The notes beneath the pieces were generated by a model. It was not told the origin of the DNA and did not search any database. It saw only the letters and a list, made by a program, of their open reading frames with translations. From the NCBI RefSeq assembly GCF_964275005.1, contig NC_092705.1, positions 25,074,630 through 25,138,629 on the forward strand: 64,000 bases of DNA. Direction: 5' to 3'. This DNA comes from Diadema setosum (Eukaryota > Echinodermata > Echinoidea > Diadematoida > Diadematidae). Positions within the stretch are counted from its first letter, which is position 1; every line of letters begins with the position of its first letter. The position numbers and the translations under genes were made by a program. This document shows positions 1-64,000 of this stretch, in pieces.

Positions 1-61
1 AGGCAAATGACCATAGAAAAAAAAAATGTTTGCCATGGACTATGAGAAGGTGTACCATCAA

Positions 62-271
62 TACTGTAAAACCAGAAATACATGTATTCAAGGCATGAAA
101 TTTTCACAAACTGGGGCCAACTGCCTTTTTGGCGGAATGAAATTTTCACAAATTGCCACTAGCATTCAATGCATAACCAACGCCAAGTGCAGACAAGAAC
201 TTTTGCGAATCTTGGCTCTCACAATATTGGCGAAATTAAAATGCACAGGAAAAATTTCTGGTTTTACAGTA
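62..271. mobile_element. MITE with ACTGTAAAACCAGAAAT terminal inverted repeats
   Basis: About 210 bp bounded by ACTGTAAAACCAGAAAT and its reverse complement near 254-270, with TA at each edge. The interior is rich in the TTTTCACAAA/TTTTGCGAA words typical of palindromic non-autonomous DNA elements. It lies in a TMEM256 intron. A second copy near 9589 is split by a HINE. Confidence 0.75.
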
Positions 272-285
272 CTTGTACTGGTACA

Positions 286-445
286 CAAAAGGTGCACAGT
301 CAAAAAGGCTGGGAAGGAATTCTTAGATCAGTATTGCTAGTTCATACATGTGTATTTCAATAAAGTTCAAAAGGTGCACAGTCAAAAAGGCTGGGAAGGA
401 ATTCTGAGATCAGTATTACTAGTTCATGTGTATTTCAATAAAGTT
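286..445. repeat. Two-copy tandem duplication, ~80-bp unit
   Basis: The block starting CAAAAGGTGCACAGTC recurs 82 bp later with only a few differences: T/G at the TTAGATC/TGAGATC position, and a missing ATAC. Each unit ends with CAATAAAGTT, so the AATAAA words here belong to the repeat and are not good evidence for a transcript end. Confidence 0.85.
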
Positions 446-507
446 GGACTGTATTGACCAATTTGATGTTTCATCTCTTCCCCCATTTTAATCTCTGGAC
501 ATCTCAG

Positions 508-588
508 ACATTTGACACAGGGAACCGCTACCATTTCCTGCACACACTGGCACTGTTGGCTGTTCCCATGTCAAGGAACCCAACTCTT
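508..588 (+). CDS. TMEM256: TMEM256-like protein, internal exon (partial gene)
   Basis: Internal coding exon of a TMEM256 (DUF423/UPF0382) homologue. It follows a CAG acceptor at 505-507 and ends at a GTGAGT donor at 589. The 27 codons give TFDTGNRYHFLHTLAL and then AVPMSRNPTL, which lines up with the human stretch containing FDKANKHHFLHSLALL. TMEM256 is a small integral membrane protein of about 113 residues; its molecular role is not established. This exon carries the loop after the first membrane segment and the start of the second. The exon or exons encoding the N-terminus must lie left of position 1, so the gene is partial here. It ends in phase 0 and joins the exon at 3640. The family assignment comes from remembered sequence similarity over both exons. 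Confidence 0.88.
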
Positions 589-658
589 GTGAGTGAGATA
601 CAAAGTACAGTACTTGTATTAGCTTGATATGTTGTGATTTCATACCAAGTCTATGATA

Positions 659-845
659 TAGTGGACTCCCGTTATAACGAAGTCCTCGGGACCGGCAGTT
701 TTCTTTCGTTATATCGAAATTTCGTCATAACAGAACAAATAAACGATTAAAAACATAGAGTAGATAATGTTGTGGTCTGAATTTTTATTTTGTTGTAACC
801 GGAAGTTCATTATAGCCATTTTTGTTATAACAGGAGTACACTGTA
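659..845. mobile_element. CAGT-ended MITE, TTATAACGAAGTCC family, copy 1
   Basis: A palindromic element whose left end reads GTGGACTCCCGTTATAACGA and whose right end reads TTATAACAGGAGTACACTGTA. The inner part reads CGGGACCGGCAGTTTTCTTTC. At least five more copies occur in the window (3350, 6211, 7041, 37825, 60804). CAGT ends at TA sites suggest a Tc1/pogo-type mobiliser; this is inference. Confidence 0.7.
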
Positions 846-1223
846 ATGACCTTGTGAGTGAGACTGCTTCAGCTAGGTATAGATATACACATACTTTTAT
901 TTTAATGCAAAGTCTTACTTGCACATATAGGAAAGAAGGCATTTACGTACCGGTATAATGGAACATGTTTCAGAGAGAAACAGCGGAGAAAATAATTCAG
1001 CTGAACACACACTCCCACACATCTGATCGGTGGATGGATGAATAAACTGTAGATGGATGGATTTGATATAAACAGGAAGAGAGAGACAGGCTGTGTGAAG
1101 AAGGAACGGGAGATTTGAACACATTTCCCTTTGCAGACATTGACAGGAAAATGTGTTATGATTGATGAAGACGTGGACATGTTTGTTGATTTTGAATTGA
1201 GGTGTATAACAACCCATTTGCCA

Positions 1224-1790
1224 TTAAAGGACAAGTTCACCTTCATTAACATAAGGATTGAGAGAATGTAGCAATATTAGTAGAACACATCATTGAAAGT
1301 TTGAGGAAAATCGGACAATCCGTTCAAAAGTTATGAATTTTTGAAGTTTTTGTGCGGTCACCGCTGGATGAGAAGACTACTGCAGTGTATGATGTCACAT
1401 GCGTACAACAATATAAGAAAAATATAAAGAGAATTTCACAAAATTTCATCTTTTGAAAAAAGTACACTTTCCCTTGACTCGTTACTGACATATGTTATGG
1501 GTAATATTATTCCCATTGTCTTTAGAAGGAGGCAAGTCAAGTGCTCTTTTATTATACGAAAAAAGTGAAAATATGTTGAATTTTCTTTACATTTTCTTTA
1601 TACTGTTGTACTCATATGACATCACGAGCCTTAGTAGTCTTCTCATCCAGCGGTTCCAACACAAAAGTTTTAAAAATTCATAACTTTTGAACAGATTGTC
1701 CAATTTTCCTCAAACTTTCACTGATGTGTTCTACTAATATTGAAGCATTCTCTCAATCCTTATGTTAATGAAGGTGAACTTGTCCTTTAA
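1224..1790. mobile_element. TTAA-flanked foldback MITE, AGGACAAG family, copy 1
   Basis: Arms of about 190 bp run AGGACAAGTTCACCTTC... and return inverted at ...GAAGGTGAACTTGTCCT. Both ends are flanked by TTAA (1224-1227 and 1787-1790), the target duplication of piggyBac-type transposases. The interior has no transposase frame. Copies occur at 2358 and 58183. Confidence 0.85.
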
Positions 1791-2018
1791 TTACAGTGTA
1801 GAAAACTCGTATCATCGTAATAAGCTCCCTGGGAGGAAGACCCTTCAAAAACTTTTTTGATTGCATCAAGATTTTGTCACATCCAGGTGATAACAACAAC
1901 AGAGAGCAATTTTGGACTTCTCAACTACATTGTATAGTAGAACTTTAATGTGTCATGGTGAGAGGCTTATGTACATTGTACAATCACTGTTCCTTACAAT
2001 GAGTCTACTATACACTGT

Positions 2019-2345
2019 GGCCCGAATTCACGAAGGTGGTACAAACAAAACCATGGTCTAAACCATGGACAAAAACCATGGAGCGCCAAGTGTCGCACGG
2101 AATATTTCGTTACGAAATTGGTCATTTCGTCGACAAAATGACTGTTTTCGTTAACGAAATTATCATTTCGTGGACGAAATGTTCATTTAGTTACAAAATG
2201 TTGTCATTTCTTTACAAAATAATCATTTCATCAACGAAATGACTGATTTCGTAGCAAAATATTCCATGCGACACTTGGCGCTCCATGGTTTTTGTCCATG
2301 GTTTAGACCATGGTTTCATTTGTACCACCTTCGTGAATTCGGGCC
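2019..2345. mobile_element. Near-perfect foldback element with GGCCCGAATTC ends
   Basis: The two arms, each about 100 bp, are inverted copies differing at only a few bases. They start GGCCCGAATTCACGAAGG and include three CCATGG words in each arm. The loop is itself an array of small palindromes of the form CATTTCGT-NN-ACGAAATG, spaced about 25 bp apart. Near identity of the arms suggests recent insertion. A degenerate relative lies at 62960-63192. Confidence 0.85.
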
Positions 2346-2357
2346 TGTATGTGTATA

Positions 2358-2931
2358 TTAAAGGACAAGTTCACCTTCATAGACATGTGGGTTGAGTGAA
2401 TGTAGCAAGATTAATAGAACACATCAGTGAGAGTTTCAGGAAAATTGGACAACCCGTTCAAAAGTTATGAATTTTTGAAGTTTCTGCTCAGTCACGGCTG
2501 GATGAGAAGACTACTATAGGTTGTGATGTCACTTGAGTACAACGATACAAAGAAAGTATAAAGAAAATTCAACATATTTTTCACTTTTCTCGCGTAACAA
2601 AAGAATACTCGACTTCTCTCTTTCAGAAGGCAAGGGGAATAATATTTCCCTTAATATTTGTCAGCAACGAGTCGAAGAAATGTGCGCTTTATTAAAAAAG
2701 TAAAGTTTGGTGAAATTCTCTATTTATTTTCCTTATATCGTTGTACGCATGTGACATTACCGCCTATAGTAGTCTTCTCATCCAGCCGTGACTGAGCAGG
2801 AACTTCAAAAATTCATAACTTTTTAACGGATTGTCCGATTTTCCTCAAACTCTTAGTGATGTGCTCTACTGATATTGCTGCACTCACTCAACTCACATGT
2901 ACATGTATATGAAGGTGGACTTGTCCTTTAA
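2358..2931. mobile_element. TTAA-flanked foldback MITE, AGGACAAG family, copy 2
   Basis: Same family as 1224-1790, with TTAA at 2358-2361 and 2928-2931 and inverted arms AGGACAAGTTCACC / GGTGGACTTGTCCT. It is 12 bp downstream of the foldback at 2019-2345. Confidence 0.85.
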
Positions 2932-3349
2932 TAAGGTTCCAGCACGTTGTTGAAAGGTGTGGAGTATCCTGAAAAATGAAAAATCTTATTGCTGGATCAC
3001 TAGTTAGTTTGTCGCTCTCATGTAAACATTGCACAATTGGAATCTCATGATGACAGACTCATTGGAATTGGAGAAATCACCTTGTTAAATCAAAATTTTG
3101 TTCTACCTTGGTTTGAAAACTAATAGAATACACAAATATTTACTGTGGGGCAAGAAATATACAATATGTAATAAACATTGTCATGTACAATGTAGTTTAC
3201 TTTTACACAGTAAAGAATGCACCTTTCTTGTTTTGCTCTCACCAAAACATCACTTTGTCCTATAAAGATTTTGTCATATCTTGGTTTGTAGAGGGCTAAA
3301 ATACAAAAAATACTTTAAGGTTTGGGCATGAAGAATTACATTTTTGCAA

Positions 3350-3544
3350 CACAGTGGACTCCCATTATAACGAAGTCCTCGGTACTGGCAGTTTTCTTTC
3401 GTTATATCGAAATTTTGTTATAACTGAACAAATAAACAATAAAAAGACATAGAGCCAATGATATTGCAACCTGGATTTTTATTTCATTGTGACCGGAATT
3501 TCTTTATAATCGTGTTCGTTATAACGGCAGTGCACTCCGTCTGT
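3350..3544. mobile_element. CAGT-ended MITE, TTATAACGAAGTCC family, copy 2
   Basis: Left end CAGTGGACTCCCATTATAAC; right end has TTATAACGGCAGTGCACTCC. Internally it is close to the copy at 659. It ends about 95 bp before the last TMEM256 exon. Confidence 0.7.
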
Positions 3545-3639
3545 AATTCTCATATCATTTTTCTTTTACAATGTATAATGAGAGTGGACTGTTGAGAAAT
3601 GCTATTTCCTTCTTTTATACTTTCCTCCCAATGCATCAG

Positions 3640-3783
3640 ACTGGAAGTCTCATCTCAATAGGGATGCTCCTATTCTCCGGTACCTGCTACTTTTCAGCGT
3701 TGACAGGAAGCACAGCCCTGAACAGACTAGCTCCTATTGGTGGTCTAACTCTGATTGCAGGGTGGGCTTCCATGGCTCTCTGA
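3640..3783 (+). CDS. TMEM256: TMEM256-like protein, last exon
   Basis: Last coding exon of the same gene, 47 codons plus TGA. It starts after a CAG acceptor at 3637-3639 and ends at 3781-3783. It encodes two hydrophobic segments around SGTCYFSALTGS, then LAPIGGLTLIAGW and a C-terminus of SMAL. Human TMEM256 shows the same order: SGTTLFCTSFYYQALSGD, LAPAGGTLLLLGW, and a terminal LALAL. The intron between the two exons is 3,051 bp and holds two TTAA-flanked MITEs, a foldback and CAGT-ended MITEs. A longer frame beginning at 3571 is only read-through into the intron. Membrane topology follows the family and was not computed. Confidence 0.9.
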   Translation, partial: TGSLISIGMLLFSGTCYFSALTGSTALNRLAPIGGLTLIAGWASMAL

Positions 3784-6060
3784 ATGCTCCACCAAAGTTG
3801 GCCGTTTTATTTCCACTTTAAGGTCATTCAAGCCGGAAAATAACTGCACGTTCAATCGCCATTGCTTTTTCAAGGGTCTATGCCTCATTCTGGTGTATGA
3901 ATTTCATCTGTTTTTCAGGGGCGATGGTGTTGTATCTTTGAAGCAAGTCATGTAGCAGTGCGTTCAGTCACTCAGAACCATTTGTGTGTTTCAACAGATT
4001 TTATGCACATTACATGTATTTCAAAACTAATTTACCAATAAATTCTGTGCAAAGATAGGAAAATGAAAAAACAAACAAACAAACCCCTTTACTTTGTCTG
4101 ATTCAGTACAGTGTATCCATGACCACATTAAGAAATGCAGTGGTATTTGAAACAAGTATTGCAACGTAGATACTTGTATCACTATAGGAATAAGTGGCCC
4201 AGACCAGTTACACAGCACTCTTACACTAGCAAGTGTTCATAAGTACACTGTGGGTGGCATGTGATCAATTGAAGTACATACACTGTATATGTACATGTAC
4301 ATGTACATGTACATGTAATAATATACTCAGCAAGTGTTTTCTGCTGAACCCATACTTGTATTTTAGATGAACTGCAATGGTGTCATTCTCCTTTCAAAAC
4401 GAGTGTGATGGACAGTTTATCCCCATGCATATGCCAGATCATCTTCACGAATATGTAATCGTTGATGAGTGCATAAACCATTGTTATGTAGACCATCATC
4501 AGCCTGCTCAAAGCAAGCTCTTGAGATGTTATAGACTTTATCATCAGTGTGTTCTTGTTGATCTGAAATGTAGATGTAGATAAAGACTTTTCTTTGAAAT
4601 TATAACACTTTGGTATGGGCCGAGATCCAAGACTTTGTGTGTGAATCAAGCTGTCATCTCAAGCAGAAATATCCCTGTGTCCTTTGGATGTTTTCTTTAC
4701 GCAGAACTGACATGTGAAATGTCTGCTTGGTGAAGAGGGGGAGGGGAGTTGATCGACTGAAAATGTGTTATTGTAGAACACATCCAGCTGAGAAAAATAG
4801 TTTTTACGTTGAAGACATCCATCTCAGAAAAGCAGTGTTTGCGCTCTGTGAATGTTTTACAAAGATGATTTCAAAATACATGTACTGTATGTTTGTAAAC
4901 AAATCTGCAGCACTTTGGTTGTTGCTGTTCTTTTGAGAAAAGAAAAAGAAAATAAATTCTGTTGTGAGCCAATGGCTGCTGCTATTGAAGATAAATGGCT
5001 GACAGCATGTTGTTACACAATTACATGTATTACTTTCTGTTTAGAATGAGGTGTTTAACAGCTATATCATAATAGATCATTCAAAAATGAAAAACCAATT
5101 ATTTATAATTATCCCCTTCCAATCCAGTTACAGCTGTGGTGACAATATTTTTTTTTTTCCTTTTGAAAGAAATTGTACTTATAAGACTTTTTTTTTTTTA
5201 AAATAAAAGAAATGTGTTTATTTTGCAGACTCACACACATCACAATAACTTGCCAAAGATCTTGGTGGTGAAAACAATATGACAGGTTGGTTTTGTTGAA
5301 GCAAGTAGAGTGTAAATGTAACACCAGAATCATTGTTCTTTTTAATGAAGAACTCAATGTTTGTTTTAGCAATACAACTGTCAAATGTTTCTATCTGAAA
5401 GCTGTGTAATCTATACTGACGTTTAATTTGTAGTTTTGCTTTGTTTTTAGGAGAGCAACAATCATTTTTCACCCGATTGTTTCTCATAACTACATGACTG
5501 TAAGCTGTAAGATACATGTAATACAGAATACCAGTGTGAAGCTGTAATGAGTTACCCTATGATGCCGAGTAGCTAAAATTGTATGTCCTTTTCTCCATGA
5601 AGCTAATTTCCTTATACAGTACAAGTACAGCTGTATTTACAGACTTCTAAAGGAGTCAAGGACATTTTTTTAAAAAAACAAACCCGCTTTTGGTGTTTCC
5701 AAGTACATGTATTTCAATCAACTGTAAGCAAGTTCTGTTTGGATTGGGTGGATTTAACCTCACACTCCTGTTGTAATTTAGGTCATAGATACACTGTATC
5801 TTCAGTGATCATCTTGTACAACTAGAATGCCTCAACTTCTGGCCCAAATTCCTAATACTGATTGTATAGCAATTGAAATGACTGTTTATTACATGTACCT
5901 GTCATGTTAGGCACTTGACCACTTGGTTGGAAAAGTATAATTTTATGATTTACTTCCGATATTGTACCATGTTTACTAGTGTACCATGTTAAGAACAGTA
6001 TTATGTGTTTTGTAATGACATTGCAATTTATTCCTAATAAAATGTTTTATCAAATGTTAA
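3784..6060 (+). other. TMEM256 3' UTR/downstream region, no further gene seen
   Basis: AT-rich sequence without a convincing coding exon. AATAAA hexamers lie at 4037-4042 and 6036-6041 and are candidate polyadenylation signals for TMEM256, giving a short or a roughly 2.2-kb 3' UTR. A short TACATG repeat occupies about 4287-4318. The scattered 60-100 codon frames lack coding character. Confidence 0.4.
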
Positions 6061-6210
6061 ATTTGTCATCGTCTTGCTTTTGTTTGTTTTTTATTTTTGC
6101 TCTGACATTCACTTAAAAATTAGTGTACACTTACGTACAAGTTACTGTACAGTACTGGGGAAAAAGGTAAAGATACGAGATTGAACACACAAGCTCAAAC
6201 AGTATGCACA

Positions 6211-6406
6211 TACAGTGGAAACTCTATAGAAAGAGATCTGATGCAACATGGCACCTGATATAAACAAACTAATTTCTGTGGTCCCCAAGAAAATTTTTGC
6301 TTTATTTTGTATTGTTTATTGTCAACTGATATAACAAAATATCTGATAAAACAAACAAAATTTTTTTTTGTCCCAAGGACCTCGTTATAAACGAATGTCC
6401 ACTGTA
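6211..6406. mobile_element. CAGT-ended MITE, diverged copy 3
   Basis: TACAGTGGAAACTCTATAG on the left, and CTCGTTATAAACGAATGTCC followed by ACTGTA on the right. More diverged than the copies at 659 and 3350, with several T and A runs. Confidence 0.55.
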
Positions 6407-6497
6407 TGTAGTTTTACATTCACACATCTGAATCAATTTATTACACACACACTCACACATGCATCAATTCAATCAAGTAAACTTTCTCTCACCACAC

Positions 6498-6603
6498 TAC
6501 AGTATATCGTCTATTGAGAATGATAAGGGCGTTAAGTTGTCACTAAACCCATAGTGTTCAAGACAACTTAACGCCCTTCTCATTCTCAGCCGACGATATT
6601 GTA
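6498..6603. mobile_element. Short hairpin element with 26-nt near-perfect arms
   Basis: Arms at 6516-6541 and 6562-6587 pair over 26 nt with one mismatch (GAGAATGA..AAGGGCGTT..), around a 20-nt loop that holds its own CACTA/TAGTG stem. Outer TATCGTC/GACGATA words extend the pairing. The size fits both a tiny MITE and a pre-miRNA-like hairpin. TACAGTATATCGTC / TACAATATCGTC ends favour a MITE. Confidence 0.7.
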
Positions 6604-6606
6604 TTG

Positions 6607-7020
6607 TTAAAGGGATGGTACAGTATTGGTGGATATGAGGATTGGGCTTTTAAATTTATGCAAGATAACGAAGAAACCACACAATGATGTAATACAGAGC
6701 ATAGCATTTTAACAGGAATTCAAGTTTATACATTTGATGAAAATCGGTTTTGGAATGGCCGAGACATCCAAACACAAAGTAAAACAAAGTGATCCTAATA
6801 AAAGATGGGTCCCATCTTTGTACATGTACGTGTATTAGGATTGCTCTGTTTTGGATATCTCGGCCATTTCAATACCAATTTTCATCAAATACATGTTGAA
6901 TCCCTCCTGGAATTACATCCTCTTTTATGTTTCATGAGAGGTTTCTTGTAATCAGAATTCTCACCAAATAAATGTTAGAAACCTGAAATTACATCTCAAC
7001 CAAAACTATATTACCTCTTT
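6607..7020. mobile_element. TTAA MITE, AGGGATGG/AGGAATAG family
   Basis: Starts TTAAAGGGATGGTACAG and ends near ATATTACCTCTTT. It contains the family words GAGATATCC/GGATATCTCGGCC in inverted arms. Related copies are at 17881, 19145 and 22491. Confidence 0.6.
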
Positions 7021-7040
7021 GAAGGCATTTAAACTGTAAA

Positions 7041-7248
7041 TATAGTGTACTTCCATTATAACAAACATAGTTTCAACAAAATTCTCATTAAAATGAAGTA
7101 AAAATTCAGGTCCCAAAATTATCATCGATGTGTATCTTGATGAACTCTACTATTCGCTTGTCATGAAATTTTGATACACCTGTACATATAATGTACGTCT
7201 GCATATTAAAACAGCCCTGAGGGTATTGTTATAATGGGTGTGCACTGT
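7041..7248. mobile_element. CAGT-ended MITE, diverged copy 4
   Basis: Left TATAGTGTACTTCCATTATAAC and right TTATAATGGGTGTGCACTGTA form imperfect inverted ends of the same family as 659-845. Confidence 0.5.
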
Positions 7249-8556
7249 ATCATCTTTTGCCTTTTTGTTACAACTTTGGTACTTGTATGATTTCATTCAC
7301 ATTAACTGATTTTTTTTCTTAATCTTGTATATTTCAATCAAAATATTGACATGTCATTGAGGCAAGTCTTTAATACTCTATTGTTTTCTCTGTATTCTGT
7401 GACATCGCCTTGTTCATTTTCCAGCAACACAGACTAATAAATTATACCATCACTGATTAAACAACCTGTAATACATGCTGTATCTTAAAATGTAGAAGTC
7501 CCACTTACAGTGAACACATAAACATGAACAATGTATTCAACAAAAACACTTGATTTGTTTGGCATTGTGTGGTCACAATGTAAAGACATGGGCATTGCCA
7601 ATTTTATTAAAGAAACATACAAATCAAAAAACAGAAACACACTGATCATCATTCTTGCTTCTCCCTCATTCTCTATTATCCAATCATCACGTTAAAATCA
7701 ATGTGTAAAAACCATAATGACTTTGTTCAGTCAACCTTGCAACCATGCCTAAACTAATCTATTTGGACTGAAGAAATAGCTTCAACTTAGAGAAAATTTG
7801 ACTTCAATGAGGGATTAAAATCAACAATATAAAAAGATGGCTTGAAAAGACATTTGACTTGGGCAACTATTCGACTTATGTGATGTCAACTTAATAAACA
7901 AGGGTGACTGTAATTCAAGTTTGTTTTCATGATTTCTTTTTTATTTTTCTTTAGTCACAAGAAGATATCTTGCAGCATGTGTCCAAGTACATTTGTAGGT
8001 TTAAGAAAACAAAAACTGTTCATAAAACTGACAATTGTGCATTACACTGTATATTGTACACTGTATGATCACATAGGATAATAGTGTGCCTACTGTCCCA
8101 GACTGACTTAAGTCAAAGTAAGTGCCTTTTTCCATGTATTCATTTTTAATGATGAAGTTAACCTGGTCTCTGATGTGAACCAAAAATATACAATCGAAGA
8201 GTTTGACTGCAGAAATGAAATAACTCCATTCTTGTTTATTTGAGATATTTGCTATTAAAAAAATTTGTGTGTACCTTCAAAAATGATCCTTGTTTATGTA
8301 ACAAGGGTATATTTTGCTTGATCTAATGATGAAATTATGTTAATTAAAAATTTTAAAATATGGTGTTAATTCCATTTTGCGATCAAACTCTTAATTTCAA
8401 GAAGCTGATATTTACTTTGGAATGTTAGCTTTCAGATAACATTGATGACAATCAGAGATGTAATTACCATCTTTACATTCACAAAAGATGAGTGCTTCAA
8501 TTCCATGCAGTGGATTAAGGACTTAACACACAGGCTGCAGGAGACTGCCAAAACAT
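7249..8556. other. Intergenic, no gene seen
   Basis: AT-rich sequence between the TMEM256 tail and the repeats at 8.5 kb. I see no splice-bounded coding exon, RNA gene or clear terminal repeats. Confidence 0.4.
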
Positions 8557-8746
8557 TACTGTAAAAGTGGAAATTTTTAGCGCATTTGGCATGACCAGAT
8601 AACAAGTGCAAAAATAAAAGCATGCAAATACTTTCACTTGTTGTATTTACCACTACATGTATGTAATATCTTGATTCTGCCAAAATACAAATATGCAAAA
8701 TTGATCTCACTTGGCAGAGTGCAGAAAACCATGTTTTACAGTACAT
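8557..8746. mobile_element. MITE with ACTGTAAAAGTGGAAATTTT ends, copy 1
   Basis: The left end reads TTACTGTAAAAGTGGAAATT and the right end ATGTTTTACAGTAC. Between them are GCAAAAATAAAAGCATGCAAAT and CGCATTTGGCATGACCAG. Other copies start at 21622 (left end only), 28565, 34455, 49350 and 56836. Confidence 0.65.
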
Positions 8747-9588
8747 GTTACCTGTCACTACACAGGCCTTTTAAAGTCACTGAACACCCACTCACTGGGC
8801 CACGTATTACAAAGCATTGTTATCAATCATAACTCTCCCAATCAATAGCAAGTTTGCAACTGATTTCAATTCCATCTTTAAAACCAACAAGAATTGCAAT
8901 TGATATCACCACAGACTGTTGGGACTCAACTGATTGCAAATACAAATGTCAAAAGCTGTGATTTATTCTAAATAAATCGCAGGAAATAAAAAATGAATTG
9001 CAAATTTTCAATTGCTTTTGGATTTGCAATCAATCAGTCTTTTTTCCCATCAAAGAGGGTATCATTTGATAGAAGAGATAAAACTCTTTACCATTGAGGT
9101 AATTTCAAGTCAACTGGGAATTCAGATTTGTAATACATGTACAAAATTACCAAACTTTGGTATAATGAATTGAGTGCCCTTGGTAAGCTTTACAGAAGGG
9201 CATACATACCGGTAATCTTTTCCTCTCAAAATGTGCAGAATCTATATCTTATCCTTATTAACGTTCACAATTTCCATGACCACTATGATTGAAGCAGATA
9301 GAGATAGGACTCACAGAACAGCATAGGTGGGACTAAATTCTGATCATTGCAAGATGATATTCTGTGATACCCCATAACGAATATGACAAAGAGTTTTTCA
9401 TTTTCCTTTCAAACTAATTTTTATCACAGGTACTACTTGATTTGGGTGTACAGTTCTTTCCACCTGCGGCATGGAAAAACATCAAATTCAAAACCACAGG
9501 AAAACAAGGTCTTGACTACAGTGCTGTAATGATAGCAATTCTGTTGTGTCAACACAAGCAAGTCCTGTTTTTGAAGCAGTAAGAACTT
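8747..9588. other. Intergenic, no gene seen
   Basis: AT-rich, with CAATTGCAATTGAT-like stretches at about 8880-9030, probably an old palindromic repeat. No coding exon is supported. Confidence 0.35.
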
Positions 9589-9786
9589 ACTGTAAAACCA
9601 GAACCATTTGCGACATGAAACTTTCGTGAGTCAGAGCTTATGGCCTTATCCCCAGCACAAAATTTTCGTGAGTTGTCAATAGCACCCGATGCATTGTGTA
9701 GAAAAAAAAAAAACCTTTTATGTGCATTTAACCTCCGCGAATCTGGGCTCCATGCAAAATTTGCAACACTTTCATGTATAAAAAAA

Positions 9787-11043
9787 CTAGAAATGTCGCT
9801 TTGGCGACTGGTATGCCTCCGCCATAATGCATGATTTTCCCAATAGGTCTAGATAGTACATGTGGACAATGTGTGATTACATTTTCACAAAAATAGGAGA
9901 GCATGTATCTAGGGATTTAAGGACTTTAACTCGACTTTGACCCATTCATACATTTAGGCATTGAGTAATTTTCAAGGTACAGGTGTGGAGAAAAAGTGCA
10001 ATTTCTGAATTGAATAGTAAATTGTTAACATTTTCATCTGGCCCTTGACCCTAAAATTCATAAGATAATCACTTTCAGGTAGAACATGCATAATATGTAC
10101 TAAGTTTCAAGATAACTTGAGCCACTTCCGAGATATGGAGGAAAAAGTTAGTTCAGCACTTTCACTTGATCTTTGACCTTTTGACCTTTGAGGCAAAAAA
10201 AAGAAGAAAAAAAAAACTTTCCAGAGAATTTCTATTAGGTTACACATGTATGCATACACCAAGTGTTAAAAAAAATAACCCTGCTGGCATTGCATGATAG
10301 GAGGGAAAAAGTAAAAATTTGAAGTGTTGCACTTGACCTTTGACCCCTGAACTTTGACCCCATGAACCCTACATTCTCTAGATAATCACTTCCAGTCAGT
10401 ATATGTATATACTATGTTCCATGAAGATACCTTGAACAATTTTCCAAGGTATGGAGAAAAAAAAGAGGTTTTAATATTTTTACTTGACCTTTTGACCTTT
10501 GACCTCATGACCCAAACTTTCACCAGAGAATCTTAATTGGGTAATACATGTATACACTAAGTTTCAAGAAAATATCTTCAGGCATTCAATAGAGATGGTG
10601 GAAATAGTGAAATTTTATGCATTTGACCCTGACCTTTTGACCTTTGACCTCATGACCCAAACTTTCACCAGAGAGTCTTAATTGGGTAATACATGTATAC
10701 ACTAAGTTTCAAGAAAATATCTTCAGGCATTCAATAGATATGGTGGAAATAGTGAAATTTTATGTATTTGACCTTGACCTTTTGACCTTTGACCTTGAGC
10801 ATGTGCACCCAAAAGTTGATAGGCACAACTTCACCCCCTAATACACATACATGCCAAGTTTCATTAGGATACCTCAACAGGTTTTGATAGTTACCTTGTC
10901 CACAAAATTCATTACGGACGGACGGAAGGACGGACGGACGGACGGAAGGACGGACGGACGGACGGACGGACGGACGGAAGGACGGACGTACGGACAACCC
11001 GAAAACATAATGCCTCCGGCACCACTTCGTGGCGGAGGCATAA
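9787..11043 (-). mobile_element. Helentron-like non-autonomous element (HINE-like), copy 1
   Basis: A 1.26-kb element. Read on the minus strand it starts TTTTTATGCCTCCGCCACGA, continues with a GGAGGC hairpin and a (GTCC)n minisatellite, and has a body full of AGGTCA words. It ends TTATGGCGGAGGCAT, then the hairpin GTCGC-CAAA-GCGAC, then ATTTCTAG. The inverted pair ATGCCTCCGCCA near both ends, an internal minisatellite, a 3' hairpin just before CTAG and T-rich target flanks match Helentron-associated elements. It carries no Rep/helicase frame. Long SVRPSVRPS frames are minisatellite artefacts. Confidence 0.7.
10915..10996. repeat. GGAC/GTCC minisatellite within HINE copy 1
   Basis: About 80 bp of GGACGGAC units with occasional GGAAGGAC variants. 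It corresponds to the GTCC array at about 49951-50023 in copy 2 and a shorter, more diverged one at about 31038-31070 in copy 3. Confidence 0.9.
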
Positions 11044-11230
11044 AAACTGTGGTTTTACTCTACTTAGCTGGAAGTCAAAGGAACACTTGGGCTTGAATTG
11101 TAAATAACCGGAGAAAAAAATCTAAAGCAACTGCGAAGTCTGATGTATCTCTCTTCAAGTGACAACTGCCACACAACAGCCTCAAAACTTCTCTCAGAAA
11201 ACACGATACTGTTCTCACAAGTATGGTTGC

Positions 11231-12778
11231 TCAGGTGTCTGCTTGCAACGGTTGATAGTAACGTTTTGCGAGCTCACCCACCAGAAAGGATTCGTAGCTG
11301 TCGAGCTCTTTGTGCAGGTCCGGAGGCTGGCCGCGAGTTTTGGCGTTGAAGAGGCGAATGACGTTGACCGCCTTGAAGGCTTCTTCAAGAGTTGGAGAGT
11401 CCTGAGTCGTGTTCCATTCAAGCTCGCCATCATCTGAATCCCCATTCACAGACTGAGAGTCATAGGGGCTCTGTCTTTGGTGACACTCATCATCATTGTC
11501 CACTATGATGTACTCCTCCAAGGGTGGAAGACAGGGATGCAAGTTGGACAGCTTGTCCCACAAAATTCTGAAGTCCCTGAGCTGTGCTACCTTCTTATCC
11601 AATTTGGGGTCCGTGTGGGGAGCTTCCTCATCTGGTGCAGCAGGGGCTGTGGCTGCAAATCCCGCACTTCCGAAGACCTCAACGATTGCCTGGGTGCTGA
11701 TTTTGGCCCAGGAAGATCTAAGGGCAAGGACTGCATCAAGGAGGTCCCAATGGAAATGTTTCTTGCTCTCTGTAGCCACAAGGAGTCTGGAAGAAAGAAT
11801 GAGCCTGTAATTCAGCTTCAGCGTGTGAATTATTCCCTTGTTCATTGGCAGAAATTCAGCCGTCAGGCAGTCTGGCAGTAGGACCAATTCAATGTTCTGG
11901 AGTTCTTCTACCATATGCACCGGACAAGAGGCTAACACCATGGCAATTTTGCGGTCCTGGCTACCCATAGCACTGTCCATTTTGTACAGCCACTCTCGGA
12001 AGAAGGTTTTAGTCATCACAGCTTTCTGGTATGCCTTGTAATCAACGGGAAGAGATTGTACATTCCTGAATGAAGAGGGGTTCAGTGTCTTCCCGATGAC
12101 ATACAGTGGCATCTTGTCAGTGCCGGCCATGTTTGCACACATCAGAATAGTGATGCGCTTTCTGGCTTTCTTGTTTCCATTGGGACTCCTCTTGCGATTA
12201 CAGTACTTCCCTGGTAGCAGTTTCCAATAGAGACAAGTCTCCTCGCAACAGTAGATATCAGGTGGGTTGTAACGTTTGAATAAGTCCTTAAGGACTTCTT
12301 CATTCCAAGCAATGACATCTTCGTCCTTACTTTCATCCTCTGTGCTTGCACAGCTTGGGGTTAAGATACCGTATCTTTTCATGAAGCGCTTTACCCACGC
12401 AGGGCTTGGCCAAGTCTTGTGTCCAAACTCCTGTGCGAAGACCTTGGCCTGGGCCTGCAGTGCTTCGCCTTGTGGGGACGCACCTGTGAACAACTCCTGC
12501 TGGCGGACCCACATTATGAGGACTTCAGCCACATCATCATACACCCCAGTCTTCACCCTCATACGGGTCCCTTGCCATGCCTCATCCGTATTTTCAAAGG
12601 TCTTGATTATTTTGTCCCTCTTCTTAATAATATCTGCCAGGGAACTTTGTTTCAGATCAAATCTGGCTGCAACGTCCTTCCTCTTTGCATGGGGGTTTGC
12701 CTCCATAAATTTTATGATGTCATATTTCTCCTTATAGGACCTTGACGTGATCCGTCTGGGAGCCATCTCGGCTCTCAC
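11231..12778 (-). CDS. Tigger/pogo-like transposase-derived protein, catalytic triad lost
   Basis: An intact 515-codon single-exon frame. Residues about 8-60 form a CENP-B-type N-terminal helix-turn-helix (SYKEKYDIIKFME, KRKDVAARFDLKQSSLADI). About 75-138 form the second, CENPB-type DNA-binding domain (WPSPAWVKRFMKRYGI). About 170-365 form the DDE_1 fold, followed by an acidic 120-residue tail. In active Tigger proteins the motifs are NxDET, LDNCPAH and QPMDQG. Here they read CCEETCLYW (E179), LASCPVHM (A283) and LPMNKGII (N313). All three metal-binding aspartates are changed while the frame stays open, which argues for a domesticated DNA-binding protein like CENPB, JRK or TIGD rather than a live transposase. 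No flanking terminal repeats are seen. ATG at 12776-12778 is used; a second ATG lies at codon 5. Confidence 0.9.
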   Translation of the reverse strand: MRAEMAPRRITSRSYKEKYDIIKFMEANPHAKRKDVAARFDLKQSSLADIIKKRDKIIKTFENTDEAWQGTRMRVKTGVYDDVAEVLIMWVRQQELFTGASPQGEALQAQAKVFAQEFGHKTWPSPAWVKRFMKRYGILTPSCASTEDESKDEDVIAWNEEVLKDLFKRYNPPDIYCCEETCLYWKLLPGKYCNRKRSPNGNKKARKRITILMCANMAGTDKMPLYVIGKTLNPSSFRNVQSLPVDYKAYQKAVMTKTFFREWLYKMDSAMGSQDRKIAMVLASCPVHMVEELQNIELVLLPDCLTAEFLPMNKGIIHTLKLNYRLILSSRLLVATESKKHFHWDLLDAVLALRSSWAKISTQAIVEVFGSAGFAATAPAAPDEEAPHTDPKLDKKVAQLRDFRILWDKLSNLHPCLPPLEEYIIVDNDDECHQRQSPYDSQSVNGDSDDGELEWNTTQDSPTLEEAFKAVNVIRLFNAKTRGQPPDLHKELDSYESFLVGELAKRYYQPLQADT

Positions 12779-12779
12779 T

Positions 12780-12785
12780 GTTTAA
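12780..12785 (-). promoter_or_regulatory. Candidate poly(A) signal ATTAAA for TMEM254
   Basis: ATTAAA on the minus strand immediately upstream of the Tigger-like ATG and about 555 bp past the TMEM254 stop. It is the only near-consensus hexamer I noticed between the two genes. Use is unproven, and the Tigger frame might instead lie in the TMEM254 transcript tail. Confidence 0.25.
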
Positions 12786-13340
12786 TACGTTGGAAGTAAA
12801 ATTCAGTATGGTAGAAAACTCAAGATTCTCTTTTCAGTTCTGTGTACTATCACTAAACCACACCTATGTTGGTAACTTGCAAAATCCTATTCCTGTCATG
12901 AAAGGGGGGGGGGGGATATCTGCTAGAGTCCACTGACTATGGGGCCACTCATGTCCTTGCCTTGGGCCCAATTTTTGAGACCTTTTACCTTTTAGAACAA
13001 TGACGCTCTAAATTATCAAAATGTCCCAAACATCAGTAAAGAAAGAACATCTCAGAACTTTTGCACATTTCTTGCACTCTTTGGGACCAGATCCTGCTTA
13101 AGAACAAAACAAATTAAACTAGAATAGACACTCAGATATATGAAAGAAGGAAAGGCACAATATACAGATAAACGAATATTTGACACAGTTCAATCAAAAC
13201 ATGATCAAGTTAAACTCTCTTTGAGTGTAGACAGCAACTTTCTGGAATACTTTGTGCTCTGATAATCTGTTCAATTTGTGGCAACTTTAAACCCCCTTCT
13301 TCCCGTTGGGATCATCTACCACCAGTTCTCCGGCTGAGAG

Positions 13341-13461
13341 TCAATCCCTCTTCTGAGTTCGGGTTGGATTGTACTGCAACAGACGATACATTGACACAAT
13401 GCCAAAGAGGAGAGTGAAGATGAACCACTTAGTCCTAGCTGATCCTGAGATTCCTTTCATC
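13341..13461 (-). CDS. TMEM254: TMEM254 exon 4 (last)
   Basis: Starts after the acceptor TTTTCCACAG and completes a GGG codon split over the junction. It then encodes MKGISGSARTKW, the last membrane segment and a basic tail ending in QKRD before TGA at 13341-13343. Confidence 0.92.
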
Positions 13462-15546
13462 CTGTGGAAAATAAAAAGACACAAATAACCGGTCACCATG
13501 AAGCAGGTTATTCTATAGACTGCAGAACCCTGAGGCTACGAGATATAAAGTTTTTATGTCACCTATGAAATAGAAATACTACTTGTAACAATTCTGATGG
13601 GCAAGACTTCAGATGAATACGACAAGTGAAGATAAATGTCTGAATTTCACATGTACTGAAAGTGTCTCGAAAAAAATTTGCGCTGAATGTAATATGAGAA
13701 CTTTTATTCCAGTAGTGTAACCATCCTACTTGTGAAACCCTTCTATTATAGCAGTAGGGATATGAAATTTGGGGAAAGGATCAGAAAATGAATTCAACCT
13801 GTGTAATTTCATTTATGCAACACATTACTGATAATTCTCAAGAATACATGAATACATCACATGTGGAAATAAAGCTCACTCATGCACACACACACACACA
13901 TACACACGCACTGCATATAACATGTTAATATATGGCTGTGACTTTCTTCTTCATATGAGGATTTGTCTCCATGAAAATATGGCAGATATAAATGCAGCCT
14001 TGTTTAGTCATACTTCTGGGCCATCTTAACCTTCAACATATACTTTGGAAATATGTGAATAAACATACACACTGTACACATCACAATAAAAGCATAATAT
14101 ATTGCTTCTTACCCCGCCAAGTAGTAGGCATAGCAACCTTCCAGGACATGCATAAATATTGCTGTATAGCATCTATAGAGAAAAGGAGAAAGAACAATAT
14201 GAGCACTAGAAAGCATAAAATTATTAAACACAAGCGCAAACTTCAAAATGAGTGGCTGAATTGTAAGAAATGTTGAATAGTTGAATCATGTCCCACATAA
14301 TCAAAGTATATGTATTCAAGAGCATCACAAGAAATACAAAATAACAAAAAATATACATTAATTATCAATTATCTTCAGAGGAAATTCATTGTCATACTTG
14401 TTGAAAATTTGTCATTTAAATGGAAACATACTGCTTTCACTTTAGAATAAGGATGACATGAGCAGAAAAAACAATACTCAGAAAAACATAAAACATAATA
14501 CATGTACATTATACACTGAACAACGATGAGCACATAGCAGGCTCAGATATCCCAATTACGCAGCAATGTAATTCCCTTACAATACCACTTGCTCAACAAC
14601 TTCACCTAGAGCTATAGAATCTGACTGCTTTCTTCTTTTGATCTGCTTTCTTTGAGCACCAAATCACACTGTATACGCCAAATATTTCGCGAGGTTTTTA
14701 TTTTCACGAATTTCGCGTGTCAGCTGCTATTCGCGAAATTCAAAACACGTGAAAATATTGACTCTGATGCCGATATGAATGTGACGTATGCTTACACATT
14801 TCTCCGTTCAGTACAGGACTCCACGATCGCGACTTTTAAACCACTCGCGAAATTGTCGGGCAGACCAGATTCGCGAAAATTTAGACTCGCGAAATATATG
14901 GCGTATACAGTACATTCTTATGTGTAGCTGCTATATTATCGTTCTTGTTCATTGTGATTTTGTATGAATTTTGAAAACGGTCTTTACGCATCACCCCAAT
15001 CACTATAAATTCTGAAACTGTGTACACAGTATGGTCAATTTACAACTCTAGGTAAAAAAAGCACTCTGCATCCTTGAGGCTCTGTAAAAATAACATGAAG
15101 TCCAGAGGAAGAGATTTTGCTCACATTGCTCGCATCACAACCGGTTGCTTGTAGGCAAGGAAGTACGCCAACTCACTGATAGGACCCAGGTAGTCATATG
15201 GCACGATATCTCGTTTGAAGGTACACAGCTGCACAAATAATACAGGGGTTTTAAAAGTGAAACTGATCAACATAGCCATTGTTCATGTTTCTACACTGAT
15301 CTTGTATGTATGCATGCATCCTGCTTTGAATCATTTACATCACTTCACTTCTTAAGACTCTTTTGTCATAAGGATATAATATTATAAGCTTCAACGTTCA
15401 ACTCAAAATTCCTACAGTGCTGTAAATCTAAGCACAAGATGATCTTTCATACAAAGACAAAAACATATTTTCTGGCTAGAGTAGAAAACATGGACATAGA
15501 ACCACTCGTATTTCGGAGTAGTAGAATCTAGTAGTAGTAGTACCCC

Positions 15547-15579
<33 letters not shown>

Positions 15580-16642
15580 TCAGTATTTGTGATCAGATTA
15601 TTCTTTATCGCTAGTTATTTTTAAAAATGGCATCTGGTCAGGTAATAGACCAATCATCATGCCTAGCTTGTTTGGTGGTCTCTCGACCTGTTTTCACTGT
15701 GACGTACAGTCGGTGATGTACAGTCGGTAATAGGGTCAACTGACCATACTTGTCATTACATAAATACATGTACTACCAACCGTACTGTTTATAATAATAA
15801 GAGGCTAGAGGTCACGGAACAGGAGGCAAAACTATCGGTCTAGTCAGACGTCAGGTGATGGTCAGACGAAAGAAGTATTTAAGAGTCTACTACTTGTCTA
15901 GTGTCTTCAGAAACTGTAGAAAAGCCCACAAAACCTGACATTTATCCCCAGTATGGCTGCAGTACTGACCCATAAACACACGGACAGTAGAGTCGAGAGA
16001 ACTAACAGTATACACAAACAGTAGATGAGATCGATAGTGCAGATTTGCAGATATTTTGACATACATTGTATAAATTAAACTTCTTCTTCTTCTTCCTGGT
16101 GAGTGACTGCAATGAACATGCTGATTATTTCGTCACTTTGTCAGGTAGGCAGGTAGGTGGACATTGCACGGTGCAGTAGATTTTGAGTACCTAATAGATA
16201 ATCCCAAGAAATTATAAAGGTTCATTCATTGAAATACACTGTAACTTTAATTTAAGAAACAAGTCAACTGAAGGTGAACATTACGATATAATTTAACTCA
16301 TTAAATTTTGTAAGATAAGTTTACGAGAACATCATTATTCTTCATAGTTCTATCGTTAGGTGCTCGACAAGACAGGTGCATACAGGTACAACTACAAAAT
16401 TGTAATCATAAATACACTCAGGGTCTAGTAACTAGGCCCTATCCTATTCTGGTGGGAATTAATGGTAGGGGCCTAAAATCTGAGGATCCGAGCTGAATAA
16501 GTTTAATTCAACAAAAAAATTACAAACATATCTGCCTAACCGTCGCTTAGCTTACCACAGTTAGAAGGAGACCTAATGTAACTGCAATCATACCAATTAC
16601 ATTCGGATATACAAAGTAGTTTGTCTGCTTTACTGACGGCAT
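13341..16642 (-). CDS. TMEM254: TMEM254 homologue, complete four-exon gene
   Basis: Small multi-pass membrane protein of unknown molecular function. Coding exons on the minus strand are 16642-16556, 15228-15125, 14172-14113 and 13461-13341. They join in frame to 123 codons plus stop, exactly the human TMEM254 length. Introns have GT donors (GTAAGC, GTGAGC, GTAAGA) and AG acceptors. Diagnostic matches to human are VPYDYLGPISEL (human IPYQNLGPLGPF), HVLEGCYAYYLA (HVGESLYAIVL) and KGISGSARTKWFIFTLLFGI (HKGITSGRAQLLWFLQTFFFGI region). Hydrophobic segments lie at residues about 13-31, 61-80 and 91-110. Three exons are too short for simple frame searches, so the gene is easily missed. The CpG-containing sequence at 16640-16960 is the likely promoter. 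Confidence 0.93.
14113..14172 (-). CDS. TMEM254: TMEM254 exon 3 (60 nt)
   Basis: A 60-nt exon bounded by CTCTATAG and GTAAGAAG. It contributes the second base-split codon, 19 whole codons (CYTAIFMHVLEGCYAYYLA) and two bases of a glycine codon. Confidence 0.9.
14668..14912. mobile_element. MITE with ACTGTATACGCC ends, copy 1
   Basis: ACTGTATACGCCAAATATTT and its inverse GAAATATATGGCGTATACAG bound a 245-bp element rich in TTCGCGAA palindromes, lying in TMEM254 intron 2. A close copy is at 17578-17808, and one split by another element is at 25571-27632. Confidence 0.8.
15125..15228 (-). CDS. TMEM254: TMEM254 exon 2
   Basis: A 104-nt exon between the acceptor TTTGTGCAG and the donor GTGAGC. It encodes LCTFKRDIVPYDYLGPISEL and then AYFLAYKQPVVMRA plus two bases. 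The PY-x-x-LGP word is the best conserved signature of the family. Confidence 0.92.
15524..15580. repeat. AGT trinucleotide microsatellite
   Basis: An AGTAGTAGT run, broken once by CCCCGT. Confidence 0.85.
16556..16642 (-). CDS. TMEM254: TMEM254 exon 1 with start codon
   Basis: 29 codons from ATG (16640-16642) to the donor GTAAGC: a short polar start (MPSVKQTNYFVYPN) followed by the first hydrophobic segment IGMIAVTLGLLLTV. No in-frame upstream ATG was noticed. Confidence 0.88.
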
Positions 16643-16960
16643 TTTGTCGATCAATTTGTTGGTGGACTGTTCGGAGTAAGAACTTATCAAATAGAACTCA
16701 CGGCAAAGGAAATACGTCGGACTGAGAGGAGTGAGACGTGGGACAGAATGAGGTGGTTCGAGATCTAGCTAGGTGCGTACCGTGGCTTCTGACCGAACAG
16801 CACGGGGCAGCGACTCCACGCCGGAAGTTTCCATGAAATGCTAGCCTACGTGTACGTACGTACTTGTTGCTTGTAGTATATGGACAAAAGCTGCACTTGC
16901 AGTGAGCGCGCCTATTTTCCACTGCACGCTCAGCTTTGAAGTTCTAGTGCCCGCGAAAAG
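16643..16960 (-). promoter_or_regulatory. Likely TMEM254 promoter/5' UTR region
   Basis: Directly upstream of the TMEM254 start. It is richer in CpG than its surroundings (GTACGTACGTAC, GAGCGCGCC, GCCCGCGAAAAG), as expected of a housekeeping promoter. No TATA box can be assigned with confidence. Confidence 0.4.
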
Positions 16961-17295
16961 GCTGTTTCTATGTCCGTTTGATTAAGAAATAATAAATAAA
17001 AGAAAAATATATTAATAGAGCAGTGTCTGGCTTAAATATTCTGGTTGTTAAAGAGAATGGAAAACGCCACTAAGCACAAATCAGCAACAACAACATTTGA
17101 TTGTTTTTGTTTTATATCTAAAGTTGTACTTTCTTTCTTCTTCTCCTCCTCCTTCTTGATCTTCTTCTAATTCTTCTTGTAAATCGCATTGCCCTTTTTC
17201 ATGTCGATTTTTTTTTCGATTTTTCAAATGTTTTTTTTTTCTTTAACCCTTCATTTTCCCCACAACTCCGGCGTTTCCCTGTTAAAAAAAAAAGA

Positions 17296-17296
<1 letters not shown>

Positions 17297-17346
<50 letters not shown>
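17297..17346. repeat. TA dinucleotide microsatellite
   Basis: About 48 bp of uninterrupted TA. Confidence 0.95.
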
Positions 17347-17349
<3 letters not shown>

Positions 17350-17577
17350 TCCCATAATGATATTTTAAAGTAAACATTGTCAATCATAATTGCATGCTTT
17401 GTGCAGGACATGCTGCCTATAGGCACAAAATCAAGAAATATCTGAAGAATACCGGATGTCGTTTGAGCTATAAAAAAAAAAAAAGAAAAGAAGAGAAAAT
17501 TATGGAAAAGGAGGATCTATACAAACCGTCTTCTCTTCGATCGACAAACAAAATTTGACTTCAATGTAAAGTGTTAG

Positions 17578-17808
17578 GCTGTGTATATACGCCATATTTC
17601 GTGAGTCAAAATTTTCGCGAATCGGGAATTTCCGACAATTTCGCGATTATCTAGTCCTATACTGAACAGAGAAGTGTACGCGCGTTGCGTCACATTCACA
17701 TCGGGATCAGAGTCAATATTTTCGCGTGTCTTTAATTTCGCGAATAGCACCTGATTCACGAGCTTCGCGAAAATAAAAACCTCGCGAAATATTCGCCGTA
17801 TACAGTAT
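17578..17808. mobile_element. MITE with GTATACGCC ends, copy 2
   Basis: CTGTGTATATACGCCATATT on the left and ATTCGCCGTATACAGTA on the right, with the same TTCGCGAA-rich interior as copy 1. Confidence 0.8.
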
Positions 17809-17880
17809 ATCCATGAGCCTTTACAATTTTCAAGCAAGCAAAGAAGCTGCTAATTCTATTTGGAAATTGTAAAACTCAAC

Positions 17881-18274
17881 TTAAAGGAATAGTTTTGGTT
17901 AAGATGGGGCTTCAGATTATTTTTATCTTTTATGAAATAATGTGAAACTACAAGTATAAACATTTGGCAGAGCGTACAATTCTAAAAGGAAATCAAAGTT
18001 TGTTTTTTAAAAAAAAAAATTGGGTTTTGAAATGGCTGAAATATCCAAACATAAAAGACGCAAGGTCCTAATAAAAGTTGGACCCAAACTTTCAAGACCA
18101 GTTTGTTTTCGAATATTCGATTTTCATTGAAACCGATTTTCATTGAAACTTTGAATTCCTCTTAGAATTGTATGTGCTTTCATATTTTACGAGTGCCGGG
18201 TTTCTCATTATCTTTATATAGGCTTATACCAAAAAGTTAAAAACCTGAAGCCCCATCTCAAACTATCCCTTTAA
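17881..18274. mobile_element. TTAA-flanked MITE, AGGAATAG family
   Basis: TTAA at 17881-17884 and 18271-18274 flank inverted ends AGGAATAGTTTTGGTTAAG / CTCAAACTATCCCT. Inner arms include GGGGCTTCAG / CTGAAGCCCC. There is no transposase frame. Confidence 0.8.
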
Positions 18275-18590
18275 GTTCACTAAGTGGCACTTCTGTAAAA
18301 AGGTTTGTCAGTTTCATTAGCGTGGAAGCTACAATGATACCTGCCTGGAAAACGATAATACTGATCAGATATCATCTAGACAACACTGGTGTTCGGTGAC
18401 CCGGGGCCACTAAAACTGGATGTTGGGGCAAGAAATTTCCAGAATTTAAAGGCTCACTTTGGTGGTCAGATATCGGGCGCCTAGATTCAAAATGGATTTT
18501 CATGTTTTCGTTTATTTCAGATAACTCCGTTTCTTTTTCGGGCCACAATTATATTCCAAAATCATAAGGTCTTATAGTGGCCGGAACCAC

Positions 18591-18592
<2 letters not shown>

Positions 18593-18634
<42 letters not shown>

Positions 18635-18648
18635 GAGGGGGGGGGGTA
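18593..18648. repeat. GA microsatellite followed by poly(G)
   Basis: About 46 bp of GA repeats ending in a nine-G run. Confidence 0.9.
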
Positions 18649-19144
18649 GCAGCCCTGAATATACGCAGTATATGGGGGAACTATTGCCCTTCGTCAACCC
18701 TGATACTAAATTAAAGCCCTAACATCAAAGGCCTATAGGCACCTATACAACTTACATAAGATACTGAAACTTCCAAACACATTATACTGTACAGGTTTAC
18801 ATTATCACTAGACTCCAAGTCTTGACTGAGATTTTCTTGAGTTCTAGAAATTCATTATTTTTATAAAATTTATTTAATCATTTTTACTTATGTGTATGCA
18901 TCATTTAATTTATTCACTCATGTATTCATAATTATCTTTATATGTGCACTTCAGTGATCCATTAATCACTTCATGTATTCATTCATTCAATCCATCAGTC
19001 AGTCTTTGTTTGTTTGATTTTCTGTTTGTTTGTTTGTTTGTTAATGTTGTTGTTTTGTGGGTGCTTTTTTTTTTGGGGGGGGGGAGTGGTAGGCCTATTG
19101 GTTTTCCAAAGGAAAGGGCTTGTATATCGGGATGTCGTAACGTA

Positions 19145-19550
19145 CTAAGGGATCGTATAGTTTGGTTGAAACCTAATTTCAGGTTTCTAACATTTTTATT
19201 TATTTATTTATTTTTTGTGAGAAAATGAGAAACCTCTCATAAAATATGAAGGAGCATGTAATTCCATGAGGAATTCAATGTTTAAGCCCTATTCATTTTG
19301 ATGAAAATTAGTTTTGAAAGGCTGAGAAATATCCAAAACTATGGGACCCACCCTTTCATTCATTACGATCGCTTTGTTTTATTCTGTTGTTGGATGTTTT
19401 AGTTGTTCCAAACTCGATTTTCATCAAATAAACTTTGAATTCTTCATAAAATGGTATGTTCTGTACTATTTCATAAGTGTTTTCTTGGTATCTCGCAAAA
19501 ACCTTAAAACCCAATTCTAATCTCTACCAATAATGTACTATTCTTTTAAA
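19145..19550. mobile_element. Diverged MITE of the AGGAATAG family
   Basis: Begins TAAGGGATCGTATAGTTTGG and ends ACTATTCTTTTAAA. It shares the inner AGGTTTCTAAC and CAATTCTAATCTC words with copies at 17881 and 22491. Confidence 0.5.
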
Positions 19551-19859
19551 TCAAATACAAAAAGGTCTTGTGTAAATGTTCCTTTGTTTTTAGGTGTGTT
19601 TGATTTTGTTATGTCCATTACTGGAGTAAAATCACTGAAAAAAAAAGTCTTTTCAGGTTTGAAGTCCATCAAATAACAGAAAATTTTTATTCGCCGGGCA
19701 ACGAGTTATTCTATAGATGGCCGGACGATGCATCTCACTAGGGAGTAGATATATAATAAAGTCTGAAACAAGTTCCGATACATTTGCTGCCTACGCACGT
19801 GAAGTACCTACATACGGAGTATGCGACAAAGACTACACATGAGATATGTGACCGCACAA

Positions 19860-19945
19860 AATCGTCCAATCACGTTGCTCCGTGAACGTGCATTCACAAA
19901 CAAAGTTACGCTACCACATCAAGACGCGTCGAATTTGAAAGCTCG
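19860..19945 (+). promoter_or_regulatory. Candidate cyclin B3 promoter elements (CCAAT, CHR-like)
   Basis: A CCAAT box (19866-19870, in GTCCAATCACG) and a TTTGAA cell-cycle homology-like word (19934-19939) lie in a CpG-containing stretch 3.7 kb before the cyclin B3 start codon. CCAAT plus CHR is the usual pairing in G2/M cyclin promoters. Both words are short and the 64-bp spacing is longer than usual, so this is a weak call. Confidence 0.25.
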
Positions 19946-20416
19946 AGTGAAGTCGCAATCCAGAAAATGTTGCGGAGTCCATGTTTCCTGCGGAAATTAA
20001 CCTTCTAAACCTCAGAAACGTGATACTTCGTCATCTGAGGTAGGTATACACACGCTTACTCTGTGAATGTTTAATCTTAAAAGCTCAGTCTGCCATAGTT
20101 TATGTCGTATGTTGTGACTAACATTCACAGAGTTGAAACCCATTAGTAATTTACGTGTCAATACCCTACTACACATGTTGTACGTGCAGTTAACTACCAA
20201 GACGACAGTAGCAGTACAATTGCAATGGCAATGCCCCTCGCCCTCTGTGATCCCACGCGTACAATACAGTTCATGTAGGGCCTGACAGTAGGCCTACATC
20301 AGTAGCACTCAATACTGTCACGGGTCGTAGAGTATAGTGTGAACGCCACGGTAGACATCACATGATGACAGGGTCACACTGCATTGTATTTTTTGTTGTA
20401 CAGACAGAGCAGAACA

Positions 20417-20459
20417 TTGTATGGTCAGCCCTTCTAAATCGAGGGCTGACCATTGACAA
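20417..20459. repeat. Perfect short hairpin
   Basis: ATGGTCAGCCCT and AGGGCTGACCAT pair over 12 bp around a 9-nt loop, with flanking ATTGT/ACAAT extending the stem after a bulge. Confidence 0.7.
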
Positions 20460-20759
20460 TATGTCCCAAAGTCTCAGCTCAGAAGTCAGATAAGTCTCCA
20501 TGACACTAAAGTCAGAAGCTTAAAAGCCCACCACCATCCATGGCGTGATGCGTGAAGAGACGGGGGATACCATCGCATTGGTCTACCACTCTACCACTCA
20601 ACCAGTACGGTATACGCGGTGGGCCTAACGTTAGGCCTTTACAAGTGCTGGAGAAGAGTGGTGAGGCCCTCGCTTCGGCCCGGGATGCTCATGGAAGCCT
20701 CCTCTTCTGACTTCACTTCTCATCAATCTCACAATAGCATCTGACATATAGGGGTCTAA

Positions 20760-21110
20760 TTATAAATAAGCAAAGAAAAGATCATCCCGGCCCGGGACCG
20801 CTCACTTGATTGGGGGGGGGGGGGGGGGGGGCGCTCCTCCTGCTCCGGAATCCTAGTCCTAAATAAGGTCAAGATCCCTCTTCCTCGTGAGCACCCACAT
20901 GTTTTTCCCAGCCATGCTCTTGACGGACTTGACCAAAAGATCGGTCTGTATCTGTCCGTCGGGGAATGGTCTCTGGTCTCGCGGAGACTGCGTCTGGCTT
21001 CACGGATCCCCTCCGTGGACAGCGTTAATGGCAAAATATAAAAGAGTCCTCCGGACAGACGGATCTTTCTGTCTATTGTGATTGACGGACATCCCATCCC
21101 CTGCCTGTTC
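20760..21110 (-). repeat. Dispersed coding-like repeat, copy 1
   Basis: Read on the minus strand this contains AGACAGAAAGATCCGTCTG, then GAGGGGATCCGTGAAGCC and ACAGATACAGACCGATCTTT. The same blocks recur in order on the plus strand at 53755-53950. A 118-codon minus frame spans it but ends in a poly(G)-derived proline run. Family unknown. Confidence 0.5.
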
Positions 21111-21621
21111 ACTTCTGATCCATCTCACATCTGACTTATATTATTAATTGCCACAAGTTCGTGTGAGAATTTTTAGTTTGCACACACATGCCCAGTCTCC
21201 ATGCTGATAGAAAAGAGTAAACAATTCTGTTTGTTTGTTTTGACAAAAATCAAGTTTTAATCAGCTGATGTGCACCGACCCACCGAGCATAGGCGCCAGC
21301 TGGTTTGCTCAATGCCGAGGTGCTGCCTGATCTGACTCCAAATTTTCATGCTTTTTTCTGCGACTCTCACCTCTTCACCCACAAATCAGCCCCATAAAAC
21401 TGAGTGAAGTTCGACATTTTATAAATATTCATAAGGAGAAAATTAAAATCAAAAGTAACCCGTTCTTTTGTACTGGTATTCCAAATTACTATTCCACACC
21501 AAGGGTGATAGTGTAGAGTCTAGTTTGGTACTCAAATTTGTCAGCAAACTAAAACACTTTGTAGACACATTACAGGTTACAGGTTTCTTCATGAATTCTG
21601 CCATCCACCAGCCTATTGATC

Positions 21622-21715
21622 TACTGTAAAAATGGATATTTTTGCGCGACTAATTTTTCACGCTCAGCTGGGTAAGATGAGTTTTGCATGATTTTAATTC
21701 TGTGGAATAAGTGGT
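21622..21715. mobile_element. Left part of an ACTGTAAAAGTGG-family MITE
   Basis: TACTGTAAAAATGGATATTT followed by GCGCGACTAATTTTTC and TTTTAATTCTGTGGAAT matches the left half of the copy at 49350. The right end is not recognisable, so it is truncated or interrupted. Confidence 0.55.
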
Positions 21716-22490
21716 GGGATTGATGATTTTGATTGGTATCACTTGCATTAATCTGACTCTGTATTGGAGCTTGATTTAAGGCAGTTATTTGGGAGATTCC
21801 GATAGCACTAGCACCAAAGTTGAAATCACCCAATGTTACATGCAGTTTGTTTAGATGTGAGTAACACACACATGCTATGAAATAAACTGGCATTGTATTA
21901 TCTTTCATATAAATTATCACATCTCTTATAGCAAGACTTGTATATTTTCATCATTTTGATACCAGTTTTCCTTTAAATTGCTGTTTCGCAGCAAAACTCC
22001 TTTCAAACTGTCGAGTAGAAGCAACTTTCAAGAATGTTTTTGTCCATGTACGATATATTATATGTTGTAACATCATAGTCATAGCACTTTATAGCAGTAA
22101 CCTTGGGACCGCAAATCAACTTTTCCCTATTTTTTCTTTCTATGACAGCATTGACTTGAGGTATTGGAGGCAGTTTGTAACTTCTCACAAAGGTAACAAC
22201 CTGGTGGTTGAAATCGCATCTTGCTAGCGTCTAGAAGGTCACCTTCATCATGCCACTCATGAGGAGAAATGGAGGGGGAGTGTCTGCACAGGTAAACCTA
22301 CTGACCAGTGCAACTTCTTTCCATGTTCAAGGTAGCTTTAACCCATTGCGGACGAGTCCCGAGTATACTCGGGCAGGTGTCTATGGGAAATGCATGTTGT
22401 AGCAAAATCAGTCCGTCCTCAACAGGTTAATGAGTTAAGGCACAAACCGGAACATGACCAAGAAAGTTTCATAAAAAATTTGATTTGAAC

Positions 22491-22975
22491 TGTAAAGAGA
22501 TGGTATAGTTTTGGTTGAGACCTAACCCCCAGGCGCTCCTTGTACACAGTTATATAACGCTTCATGTTCGGGCTGGTCGCAGTTAGTTGAGTCCTGGCTT
22601 CAGGTTTCTAACTCTTTTGATGAGATAATGTGAAACCTCTTATGAAATGTGAAAAGGCATGTAATTCTAAGGGGAATTCAATGTTTATTTGATGAAAATT
22701 GGTTTTGAAATGGCTGAGATATCTGAATTAAAGCAATCATTAAATCCTAATAAAAGGTGAGATCAACCTTTAGTTAGGATCCCTTCGCTTTGTTTTACTT
22801 TGTTTTCTGGATATCTCAGCCATTTAGAAACCAATTTTCTTCAAATAAATGTTGAATTCCACATAGAATAGTATGCTCTGTAATATTTCAGAGACGGTTT
22901 CTTCGTATCGCACAAAAAGTTAAAAGCTCAATCCCCATCTTAACTAATACTGTATCCTCCCTTTATTGAAGGCAG
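22491..22975. mobile_element. MITE of the AGGAATAG family with internal extra segment
   Basis: TAAAGAGATGGTATAGTTTT on the left and ACTGTATCCTCCCTTTA on the right. Inside, AGATATCTGAA/GGATATCTCAGCC arms are as in copies at 6607 and 17881. About 70 bp (22528-22600) is not shared with the other copies. Confidence 0.6.
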
Positions 22976-23319
22976 AAATAGACATGGGTACTTTAAGTCT
23001 AGGCCGTGGTTCCCATGGATTATGTAAATTTTGAATGGGTAACATCGATGCACATGCCAAACAAACACCCAATACTGAACGTTCACGATTTACACCCTCA
23101 TGTGCAGGGTATGCGTATTTTGCTCTTGTTTGAGACCATATGTACTGAAATCAAACCATACATAGTTTGGATATGAATTTCCTTTGTGAAGTCAAGTCTA
23201 AAAGTTCCACATGTTTTTGCAAGGTGAGTATTTATAGGATCTCATACACAAATGAACAATTTTTCACATACCATGTATCGTTCATTCTGATGTTATTTCC
23301 ATTACATTTGCTTCTGCGA

Positions 23320-23510
23320 CAGTTGCTCCCATGAAATATCTGCATACTAAGCCAAACATACATTGTAAATTATACCAAAACACATAGTCCTAATCCTAAT
23401 CCTTACATCAAACTAAACTTAAAACACTATCCCAACCCTAACCCTAAGTGCTTGGAAAAAAATAAGACCAGAGCAATTGTCACAGGAGCAAATGTCGTGT
23501 CACCGTTATT
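23320..23510. repeat. Palindromic repeat with GAGCAATTGTCAC ends
   Basis: CAGTTGCTCCCATGAAATAT at the left and AGAGCAATTGTCACAGGAGC at the right, with CCTAACCCTAAG in between. The same blocks appear inverted at about 24800-25190, where TTAGGGTTAG is present. The TTAGGG words belong to this repeat. Confidence 0.45.
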
Positions 23511-23600
23511 TGCTTATAAGTATGTAATTATTTCTGTCATATTTCTGTCAAAGTGTCCTTGCATCTAATATTAAAATATGTATTATATTTGACCCTTCAG

Positions 23601-23714
23601 ATTCGGGAAGACAAGACACAGATGGTCACTCGAGCCAAGAGGAAATCAAGCGAATTGGGCCATAACTTCCAGGCACCGAATAAGAAGAGGGCAGCCTTTG
23701 GTGACATCACTAAT
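23601..23714 (+). CDS. CCNB3: CCNB3 first coding exon (start codon and D-box)
   Basis: Follows the acceptor GACCCTTCAG. It has 21 nt of 5' UTR, then ATG at 23622. It encodes the basic start MVTRAKRKSSEL and the destruction box RAAFGDITN, which ends exactly at the donor GTAAGT. Confidence 0.93.
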
Positions 23715-26700
23715 GTAAGTTATGATTTTAGGGAATCCAGCATTACAGCATAGCATGTGAATGGATTTCTGTCGGTGTCAAAGTCACGATTACCTGTCAA
23801 CGTTCTGTGACATTGTATGTGGGGAAAAAAAAGCCATGCTTTGTTGATAACTGCAATTGAGCCTGTATTAGGGACATACCATGATCTACTCACATTTACA
23901 GTTCATATGTATTGGAGAATTCTATATTGTGTGTATGAACCAGAAGTAGACATCATGTGGAACTGAATGGCACTGGGCACCGTTCTTCAAAGTTGTCAGC
24001 CCTGACAAGTTGTCATTCTCTGACAATTACCGTGGTAATAGTCATTGACCAGAGCTTCTCAGCCAATCAAAACAAAGGATTTTGCTGACACTCTAAAAGA
24101 ATGACAACTGGTAGTAATCTCTGGGGTACCATTATTGAATATCCTGCAAGCTTTAAGAGTAAGAATGTGAGTACAATGAGTTACCATGACAACTAAAAGT
24201 CTGAGAGTGTGAAACAACTTAGTGCATTGCATTTCGCAGCCACTTTCCGGAAGGTTTGTGCATCTGTGCATGTGTGTATGTGTTTGTGCCACGAATTCAT
24301 GTGTATGACTGTCTGTCCGTTTATCTGTGTGCAGGCGTTAACAAGCAAGAATGTGCTCGGGCCGGCCAAGAAGGCGTTGACCAAGAAACCTCCGATCAAG
24401 TCCTCCATTCCCGTGAAGGCATCGTCCAAGCTGAAGGAGAATGCCACCTCGAGGGAGCAGCGTATCCAGGAGGAGACACAGCGGGCAGTCAAGGAGATTC
24501 TGCCTGAAAGTGACAAGCCAGAAACGAGGTAAGATAGAGATGTCTGTACAGGCATCTGCGAGCAGGAGGCATGTAGAATACTCTGAGGTCAAATACCAAA
24601 AACCTGCATGAGACAGCTATTTATATTGTGTGAGACCTGAAGATGTGTGACAACACAATTTGTTCACATGCTTGCTTTGAAACTGTCAGTACACCATTGT
24701 GAAAGAGTCTTTTCTGAAATTGAGAGTCACATTCTATCTGATTGTTCCAATCGTAGGTGGCAAACACTGAAAGTTCATCATATAGGTGACACAGTATTTG
24801 CTCTGCGACAATTGCTACGGCCTTATACAATTGTTACAGCCTTGTTTTATCCAAAGACTTAGGGTTAGGGCAGGGCCGCACACTAACCCATTTTTTCCAC
24901 TGGTCCGGCCTGTCAGTCGGACCAGCAAGTACCCGGTTTTTCAATTTTTTACTCACTGACCACTCCCATTTCTGAAAAAGTTACTGGTCTGACAGTGATT
25001 TTTACTTATCAGAACCATCAAACCAGTGCCAGTGTACAGCGTTGGTTAGGGTTAGAGTTGTGATGGGATTTTAGGTCTAGTGTGACGTGAGGTTTAAAAT
25101 TAGGGTTATGTTTGTAGAAAGGTTAGTTGCCTTTATTAGCATGCAGATATTACATGAGAGCAATTGTCACCAGAGCAAATGCCATGGAACCAATTTTATA
25201 CTTCACGGGTGTAAATATTGGAATGAGACCATACACGTTCTTGTGTAATTACAACATTACTTTTGCTCTTGTCTGTAGAAGTTTTCATTTTGTGCAAGCT
25301 TGGCTCGATGAAATTCAATGCATTACTGGTTTTTCACGCATTTAGCAAATTGCCAATGTCATATCTACTTGCTTCTCTTGAGAGTTGTGAATGATTACTA
25401 CGGCATACCTCCCATCACTCTCCTTCTTCAAATTGACTTTCAGCTCTGGAAGTTCTCTCTCTGTGGAGGAACTGAATAAGAAGAATCTAGCTCAGGAGTC
25501 TCCAGCTACAGAAATCAAAGATGCGGTAAGTAATTTTTGTCTGCCATGTCACTCTTGACTTATGGATATGTTGTATACACCATGTAGTTAGCGAGTCTAA
25601 ATTTTCGCGAATCAGGAATTCCCAACGATTTCGGAGTGTTTAAATTGGCAATTGAGGAGTACAGTACAGTGAAACCCCGTTATAACGAGTTCGGTTATAA
25701 CGAGAAACCGCTTTGAACGAGGTGATCGCGTCGGTCCCGTTTTCCTTTGCATGCAAACCTATGGCAGAACGAATCGGTTATAACGAGTTCGGTTATAACG
25801 AGATTCCGGTTATAACGAGGACAATTTCGGTGCATCATGATAAAGAAAAACATAAGCAATTTGATCGGATATAACGAGGTTCCATTTCTTGACTAAATTG
25901 TCGCTTTCAAACACGCGACAAACGAAACATTGAAAACCGAATTCACGCTATCCACGTCTTTTTCCCGTTTTGCAGAGAACCGTTCCTTCCATTTTTTCTT
26001 CTAAACCACGCAATAAGACACAAGAATGCCTTCCGATGTTCCTACTGAATTATCAAACATAATCATTCGATTTTCTTTTTCGCGAGATACGCGTGCGTGA
26101 TGAGGCGAAAAAAAGATAACGCATTCAAAAACTTTTCATGTAGCGACACCTGTGGCCAAAAATGGACAATTGAAATGCGTGTGCAACTCATCATTATATC
26201 CTTTCCGTTTTTAGTTCCGAATTCCAGTTCTTTTGCTGGTTAGCAAATATGAGTGTGTATATGATTAAAGCCGAAATAATTAATGAAATCATCGCGATCC
26301 CGCCGAGTGACAGTAGCGTAAAATTACTAAAATTTTTTGAATAACGCATGTTAACCTACTTAATCGGTGTTCAGAAAAAGAAACAAACGCATTTATTTAC
26401 TATTTAGTATTTATCTGATAATTCAAATATGAGTGTGTATGATTGAGGCCGAAATAACTGGTGAAATCATCGCAATCTCTCCGGGTGACCGTAGCGTAAA
26501 AGATAGTTGTTCGGAAATAGAAACAAACGCATTTAACAGTTCAAGAACGGAATCGATGTAAAAATCGCGAAAAGATTTACGGAAGAAATTAAAGAACGCA
26601 TTTTTAATCCCTTTGGGCGCAACGATCATACATTGTACAAAATTACAGCCGAAATGATTCATGAAATTGTCGCATTCCCGCTGGGCACTAACAGCGTAAA

Positions 26701-29700
26701 ATACCTCACAAGTTAACGGTAAACACCGCATGTATGTTACCCTGAAATCATCGCGATCTCGCTAGGTGAAAGTAGCGTAAAAAAGTTGAATGACGCATGT
26801 TAACCTAAATCAGAAAAAGAAACCAATGCATTTATTAGTTTGAATAGATCTGGGTTTGTTCATTATTACAATTTTAACGCTGCACTTCACAAAGACGACT
26901 TTTCTTTCTTTCAGAAAGGTCTACCAGGTAAAGATTTGCGTAAAAAGGATCACAACCTTCCACATTCAATCCTGTCGCATATTTTTCAAGAACGGATGTA
27001 CAAAACGCAAAGAGATTTTTGGGAAGAAAATAGAGAACGCATTTTTAAGCCCTTCGGGCGCAACGATCATACGTTGTACAAGATAACAGCCGAAATGATT
27101 AATTAAATCATCGCATTCCTGCTGGGCACAAACAGCGTAAAAATACCTCGCAAGTTACGGTTAAAACAAGGCCTGTATGTTACTCTATCTGCGCTGGTGT
27201 TTAGAAAAACTTCACAAACAAGAATTATTACAATTAAGATTTAACTCATTTCAGCCCCTACTTTTTCGTCTAATTCACAAATAATTTCCCTTTATTCTCT
27301 CAATAATAATGATCCATAATTGTGTAATAACAACGCAAAGGATGTCCTTAGGTTTCATTTATGGGTATATGATGTCGTGCTTATGTTTTTCTTTGTTTTT
27401 TATACGTACGGATATAATGAGGTACCGGTTATAACGAGGTAATATCGCCGGTCCCACGGACCTCGTTGTAACGGGGTTTCACTGTATACTACATGGAGGA
27501 ATGTATGAGTGCACGTCACATTCATGTCAGGATCAGAATCAATATTTTCGCATGTCTTTAAGTACGCAAATAGCATCTGACTCATGAAATTTGCAAAAAT
27601 AAAACCTCGCGAAATATTCAGCATATACAGTAGATGACAGTTGAAATGCCGATCTTCCATTACAGTACTGCACGTGTTCAAAGCATCTTTACAACATGAC
27701 CATCTGATAATGATCAATGTTTCCATGTCATGTCTTTACCACTGAGTTGTTACAGAGTTACATACCTCCAGACTTTGCACAATGTATCTGTACAAGTATA
27801 ATCTAGCATAAGACTATAATCTACATGTTGAACGGATACTGCTGAAGTCATTATTTTCTTCTTCTTTTTTTTTTTTTCATCAAGTACAGTTTGATGTTTA
27901 TAGGACATAATCATCACTATTCTACAGACAGAACTGAAACAAGTAACTTTTTTCCGCGAGTCACAAAGTTCACAAGGATTGTTGTCTTTGGTAACTTCAT
28001 CAGTGCCTTCAAGCTAGATGAGATAATCTTCTACCAAAGTGTGTATTCCTGTTGATTCTTCACCCACCAGGTGGCAGCCATCTCCCTGGACTCCAGGGAG
28101 ACCGATGCGGACGAAGATGACGAGGAGAAGGACTACGTCGACATCGATGCAGAAAATGAAGGGGACCCACATCTCGCCCCGACGTACGCAGCACACATCT
28201 TCAAGTACCTCAAAGAAAAAGAGGTTGGTCTCTGTCACCTACCCTAGTGACTCCCAATGTGTCTTCAGGCATGGCAGCATTATGTCCTCATTGTTACAAA
28301 TATTTCCTCCGTTTTACTTCCTGAAGATCAAATGAAACATTTAAGTGCCAGTGCAGTATTGGTAACAAGATTGCTATTCGTTTCCACCAAATATTGTAGC
28401 AGGAGAGTTTGTACCGACAGTATCCAAACAACTGTATTTTGTTGACACCGACAGACCAGGAAACTATGAACAAAATGCCCAATGTTTTGTAGCAGCCATT
28501 TATTCTGAATAATTCAACAGAGATGTGGATATATTGAGCCAATAATATGGCAGTCCTTTTACTCTACTGTAAAAGTGGAAATTTTCACAATATGGAAATT
28601 TTTGGCATTTTGCACAACCAGAAGCTAGTGCGAAAGTAAAAGCATGCAAATATTTTTGCATACCATATGTTCCAGTGATTAATGTTCTGATTTTGCAGAA
28701 TTAAAACTCACGAAATTCATCTCAGCCCAGCCGAGCATGAAAAATTACTCACGCAAAAATATCCACTCCTACAGTATTCCAGAAATAAATGCACAAAAAA
28801 AAGTATTCAGTAGCCTTGGCACTTCTTGTCTCATTCACCTCAAGGAATCAAATAAGATCGAAGACTACTTTGACCGCCAGACGGACATATCCCGTCACAT
28901 GAGGGCGGTGCTTGTGGACTGGCTGGTCGAGGTGCAGGAGAACTTCGAGCTGAATCACGAGACACTCTACCTGGCAGTCAAGCTGACCGACATGTACCTG
29001 GCCAGGGCCACGATATCCAAGGACCTTCTGCAGCTTCTTGGCGCTACCTCACTCTTCATCGCCTGCAAATATGATGTAAGTCCACAGGGTAATCGTCATG
29101 TCCAAGGATGGAGTACCTGTGTGTTGCTCTACAGGGGTAGTCTTGTAGATGAGTTTATTTAATGACTAAGTTTCTAAAATGAATTGACAACACAAAGATC
29201 ACTCTTCCTGTACAACATGGTGGTCATGTAAAATTTCTCCTGTGATTCGCAACTCTATGGCCCGTATTCTGCTAAAAACTTAGACTCGAGTTTAAACCCA
29301 CGCCTGGGTCTAAAGTGGGTTTTGGGGGTTTAAACCTGGGTTTAAACCACCAGTTTAGACCCAGGTTTAAACCAAGGTTTAATTGGTATTCTGCTAAGTC
29401 CAGCTGTGGTCTAAATAGGGTTTAAATTAAACCTACCCAGGAGGAGGTTTATTTCGAGTTTAAATCGAGTCTACTTACGATGACTGGTAAAGGTACCAGC
29501 ACACAGATCAATGCCAATGGCACAAAACGAGTGGCTGGCTGGATACAGCAGCAGCTGCCTGCAGCTAGCTTGCCGGCCACACGTGTGTACACACGAGATA
29601 CGCCTAAGAGACTACGTACTAGATCTAGTACTTGTACACTTAGAAGAGACTCGAATGTTAGAAATACTAGTCCTAGTACTCCCTGTACTAATAAGTATAC

Positions 29701-32700
29701 GTTAGTCTAGACTTTACGATGAAAATAACCTGAAGACTAGACCAAGAACTCAATGTAGGACTAGAGCAGAGGGTAGAGCCCGAGGTCGATTTGGCATAGA
29801 TAATCTAGATAGATTAGATCGAGAACCTAGATCGTAGGACTAACGTTAGGACTAACTGTTAGGAGTAGGGTCCTACTAACGTTAGTAGAACCTATTCGAA
29901 TAACTAGAGTACATTATTGTAACGTTAGGACTAATGTTAGATCTATTAAAAGTTTAGGTTAGTGTGGTACGGTAGGTAAAATCTACTTCTAATAATGATA
30001 TCGAGACAGGGTTGATATAGGCCTAGATCTATTTCTAAATTTTAGAATGGTTTCCATTTTTATAAACTGACAATCTTAAGAGAAAAGCTTTTATTCAATT
30101 TCCTACCTCAAAGCCCTGGTTTGATCAATCGCCAATCCATTCCGAACTCACGATTCAATCGACATAAAAAGCCATGTCCCATCCAGCGCACACAGCAACC
30201 GTGCCGCCGGCCGGCACGGCGCGATGGCTCTGCTGGTACTGAGCATTCAAAGCTAGCTAGCCAGGAATATAATAGCGCTACGCTATACGCTTATCATGTA
30301 TCCTGTGATGTGCGTCGCACACGTACACAAACTGTACAGTAATGTACAGTGCTTCACGAGTCGTCGCAAGCAAAAATACAGCATGCCCTTATTCGACATA
30401 AATACCCGTAAAAACTATTCAAAATCCAAGAAATTCACGCTCATGTGGCTGATACACTGCCAATAATATATTTAAGTGGATTTGTGGAGAGAAAAGTACT
30501 CAGAGAGGGAGAATTTCTTCTTCCATTGAGGGCACCATGGTGGCTTGACCAAAGATTATTTCGGGTTTAATTTAAACCCGAAATAGACTTGGGTTTAACT
30601 AAACCTCGCTAGCAGAATACAAAATTAAACCTCGGGTCTAGCTAAACCATAGGTGAGTCTAAAATGGGTTTAAACCTTGGTCTACAGTAGAATACGGGCC
30701 TTTGAGTCATGTTCTGATTTGATTTTCATTTGAATGACTTTGTGGCCTACAGTTTATCATGGTAGGGTTCACTTTTCTAGCTGATTTGCAGAGGGCAATA
30801 AAATATGGAGTCTGATTTATTTGGAATGAGGTATCTTCAACTGCAATTTCAATTTATGTCTCATATTTGTAAAAAAAAAATAGAAAAAGACATTGCTAGT
30901 AATGTTACCCTGCATTAAAGTACATGGAAAAATGTACACAATGTATCTTGCAAGCAGTTCCTGTATATGCTTATTGCCATATTTTTTATTTTTATGCCTC
31001 CGCCAACGAAGTGGCCGGAGGCATTATGTTTTCGGGTCGTCCGTCCGTACGTCCATCCGTACGTCCGTCCCGTTTTGTTTTTGTCGATATCTCAAGAACC
31101 GTGTGGTGGTTTTACATCAAACTTGGTATGAGGGTATATCCTGGGGGATAATACTTTGCTTGGATTTTAGGGTCACAAGGTCAAAGGTCAAGGGTCAAAG
31201 GTCAAGTGAAAATGTTAAAATTTAACTTTTTATACCCCCGCCAAACGAAGTTTGAAGGGGGTATATAGGAATCAGCGGACGGTCGGGCGGTTGGTCCGTT
31301 GCAAATCTTGCGTCGCGAACTACTTCCTCAGTTTTCAACCGATTCCCATAAAACTTGGCACAGATGTGTGCCTTGGGTTGTAGATGTGCAAGATGTATTT
31401 TTTGACAGTACCCAAAAGTATGTTGCCATGGTAACGGCATATTATGGGCAAAAATGGGTACAAATCTTGCGTCGCGAACTCCTCCCACAGTTTTTGATCA
31501 ATTTTTATGAAATTAGGTACAGATGTTCATCTGAATATGTTAATGTGCAAGACACATATTTCCGCAGTGGCAAAAAGTGCGTTGCCATGGTAACGGCATG
31601 TTATTGGTGAAATATAGGGCAAAATGCTTCATGGCAAAACTGCTTCATCAGTGTTCTTCCAATTCTCATGGAATTCATATTGAATGTTTGTCTTAGGATA
31701 TAGGTCAGCATGACACATTTCTTAACAGTGACAAAAAGTATGTTGCCATGGTAACAGCTCACATATTATGAGCCAAAATGATGGAAAATTTTGTGTTGCA
31801 AACTACTTCCTCAGTTTTTGCCCAATTTCCATGAAACTTGGTACAGATGTGTGCCTTTGGTTGTAGATGTGCAAGACGCATTTTTTGACAGTACCCGAAA
31901 GTACGTTGCCATGGTAACGGCATATTGATGGCAGAAGGTCAAGGAAAGATCTTGCGGATTTAACTACTTCAATCCTCAGTTTTTTGACCAAAGCTTATGA
32001 AATGTGGCACACACCTTGATCTTGGTGGGAAGATGTGGAAGACATATTTTTCGGACGTGTCGGAAGCTGCGTTGCCATGGTAATGGCATATAAATGGCAG
32101 AAGATCAAGGAAAGATCTTGCGGATTGAACTACTTCCTCTGTATTCGACTGAAGCTCATGAAATGTGGCACACACATAGGTCTTGGTGGGAAGATGTGCA
32201 AGACATATTTTTTGGACGTGTCGGAAGCTGCGTTGCCATGGTAATGGCATATTAATGGCGGAAGATCAAGGAAAGATCTTGTGGATTGAACTACTTCCTC
32301 AGTTTTTGACAAAAGCTTATGAAATGTGGCACACACAATAGTCTTGGTGGGAAGATATGCAAGACATATTTTTTGGACGTGTCGGAAGCTACGTTGCCAT
32401 GGTAACGGCATTTAAATGGCAGAAGATCAAGGAAAGATCATTCCTTGGGTAAGACTGTCGTCACGGGGCGGGGGTATTAATCACCTTCAGTGATATTTCT
32501 AGTTTCTCCATATTTCACAAATATTTCAAGATATATCTTCATGGAACTTAATGCATGTACTGACTGACAGTGATCATTTAGGGTATTTATAGGTCATGGG
32601 TCAAAGGTCAGGGGGTCAAAGGTCGAGGCCAACTCATCAAATTGTCATTATTTCCCTCTCATCTATGCAATGCCTGTAGAATTTTTCCTTGAAACTTAGT

Positions 32701-33311
32701 GTATGCATGTATTACCCAATACAGATTCTCTTGGAAGTTTCTTGTCAAAAGGTCAAAGGCCAAAAGGTCAAAGGTCAAGAGAAAGTGCTAAATTTCACTT
32801 CTTCTTTAAACTTATAAAAGGGTCAAAAGTTGGGTACAAATCCCTAAATACCTGCACTCTTATTAGACAGTATAGCCATTCATCCTAATAAATTACCTAG
32901 TTCAAGGAAAGTGAACATTCAATGCATTTGTGACAAACCTGTCATTTTTAATATTTTGCCAGTTATGTGAAACTGTCATCACACATTGTCAAGACATTGC
33001 GCTATAGGCCTATTCAGAGAACCATGCATTATGGCGGAGGCATACCAGTCGCCATAGCGACATTTGTAGTTCTTTATTAATTTGTCTGCTTCCAGGAGCG
33101 AATTCCTCCAGCCTTGGATGACTTCCTGTACATCTGTGATGATGCCTACTCCAGGGACCAGTTCACCAGCATGGAGAGAAAAATCCTCAAGACCGTTAAC
33201 TTCAACCTGGGCGTACCCCTCTCGTACCGCTTCCTCAGGAGATACGCAAAGGTACCCACCAGAGAGGCTACTGAGCAATGCCTTTTTACGTTGTGAAGAT
33301 TTTGTCTGACC

Positions 33312-33342
<31 letters not shown>

Positions 33343-36300
33343 TTTTCATGGAATGCGTAATTTGGCATGATGAAAAGTCAGCAGAGTACAATATTCTTAG
33401 ATGATTACATGACTCAATTTTTATGTTATAATTCCTTCTAAAAATCTAACAATAGTCTTATTTCAAAGAGGGTTTCTTAATGAAAACAGTTATAACTTAC
33501 AAGTTGGGTTGACATTCCTGTTGTCTATTTTGTTTCTTTGTTGATTCTTCCAGAAAATGGACAAATCAGTATGTGAATGAAGTAAATGAAGTGACTGTTT
33601 GTACATTGATTCAAACATACAAATATTTCCTGAGGACTGTACCCTCTATCAGGTTCCACTTGTATATAGAGGTAGAAAAAATGATATGGTTTTTTTTTTG
33701 ACACTGCCCTCGTGGGGAATCTCAGCTGGAGATTAACATTCACAGTGAGTGTACAATTTGGCGCATGTACATATGTATGCGCTTTTTGGAATGTCCCTCA
33801 TTTTGAAAAATGAATGTTTGCAACAGTGTTCAGTGACTTTAATGACTGAAGTACCGGTATTTCATTGTTTGGTTCCGCCCTGCCCCGCCCTTCTCCCCCA
33901 GTGTGCTCACACTACCCTCGAGACCCTGACCCTGGCCCGTTTCATCCTGGAGACATCCCTCATGGACAGCACCTTCATCACGGTAGCAGACTCCCTCCTG
34001 GCTGCCTCGGCCCTGCGACTCGCATTCCACATGAAGGGCAGCGGAGAGTGGGTATGTATGGCAGATGCTCTTTTGGCTGTAGAGAGGACCCCATTTCATA
34101 AAACTTGTTATCGGTGACAAATTGTCATAGTTGTTATAAGCTAATGATATCCTTACATCTGATTGGCTGAGAGCAAATTTGTCACATAAATGTGGCAGTT
34201 GTCACTGATAACAAGTTTTATGAAACGGGACCTAGAGGTGTGCAGGTATGAGGTTTCTTGGTTGCCGATGTGGCAGCATTGATAGTTTTGGAAAAGTTTC
34301 AGTACACTACAATTAAATTTTTGTAGTTTGGTTATTTTTCTTTTTCTTTGTAAGTACATACAATCAAGGAGTTATGGAAATTTGCATGATCAGATGCTGA
34401 GAAGAAATTCAATCAGTTTTTCTTGATATAGAATTACACAAAATAAAATACATGTACTGTTAAAAATGAAAATGTTCACGTGAGTAATATTTCACACTCG
34501 GCAGTGTAAGGAGAATTTGACATCAAGATCTGAGCTATGAATACATAGCAAGCAAAAATGTTTGCGCAAGTTGCGCATCGCGTGAAATGCATAGAAATTT
34601 CTACACCGCAAAAATTTCCATGTTTACGGTGGCATCGTGTGAAATGCATGAGAATTTTTACACTGAAATAATTTCTACATTTCCAGTGCACAAACTGATT
34701 TGATTAAGATGTATCGTTTGACCATATCTCATGTCTTGCCATCTGCCCATCTGACAGGACTCCACCCTGATCCACTACTCTGGCTACCAGGAGGAGGACC
34801 TCAAGCAGACCATTTTCCAGCTCAACTCGATGCTCCAACGATCAGCCAACAAACAACTTGCCACCATTCGCAACAAATACTCACACCCGTAAGTATTCCT
34901 CAGCCCTTCTCTCCTTTGCCTCACACAACAAACAAACAAAATCCTCTGTGTTTGTTTTTGTTCGTTTGTCTTCATTCTCCATCTGACAAGATGGCAGGAT
35001 AGCCCATATTCAGCTGCACTCGCTGGTCTTCCGTGGGGACAGTTGGATGTGAGACGGGATCACTTCACTGGGTTATGCACCCTGCTGTTCACGATGAATG
35101 AATGAAGCAGGATCTGTTACATGCATAGTTGAGTTGAACAAAACTTGAGCAGTGGAATCGTATGAAGTAAAAAGCTTATTTGCCATATTGTTAAAATCAA
35201 GAATATAGAAATAGAGATGGATTTAATAAAAAAATACCAATACCTTCATGCTGGAAATAGCACCAATCATCTTTTTTTTTTTAGTGTTTGATTCATTGTT
35301 TTTTTATTTATTTATTTATTTTTTTTACAATCACCTGTACTACAAATCATATGAACAAGAAAATAGACAAGAAAAGGAAGAAATTATTGACAACAGAACT
35401 GTCTGGTATGAATATGATTTCTGAATGACACAAGTAGGTGACAGGAGGTCTATTCTTTGATATAATGTATGAGAGGTTTTGCTTTCTACCATAGTTTCTT
35501 TCTCTTTCGTTCAAACGTCTGTGAAATGTTTCCTGTCTATGAGGATGTGGAGTTTCCCATTGTAAAGTATGTTTCCTTTGTCTGTCAGTCAGCTGTCTTG
35601 TTCTTTTCTTTACTTATATCTCCTAATCTGTCACATCCTGTTATGTTCTTCCTCCTCCAGCACCAAGTTTGTTTTCTGTATACTTGTCTCGAGTGTGTGG
35701 CTGTCTACCAACCCTGGGCGTAGTAGATCGAGGGCCATTAACCCTAACTAGGCCGGGCTATTTAGGTAGTTGATAGAGCCGGGGGGGGGGGGGGGGGGGG
35801 CCTGGGCCGGGGGCCTGGGCCCCCCTCCAGATCTCGGCCGTCGACCGCACAATCACGGCGAAAATTGGCACACACATTGCCTAAGATGTAATCTAAAATA
35901 CCTTGAAGTTAATTTTAAAAAAAAGATTATCATTTATGCTAAATTATGCTAATTTTTTTTTTAATATTAATTAATGCATAATGCATGAAATTAGACTTTG
36001 GTATAAATCATAAGATAAAGCTCAAAACAGGCACATTTTTTGTGTAAATATTCTTTTTAGTGTCCTTAGCAAATGTAATAAAAAAAATTGTGATATCAGA
36101 AAAAATTCTGAAGTATTTTATTGTTTTTTGAATTTCTTATATATTTCCTTGTTTTTCGACTTTATGTTTTTCATTGTTTTTTCGATGAAATTTGTCCGCG
36201 ACATCACTCCAAACAAGAAAATATGTTATTCATTGATTTTAATCAGTAAAACACCAAAATAATCATGCTTTTATGAAATTTGCCTGTAAGCACAGTTTGC

Positions 36301-39300
36301 ATTGGAATTGTACACGAATTCACGTTTTTGAGCAATTTTTGGTCTGACATGCATGTACATATTTATGCGTAACTTCGGAACCGCATGCCCGGGCGTCGCA
36401 AATTTGGTGTCAAAACATGCGGGAGACTCGAAAGAAAAAAGTCACGAAACGTCGCGGCGATAGCTTTTTGCGATTGCGATACATCGCGCGGAACGTCGAG
36501 GGGGGCCTCGGAGGCCCCCCCCCCCCCCCCCTCGGCCTAGTTAGGGTTAAGAACCATTGGATCTTTCCTTTTAGCCTTTTGTCAAGGCCCTCTCGCTGTA
36601 ATGGGCAAGCGAAGCGAGCCCAGCTAAAGCGAGCCCAGCTGAGCGCGACTCCGTGAGGGCCTTTTGATATCTGCTTCACACATTATCATTCAAGACACAT
36701 GAACCCAACTGAATAGTCACAGTAACAGGTTCCGGTGGACCAATGGAATGATGCGCTCCCCACATTCTTTGTCTTGGCGTTGTCCGGCCTGTTCGCATGC
36801 ATCACAGACCACCAGTGGAGATCTGTCCCAGGTCGAAATTCCCATAGAAACCAGTAGAGCTAAAACCAGTAGAATTCTACTGGTTTGTACGGGTTCAGTG
36901 GAGACCGATTTTCTACTGGTTTCAATATGGAAAGTGAAATAAAACCAGTAGAAAACCAGTAGGAAATTTGTACTGGAACCAGTAGCAGACCAGTAAGAAT
37001 TCTTATTGGAACCAGTAGAAACCAGTAGAAATGCTTGATTTAAACCAATAGAATCCAGTGGAGACCAATGAAAACTCTCATTGAAACCAGTAGAAATCTC
37101 AACAAAACCAGTAGAAAACCAGTAGGATTTTTTTACTGGAACCAGTAAAAATCTCAACAAAACCAGTAGAAATCTCAACAAAACCAGTAGAAATCTCAAC
37201 AAAACCAGTAGAAATCTTAACAAAACCAGTAGAAAACCAGTAGAAACCAGCAGGATTTCTTACTGGAACCAGTAGAAATCTCAACAAAACCAGTAGAAAT
37301 CTTAACAAAACCAGTAGAAAACCAGTAGAAACCAGCAGGATTTCTTACTGGAACCAGTAGAAACCAGCAGGATTTCTTACTGGAACCAGTAGAAACCAGC
37401 AGGATTTCTTTCTGGAACCAGTAGAAACCAGCTGAATTTCTTACTGGAACCAGTAGAAACCAGCATGATTTCCTACTGGAACCAGTAGAAACCAGCAGGA
37501 TTTCTTTCTGGAACCAGTAGAAACCAGCAGGATTTCTTCTGGAACCAGTAGAAACCAGCAGGATTTCTTACTGGAACCAGTAAAAACCAGCAGGATTTCT
37601 TACTGGAGCCAGCAGAAACCAGCAGGATTTCTTACTGGAACCAGTAGAAACCAGTAGGAATTTCTACTGGAACCAGAAGAATACCAGTAGATGCCTTACT
37701 GAAACCAGAAGAAACCAACAGAATACCAGTAGATGTTGTACTGGCCCCAGTAGAAACCAGAAGAAATTCCTACTGAACCAGTAACAGCATGTACCAATGC
37801 ATTTGGAAGAAGAACTTGCACTTCAAGTGACTCCCATTATAACGACATCTTCAGGACCGACAGTTTTCTTTTTGTTACATTAAAATGTTGTTACCGCTCA
37901 ACAATGCCAGAAAGAACATTGTAAATGTACACTAGTAGTACAGTTGTAAATACAGATAATAATTTAAGGACGTGATTTTTTACTTTTTTGATACATTGCA
38001 AAAAAGTTTCCATAGAACCATGTCCATTATAATGGATGTGCGCCAGTAGTACAAATTCTTCTTCAAATCAGCAACAAAAAAAACCAAACAAACAAACAAA
38101 CAAACAGACAAAAAACCTATTTGTAATGGTGCCACCAGATGATCAACTAATGTACAGTACTAACCAATTTTCGACTGAACGAGACATACAGTACCTGAAT
38201 GTTCAAAATTAAGAATGCACACATGTACACAACACATGCCACACAAATTCACACTGCATTTGTATGCATACATTGATCAAAACATGAGACTTCTATCACA
38301 CACTGTAAGTCTGGAGTAAATACAGTCTTAAGTTGAGGAAATTTTATTACAGGTCAACGGATGATAATCATATTACATGAGTACATTACATTTGTATTCA
38401 TTATTCAGATTACTTTTTTTTTCACCATGTTGTTTTGCCAAGCCAAAGAATTTTTATTTCAGTTAACAATTTTGTTCAACTGATTATGTGACAGGAATTT
38501 ATTTTTTTGAAAGACAAATAAGGCCTCGACAGGTATTTGAAAAAAAAAGCCAAAAACATGTAAATTTGTATTACATCAAAAATACAAGGTTTACATTCCC
38601 GTCATTGAGCACTTTCCATATGCCCCATTTGTTTGTTAAAGCGATAACATAAAGATGATTACCCTAATCATAGAAAATGTTCATCTGAAAGGATGCAAAA
38701 CTCATACGTACACAAACAAACTTAATAATAAAGATATTAAACTGATGGCATGACAAACAAACCTTCACTTGACAAAACAAAATACAGCATTGGTGGTTGG
38801 CAAAGAATAGATGTTCATAATTATGTATGTAAAATAAACCATGCTGTCTTGCTGGCATCATCCAAGTACATGGTACATCTACTGTACATACACAGATAAC
38901 ACTAACAGCATCGATCATAGATAGTGCTAAAAAAAGCGGCACCAAAATGGGATTGGATATTGTAAGAGGCAATGAGTAAAAAAAAAAAGAAGAGGAAAAT
39001 AAACAAATAAACAAATTCATAGTCACATCTGAATGTAAGTTTACAGAATAGATTTCAATTACCAAAATGATCACGCATGCTTGGCAGCTCATTTTATGTT
39101 AGTTAATAGCCTTTTAAAAACATGAGAACCTCATTATGTCAAGGACCAAAATACGATTCACCTGTAATTACCTTGTTTGAGTGTATATCACCTTTCTTAC
39201 TATATTGTAAATATACACAGCCCTGTCCCTTTGCTGCACACAGCATTTGGTTGGGCTAGTTTCTTTCTATAATAGGTCCTTATTCTGTCAGCTGGAAAGT

Positions 39301-42300
39301 GGTATGCACAATCTGTGAGGTTTAATCAATGTCTAATAGTAGTCATAGATTTTTCACAATAAGTCAAGTGTCTTCACCTGGGACCTGATAAAATCATCCA
39401 TTATCATTTGCAAACTGGCAGGTCTGTAAGTTGCAAGGTTACACTAATTTAATTTTTTTTTAAAGAAAGAAAATGCATCAAACTGAACATTACCCATTTG
39501 ACCATTTAAAATAAAAAAGAAAAAAATACAGCGTACACCGTTGCATGATTCAATTACACAACTTTGAGCACAAACAACACAGCATGGACGCGGAAGGTTT
39601 TGCACTTCAGGCTCACACCCATAAGTCTTTTTATCCGATAGCAAGTACAGCTATACCTTTGCCATCAGTACAGCGCAGGAATCTTCCCCTCCTCTACCAG
39701 CACAGCAACTCTCTTGTGCAAAATCAAAATACTGTACATGAACTAAGTATATGCTGACTTTCTTGCAGTTTATACTTGTACCCATCATGAATGTAAAGAT
39801 ACACTGTAGCACAGAAGATCACCCAAGCCCAGTCATCTGGTTTTGACATACATGTATGTACTAAACTTGTACATTGTACATTACGGTACTGTACAAGTAT
39901 TTCCTCATTTACGCTGTCACCAGTGATGGAATAACACAGGACATAGTGACACTCCTTTTCCTCCAGTCAATCTTTAAAGTACATTGTCGCTAACAAATCT
40001 CTGCACTGATGATGATGAGTCTGGCTGAATATGATGGTTCTCTCAGTTTTACATTTCTTTCGCTCACATAATTCTTTCACTAATGTGAAAATATCTTGAA
40101 ATTTTCCTGAAGTGACAAGCTGACAACATACACTTTTTGTAACAGCAAATATTTGGCCAGGCCTCCCTGGTTGGGCCCATCTGGTGCTTGTATGACGATT
40201 TCAAAATGCTGAAGGCCCAAACTCTCAGTGAGGTCATCATTCTCTGAAGGCAAGGGAAGATGTAGGGCCCACTCGTGGCAGTCAAAATACCAGGTACGTG
40301 GCATAACGGAGCTCCGCAAGTCGACCTTAGCTGGCTTCTTCTAGTCTTCATCGTCTCCTAATACTTACAGACAAAACAAACAGAAAGAGAACTTCGAGTA
40401 ATCAATCAATTTTCAATATTTGATGTTAAAGTGATATATTGTACTACGTAAATCTTGCCAAATTGAGAACATTTGTTTAATAAAATCAGCACATTTTTCT
40501 TCTTCATTGGAGATCAACATTCAACAATCGTATCATTACATAGGTCAACTAGTGTTTCAGTTTGAACTCTTTATACATATGTACAACATATGTTACGTTT
40601 GCACGCCTGACTCTGTTAAGGGCATGTTATAGTTAACTTCACATATTCTACTCAATGCACAAACCCGCACCCACCGATCGATAAATCACTAGCACAGGGT
40701 AGACAGTGTTTCTGGCAATTCCATTTCTCTCACTTACAATGTACCGGGTAACCGGTAAAGCCTGTATTTTACTTGGTGATTGACTAGCAAGCGGTGTTCC
40801 CTACGAACTGTTGTTATGAATTGTATACTGGCTTTTTGTACCCTTAAATGGTCACAGATTTGTCATACAATTTACAAACACACATGAAATAAGCAAAGCT
40901 TGGCATTTTTTTCTACAACTTTGCTCACTGCATGTCCAAAATACGATTCAACATAAATCTACAAGTTAAATACATGTAGATGAGAAAAAATGAATGTACA
41001 TGTATTCTCAAATCATCACTATTTTGTTGGTGTCTAATGTGGCAAACAGAATGTTTCCATCATGGCACACAAACTGATATTGAGTGATATAAAGAGCTAA
41101 CTTAAATCTAACTTTGTAGTTAGCGTTAATAATACTTTAAATCTAGGCTAACAAGAGGTCTAAGGCAAAACACTCACTAACCTTCTAACTGGCCAACACT
41201 GGTGCTCGGTTTGTCTCAGTCGGGTTCCTCATACACTTGCACTGCAGACGATCGAGTACAGCATGGCTATGCACATCAGTGAACCTACTGCGTACTGGTG
41301 GCTGTAGCTGTTCCAGTGTCTCACAGTCCATTATCGGGCATTGTCAGTCTCCGACACGTACCACCACCACAACGGTAGTACCAGATACAGTTTGGATTCA
41401 CAGTGGATTGTTTCGTCAATTTTCACGATGTCACTAGCTCGCACATTTCAAATCGTTTGAACATACATGTAGTATGGTGTACGACATTTCTGAAACATAC
41501 CGTAGGGCGTACTAGTACACCGAAAAAAACGTAGCGTTCAAACGCACGGCTTCGATTCCGATCGTCATCTAGTATGATCAGCTATGGTTGAATACGGCCT
41601 GGAAGCAAACTCGACATCAAAGTCACTCTCAAATGAAATAAAACGTCAATGTTTACCGCTAACTAAACCTTAGATTTCCTGAGCTCATTGAAGATTCTCA
41701 TTCCGAAACACAAATGCAATCGTAAGTGGAGTTTTCTCGGTATAATTGGCTGCTGGATGACAGAGTTGAACGGATTGCGATGGGTGCGTTGATGTGTGTA
41801 CGACAGCACAGTATGACGTACAGCTCAAATATGAATGCGGTGGCGGTCGGCCGGCCAGCCAGCCAGCGCAGGGCCGGGGAGCGGACGGCGGATTGCGCTG
41901 CCCGCCAAAAGTAGCTCGTTTGCATAACGGCTAGCTGCGCGGTAGAATATGACGTCATGTTGCCGTTTGAGTCCCAGGGATTCATTGATGAGCATACTCG
42001 AGTAACGAGTTTAAAGACAATTAGGTTATAACAATTACATAAGTATAATTTTATTTCAAAATATATGACTTATATTTTTATTTTTTTTTTGCAATTGTTA
42101 ATATCCCCATGATAACAAAATTAACAAAATTTTCCGTAAAAGTTGTTCATTGTAACGACGTTCTGTTGTTTGACAACTTCCAGTAGAATCCACCGGTTTC
42201 TATTGGTTTCTGCAGGCACTCGGTTGGTTTCTACTGGTTTGACTTGTTAGAAGTATTTTGACACCCCATTTTAAACCAGTAGAATCTACTGATTTCTGTC

Positions 42301-45300
42301 GGTTTCTAATGGTATTACTTCACAATTTTACAACCATCTTCAAACCAGTAGACTCTACAGGTACTCGTTGGTTTCCGCTGGTTTGACTTGATATTTTTAC
42401 ATCCCATTTCAAGCCAGTGGAATCTACTGGTTTCTGTCGGTTTCTACTGGTATAACTCCACACTTCTACAACTCTCTTCAAACCAGTAGACTATCTACAG
42501 GTACCTGTTGGTTTCTACTGGTTTGACTTGTTTGTTTTTACATGTATAGGAGATGACTGGTTTGTACTGGTTACCACTGGTTTGACATGATATTTCGACA
42601 GCCCATTTCAAGCCAGTGGAATCTACTGGTTTCTGTCAGTTTCTACTGGTATAACTTCACACTTCTACTAATCCTCTTCAAACCAGTAGACTATCTACAG
42701 GTACCTGTTGGTTTCTACTGGTTTGACTTATTTGTTTTTCCATGTATAGGAGATTGACTGGTTTGTACTGGTTACCACTGGTTTGACTTGATATTTTGAC
42801 ACCCCATTTTAAAGCCAGTGGAATCTACTGGTTTCTGTCGGTTTCTGCTGGTATAACTTCACACTTCTACAACCCTCTTCAAACCAGTAGACTATCTACA
42901 GGTACCTGTTGGTTTCTACTGGTTTGACTTATTTGTTTTACATGTATAGGAGATTGACTGGTTTGTACTGGTTACCACTGGTTTGACTTGATATTTCGAC
43001 ACCCCCATTTTAAGCCAGTAGAATATTCTGGTTCCTATTGGTTTATGCTGGTCATTACTTCATCACAATTGTATGACCCTCTTCAAGCCATTACTACTGG
43101 TACCTGTTGGTTTCTACTGGTTTGACTTAATTCTTGTTTATACATGCAGAAAAGTGACTGGTTTATACTGGTTCATACTGGTTTTCCCTTCTTTTAAAGC
43201 CATCTTCAAACCAGTAGGCTGCACGGGTACCTGTTGGTTTTTACTGGTTGACAAGTAATGTCTTAACATGTATTTTAAAAAATGCTGGTTTGTATTGGTT
43301 TCTACTGGTCTGACTTGTCTTTTTTCAACCCGGTTTTGAAACCAGTCGACTCTTCTGGTTTGTACTGTTCTCTACAGGTTTCCCTCTCCACTTGAAACCA
43401 TTAAACAGTACTGATTTCTTCTGGATTCTACTGGTCTAACTTTAAATTTAACACTCCATTTGAAAACCAGTAGACTCTACTGGTTTTTATTGGTTTGTTC
43501 TGGTCTTTTGACCAGTTGAATCTATTGGTCTCTATGGGAATCCTACTGGAACCCTCTGGAAATTCCCATAGAAACCACTCAAATCCGGAAACCATTAAAA
43601 ACCAGTAGAAGGTCTCTACTGGTTTCTACTGGTTTCTATGGGAATTTCGACCTGGGGTTACATGCATTTGCCGTATGCAAATTGGGCTCGGGCAGACAGA
43701 CACACAGATAGATTGACTTTTGCTCCTGAAATCAGGGAGCTAAAGTTGGTAATTCAAAGGGCTAACAAAAGGATGCAAAGCAGATCTCAAAACGCCCTTG
43801 CACAACCCCACTTGGCTAGGCTCTCTTCACCATACAGTGAGAGGGCCTTGACAAAAGGCTACTTCTCTTTCTGATCTAGTAATGGGAAATTAGAGATAAG
43901 GGTCCTGTTCCGGAAAAGGCATCCCCATCTCAAGTTGCATGTGATGTCACAATGAAAACTTACGTGGAATATCCCGAAAGCTGACCAGCTGTTACCATGG
44001 AGTTGCATTTATTGAATGTTGTTTGCATTGCAAGTCATTGGAGCAACTGAGCCATGGGCCTTGTATTCAGTGTTCTGTTTGTATGTGAGTGATAGTTAAT
44101 AGACAATGTGTGATTTTGGTATGAAAACAGTGGAAAATATTTCAGGATATCCATGTCAGCAACTTGCTCCATCTAGAAATTAAATATGCAGTGAGGCCAG
44201 GGCAATCAACTTAACCCTAATCAGGCTGGGCTTTTTTGGCTATGCTATATCTGGGGGGGTGCCCCCCCTTCAGCTCTCGCCTATGGAACGCGTGATCGCG
44301 CCGAAAATCGGCACACGCGACGCCCGGGACGTATACTATCAAAATGTACTGTTGCTTTCTCCGAAAAATTGTTCTTATATTTTATATTAATTAATTATTG
44401 TAATTTATGCAAAAAATCAGTTTGGGGCTCTAAATCACTTATTAATGCTCTAATTAAGCTAATTTCTTTTTTAAAATGTTTCTTGTATCATTCTCCTGAG
44501 ACATAGGATAAAAAAAAATCTGATTCGAAATTAATTTCTTATGTATTTGATTGTTTTTTGAATTTCTTATGTATTTTTTGTTTTTCGACCTTTTGTTTTT
44601 GTTTTTCGACCTTTTGTTTTTGTTTGTTTTTTGGCCAAGATTTGTCACAGACATTTTTCGAAGCTTTATTATGCTAAAGTAAATTAATTTCGTCCATTCT
44701 AAGTCAAGATATGAATTTTTATGTGAATTAATTGAAAAAACACAATTTGCATTGGATTTGTACACAAAATCACGTTTTGGAGCAATTTTGGGGTTGACAA
44801 ATTTTTTTCGAACGGGCGTCGTGTCAAAACGGTACGTGCGGGCGCAACAATTTTGGTCTCAAAAGTTGCGCGATACTTGAAAGAAAAAAGTCATGAAACA
44901 TTTGACATTCCTGTCAAATCAGAAATGTTCGCATACATTTTAATTTTGCATCAGCCAAGATTCGCGAAATTAAAATGCATGCGAAAGTGGAGGTGGAGGT
45001 GTCGTGGCTGAGTGGATAAGAGCGCTCGTCTGTGAACGACATGAGCGTGGTATGGTTCGTGGGTGCGAGCCCATGCCAAGCCCGACACGTTTGCCCTTCA
45101 GCAAGGCACTTTATCCACATTGCTGCTCTCCACCCAGGAGTATAAATGGGTACCCGGTAGGATGAGAAAGCTTATGTTGGTTGATCAGCATGTGCGCGCC
45201 TGTAAAATGGCTGCGACTGGCTGGAATGCTCCCCAGGGAGTGGAGAATGAGCACTGTTAGTGCTGGTTGGAACTAATGTATCCAGTGACCGGGGTAATAA

Positions 45301-45593
45301 TAGTCTGTAAAGCGCATTGAAACCCTGAAGTGTGTGAAATGCGCTATATAAAAACCAGGTATTATTATTATTATTATTAAGTTCTTGTTTACACTATATG
45401 ATTGAATGCCAATGGAAATTCGCAAAAATTTCACGCTGCGAAAAAAGCCATCGGCTCCAATCAGTGAAAATTTCATGCCGCGAATATTTCTTGCTTTGCA
45501 GTAATGACAAATGGTGTATTCTTTTCACTCCTCCATTGCAGTCTGTTCTATGAAGTGGCAAAGATCCCGGCCGTCGACACGCTGGAGCTATGA
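23622..45593 (+). CDS. CCNB3: Cyclin B3, complete nine-coding-exon gene
   Basis: B3-type mitotic/meiotic cyclin, a CDK1 partner that promotes anaphase entry in animals where it has been studied. Coding exons: 23622-23714, 24335-24528, 25444-25525, 28071-28223, 28845-29075, 33096-33251, 33902-34051, 34758-34888 and 45542-45593. All have GT/AG borders and join to 413 codons plus TGA. Residues 23-31 (RAAFGDITN) are the destruction box with the phenylalanine typical of B3, and 65-67 (KEN) a KEN box. The cyclin box begins about 150; MRAVLVDWLVEVQENF at 193-208 carries the hydrophobic patch. The C-terminal cyclin fold spans about 295-400 (PLSYRFLRRYAK, TLARFILE, HYSGY). The N-terminus is basic, as expected for a nuclear cyclin. 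Oddities are the last intron of 10.65 kb, and repeat insertions in most introns. The 5' UTR is at least partly on a separate exon, since an AG acceptor lies at 23599-23600, 21 bp before the ATG. Confidence 0.95.
24335..24528 (+). CDS. CCNB3: CCNB3 exon 2 (KEN box)
   Basis: Residues 32-95 plus two bases. A lysine-, serine- and proline-rich linker with KLKENATS, holding the KEN degron at 65-67. Bordered by TGTGCAG and GTAAGA. Confidence 0.93.
24870..25040. repeat. Unclassified repeat within a palindromic repeat
   Basis: GGGCCGCACACTAACC through CTGGTCCGGCCTGTC to TGGTCTGACAGTGATTTTT. It interrupts the TTAGGGTTAG-containing repeat on both sides. It resembles the GACACTAAC...GTTAGTGTGGAGCCC unit at 58914 in plan but not closely in sequence. 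Confidence 0.35.
25444..25525 (+). CDS. CCNB3: CCNB3 exon 3
   Basis: Residues 96-123, a linker reading SVEELNKKNLAQESPATEI. Phase 2 entry forms a serine codon across the junction. Borders TTTCAG and GTAAGT. Confidence 0.92.
25571..27632. mobile_element. GTATACGCC MITE, copy 3, split by a 1.8-kb element
   Basis: The left portion TTGTATACACC...GCGAATCAGGAATTC and the right portion GTCACATTCATGTCAGGATC...AGCATATACAG match the copy at 17578-17808. The break coincides with the TA-flanked element at 25667-27484. Confidence 0.75.
25667..27484. mobile_element. Non-autonomous pogo-type element, 1.8 kb
   Basis: Ends CAGTGAAACCCCGTTATAAC and GTTGTAACGGGGTTTCACTG are inverted repeats flanked by TA on both sides (25665-25666 and 27485-27486). 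Subterminal TTATAACGAG words repeat several times at each end. The interior is built from diverged copies of two blocks: GAAATCATCGCGATC...GTAGCGTAAAA (26280, 26460, 26745) and GGGCGCAACGATCATAC...AACAGCGTAAAA (26615, 27057). No transposase is present; frames of 76-102 codons fall on these repeats. Confidence 0.8.
28071..28223 (+). CDS. CCNB3: CCNB3 exon 4 (acidic stretch and start of cyclin fold)
   Basis: Residues 124-174. An acidic run DADEDDEEKDYVDIDAENEG is followed by APTYAAHIFKYLKEKE, the first helix before the cyclin box. The donor GTTGGT is weaker than the other donors. Confidence 0.94.
28565..28777. mobile_element. ACTGTAAAAGTGG MITE in CCNB3 intron 4
   Basis: TACTGTAAAAGTGGAAATTT to AATATCCACTCCTACAGTA. 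The 141-codon frame that seems to start CCNB3 exon 5 at 28737 begins inside this MITE and is an artefact upstream of 28845. Confidence 0.75.
28845..29075 (+). CDS. CCNB3: CCNB3 exon 5 (cyclin box core)
   Basis: Residues 175-251, with the most conserved cyclin motifs: DISRHMRAVLVDWLVEVQ and HETLYLAVKLTDMYL, then ATSLFIACKYD. A MITE (28565-28777) ends only 68 bp upstream of the exon. Confidence 0.96.
29259..30700. mobile_element. 1.44-kb foldback with GGCCCGTATTCTGCT ends
   Basis: GGCCCGTATTCTGCTAAAAA and its inverse CAGTAGAATACGGGCC enclose subterminal arms packed with GTTTAAAC/GGTTTAAACC words. The interior (29480-30540) has no recognisable transposase. GGCCCG-ATTC ends resemble the foldback at 2019-2345, suggesting a shared mobiliser. 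It lies in CCNB3 intron 5. Confidence 0.75.
30992..33069 (+). mobile_element. HINE-like element, copy 3, containing a nested HINE
   Basis: Starts TTTATGCCTCCGCC with a GGAGGC hairpin and a degenerate GTCC array, and carries AGGTCA-rich body segments. It ends ATTATGGCGGAGGCATACC, hairpin GTCGC-CATA-GCGAC and ATTTGTAG (CTAG mutated). It is split at a T-run by a second element (31229-32502). Lies in CCNB3 intron 5, just upstream of exon 6. Confidence 0.7.
31229..32502 (+). mobile_element. HINE-like element of a second family, nested
   Basis: Starts TATACCCCCGCCAAACGAAG with the hairpin CCCCC...GGGGG. It contains about seven tandem units of roughly 160 bp (each with GAACTACTTCCTCAG and CGTTGCCATGGTAA). 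It ends GGCGGGGGTAT, hairpin ATCAC-CTTCA-GTGAT, ATTTCTAG. The plan and last eight bases equal those of the GCCTCCGCC family although the bodies are unrelated. Inserted within TTTTT of the outer element. Confidence 0.7.
33096..33251 (+). CDS. CCNB3: CCNB3 exon 6
   Basis: Residues 252-303: ERIPPALDDFLYICDDAY, MERKILKTVNFNLGVPLS and YRFLRRYAK. The HINE insertion ends at 33069, so only 26 bp separate it from this exon. That interval supplies the pyrimidine tract and CAG acceptor. Confidence 0.95.
33311..33342. repeat. Poly(A) run
   Basis: About 28 A in CCNB3 intron 6, with no element body recognised upstream. Confidence 0.8.
33902..34051 (+). CDS. CCNB3: CCNB3 exon 7
   Basis: Residues 304-353 of the C-terminal cyclin fold: TLETLTLARFILETSLMD, then TVADSLLAASALRLAFHMK. 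Borders CCCCCAG and GTATGT. Confidence 0.95.
34455..34688. mobile_element. ACTGTAAAAGTGG-family MITE, diverged copy
   Basis: TACTGTTAAAAATGAAAATG at the left; ATTTCTACATTTCCAGTGCA at the right. Interior words GTGAAATGCAT and AATTTCTACACCGC match the copy at 49350. In CCNB3 intron 7. Confidence 0.6.
34758..34888 (+). CDS. CCNB3: CCNB3 exon 8
   Basis: Residues 354-396: TLIHYSGYQEEDLKQTIFQL, then ATIRNKYSH plus two bases of a proline codon. Donor GTAAGT at 34889. Confidence 0.95.
35738..36550. mobile_element. TTAA MITE with CCCTAACTAGGCCG ends, copy 1
   Basis: TTAACCCTAACTAGGCCG and its inverse CGGCCTAGTTAGGGTTAA bound 813 bp, so TTAA flanks a CCCTAACTAGG terminal repeat. Subterminal poly(G) and poly(C) tracts sit next to each end. 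The interior is AT-rich with GGCGAAAATTGGCACAC. A second copy starts at 44211. Confidence 0.8.
36576..36665. repeat. Small palindromic block AAGGCCCTC/GAGGGCCTT
   Basis: GTCAAGGCCCTCTCGCTGTA to TGAGGGCCTTTTGAT with tandem GCGAGCCCAGCT words inside. The outer part, AGCCTTTTGTCAAGGCCCTC, occurs inverted at 43840-43862, on the other side of the CCAGTAG structure. Confidence 0.55.
36827..37790. repeat. Left CCAGTAG array
   Basis: Dozens of ACCAGTAGAAACCAG words. Between 37230 and 37650 the unit is about 33 bp, of the type AACCAGCAGGATTTCTTACT. Long frames repeating RFLLVLLRFLLV are translations of this array, not genes. Confidence 0.9.
37825..38047. mobile_element. CAGT-ended MITE, copy 5
   Basis: CAAGTGACTCCCATTATAAC through GGACCGACAGTTTTC to CCATTATAATGGATGTGCGC. 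Imperfect ends. It lies inside the loop of the CCAGTAG element. Confidence 0.5.
38048..40079. other. AT-rich stretch, possible 3' UTR, no clear gene
   Basis: Loop sequence of the foldback. It could be the 3' UTR of the antisense candidate at 40080-40340. A 142-codon minus frame (38664-39092) has low-complexity hydrophobic content and no splice context, and I do not support it. Confidence 0.3.
40080..40340 (-). pseudogene. Coding-like open segment, unknown protein
   Basis: 86 open codons on the minus strand ending in TAG (40080-40082). They read KKPAKVDLRSS, then MPRTWYFDCHEWALHLPLP, then LGLQHFEIVIQAPDGPNQGG, with balanced charged and hydrophobic residues unlike the surrounding shadow frames. 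I do not recognise the family. An in-frame TAG at 40341-40343 sits between this segment and a preceding DDED, just after a possible acceptor (TATTAG). Either the real acceptor is the TAG itself, or translation starts at the internal ATG, or this is a decayed or captured gene fragment. It lies in the foldback loop with a CpG-rich stretch 0.9 kb upstream. Confidence 0.35.
41200..41960 (-). promoter_or_regulatory. CpG-rich promoter-like stretch in the foldback loop
   Basis: GC- and CpG-richer than its surroundings, with GGTCGGCCGGCCAGCC and GGGCCGGGGAGCGGACGGCG at 41845-41895. A 48-codon minus frame starting MDCETLEQLQPP ends in TAG just before a GTTAGTGAGTG donor-like site near 41180, so it may be a 5' leader. 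It would serve the antisense segment at 40080-40340. Confidence 0.35.
42178..43657. repeat. Right CTACTGGT array
   Basis: Inverted relative to the left array. From 42540 to 43000 a unit of about 200 bp repeats three times (ACATGTATAGGAGAT, then TTTGTACTGGTTACCACTGG). Units differ from those of the left arm, so the arms are not simple inverted copies. Confidence 0.9.
44211..44905. mobile_element. TTAA MITE with CCCTAAT(C)AGGC end, copy 2
   Basis: TTAACCCTAATCAGGCTGGG and then GCGCCGAAAATCGGCACACG align with the left end of 35738-36550 in the same orientation. The match fades after AAGAAAAAAGTCATGAAAC, so the right end is lost or replaced by another repeat. Confidence 0.65.
44998..45378 (+). 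mobile_element. tRNA-derived SINE
   Basis: The head GTCGTGGCTGAGTGGATAAG has a good box A (TGGCTGAGTGG, 45005-45015), and GGGTGCGAGCCC near 45060 is a box-B-like word about 50 bp on. A unique body of about 200 bp and a tail TGAAATGCGCTATATAAAAA followed by (ATT)n complete it. The head resembles tRNA-Ser/Leu. It is not a tRNA gene: the anticodon arm and acceptor do not fold properly. It sits in CCNB3 intron 8, with TTCGCGAA-rich MITE sequence on both sides. Confidence 0.8.
45542..45593 (+). CDS. CCNB3: CCNB3 exon 9 (last, 52 nt)
   Basis: Acceptor CCTCCATTGCAG. It completes the proline codon and encodes LFYEVAKIPAVDTLEL then TGA. FxEVAKIPA is a B3 signature. The exon is separated from exon 8 by 10,653 bp containing the CCAGTAG foldback and a SINE. 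Confidence 0.93.
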
Positions 45594-47533
45594 TCCCAGC
45601 AGCTGTGAGAGTTCTTCCTCAAACCTAACGCCATAAGCGTCACCGTCTCTGTCATATACGCGTGGGATTTAGTCAGCTACTGCCCGCATTGATCTAAAGC
45701 CAAAAAAGAAAATCGCAATGATGGTGCTTGGAGAAGGAGAAACCATGACAGGGCCCTGAGGCATTCAGAAGTTGTGCAAGTTAGAAAATTTGATCAGCTA
45801 AGTCACAATTCTCCATGTAATCAGTTGGCGGTTGATTGTCATTTCATGCTGGAAAGGAATCTTTTCTAGGCATGTGTGGTTCTCAGACAAAATGCATAAT
45901 GCATGATTGCCTTGATAAACTTTTCTTGTCTGGTGTTGTGTCATCAGAGACTTAGAAGCAGTTGCTCTTTCTTCCCCCCCCCCCCCCCCCCCAAAGAATA
46001 TGCCACTTTACTTCATCAAATGTGACCCTTGACCGTTTGGATGTTTAGAAAGTTCAGAACTTTGGTAGCTGTACTATCATTTTGAAGAACTGTTGTCATG
46101 GAGATTGCAATTACACCATGCATGTGTCTGTGTAAAAATCTTTTGTTTTTAGGGCAAGTCTGTGAGAAAATTGATTTTAAGAAATAATTCGTTGCATGTT
46201 TCCTTGCCCTCCCAATTTTCCCACTTTTAGTCCTATTTCCATTCAATGTTATGATTTTTGTATATTTTGATGAAATACTGAGCACAAATTTGAAAGTAAC
46301 TTCATCATGAACTTTAAAATTTATAAGCCAAGTATTTTGTCACATGCCATTTGTTTTTATAAAGATCATGATAAATTGAGTTAAGACATCATGTCGTAAT
46401 AATATTGATGTAATTTATCGTGTGCTATGATTTATTTTATCGGCGAAAGCAATCATAGCCTGATATTTTGGGGTTGTTATTCTGTTTTGCATTTGCAGGT
46501 GGATTATTATTGTTAGTTTTTTTTTTATCTTGTAAAACACAGTGCAAAGAAGACATTGATCCTTTGCTATCATGGTTTCATCGCCACAACTACTCCATAT
46601 ACCACATGCTTCCTAACTTTCATTCATAAGCTACAAGATTGCCTCTATATATTATTCTTTATGACAATGGCATATTTTGGCAGCCAGCTGTTACTAAGGT
46701 TTTTCAGAATAATGGAGATGATTGTAATAGAAAGTTGGTCGTGTGCATCACATTTCAAACTTTGTCTTTTAATCGTTAACCAACTTGTGGTCTATGTGCA
46801 CTTATGAATGAATTATTTCATCCTGACACTTTTGAATGAATTGGTGACATCAGACAAGAAATTGTTAATCATAGTAGCTAGTGTTTGTGGGTTCTATCGT
46901 CAACCATCTTTTTCAAATTTATTATGTCTCCTGACAAAACTTTCCTGGTTGAAACAGAGATGGGCCAGTGTTAGAACTGGAATGTTTGCTTCTAACACTG
47001 GCCCCGTATTGGTGGAGAACACGGAGATACTTGAACAACAATTGCATTCATCAAATGTTGAGAAATTATTTTATCTTTTCACCTAGCGTGGCAGAAACTT
47101 GTGTGTACCTGTATATATGTAATTTTGTGGTGTGCAAAGCTGTTTTAGAAATTAAGTGGCTATACACTTGTAGATGTCATGGAAAAATACCGAAGTTTTG
47201 TAAAACACTGTATATCCTCAAACACAAGATAGTATTTTATGAGATAGCCTCATGTGTCAAGAAAGTATTTTGTATATATTCTTTAATTGTGTACAACTTT
47301 GCCATGATTGAATGGTCTGCCTGGAAAAAGGACTGAACTGCACAACATCCAAAAGGATTTTCACTAAACTCATAGATTATTGCAAACACACTTTTAACAT
47401 TGTGTTCCATACAGACAATCCAACTGGAATAGGGAAGTATAGTTTGCATAGACCCTTTTTCACAGGTAACAGTTCTGCCTCAGCCTGCTTTGCATGACAC
47501 GCTACATTGTCAGTGCAGGTGTTACAAACACAC
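45594..47533 (+). other. CCNB3 3' UTR/downstream region
   Basis: Follows the cyclin stop. AT-rich, with a poly(C) run at 45975-45992. No unambiguous AATAAA near the stop was found, so the transcript end is unresolved. No other gene is supported. Confidence 0.35.
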
Positions 47534-47685
47534 TACTGTACGAGCTGAAATTTTTGCGGTGGTGTTATTTTCGCGAATCGCCTTTGAACTGCGAAAATAA
47601 CAATGCGCGAATAACTAAGTTCAGTAAGACCCTCGCAACCACGAAATTAAAATATCTGTACGCGAAAATTTCAGCTCGTACAGTA
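47534..47685. mobile_element. Palindromic MITE with TACTGTACGAGCTGAAATTT ends
   Basis: TACTGTACGAGCTGAAATTT and the inverse AAATTTCAGCTCGTACAGTA, 152 bp, with TTCGCGAA-type interior words. A clean, apparently young copy. Confidence 0.85.
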
Positions 47686-49349
47686 TGTTCTTCACTGTGC
47701 ACCTGACGTTATCAGTGCTCTGTGTGCTACATCTTGGTGCAACCTGCTCCAGTGTAGGTCCTCATGTACAGCATCATATAATACTGGAGACTTTCACAAA
47801 TGTAAATCATGTACATATGTACGATATTGAAGACCTATGTAGCTAGAGGTTGGATGTAAATGTGTCACTGACAGTAAGGCTATGTATCAGATACATCGGT
47901 ATGCATATTTTCAATGAATATCATTGTGAAATCTCAAACCCATGCAGCTAATGTTATGATGACTTTAAATTAAAAACAACAACAACAACTACAACAACAA
48001 CAACAATGTGATCCCCAATGCATGGAGAGATTTAAGATCAATTTTTTATGTCCATTACTTGACACTGAATTAAAATACAGATGATGTAAGTAAATTCAGT
48101 TTTAAAACAACAACAACAGCAACAAAAATCTTTCCTGGGCATAATTTCTGTTGCAACTTTAATCCATTGTACCAGGTACCCATTATGCCTGTGATATGTC
48201 CAATCTGTTATGTTTTTCTGAGTGAAAGTGTACCCTCACAAACTGGACTATTACATTGGTAGAATGTGTGATCTGTTGTTTGGCCCAATTTCATATCGGA
48301 AATTGCTCGTTTAGCAGAATGATATCATTTGTCCATGGTCTATATTGCCCGTATAGTGTATTTTAAGTGGAACCCTGATGTGAAACAATACTACTGGTAT
48401 TCTGTCATATAATCTCCGGCTCCCCATCACAAATCATTTTTTCGGCTGTTTTATGTTTCAGAAGAAGAGTCCATAGAATATGGGTTTTACTTCGCAGCTC
48501 AACAAAGGGCCACCACTTTTGTATCTTTTATCATCTGCAGTGGTGCAAGTCACCAACTGTTACGCAATGTTCTTGTACATAAATCTCGTTTTCACTTTTT
48601 CCAATCTCTTTGCCCAAAAGTAACCCCCAAATTTTTCAAGCAAGAGCTACACAACTTTTTGAGTAAACGATCAAGCCAAGAAAGTTGTGTGAAAACTGCA
48701 CATACGTGACTCACAATTACCAATCATGAGCAAAATCTGTGCCTTTCTTCCGAGGCAAAAAATGAGTGATGCCAACATAGGTTCCTTAGTATTTCATTAA
48801 GAATTCTCATTCACACAAACAATCTACTTTAAATGAAAAAAAAAGGAAAAAAAAACCTAAATGGCACAAAAAGCCTCTGAAAACAAAAGCCAAACCACAG
48901 AATTTCACTGGTGACATTGTTTCACTATGTATTTACATCCAAACAATGAAAAAAAAAAGAAAAAAAAAAGCATAACCAAAGAAATTGGAATTCTATCCCA
49001 CAAATGTAATGAGGTACCCCTATTGTTTCTTCCGAAGCAAAACCTAAATGAGTTATGAAGTGCCAAATGCAACAAACTGTCAGTATCTCATAATACCAGA
49101 AGTTTTGCGAGGAATTCGTAATCACAAGCCCTGACGTTGACTCGCAAGCATTTTCTTTTTATACACATGCAACTTTTTTTATTGTTTTTTTATGGAAAAC
49201 AGTCAAAGTGAATAAATTATCTGATACCACTGGATATTTTTTTTTCACATTGTTTGATGTAACTGTCTTTGTGCATTTTGATGTGATCATTATGTTTGTG
49301 TGTGCAAGCACTGTGCACGAGATAAGTTGCTGACTCTGTAAGTTTACAA
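47686..49349. other. Intergenic, no gene seen
   Basis: AT-rich sequence with a CAACAACAA tract at 47977-48006 and A-rich runs near 48836-48970. No coding exon or terminal repeats are supported. Confidence 0.4.
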
Positions 49350-49571
49350 TACTGTAAAAGTGGATATTTTCGCGCGACTAATTTTTCGCGCTCGGCGGGG
49401 TAAGAAGAGTTTTGCGTGTTTTTAATTCCGTGGAATCGAGACATCAACTACTGGAACATAATATCATAATGGCAAGCAAAAATATTCGTGTGCTTTTATT
49501 TTCGCGCTAGTTTCGGGTTGCGCGAAATGCGTGAAAATTTCAACACCGCGAAATTTTCCACTTTTACAGTA
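49350..49571. mobile_element. ACTGTAAAAGTGG MITE, best-preserved copy
   Basis: ATACTGTAAAAGTGGATATT and its inverse AATTTTCCACTTTTACAGTA, with inner GCGCGACTAATTTTTCGCGC. This copy serves as the reference for the family. Confidence 0.85.
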
Positions 49572-49796
49572 CATATTGTACACTCCAGTCATCCTCACCA
49601 AAGTTGACCTTGCTCAAGTAAAAAAATTGGCTATATTGTGGAAAAATTCGACCAGATTGATATAAACGGTTTATATTTTATTGTTTTGACCGAAGTTCAC
49701 ACAATTCAAAGAATTTTCTCTGAAACCTTTAGATTCGACTCAGGCAAGTTGCCTCATTCATGGAAGATACCCCTCCCTTATGTTTGTGTGTAACTT

Positions 49797-49797
<1 letters not shown>

Positions 49798-49829
<32 letters not shown>
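49798..49829. repeat. TG dinucleotide microsatellite
   Basis: About 30 bp of TG just upstream of HINE copy 2. Confidence 0.9.
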
Positions 49830-49902
49830 CTGCCAACATTGTCCTAGATTGCTGAAATGTTGAAGACTTGTAGGAAATTGGCCAAAGAATTCAAGGTTTT
49901 TT

Positions 49903-51239
49903 TTATGCCTCCGCCACGAAGTGGTGCCGGAGGCATTATGTTTTCGGGTTGTCCGTCCGTCCGTCCGTCCGTCCGTCCGTCCGTCCGTCCGTCCTTCCGT
50001 CCGTCCGTCCTTCCGTCCGTCCGTAATGAATTTTGTGGACAAGGTAACTATCGAAACCTGTAGAGGTATCCTAATGAAACTTGGCATGTATGTGTATTAG
50101 GGGGTGAAGTTGTGCCTATCAACTTTTGGGTGCACATGCTCAAGGTCAAAGGTCAAAAGGTCAAGGTCAAATACATAAAATTTCACTATTTCTACCATAT
50201 CTATTGAATGCCTGAAGAGATTTTCTTGAAACTTAGTGTATACATGTATTACCCAATTAAGATTCTCTGGTGAAAGTTTGGGTCATGAGGTCATAGGTCA
50301 AAGGTCACAAGGTCAGGGTCAAATACATAAAATTTCACTATTTCCACCATATCTATTGAATGCCTGAAGAGATTTTCTTGAAACTTAGTGTATACATGTA
50401 TTACCCAATTAAGATTCTCTGGTGAAAGTTTGGGTCATGAGGTCAAAGGTCAAAGGTCAAAAGGTCAAGTAAAAATATTAAAACTTCTTTTTTTTCTCCG
50501 TACCTTGGAAAATTGTTCAAGGTATCTTCATGGAACATAGTATATACATGTACTGACTGGAAGTGATTATCTAGAGAATGTAGGGTTCATGGGGTCAAAG
50601 GTCACGGGTCAAAGGTCAAGTGCAAGACTTCAAAATTTTACTATTACCCTCATATTTATGCAATGCCAGCAGGGTTATTTTTTTTACACTTGGTGTATGC
50701 GTGTGTAACCTAATAGAAATTCTCTGGAAAGTTTTTTTTTTCTTCTTTTTTTGCCTCAAAGGTCAAAAGGTCAAAGATCAAGTGAAAGTGCTGAACTAAC
50801 TTTTTCCTCCATATCTCGGAAGTGGCTCAAGTTATCTTGAAACTTAGTACATATTATGCATGTTCTACCTGAAAGTAATTATCTTATGAATTTTAGGGTC
50901 AAGGGCCAGATGAAAATGGTAACAATTTACTATTCAATTCAGAAATTGCACTTTTTCTCCACACCTGTACCTTGAAAATTACTCAATGCCTAAATGTATG
51001 AATGGGTCAAAGTCAAGTTAAAGTCCTTAAATCCCTAGATACATGCTCTCCTATTCATCCAATTCAACCTAGGTCAAGGAAGGTGAACATTCAACACATT
51101 TGTGACAAACTTGTCATTTCAATATTTTGCCAATTTTGTGAAAATGTAATCACACATTGTCCACATGTACTATCTAGACCTATTGGGAAAATCATGCATT
51201 ATGGCGGAGGCATACCAGTCGCCAAAGCGACATTTCTAG
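49903..51239 (+). mobile_element. HINE-like element, copy 2
   Basis: Near-identical to copy 1 but on the plus strand. TTATGCCTCCGCCACGAAGT with the GCCTCC/GGAGGC hairpin, then (GTCC)n, an AGGTCA-rich body with an internal direct duplication of about 120 bp (GAAACTTAGTGTATACATGT appears twice). Then TTATGGCGGAGGCATACC, hairpin GTCGC-CAAA-GCGAC, ATTTCTAG at 51232-51239. T-rich flanks. No Rep/helicase frame. Confidence 0.75.
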
Positions 51240-51281
51240 TTGTTTTTTGTTTTTTTTTGCATTGGTAATCTAATAAGATTC

Positions 51282-51716
51282 TTAAAGGTGCATGGTCCCG
51301 GTGTTTTAGTCAAATGCATACGCGTGCGCACGGCGCAAGTTTCCTATAGAGACCTATGCTATCATCTCCTCTTTGGCGCTTACGCTTTGGCCCACTTCCC
51401 CGAGTCCGAAGCAGTCCGATCCACTGTAGTCAGTGGTCGGATCACAGTTCGGCTCATGATTCAGCTGAGGGGGATGACAGCTTTAGCAAACTTCTTTTGT
51501 GATGTCATAATAAGAAGCACATATGCACGCACCCTGGCATTATACTACAGACCGCATGATGCGCAGAGAAGACAACGAAGGCAATGTTACTTAGCAACAC
51601 CTACGCGCTTTACTCTTGATGACAGCTCAACTTCGGTAATCTTCGTATCAATGCTCACGGTGATCGGCAGTATCATCAACAGCGCCCTTTACACTACCGG
51701 GACTATGCACCTTTAA
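51282..51716. mobile_element. TTAA-flanked MITE with AGGTGCATGGTCCCGG ends
   Basis: TTAA at 51282-51285 and 51713-51716 flank inverted ends AGGTGCATGGTCCCGGTG / ACCGGGACTATGCACCT. The 158-codon plus frame here is a translation of the element. Confidence 0.85.
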
Positions 51717-52203
51717 AGGGGAAGTCCATCCTGCAAATTAGTTTTGTGTGAATTGAATCATAAAATGAGAGGAAAAGGACAGTGTAATTTTGAGAAAATT
51801 CTTATCAAAACTGGGAAAGTTTTGATTTTTCTCAAGTCTTCATCAATCAAGCACAAATTGGCAACTCTGTTACGTAGCTTGTGAGCTCACTTTCCAGTTG
51901 CTTTGCACATCATATTCCGTCAAATCTTGCATTGTGCATGCGAGGATCACGTATAAAAATACTTTTACAGTGATTGTGTAACAGGTTCATGTACAACTGG
52001 AAATTCATTCAATGGGCCGGCATTATTATTATTTTTTTAATAGACAGAGCAAATGACAATTTGATTGGTCACAACTTTAGAAAAAAAAAAATAACAACTT
52101 TCTCAGTTTTCATCAGAATTTTTTTCAGTTTTCTATTGTCCTGTTCCTCTTTTTCTGCTTCTATTCAGTCAAATTTGGTACTTTTTAGGGACTTCCTTTT
52201 TTT
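51713..52203. mobile_element. TTAA MITE with AGGGGAAGTCC ends
   Basis: Begins TTAAAGGGGAAGTCCATCC, sharing the TTAA of the previous element, and ends AGGGACTTCCTTTTTTT. Inner arms include AAAACTGGGAAAGTT / AACTTTCTCAGTTTT. Confidence 0.65.
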
Positions 52204-52529
52204 AGATCATATCACAATAGGTACATATCAGGCGTGACAGAGAATTGTTCTATCTTGGTTCAGCCTGGATATAAGTTGCCAAGAGTGGTTGAGTTTTTCA
52301 TAATTTCTTAGCAGGTTGCTACAACTGCACCAGACATAGCAGGGCTGGATACCATAACTATTTAGCCATTGTTTGTCCAATTACTGTGAATAAATGGCTT
52401 TGACTACGGGATACCGGTACGTTTACATTAATGTTTTTAATATCTTTGTCATGCACGACGTGTAAAAAATTTTTGAAACTGAATTTTGTCCACAATAAAG
52501 TACAGGGTACAACTTGAGTACTATGAAAT

Positions 52530-52776
52530 GAAGAGTTTGTTTGCAAAAACCAATAAATCCATATTTGTCAAATGGAGATATTTGCGATTAAATGTCAAGA
52601 AAAATAAAGAGAATAATAAGAAAATTTTGCTTCTTTTGACCATAACTTCAAAAATGTACCTTTATATGTAATGACCAATATATCATTTAAAAGGTATTAT
52701 TTTGTACTTTATGACAGAGACCGTACTTTAAAATCGTCAAAAATGGACTTATTGGTTTTTGCAAACAAACTCTTCA
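52530..52776. mobile_element. MITE with GAAGAGTTTGTTTGCAAAAA ends
   Basis: GAAGAGTTTGTTTGCAAAAA to TTTTTGCAAACAAACTCTTC, arms of about 35 bp nearly perfect, total 247 bp. Confidence 0.85.
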
Positions 52777-53099
52777 AATATATGCATACGCGCAAACAGC
52801 AACAGTAATCTTAATGACATTGTTTACTAAGCAATTTTTCAAGTTTTTCGAGTTTTCAATCATTGAGTCACTTTGGGCATGGCTTCTTTCATCATTTAGA
52901 AAATTAATATGAAAATGCAGCTCGATTCCTGACTTAGCATGCCATCAGTATCTGATATGACTGCGTGACATGCTGATGTGAGTTCATTCTGGTGCTATCT
53001 TAAAAAAAAAAAAAGAAAGAAAAGATAAGTGATAATGGTTTATTTTGATTATCACCCTGTACAGCTGTGCTTATGTGAATGATGTTAATTATGTTGACT

Positions 53100-53750
53100 C
53101 TGATTTAGGGCTTAGTTATACCGCCCTCTTCCGGTACATTTGTGTACCAGAAATTATGACTGTGTATGACTCGCTCGTATAGTGGTGAGAGAAAGTAGAC
53201 GCCCAACCCTAATCAGCTGGGAGAGTTCTCGGGATAATATTACGGATTTTCCCTTCTATAACGTCGACAATATTTCTTACCAGGTTTGTATATTCTTATG
53301 ATATTTTAACGTTTTGAGTTAAATCGTGTTGTTGTTTGCTACAGCGAGAACAATGTTCCGGAACGAACTAGCTTCTGTCGTTCCGTTTGTGTGGTAGTCG
53401 GTGACTGGCTGCAGGCGCCCATGGCCCACAGGATGTCTGACTGTGCCACTGTGTCAAACGAAGGAAGCCTCAGCGATATGCACAACACATGTGTGCATTG
53501 ACAATGGCGATTTCATATAACAAACGAGCCAGTGTATATCGTGTCGGATATTTCTACACGAACAATTGTGTTTTGCTTCATGTTACGCTCGGTTCTTTGT
53601 TGAATTTTGATTCCCTATCAAGGGATTACAACAACTTACGAGTCTGAATGATGTTTGTAGTTTTTATTCCTGAATATGTTAGCAGTAAACTGTCCATAAC
53701 TGGTGCTCCAACTTTTTTATCATTCGGGTGTGTGTGTGTGTCCAGTGCTG
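53100..53750 (+). other. Moderately CpG-containing stretch, possible promoter/first exon
   Basis: GTTCCGGAACGAACTAGC and CTGCAGGCGCCCATGGCCC stand out from the AT-rich surroundings. A 26-codon frame (MAHRMSDCATVSNEGSLSD...) lies at 53420. It could be the start of a gene including the exons at 56618. No donor site is convincing. Confidence 0.2.
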
Positions 53751-53754
53751 CATG

Positions 53755-53950
53755 TTGTTCCTTGGACAGAAAGATCCATCTGTCCGGAGGAGTCTTTTAT
53801 TTTTTTGACGTTATCGCTCTCCTCCGCAGACAAGGAGGGGATCCATGAAGCCAGATGCAGTCTCCGCGGAACATTTCCCCGACGACCAGATACAGACCGA
53901 TCTTTCGGTCAAGTTGCTAGTTGTTTCCTTTGCTTTGCCGGAGCGGAGCA
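53755..53950 (+). repeat. Dispersed coding-like repeat, copy 2
   Basis: GACAGAAAGATCCATCTGTC, GGAGGGGATCCATGAAGCC, ATGCAGTCTCCGCGG and ACAGATACAGACCGATCTTT-like blocks in the same order as on the minus strand at 20760-21110. Confidence 0.5.
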
Positions 53951-54279
53951 CATTTTTGACCTTCCAGTAAAATAGATATAAACAACGCACTGCTAGTTCT
54001 TCGTGAATAGACTCTAGTTGAAACTTTAGCATTGAAAATATATTATTCATAACAAAAAGCTTATATGCCATAGATCTATTTTTAACCTCGAATTTAATTA
54101 AGTGAAAGAGAAATAGAAAGTGGTACGTGTGCTGAAAAGAGCACCAAGTTAATGAATCATAATTGGCCAGGGGGGTCGCTCTCACACAAATGTGCTGTGC
54201 TACCAGTTTCCAAACACGTCAGAAATGGACCATAATGGATTATTATCTGATTATGGCACTTCAGATTTGCACCCCTCAC

Positions 54280-54660
54280 AGGGATGCCAAGTTCAAAAAA
54301 ATTTTATGAGTGAGATTTTCGTGACTCGACATCTCAGCGAGTGAATGTGCGTGCGAGCGAGGGTGTGGGAGGGGTTTTTTTTCCCTGTGGCCTCCCACGG
54401 TAGGGAGCTTTTTTCAATTCTTAGCTCTTAATGGTGCGATCAGGTGCATACTTACACTGTAAGTGACTATTTTTTACTTATTTTGAAAGACAAAAGGAAA
54501 ATATACCGTCAATTGCAACTATCACTCTAATCCTTTGAGATATGCTCCTTATTATAGGCCCAAGTTGATGCGTGAGAAAAATGGGTGCCATGCGTGAGAT
54601 CGTGAGACGGCCCCTAAATGCTTGAGTCTCACGCAGAATGCGTGAGACTTGGTAGCTCTG
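54280..54660. repeat. Repeat sharing CTCCCACGGTAGGGAG with 54930-55215
   Basis: GAGGGTGTGGGAGGGG followed by CCTCCCACGGTAGGGAGC and GATCAGGTGCATACTT. A more diverged relative of the next element, flanked by GCGTGAGACTTGG words. Confidence 0.5.
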
Positions 54661-54937
54661 CCCTCAGTGCCGACAATGGCCGTGGCATCACGCCTGTAAA
54701 CATACCATAGTAATACATACAGTTGTATCTGACTGTCACCAGTGTCAGGATGTCCTGATCATATATGCATGCACCTTAAATCTATATGAAAAGGGCATAG
54801 GGCCTACAATGTATTTTGTTGAAGAGCAAACTTGTACCTAGTATAAATGCACTACAAATACAATCACAGCCAATGGCATTTTGAAGAAAACTGCCTCGTG
54901 CTCAACATTCAGATGTGTAGAACCCAAGATTAGAATG

Positions 54938-55216
54938 CAGGGGTGTATCCAGGATTTTTTCTGGGGGGGTCGTAATCACAATTTTTGGACCTTTACCTTT
55001 GCAAGGGAGCGGAGCGACCGAGCCGGGGGGGGGGGGGGGGGGGAGGGTGTGGGAGGGGGGTGTCCCCCCTCCCACGGTAGGGAGTTTTTGAATTTTATGT
55101 CTTAAAATGGGGCCATTTGGTGCATACAAAGGTGCATGTCTTTTACAAAAAGTGGACCTTTTGAAAATTTGGGGGGGTCGTACGACCCTCCCGACCCCCC
55201 CTTGCATACACCCATG
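54938..55216. mobile_element. Palindromic repeat with GGGTGTATCCAGGATTTTTT end
   Basis: GGGGTGTATCCAGGATTTTT at the left and CCCTTGCATACACCCATGG at the right form imperfect inverted ends. Inside are poly(G), CCCTCCCACGGTAGGGAG and a GGGGGGTCG / CGACCCTCCCGACCCCCC pair. Confidence 0.6.
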
Positions 55217-56617
55217 GAATGTACATCACTCAAAATTTAAAAGGTGTTATAAGGCATTGATTATGAATTTCTTTGATTACATAGTGGTGATTATTATACT
55301 TTGGGGGGATTTTTATTATTTTTTTGTTACTAAAAGTGGTGGTGGGACCAGCTAACATGTCAGGAAGGTTTGCTAAAATTATGGAAGAATGTTCCGGAAA
55401 TTGCGATATTAATCTTCAAAGTGCATGTAAACACTGTTTAACATGATTCTGTTCATAGCTTACTTTCTCAATCTCCTGCAGTCTTTCTTTTATGTGTCAG
55501 CAGTAATTATGTAACAAAAATTATATGATTTATTAGTGGAAAAATGAGCAAAGAAAATTCCATCAGGATATCCCATTTTTTTTTTTGTGCTCATTTTTCC
55601 ACTAATACTAATAAATTGTATTCGTTTCTGGTCAGTTTCCTTCTGTTTGCGTTTGTTAAAAATTAAAAATTGCATGAACTGAGAACTTGCTGTGACGCTG
55701 TAAAAAGACAGCTTCTCGCAGACTGATTGACCGAACTCAAATGATATTCATGATAACGAGGCAGTTGAATACAAATGGTGTGTTGGCTACTGCTGCAGCA
55801 ATTGTTGGTATGCTCTTTTCTGGATGAAGCAGTCAGGAATACATTACTACACTACTTAACAAATGCTGGAGTATTCACAAGCATGACATACAGAATTGGA
55901 ATCGGAATACAATGCTTGGCTATTCAGTTTCAGGGCAGCATGCAACCTACTGTACAGTGTGTACAGTATGCAGTAACAGTAGACCACTAAAAGCTGTTGT
56001 ACAGGTACAATGAAGCTGTTACATTTAGAAATAATGTGCGCCAATGGGTAGTTGTGTGCACTTTGACTGCACATCTGCAAAAAGTTTGTAGCTACACTTT
56101 GTACCGGTATGCTATAAAACCACCATTTTGCTGCTGCTTAGCTGCTGTACAGCATTGCATTATAAAAGTCTTGTTGCACTACAATCTTTGTAACATTCAA
56201 GACACTAGAAGTTCAAGACATCTTGTTTAAACGGTTTATTTAGGGCATTCAAAGAAAATCTCTCAAAATGGGTCTACTAGTGTATGTTGCATGCGTACAG
56301 TGTACATTTGATAAAAGCAAGGAGCAGTACTGTCCTAAAAATTCATCATGTAAATGTTGATTCTGAAAAGTGTTAATTCTTTAAATCAGGTTTTCCTAGA
56401 AAGTCAAGTATATCATATAATCTGGCTATATATTGGTAATGTAGGGAGATATAAAAAAAACAAATGATGTTTTACACAAATTCACTGTGGGACCATACTG
56501 ACACATTAAATATGAGATCAAGTTAGCTCACTTATAGCACTTGAATACACATAGATTTATACATATCCTATGGTACATACACGTAATATATGTACTCATC
56601 TTGTTTGTGCTTTCTAG
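55217..56617. other. Intergenic, no gene seen
   Basis: AT-rich, with a short inverted pair TTAGTGGAAAAATGAGCA / GCTCATTTTTCCACTAAT at 55534-55606 (arms of about 18 bp, likely a small MITE). No supported coding exon. Confidence 0.4.
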
Positions 56618-57465
56618 GAAGCTGCTAGTGCCCGGAGTCCAAAACTGAAACAAGTTTTTCTAGGACCTACCCATTTTGTGGCAGTGGACTGTGCAACGAA
56701 AGACTGTACCTCAAAAAACAGGACAGGAAGACGACCTCGGTGCATTGGCTGTTTGCTTCAGGGAAGAGCGTGGATTTTTCACTTGAAGGTAATGGTTGCA
56801 AAGGATAGCTGCTGGTGCACTTTAAGGAGCTCTGAGTACTTTAAAACTGTGCAAATTTTTGTGCAAGTAATTTTTTTTTGCGCTCTGCCGAGTAAGATGG
56901 GTTTTTGGGTGTTTTAATTCCGCTGAATCGAGACATTACATACATGTACATGTAGTGGTACATATCATTACCAAGCAAAAATATTTGCGTGCATTAACTT
57001 CGCATTTTAGTTTCTGGTTGCGCAAAATGTGTGAAAATTTCTGCACCGCAAAAACATCCACTTTTTACAGTACCGGTATTCTGTTTTGATTGCACTGTGG
57101 AAGGATCATTTTAACTGATGCACTTAAACCAGGTGTATCCTCGTTAATGAGCAAATGCTGAGTCATGATTTTGCGGAATCCATGTACATTTACAATGTAT
57201 CTCAAATTTTGGCCAATTATAGATTCTCAGCTTTTCCCTAAACAACACTATTAATATATATATAAAGGCCTTTGCTTATCATTTTATTTTCATGTTGCAG
57301 GTCGTCATTTGCAAGCTTGCATTGTGTTTTTTATGTGCTTCCCACCTCCAGACAGTAGGCACAATGAAAACAGTTCATCTGCCAGCAAAGTTCCACAGAA
57401 AAATAAGCACTGTGTACAGTGTAAACACAAAACAACAAGTGTGCCATAGACTTCCTGTTCTGTAG
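56618..57465 (+). CDS. Candidate two-exon gene segment, unknown protein
   Basis: Exon A 56618-56788 follows a strong acceptor (TTGTTTGTGCTTTCTAG) and ends at AAG|GTAATG. Exon B 57301-57465 follows TTTCATGTTGCAG and ends in TAG. They join in phase 0 into 111 open codons. Exon A reads SPKLKQVFLGPTHFVAVDC, then four cysteines spaced C-x4-C-x13-C-x2-C; exon B is also cysteine-rich (CKLALCFLCASH). No start codon is present, so an upstream exon would be needed. I recognise no family, and composition is only weakly coding-like; it could be a non-coding transcript. Confidence 0.25.
56836..57072. mobile_element. ACTGTAAAAGTGG-family MITE in the candidate intron
   Basis: The left end is degraded (TACTTTAAAACTGTGCAAAT); the right end is CATCCACTTTTTACAGTA. 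Interior TTTTAATTCCGCTGAATCGAGAC matches the copy at 49350. Confidence 0.65.
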
Positions 57466-58182
57466 ACACATTCAGTCAAGGCAAGCCAATGGTCAATGAA
57501 TCAATGATTGCAATAGAAGGGCAGAGAGTGACTGTATACATTGCCAACATTTTCATTTGAGAAAGCGATAGAATCCAGGCTGCCCATGCGACTCGCGAGC
57601 AGCGCGAGCTTGAAATCTCTCAAAAGCAGTAGTCTACTCCAAAAGCGGTAGAGTTGGCAAGTATGTGATTGATCAATTCAAAAGAGTATTTTGTGATATG
57701 ATATGTTGTGCTTTTCCTCTAAGGTCAAATTCAGTTGTAATATGTATAACCACTTCATGCTCAGATTAGTAGGCTTTGTACACAGGAAAAGAATCGTGGC
57801 ATTGAATGTGGTTCTGCACTTTGACACTTCACGCCCCCGTGAATATCACATTTCGTATTGCGTAGAATTACATGGCATGCGTATTTGTCATATCATGTGA
57901 AGCTTTAGAGATTGTTCTACTTTACAAGGGGAATTTATATGTGTGTCAGTGCGGTCTGGAAGCAATACAGAGCAAGCTGTACAATGAAATAAAAAGTCAT
58001 CGCGTTGTGATTCACTTTAGTAAGATGTACAGAACTGTCACAAGATTTTGACTTTATACTTGTAGAATTATTAATCAGGGCTCCTTACATCATTTTTCCC
58101 ACAATTGCCCAAAGAAACTACAAGCGCGTGTGTGTAGATCGGTGCAATGCACAGTCGGTAGGCCTTCATACAATGTAAGTGT
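57466..58182. other. Intergenic, no gene seen
   Basis: No supported exon. Short stretches such as CGACTCGCGAGCAGCGCGAG stand out in base composition only. Confidence 0.35.
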
Positions 58183-58498
58183 TTAAAGGACAAGTGCACC
58201 CAAATATGTGTGGATTGAGTGATTGCAACAACATCAGTAGAATACATCACTCATGGTGAAAATTTGAGGAAAATCAGACAATCCGTTCAAAAGCCATGAA
58301 GTTTTTGTGCAACAACCATGGCTGGATGTGAAGACTTGTACAGTTTGTGATGTCACATACATGTCTTCTACGAAGAATGGTGTTTAAAAAAGGAAATTCA
58401 ATACATTTTCATTTTTCTAGCATACAAAGGGCTTGTCTTGCCTCTTTCAGAAAGCAGGGGGAATGATTGTAATTACCCTTAACATACAACTACATGTA

Positions 58499-58886
58499 CA
58501 GTTGAACCTCTCGTATCCAGACAAGTCGGGACCGGGGCTCATCCGGATAAGGGATTTGGCCGGATACGGGAGACTCAATGCTTTATACATGGTACATATA
58601 CATACACATACTGTATGTACTGATGTAGCCCATTGTAGTACCACATGTAGTAATGTGTATACTGCAACCTTTTCATTGTTACACTTAGTAACAGACCCCA
58701 AAATAGAGGTGTATGTTAATGTTGGAAGTAATATGTAATTCATGTGTGTTTGTGTAGGAGTTCTCAAGGAGTTGGGAATCCCCCTTTCCTCCCGTAATTA
58801 TTTAAAAAAAAAAAATCACGGCGAGATTGCGTCCATATAATAGAGAGATCCGGATAAAGGGAGGCCGGATAAGAGAGGTTCAACTG
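58499..58886. mobile_element. CAGT-ended MITE with CAGTTGAACCTCTC ends, nested
   Basis: CAGTTGAACCTCTCGTATCC and the inverse GGATAAGAGAGGTTCAACTG, flanked by TA on both sides (58497-58498, 58887-58888). Subterminal TCCGGATAA words. Same family as 63548-63975. Confidence 0.8.
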
Positions 58887-58913
58887 TACATGTATTTTGT
58901 ATGCCAGTAACCC

Positions 58914-59056
58914 AGGGCTTGACACTAACGGTAGCCCAGTGGCCCGGGGCCACCAAAATTTCAGAAATGAAGAATTTGATGGCCTGATTGGGCCACCAAA
59001 AAAGGTCGGATGTTTGCCTTTGGGCCACCAAAAATAAAAGTTAGTGTGGAGCCCTG
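58914..59056. mobile_element. Short nested repeat AGGGCTTGACACTAAC ... GTTAGTGTGGAGCCCT
   Basis: Inverted ends AGGGCTTGACACTAAC / GTTAGTGTGGAGCCCT enclose about 145 bp with three GGGCCACCAAAA words. Confidence 0.7.
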
Positions 59057-59324
59057 AAGTAACACATCAAGGGAATGTGTAATTTTCATTAAAAAAGGAA
59101 ATTTGTGGAATTCTCCTAATATTTTCTTTTGATTATCGATACATGTGTGTGACATCATAAACTGTAGTCTTCTCATCCAGCTGTAGCGGCACTGAAACTT
59201 TTAAAATTCATAACTTTTGAATGGATTGTATGATTTCTCTCAAACTTGTACTGATGTGGTCTACTACATGTAATATTGCTGCATTCCCTGAATCAACGCA
59301 CATTTGGGTGAGCCTGTCCCTTAA

Positions 59325-60803
59325 ATAACCACTTTTCCATCATCGTCGAAAAGTATACTTTGTACATTTTGGACACTCTGTGGTCAGTTGGCTAAGTGTC
59401 AAGTTCGATCCCATTGTACGCTAGCTCAATTAGACTATCCCATGCTCTTGATCAGGCCTATCACCAGCTTCTGACTGAGCTCAAGATGGTAAAATTTAAT
59501 GGCAGGTCATGTTCCCAAGTCAGAGCCTTGACCAACGCCAATGCCGGGAGTTCAGGAAGCTGCAGGAATCTGCAGGAATCTGCAAGTTTCCTGTCGTTCC
59601 TGGGTTATTGTGACAACCCAGATCGTGTCCAGACTCTTTTTGTTCAGGCAGTGGTTGTCCTTTCCACTCAGTAAGGCTCTCAAGATCTTTTCCTCTTTTT
59701 TTTTTTTTTTTTTTTTTCTAATGTATTGTGATTTATATAGGCCTACTGTGCAGTGTAGATCAAAATCTGGTCCAAAAGGCATAGTGTGCATGATATATGG
59801 ATGTATGATCCCAACATTTGTCTTGAGTTCTTTGATGAGAAACCAAAAAGTACAAACAAAACAGCGAGAGGAAATGATCATGCATGATACACAAATGGGG
59901 AGTAAGAGTGCTTTGCATACAGTACAATGTCTATCATTTTCACTTCTGAACAAAGATAAAATAAGGGCACTTGCACTCATTATGAAACCAAGTGTCACAT
60001 ATATTGTGCTCATATTCACATTTGTTTTGTTTTGTCTTTTGTACCCACATCAACTTTCACAAGTTCTTGTATTACAGTGCACTGTGTATATGGTCAATAT
60101 TGCTTCAAGAACGTGATCCATACATTCTACATACAATGTAGCATGCAGACTGTTGCCAAATGTAAAAATGAGGAAATATATAATTTTCAAACATTGCATT
60201 CATTTCAAAAACTTTCCAGTCCATTGAAGCTCTCAGCTCTGGATTGCAGGTTATAATCCCAATGAAAATTGGATAAATGTTTATGGATGTGTCCTTACAC
60301 CAAGAAAAGCATGCATTACCGTTTTCCATTTCCTCACACAGGAAAGGATAGTATTACAGGGGTGTATCACACTTGTCCAATTAACGTGGATTCCGTTGTA
60401 CTTTCAAAGACAAGTATATTGTACACAGTTGATGGTGACTGTGACTATTCTCATTTCTTTGTGACTGGAAAGTTTGAAGCCTCCACAAGGTGACATAATT
60501 TTGCCATCAGAGATTCAACTGAAATATTTTGTAACTGCCTACACGTGTACATCAATGACCATGCTTTGATTGATATGGGGGGGGGGGGAGGGATGAGGCT
60601 TGTTTTATTCCACTTTGAGACTACATGTACATAAAAAAAAACATTGAAAATCTTGATTTACTCTTGAAGTATAAAGTAAATTACATGATGATGACAGTCA
60701 TCATTTCATTTCATTTATTTACAGTTGTAATTTCTAACAACACAAATCATTTACATTCATATTTAGGAACACAAAATCAGTATGATTTCATAACAAAGGG
60801 GAA
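59325..60803. other. Intergenic; one weak candidate exon
   Basis: Mostly AT-rich. A segment at 60350-60492 is open after CACACAG and reads KDSITGVYHTCPINVDSVVL, then LYTVDGDCDYSHFFVTGKFE, before a GTGACA donor-like site. It looks more protein-like than other frames, but has no partner exon I can find. A 191-codon frame at 59541 contains a poly(F) run and is not supported. Confidence 0.2.
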
Positions 60804-61418
60804 TACAGTGCACTCCAGTTTTAATGAACATGGTTGTAATGAAATTTGGGATACAAGGAAGTAGGATTTAGGGCCCAACATTGTCAGTAAAGGTGCGTCC
60901 GAGCGCTCTAAAGCGAACCAAAGCGAACTGAACCAAAGCGTATCGTACCGAACTGTGCCAGATTTGAAGCGTTTGAGCGCTTTGTCGAGAAAGCGTACCT
61001 CACAAGTTATTTTTAGAAAAGGTCACGCATTTTGTAGCAAGAATGTCATCCACCTGACGCTTGTACTACTTGCAGCTGTCCCGAACAAAGAGAATGATGT
61101 CTTTGCATCGTGAGGTATGAGATAGCGCATGCTTTACAGCGAAGTTTTGGTACGCTTTGGTACGCTTTTGGAGCACATCGGGAAGTGGTCCACTTTTGGC
61201 TCGGTACAATACGGTACGGTACACTTTAGGAGCGTTCGAGCGCTCCTCTGGCGGGGGTACTGTACGGTATGGTACAGTTCGCTTTAGGAGAGCGCTCGAA
61301 CGCACCCATTAAAAAATACACTTTATTTGTTGGGATATCCATATGGCCACTAAATTTCAATGTAATGAAAGAAAACTGCCGGTCCCGAGGACTTCGTTAA
61401 CGGGAGTTGCCTATACTG
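60804..61418. mobile_element. CAGT-ended MITE, copy 6, split by a GGTGCGTCCGAGCGC element
   Basis: TACAGTGCACTCCAGTTTTA on the left; GAAAACTGCCGGTCCCGAGG and ACTTCGTTAACGGGAG on the right match the 659-845 family. The middle is occupied by the element at 60892-61306. Confidence 0.75.
60892..61306. mobile_element. Nested MITE with GGTGCGTCCGAGCGCTC ends
   Basis: GGTGCGTCCGAGCGCTCTAA and the inverse AGGAGAGCGCTCGAACGCACC, about 415 bp. Subterminal arrays contain AAAGCGAACC and GGTACGGTAC words. Superfamily unclear. Confidence 0.8.
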
Positions 61419-62959
61419 TGAACTACAATGAATGCTGTGACTTTTATGATCATTGAAGCTGCCTGATAAGCAATAAGTACCAAGTTGACAAAAGGGACGT
61501 CACGGTTGTTGCAATTCGACGAGTTGGTTTATTGGCAACGGTCCATACCTGTGAAACTGTAAGTGTCACGATACAATACAATATGTTCAGTTTTACATAA
61601 AATTATATTGATTTCGAAATTGTTTTTATTTGCCACTGTTCACACATGGCAAGAAAAAAAGAGAAGAAATTATTCAGTTTCAAATGCAGTGCTTTTAATC
61701 CCCAAATTGTGCATACCCACACAATATGACCGGAGCCTGACCCTGTGCACCAGAGTGTGTGGATCTACACTGTAGTGTGGCAAGTTACGTGTAAGATTAA
61801 CAAAATATTAAGGGTTTCGTTGTGGCTGTTCACACACGCCGCATGCGGATAAACAATCAAGAGAGTTAGGGAGAAAAAAATAAAGTGGGACTATTTTCGC
61901 ATTGCGATTCTTGTGTATCGCAAGAGTGAGCCATTGTTTTTGTCCACACACAAGAATTAACGTTTGCTCATTGCGTTGCAAAAATTGATTGTCAAAAACA
62001 CTTAATTTGGGGTGATTGTAATGGGAGGGATAAGATTGCTGTTTCACAGACTTGTTGCTTTTCACTTGTCCAGCTCACCTGCTCAACACAGAAAGTGCCT
62101 GGCATTCCCAACTGCACCTTAGAGGGCCATTTATATAGCTGACCTTACAGTAGTCTCTATAATCAGATTGATGTGAACAATCACAGTCCTTCTCTATTAC
62201 CTGGATTTGGGGTTTGATGAATACAGGAAAAAAAAAATAAAAAGGTATAGGAATGTTTCTGGTTGGATGAGCCTGTGCACTGAGCTTCAGACTGGTTTTG
62301 AGTCTACACTGTATGTACACTGTACATAGGGTGTATGAAATCTACATAGCAGCAAATATTTCACTCTCGCACCAAGCAAGACCTTTCACTGCTGCAGTAT
62401 ATATGCAGCATCTGATGTGCAATTTAAATGTAGCAAGGACACCTCCATTTTTTAGAATACACTCAGTGATATTAAAGTGTTTTCACCAAATAAGATAGGT
62501 ACCTCGCAAAGTAAGTTAACACACAGCGTAAGAATATTTAGTACACAGTTCATAGTCTGATGAATGTATGCCTAGTAACTTTGATGTACGAAGAAATTTT
62601 CCAATTATCGTTGAAGATTTTCGAACCAAAATATTTGCAATAAAATGTATAGATAATGATTTTTTTAGTGATACTCTCACACACACACACACACACACAC
62701 ATGCACCCCCACCCTCCTCCCCAGAAAATATAACTGTACAGTCAAGTGCACAGATTTGTTCTAGCATTAAATACAGTAAGTGATTTTATTTAAATGTCAT
62801 TACAAACTATAAAGCTTACATTTTGCATAGTCTGTGGTGTAAAAATCTTCACTAGTTTGCCTAGTTAGAAAGTGCAGATACATTGGAATCACATTTCAGA
62901 AACTCTCAAGGGCATGAGCCAAGTATCACTACTCAGTCTGGGTGGTAATAAAGCACATT
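61419..62959. other. Intergenic, no gene seen
   Basis: AT-rich with a CA microsatellite at 62677-62702. No supported exon or RNA gene. Confidence 0.4.
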
Positions 62960-63192
62960 TGCCCAAATTCATGATGGTGGTTAGATCCTGGTTTAAACCT
63001 AGACCATAGTGCAGATTTGGACCATGGCATAAAATAAGCGTGAAATAGGTGTACCTTTGACATGTGCACAATGTGCATTTTCTACTGGACGTCTGTTGGT
63101 GTACGCAGTCTGTCAGTCATATTTACATACAGTGTAGAAGAAATTTGCATAAACCATGGTTTAGATTTGTACCACCTTCGTGAATTCAGGCC
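62960..63192. mobile_element. Degenerate GGCCCGAATTCACGAAGG foldback
   Basis: GCCCAAATTCATGATGGTGG on the left, AAACCATGGTTTAGATTTGT and ACCACCTTCGTGAATTCAGG on the right: the same family as the clean copy at 2019-2345 but much decayed on the left. Confidence 0.65.
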
Positions 63193-63547
63193 ATTTTGTC
63201 CAGATGCAATATCATGAGCAGTGCAATTTTTTGGACTTGCTGCTTTGAATTTGAAACTTCACAGTTTGGGCTACTGCCAATACACAATTTTGCCTCCCAG
63301 CCAGCCCCATTTCAGATGCGTTCTTGGATGGCTTGGTAGCAAAGTTGGATCCGGTCTGGGGCTCCATCTCGCTTGCCAGACCAGTGTTGTGAAGGACGAT
63401 TTTAAAATACAAATTGTATTATACGTACTGGGACGAGTTGGTAGTTAGTTGCTGATGGCACTGGTAATATTAATAAAGATTGTACAGTACCTACCACTCG
63501 TACAATGCGATGTCTGCTATTATAGGAGCTCAGGGTGCTACATTATA

Positions 63548-63975
63548 CAGTTCGACCTCGATTATCCGGCCTCCTCTTATCCGGAAATCTCTATTATCCG
63601 GACGCTTTCACGCAGTGAAGGACTTTTTTTTTTCATCCCAAAATTGAGAAAAAACAGTGACTTTCATGGATCTATTTCACTTGTTTCATAAGATGTGCAT
63701 GATAGGTTTCTCAATATCTAATGAGGTAAAACATGTATGATTTTCACATAAAGATATACTTTATTTTTGTGAAGAAGGGACTACAATTTTTCGCAGGCTA
63801 GCATAGATTACACCACCGTTGCGGGGTACGCTACCTGCCTAGCTGCCATTAGTGCACTTGTACGGCAGCTTGGACGGCCACTATATACATTAACATTGTG
63901 TCTCCCATATCCGGCCAATTCGCTTATCCGGATGAGCGCCGGTCCCGACATGGCCGGATAATCGAGGTCAAGCTG
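63548..63975. mobile_element. CAGT-ended MITE with CAGTTCGACCTCGATTATCC ends
   Basis: CAGTTCGACCTCGATTATCC and the inverse GGATAATCGAGGTCAAGCTG, flanked by TA (63546-63547 and 63976-63977). Subterminal CTTATCCGGA words match 58499-58886. CAGTTNGACCTC ends at TA sites are in the style of Tigger/pogo terminal repeats. Confidence 0.8.
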
Positions 63976-64000
63976 TATACATACCTTTTAATTGCCACTT

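Follow-up and report, generated by a model that had tools for sequence, protein, structure and literature searches.

A Tigger-derived open reading frame with a fully replaced catalytic triad in Diadema setosum is probably a domesticated transposase

Introduction

Does an open reading frame (ORF) that derives from a Tigger transposon of the pogo superfamily, with none of the three aspartates of the catalytic triad and no internal stop codon, represent an element on its way to decay, or a gene that the host has retained? The question is raised by a locus on the minus strand of a 64,000-nucleotide stretch of the Diadema setosum genome (contig NC_092705.1, positions 25,074,630 to 25,138,629), to which we refer as the window, and for which a preliminary description had proposed domestication.

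According to PMC7386202, twelve genes of vertebrates derive from pogo transposases, and the presence of Tigger elements in echinoderms is reported in PMC9219625. In the sections of PMC7386202 and PMC7325037 used here, the pogo/Tigger domestications described are those of vertebrate genes. We found no paper naming an echinoderm Tigger-derived host gene in the part of the literature covered, which, given this partial coverage, is weak evidence. Where an echinoderm gene and a recently multiplied sister transposon occur in one genome, the changes on recruitment (loss of the triad, retention of the frame and faster protein evolution) become directly measurable.

Open frame and domain architecture

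The ORF (11231..12766, minus strand) comprises 511 codons from an ATG, followed by a stop. No internal stop occurs in the minus-strand frame between 11231 and 12781, and an in-frame TAA (12782-12784) lies just upstream of the ATG at 12766, which is the likely start. The 515 codons given in the preliminary description were counted from a GTG at 12778, such that the unbroken frame stands and the length is reduced to 511. The GC content of the ORF is 49%, compared to 39% for the window, and reaches 56% at third codon positions.

Translation and Pfam comparison identified three domains (residues in the 515-codon numbering, all on the minus strand): a weak CENP-B_N helix-turn-helix (12599..12736, residues 15-60; E = 8e-5, 22.6 bits, narrowly above the 21.2-bit cut-off), a second DNA-binding domain, HTH_Tnp_Tc5 (12365..12541, residues 80-138; E = 6e-9), and a DDE_1 (RNase H-like) core (11672..12160, residues 207-369; E = 1e-32). 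This is the domain order of domesticated pogo genes of the TIGD/JRK type. The N-terminal 130 residues of the ORF protein, including the second domain, align with the DNA-binding structure of human CENP-B (1hlv, E = 2.3e-9); the CENP-B dimerisation domain was absent from the Pfam hits to the ORF with E of 1 or less. A profile of alignment A1, which contains 13 rows (the ORF protein and 12 relatives, all from one genome), also matched 1hlv (E = 3.3e-29), as well as fission-yeast Abp1. The tail of the ORF protein (146 aa) contains 28 acidic (D+E) vs. 14 basic (K+R) residues; the acidic tail pointed out earlier is therefore present, but it is not distinctive, given that the related transposon proteins have acidic tails too.

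Loss of the catalytic triad and of other conserved residues

In alignment A1, the first catalytic aspartate is replaced by E175 (GAG codon, 12242..12244, minus strand), with the NADETG motif changed to CCEETC, the second by A279 (GCC, 11930..11932, minus), with DNCPAH changed to ASCPVH, and the third by N309 (AAC, 11840..11842, minus), with QPMDGG changed to LPMNKG. These positions, numbered from the ATG, correspond to E179, A283 and N313 in the earlier 515-codon numbering, and the complete replacement of the triad that had been described from the sequence is confirmed by D/D/D at the same columns in 8 of the 12 same-genome relatives (L010, L013, L014, L015, L018, L019, L020 and L024). The triads of L010, L014 and L015 are not independent observations, because these three are copies of one transposon. 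The four remaining rows show D/N/D (L011), G/D/D (L025), N/T/E (L023), and a missing first motif followed by C and D (L033). The metal-dependent chemistry of DDE enzymes requires the three acids; with all three gone, the ORF protein should therefore not transpose.

The losses extend beyond the triad. The eight D/D/D relatives, all of which come from one genome, are uniform at 84 columns; of these, the ORF protein keeps 55 and differs at 29, and the claim that only the catalytic residues had been lost does not hold. Retention was 15/24 in the DNA-binding half, 36/55 in the catalytic half and 4/5 in the tail, with no significant difference between the DNA-binding and catalytic halves (Fisher p = 0.80). 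Thus, the DNA-binding domains, previously called intact, are recognisable by Pfam but are not better kept than the rest of the protein. We also considered whether the losses cluster at the triad: within residues 137-370, 13 of 24 conserved columns were kept within 8 residues of a triad position vs. 25 of 33 farther away, which is not significant (p = 0.10).

Copy number and terminal repeats

A protein search of the 912-Mb genome returned 33 matches among the best-scored candidates; after the match of the ORF to itself, full-length identity was at most 41%, and that of short pieces at most 49%. Stops were present in 14 of the 33 matches, and many of the 19 without a stop were short or young. 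The best candidates of a DNA search of the same 912 Mb consisted of the ORF itself and one 84-base match at 77%. Hence, no second copy of the ORF was found among the best-scored candidates of either search. Orthologues of the ORF were likewise not found in viral contigs and phages, as expected for an animal gene.

No pair of terminal inverted repeats (TIRs) was found around the ORF. When the TIR of L011, a relative described in the next section, was compared to window positions 8000-17000, the best agreement was 17/26, at 13785, where the orientation is not that of a right end, and an equal agreement of 17/26 occurred at 53081 of the window. Remnants of L010-family TIRs or flanks were sought at the ORF as well, where the flanks gave at best 63-66% identity over 120-128 bases (E = 0.001-0.002), which is unconvincing. 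Instead of the many near-identical, TIR-bounded copies that had been named in advance as evidence against domestication, the best candidates from the 912-Mb genome thus yield one copy and no TIR. An active Tigger/pogo transposon would have D/D/D, TIRs with a TA target-site duplication, and similar copies, and the ORF differs from it in all three respects (among the best candidates). A single copy, no detected TIR and an open frame are also the state of domesticated genes of the TIGD/JRK type; TIGD2-TIGD7, JRK and JRKL are single genes that are not known to have TIRs.

The closest transposon family and descent

The group nearest to the ORF is a Tigger transposon family with seven loci in the same genome (L010, L011, L012, L014, L015, L016/L021 and L017/L022). 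The longest pieces over which these loci align reach 3.8 kb and are 87-99.5% identical; for the outer pieces of L011, identity is 70-84%. The left ends of the seven loci read TA-CAGTCAACCTCG (TA-CAGTC) or close variants, and an inverted repeat of 26 nt, 88% alike, was seen in L011. The members of this L010-type family are the closest full-length relatives of the ORF and share its domain architecture, with 38-39% protein identity in A1 (four rows) and 40-41% by BLAST. L010, L014 and L015 keep D/D/D, whereas L011 has D/N/D. In contrast to the seven similar copies with TA-CAGTC ends, the ORF is represented by the one copy found, at which no TIR was detected.

In an unrooted tree (LG+G4), ultrafast bootstrap support was 100% for the split that sets the ORF, the L010 group and L013 apart from the remaining Tigger-like proteins. 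The amino-acid branch leading to the ORF is 1.07-1.12 long; from its base, the path to L010 measures approximately 0.40-0.44. At third codon positions, the ORF differs by 61-71% from the 8 relatives compared.

Selection and neutral decay

Codon models were fitted to 9 of the 13 A1 sequences (L011, L023, L024 and L033 were omitted; L025, with its changed first D, was kept in the background) over 488 columns, each with a letter in the ORF and letters in at least 6 of the 9 sequences. In the two-ratio model, the background had an omega of 0.068 and the ORF branch one of 0.39, a significant difference (2ΔlnL = 8.7). The comparison of 0.39 to omega = 1 gave 2ΔlnL = 2.1, such that the codon model alone did not reject 1, the value that the preliminary description had named as evidence against domestication, and the likelihood profile of the ORF branch was flat upwards, allowing values from about 0.14 to more than 1.5. 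When the same estimate was made for control branches, omega was 0.01-0.05 for L013, the L010 stem, L018, L019, L020 and L025, and 1.32 for the young copy L015; the low values on the long control branches are unreliable because synonymous sites are saturated. The omega of the L013 branch was 0.01 although the L013 copy carries a stop, and because the codon model cannot see stops, these were added to the analysis.

A branch that first evolves as a transposon and then neutrally fits best with a neutral part of 0.81 substitutions per codon. With 15.4 stops expected per unit, this amounts to approximately 12.5 stops, and none is seen. Once the stops were charged, the neutral part shrank to 0.001, and the log-likelihood was -11300.25, 4.4 units below that of a branch with omega = 0.39 (-11295.88). 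Neutral decay was also simulated with the L010 frame as the starting point, using substitutions without frameshifts at 8 divergence levels with 4,000 copies each. Loss of the triad together with an open frame was observed in none of the 32,000 copies, and the product of the separate rates of triad loss and open frame was at most about 1e-4, before frameshifts, which would further lower the chance of such an outcome. With the absence of stops added to the codon model, neutral evolution of the ORF is very unlikely, and the stop-free frame argues for selection.

The foremost alternative to retention by the host is that the ORF is a copy in early decay, from a Tigger lineage otherwise unfound in the genome, that lost its triad by chance and has not yet acquired a stop or frameshift. 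Such a history would agree with an ORF-branch omega that, with stops left aside, is compatible with 1, with an optimum, when stops are charged, at which the branch is almost wholly that of a transposon with hardly any neutral phase, and with the fact that decaying copies can stay open over a long distance, as in L015 (425 open codons, omega 1.32). Nevertheless, we consider it unlikely in view of the simulation results, of the failure to find sibling copies or a TIR among the best candidates, and of the 29 of 84 conserved columns that have changed, which is hardly expected of a young dead copy.

A different possibility is a former host gene losing constraint, which was domesticated once and now drifts, still unbroken. 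The long amino-acid branch of the ORF, its omega above those of six of the seven control branches (all but L015), and a CENP-B_N domain barely over the Pfam cut-off are all in keeping with this scenario. The complete lack of stops in 511 codons speaks against it, however, and newly recruited genes usually evolve fast as well; we regard the scenario as improbable.

Interpretation and comparison with known domesticated genes

Taken together, these results indicate that the ORF is probably a domesticated Tigger transposase that would bind DNA and retain its catalytically dead RNase H-like domain as a scaffold. The domestication initially suggested for this locus gains from the single copy, the lack of a detected TIR and the absence of stops, but has to accommodate losses beyond the triad and DNA-binding domains that are not favoured over the remainder of the protein. 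Under this reading, a Tigger (pogo-superfamily) element would have inserted at the locus, its terminal repeats would have eroded, and selection for a role other than transposition would have kept the frame. The two helix-turn-helix domains most likely bind DNA in a CENP-B/TIGD-like manner, the RNase H-like domain, no longer cutting, may be a folded scaffold on which the protein oligomerises or binds partners, and the resulting protein could be a chromatin or transcription regulator. We propose binding and a regulatory role because of the domains and the known vertebrate genes.

These vertebrate genes offer the closest comparison. TIGD2-TIGD7, JRK and JRKL, of approximately 470-670 aa, have the same CENP-B_N / HTH_Tnp_Tc5 / DDE_1 domains as the ORF, and their catalytic triads are altered (PMC7386202, PMC7325037). 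The table of PMC7386202 has a question mark for CENPB, TIGD3, TIGD4 and TIGD5, of which the TIGD triads are supplied by PMC7325037, for instance DA30P for TIGD3 and DA60E for TIGD5. The triads given in these two sources keep the first D, whereas all three residues are replaced in the ORF. Furthermore, in trees of same-genome proteins, the ORF falls beside a transposon family that shares its genome, and its recruitment would probably be independent of that of the TIGD/JRK genes.

A more specific function can be imagined for a domesticated protein of this kind: the dead host transposase might bind to, or co-assemble at, the terminal repeats of the recently multiplied, perhaps still mobile L010-type family and so restrain it, with L023 (see below) as a parallel recruitment. 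We put this forward only as speculation with a low chance of being correct. Should L023 prove to be another such gene in this genome, repeated recruitment would be indicated outside vertebrates as well. It is hardly credible that the ORF is instead a non-autonomous element that depends on the L010-type family, a related and recently multiplied family in which L010, L014 and L015 keep D/D/D, for continued mobilisation in trans: among the best candidates only one copy was found, no TIRs were found at the locus, and its flanks have no clear homology to that family.

Genomic setting

The assembly has the look of an echinoderm genome, in that its mitochondrial contig C102 carries cox1, trnR, nad4L, cox2 and trnK in this sequence (nad4L and cox2 were named by eye), which is the gene order of echinoderms. 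The neighbours named in the preliminary description, TMEM256 and TMEM254, were both verified by Pfam matches to peptides from the window: TMEM256 (DUF423) at approximately 3628-3744 on the plus strand, and TMEM254, as a joined peptide, in pieces from 13344 to 15282 on the minus strand. A comparison of the TMEM254 Pfam family to the whole genome gave no match, even to the window's own gene, although the joined peptide does match; this miss arises because the exons are short. The ATG of the ORF follows the TMEM254 stop at a distance of about 0.57 kb. Between the two (12767-13343), AATAAA is absent, and only ATTAAA (12786) and TTTAAA (13291) occur out of ten signals considered, so a shared transcript is possible. 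Within 1.4 kb downstream of the ORF, there is also no AATAAA, only variant signals. A SETMAR-like splice fusion with TMEM254 was rejected, because TMEM254 exon 2 leaves two bases and thereby sets the putative acceptor ahead of the ORF's ATG out of frame, as judged by eye, which is a weak test.

Several other features of the window were recorded. Approximately 0.2 kb past the 3' end of the ORF, a repeat stretch (9775-11045) is bounded by GCCTCCGCC and GGCGGAGGC, contains many TGACCTTTGACC-like repeats, and has a GGAC tetranucleotide array at its end. At 14668-14911 there is a small element with 26-nt terminal inverted repeats that are 96% complementary, and a frame at 28737-29162 encodes a cyclin N-terminal domain (Pfam Cyclin_N, E = 5e-27).

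Other altered Tigger-like frames in the genome

We identified 93 DDE_1 matches in the genome, 26 of which contain internal stops, and inspected by eye 20 further DDE_1 stretches that were chosen for long open frames. The open Tigger-like frame of L023 (1201-3249, plus; C5:36611090-36613138) encodes 683 aa with the triad N/T/E and an N-terminal MDPNMEPR-type repeat. One copy was found among the best candidates, with the best long paralogue at 39% and short pieces at no more than 42%, and in the unrooted tree L023 has a long branch and is placed as sister of the L018/L019/L024 group. L033 (1339-2733, minus; C4:42788953-42790173) has an open Tigger-like frame of 465 aa, in which the first catalytic motif is missing, the second D is replaced by C and the third D is kept; it is sister to L020, again on a long branch of the unrooted tree. 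The open Tigger-like frame of L025 (1261-2874, minus; C18), of 538 aa, has the first D alone changed, to G. L060 (C10:17347500-17351900) contains an open DDE_1 frame of 662 aa with a very acidic tail and catalytic motifs that are hard to recognise by eye.
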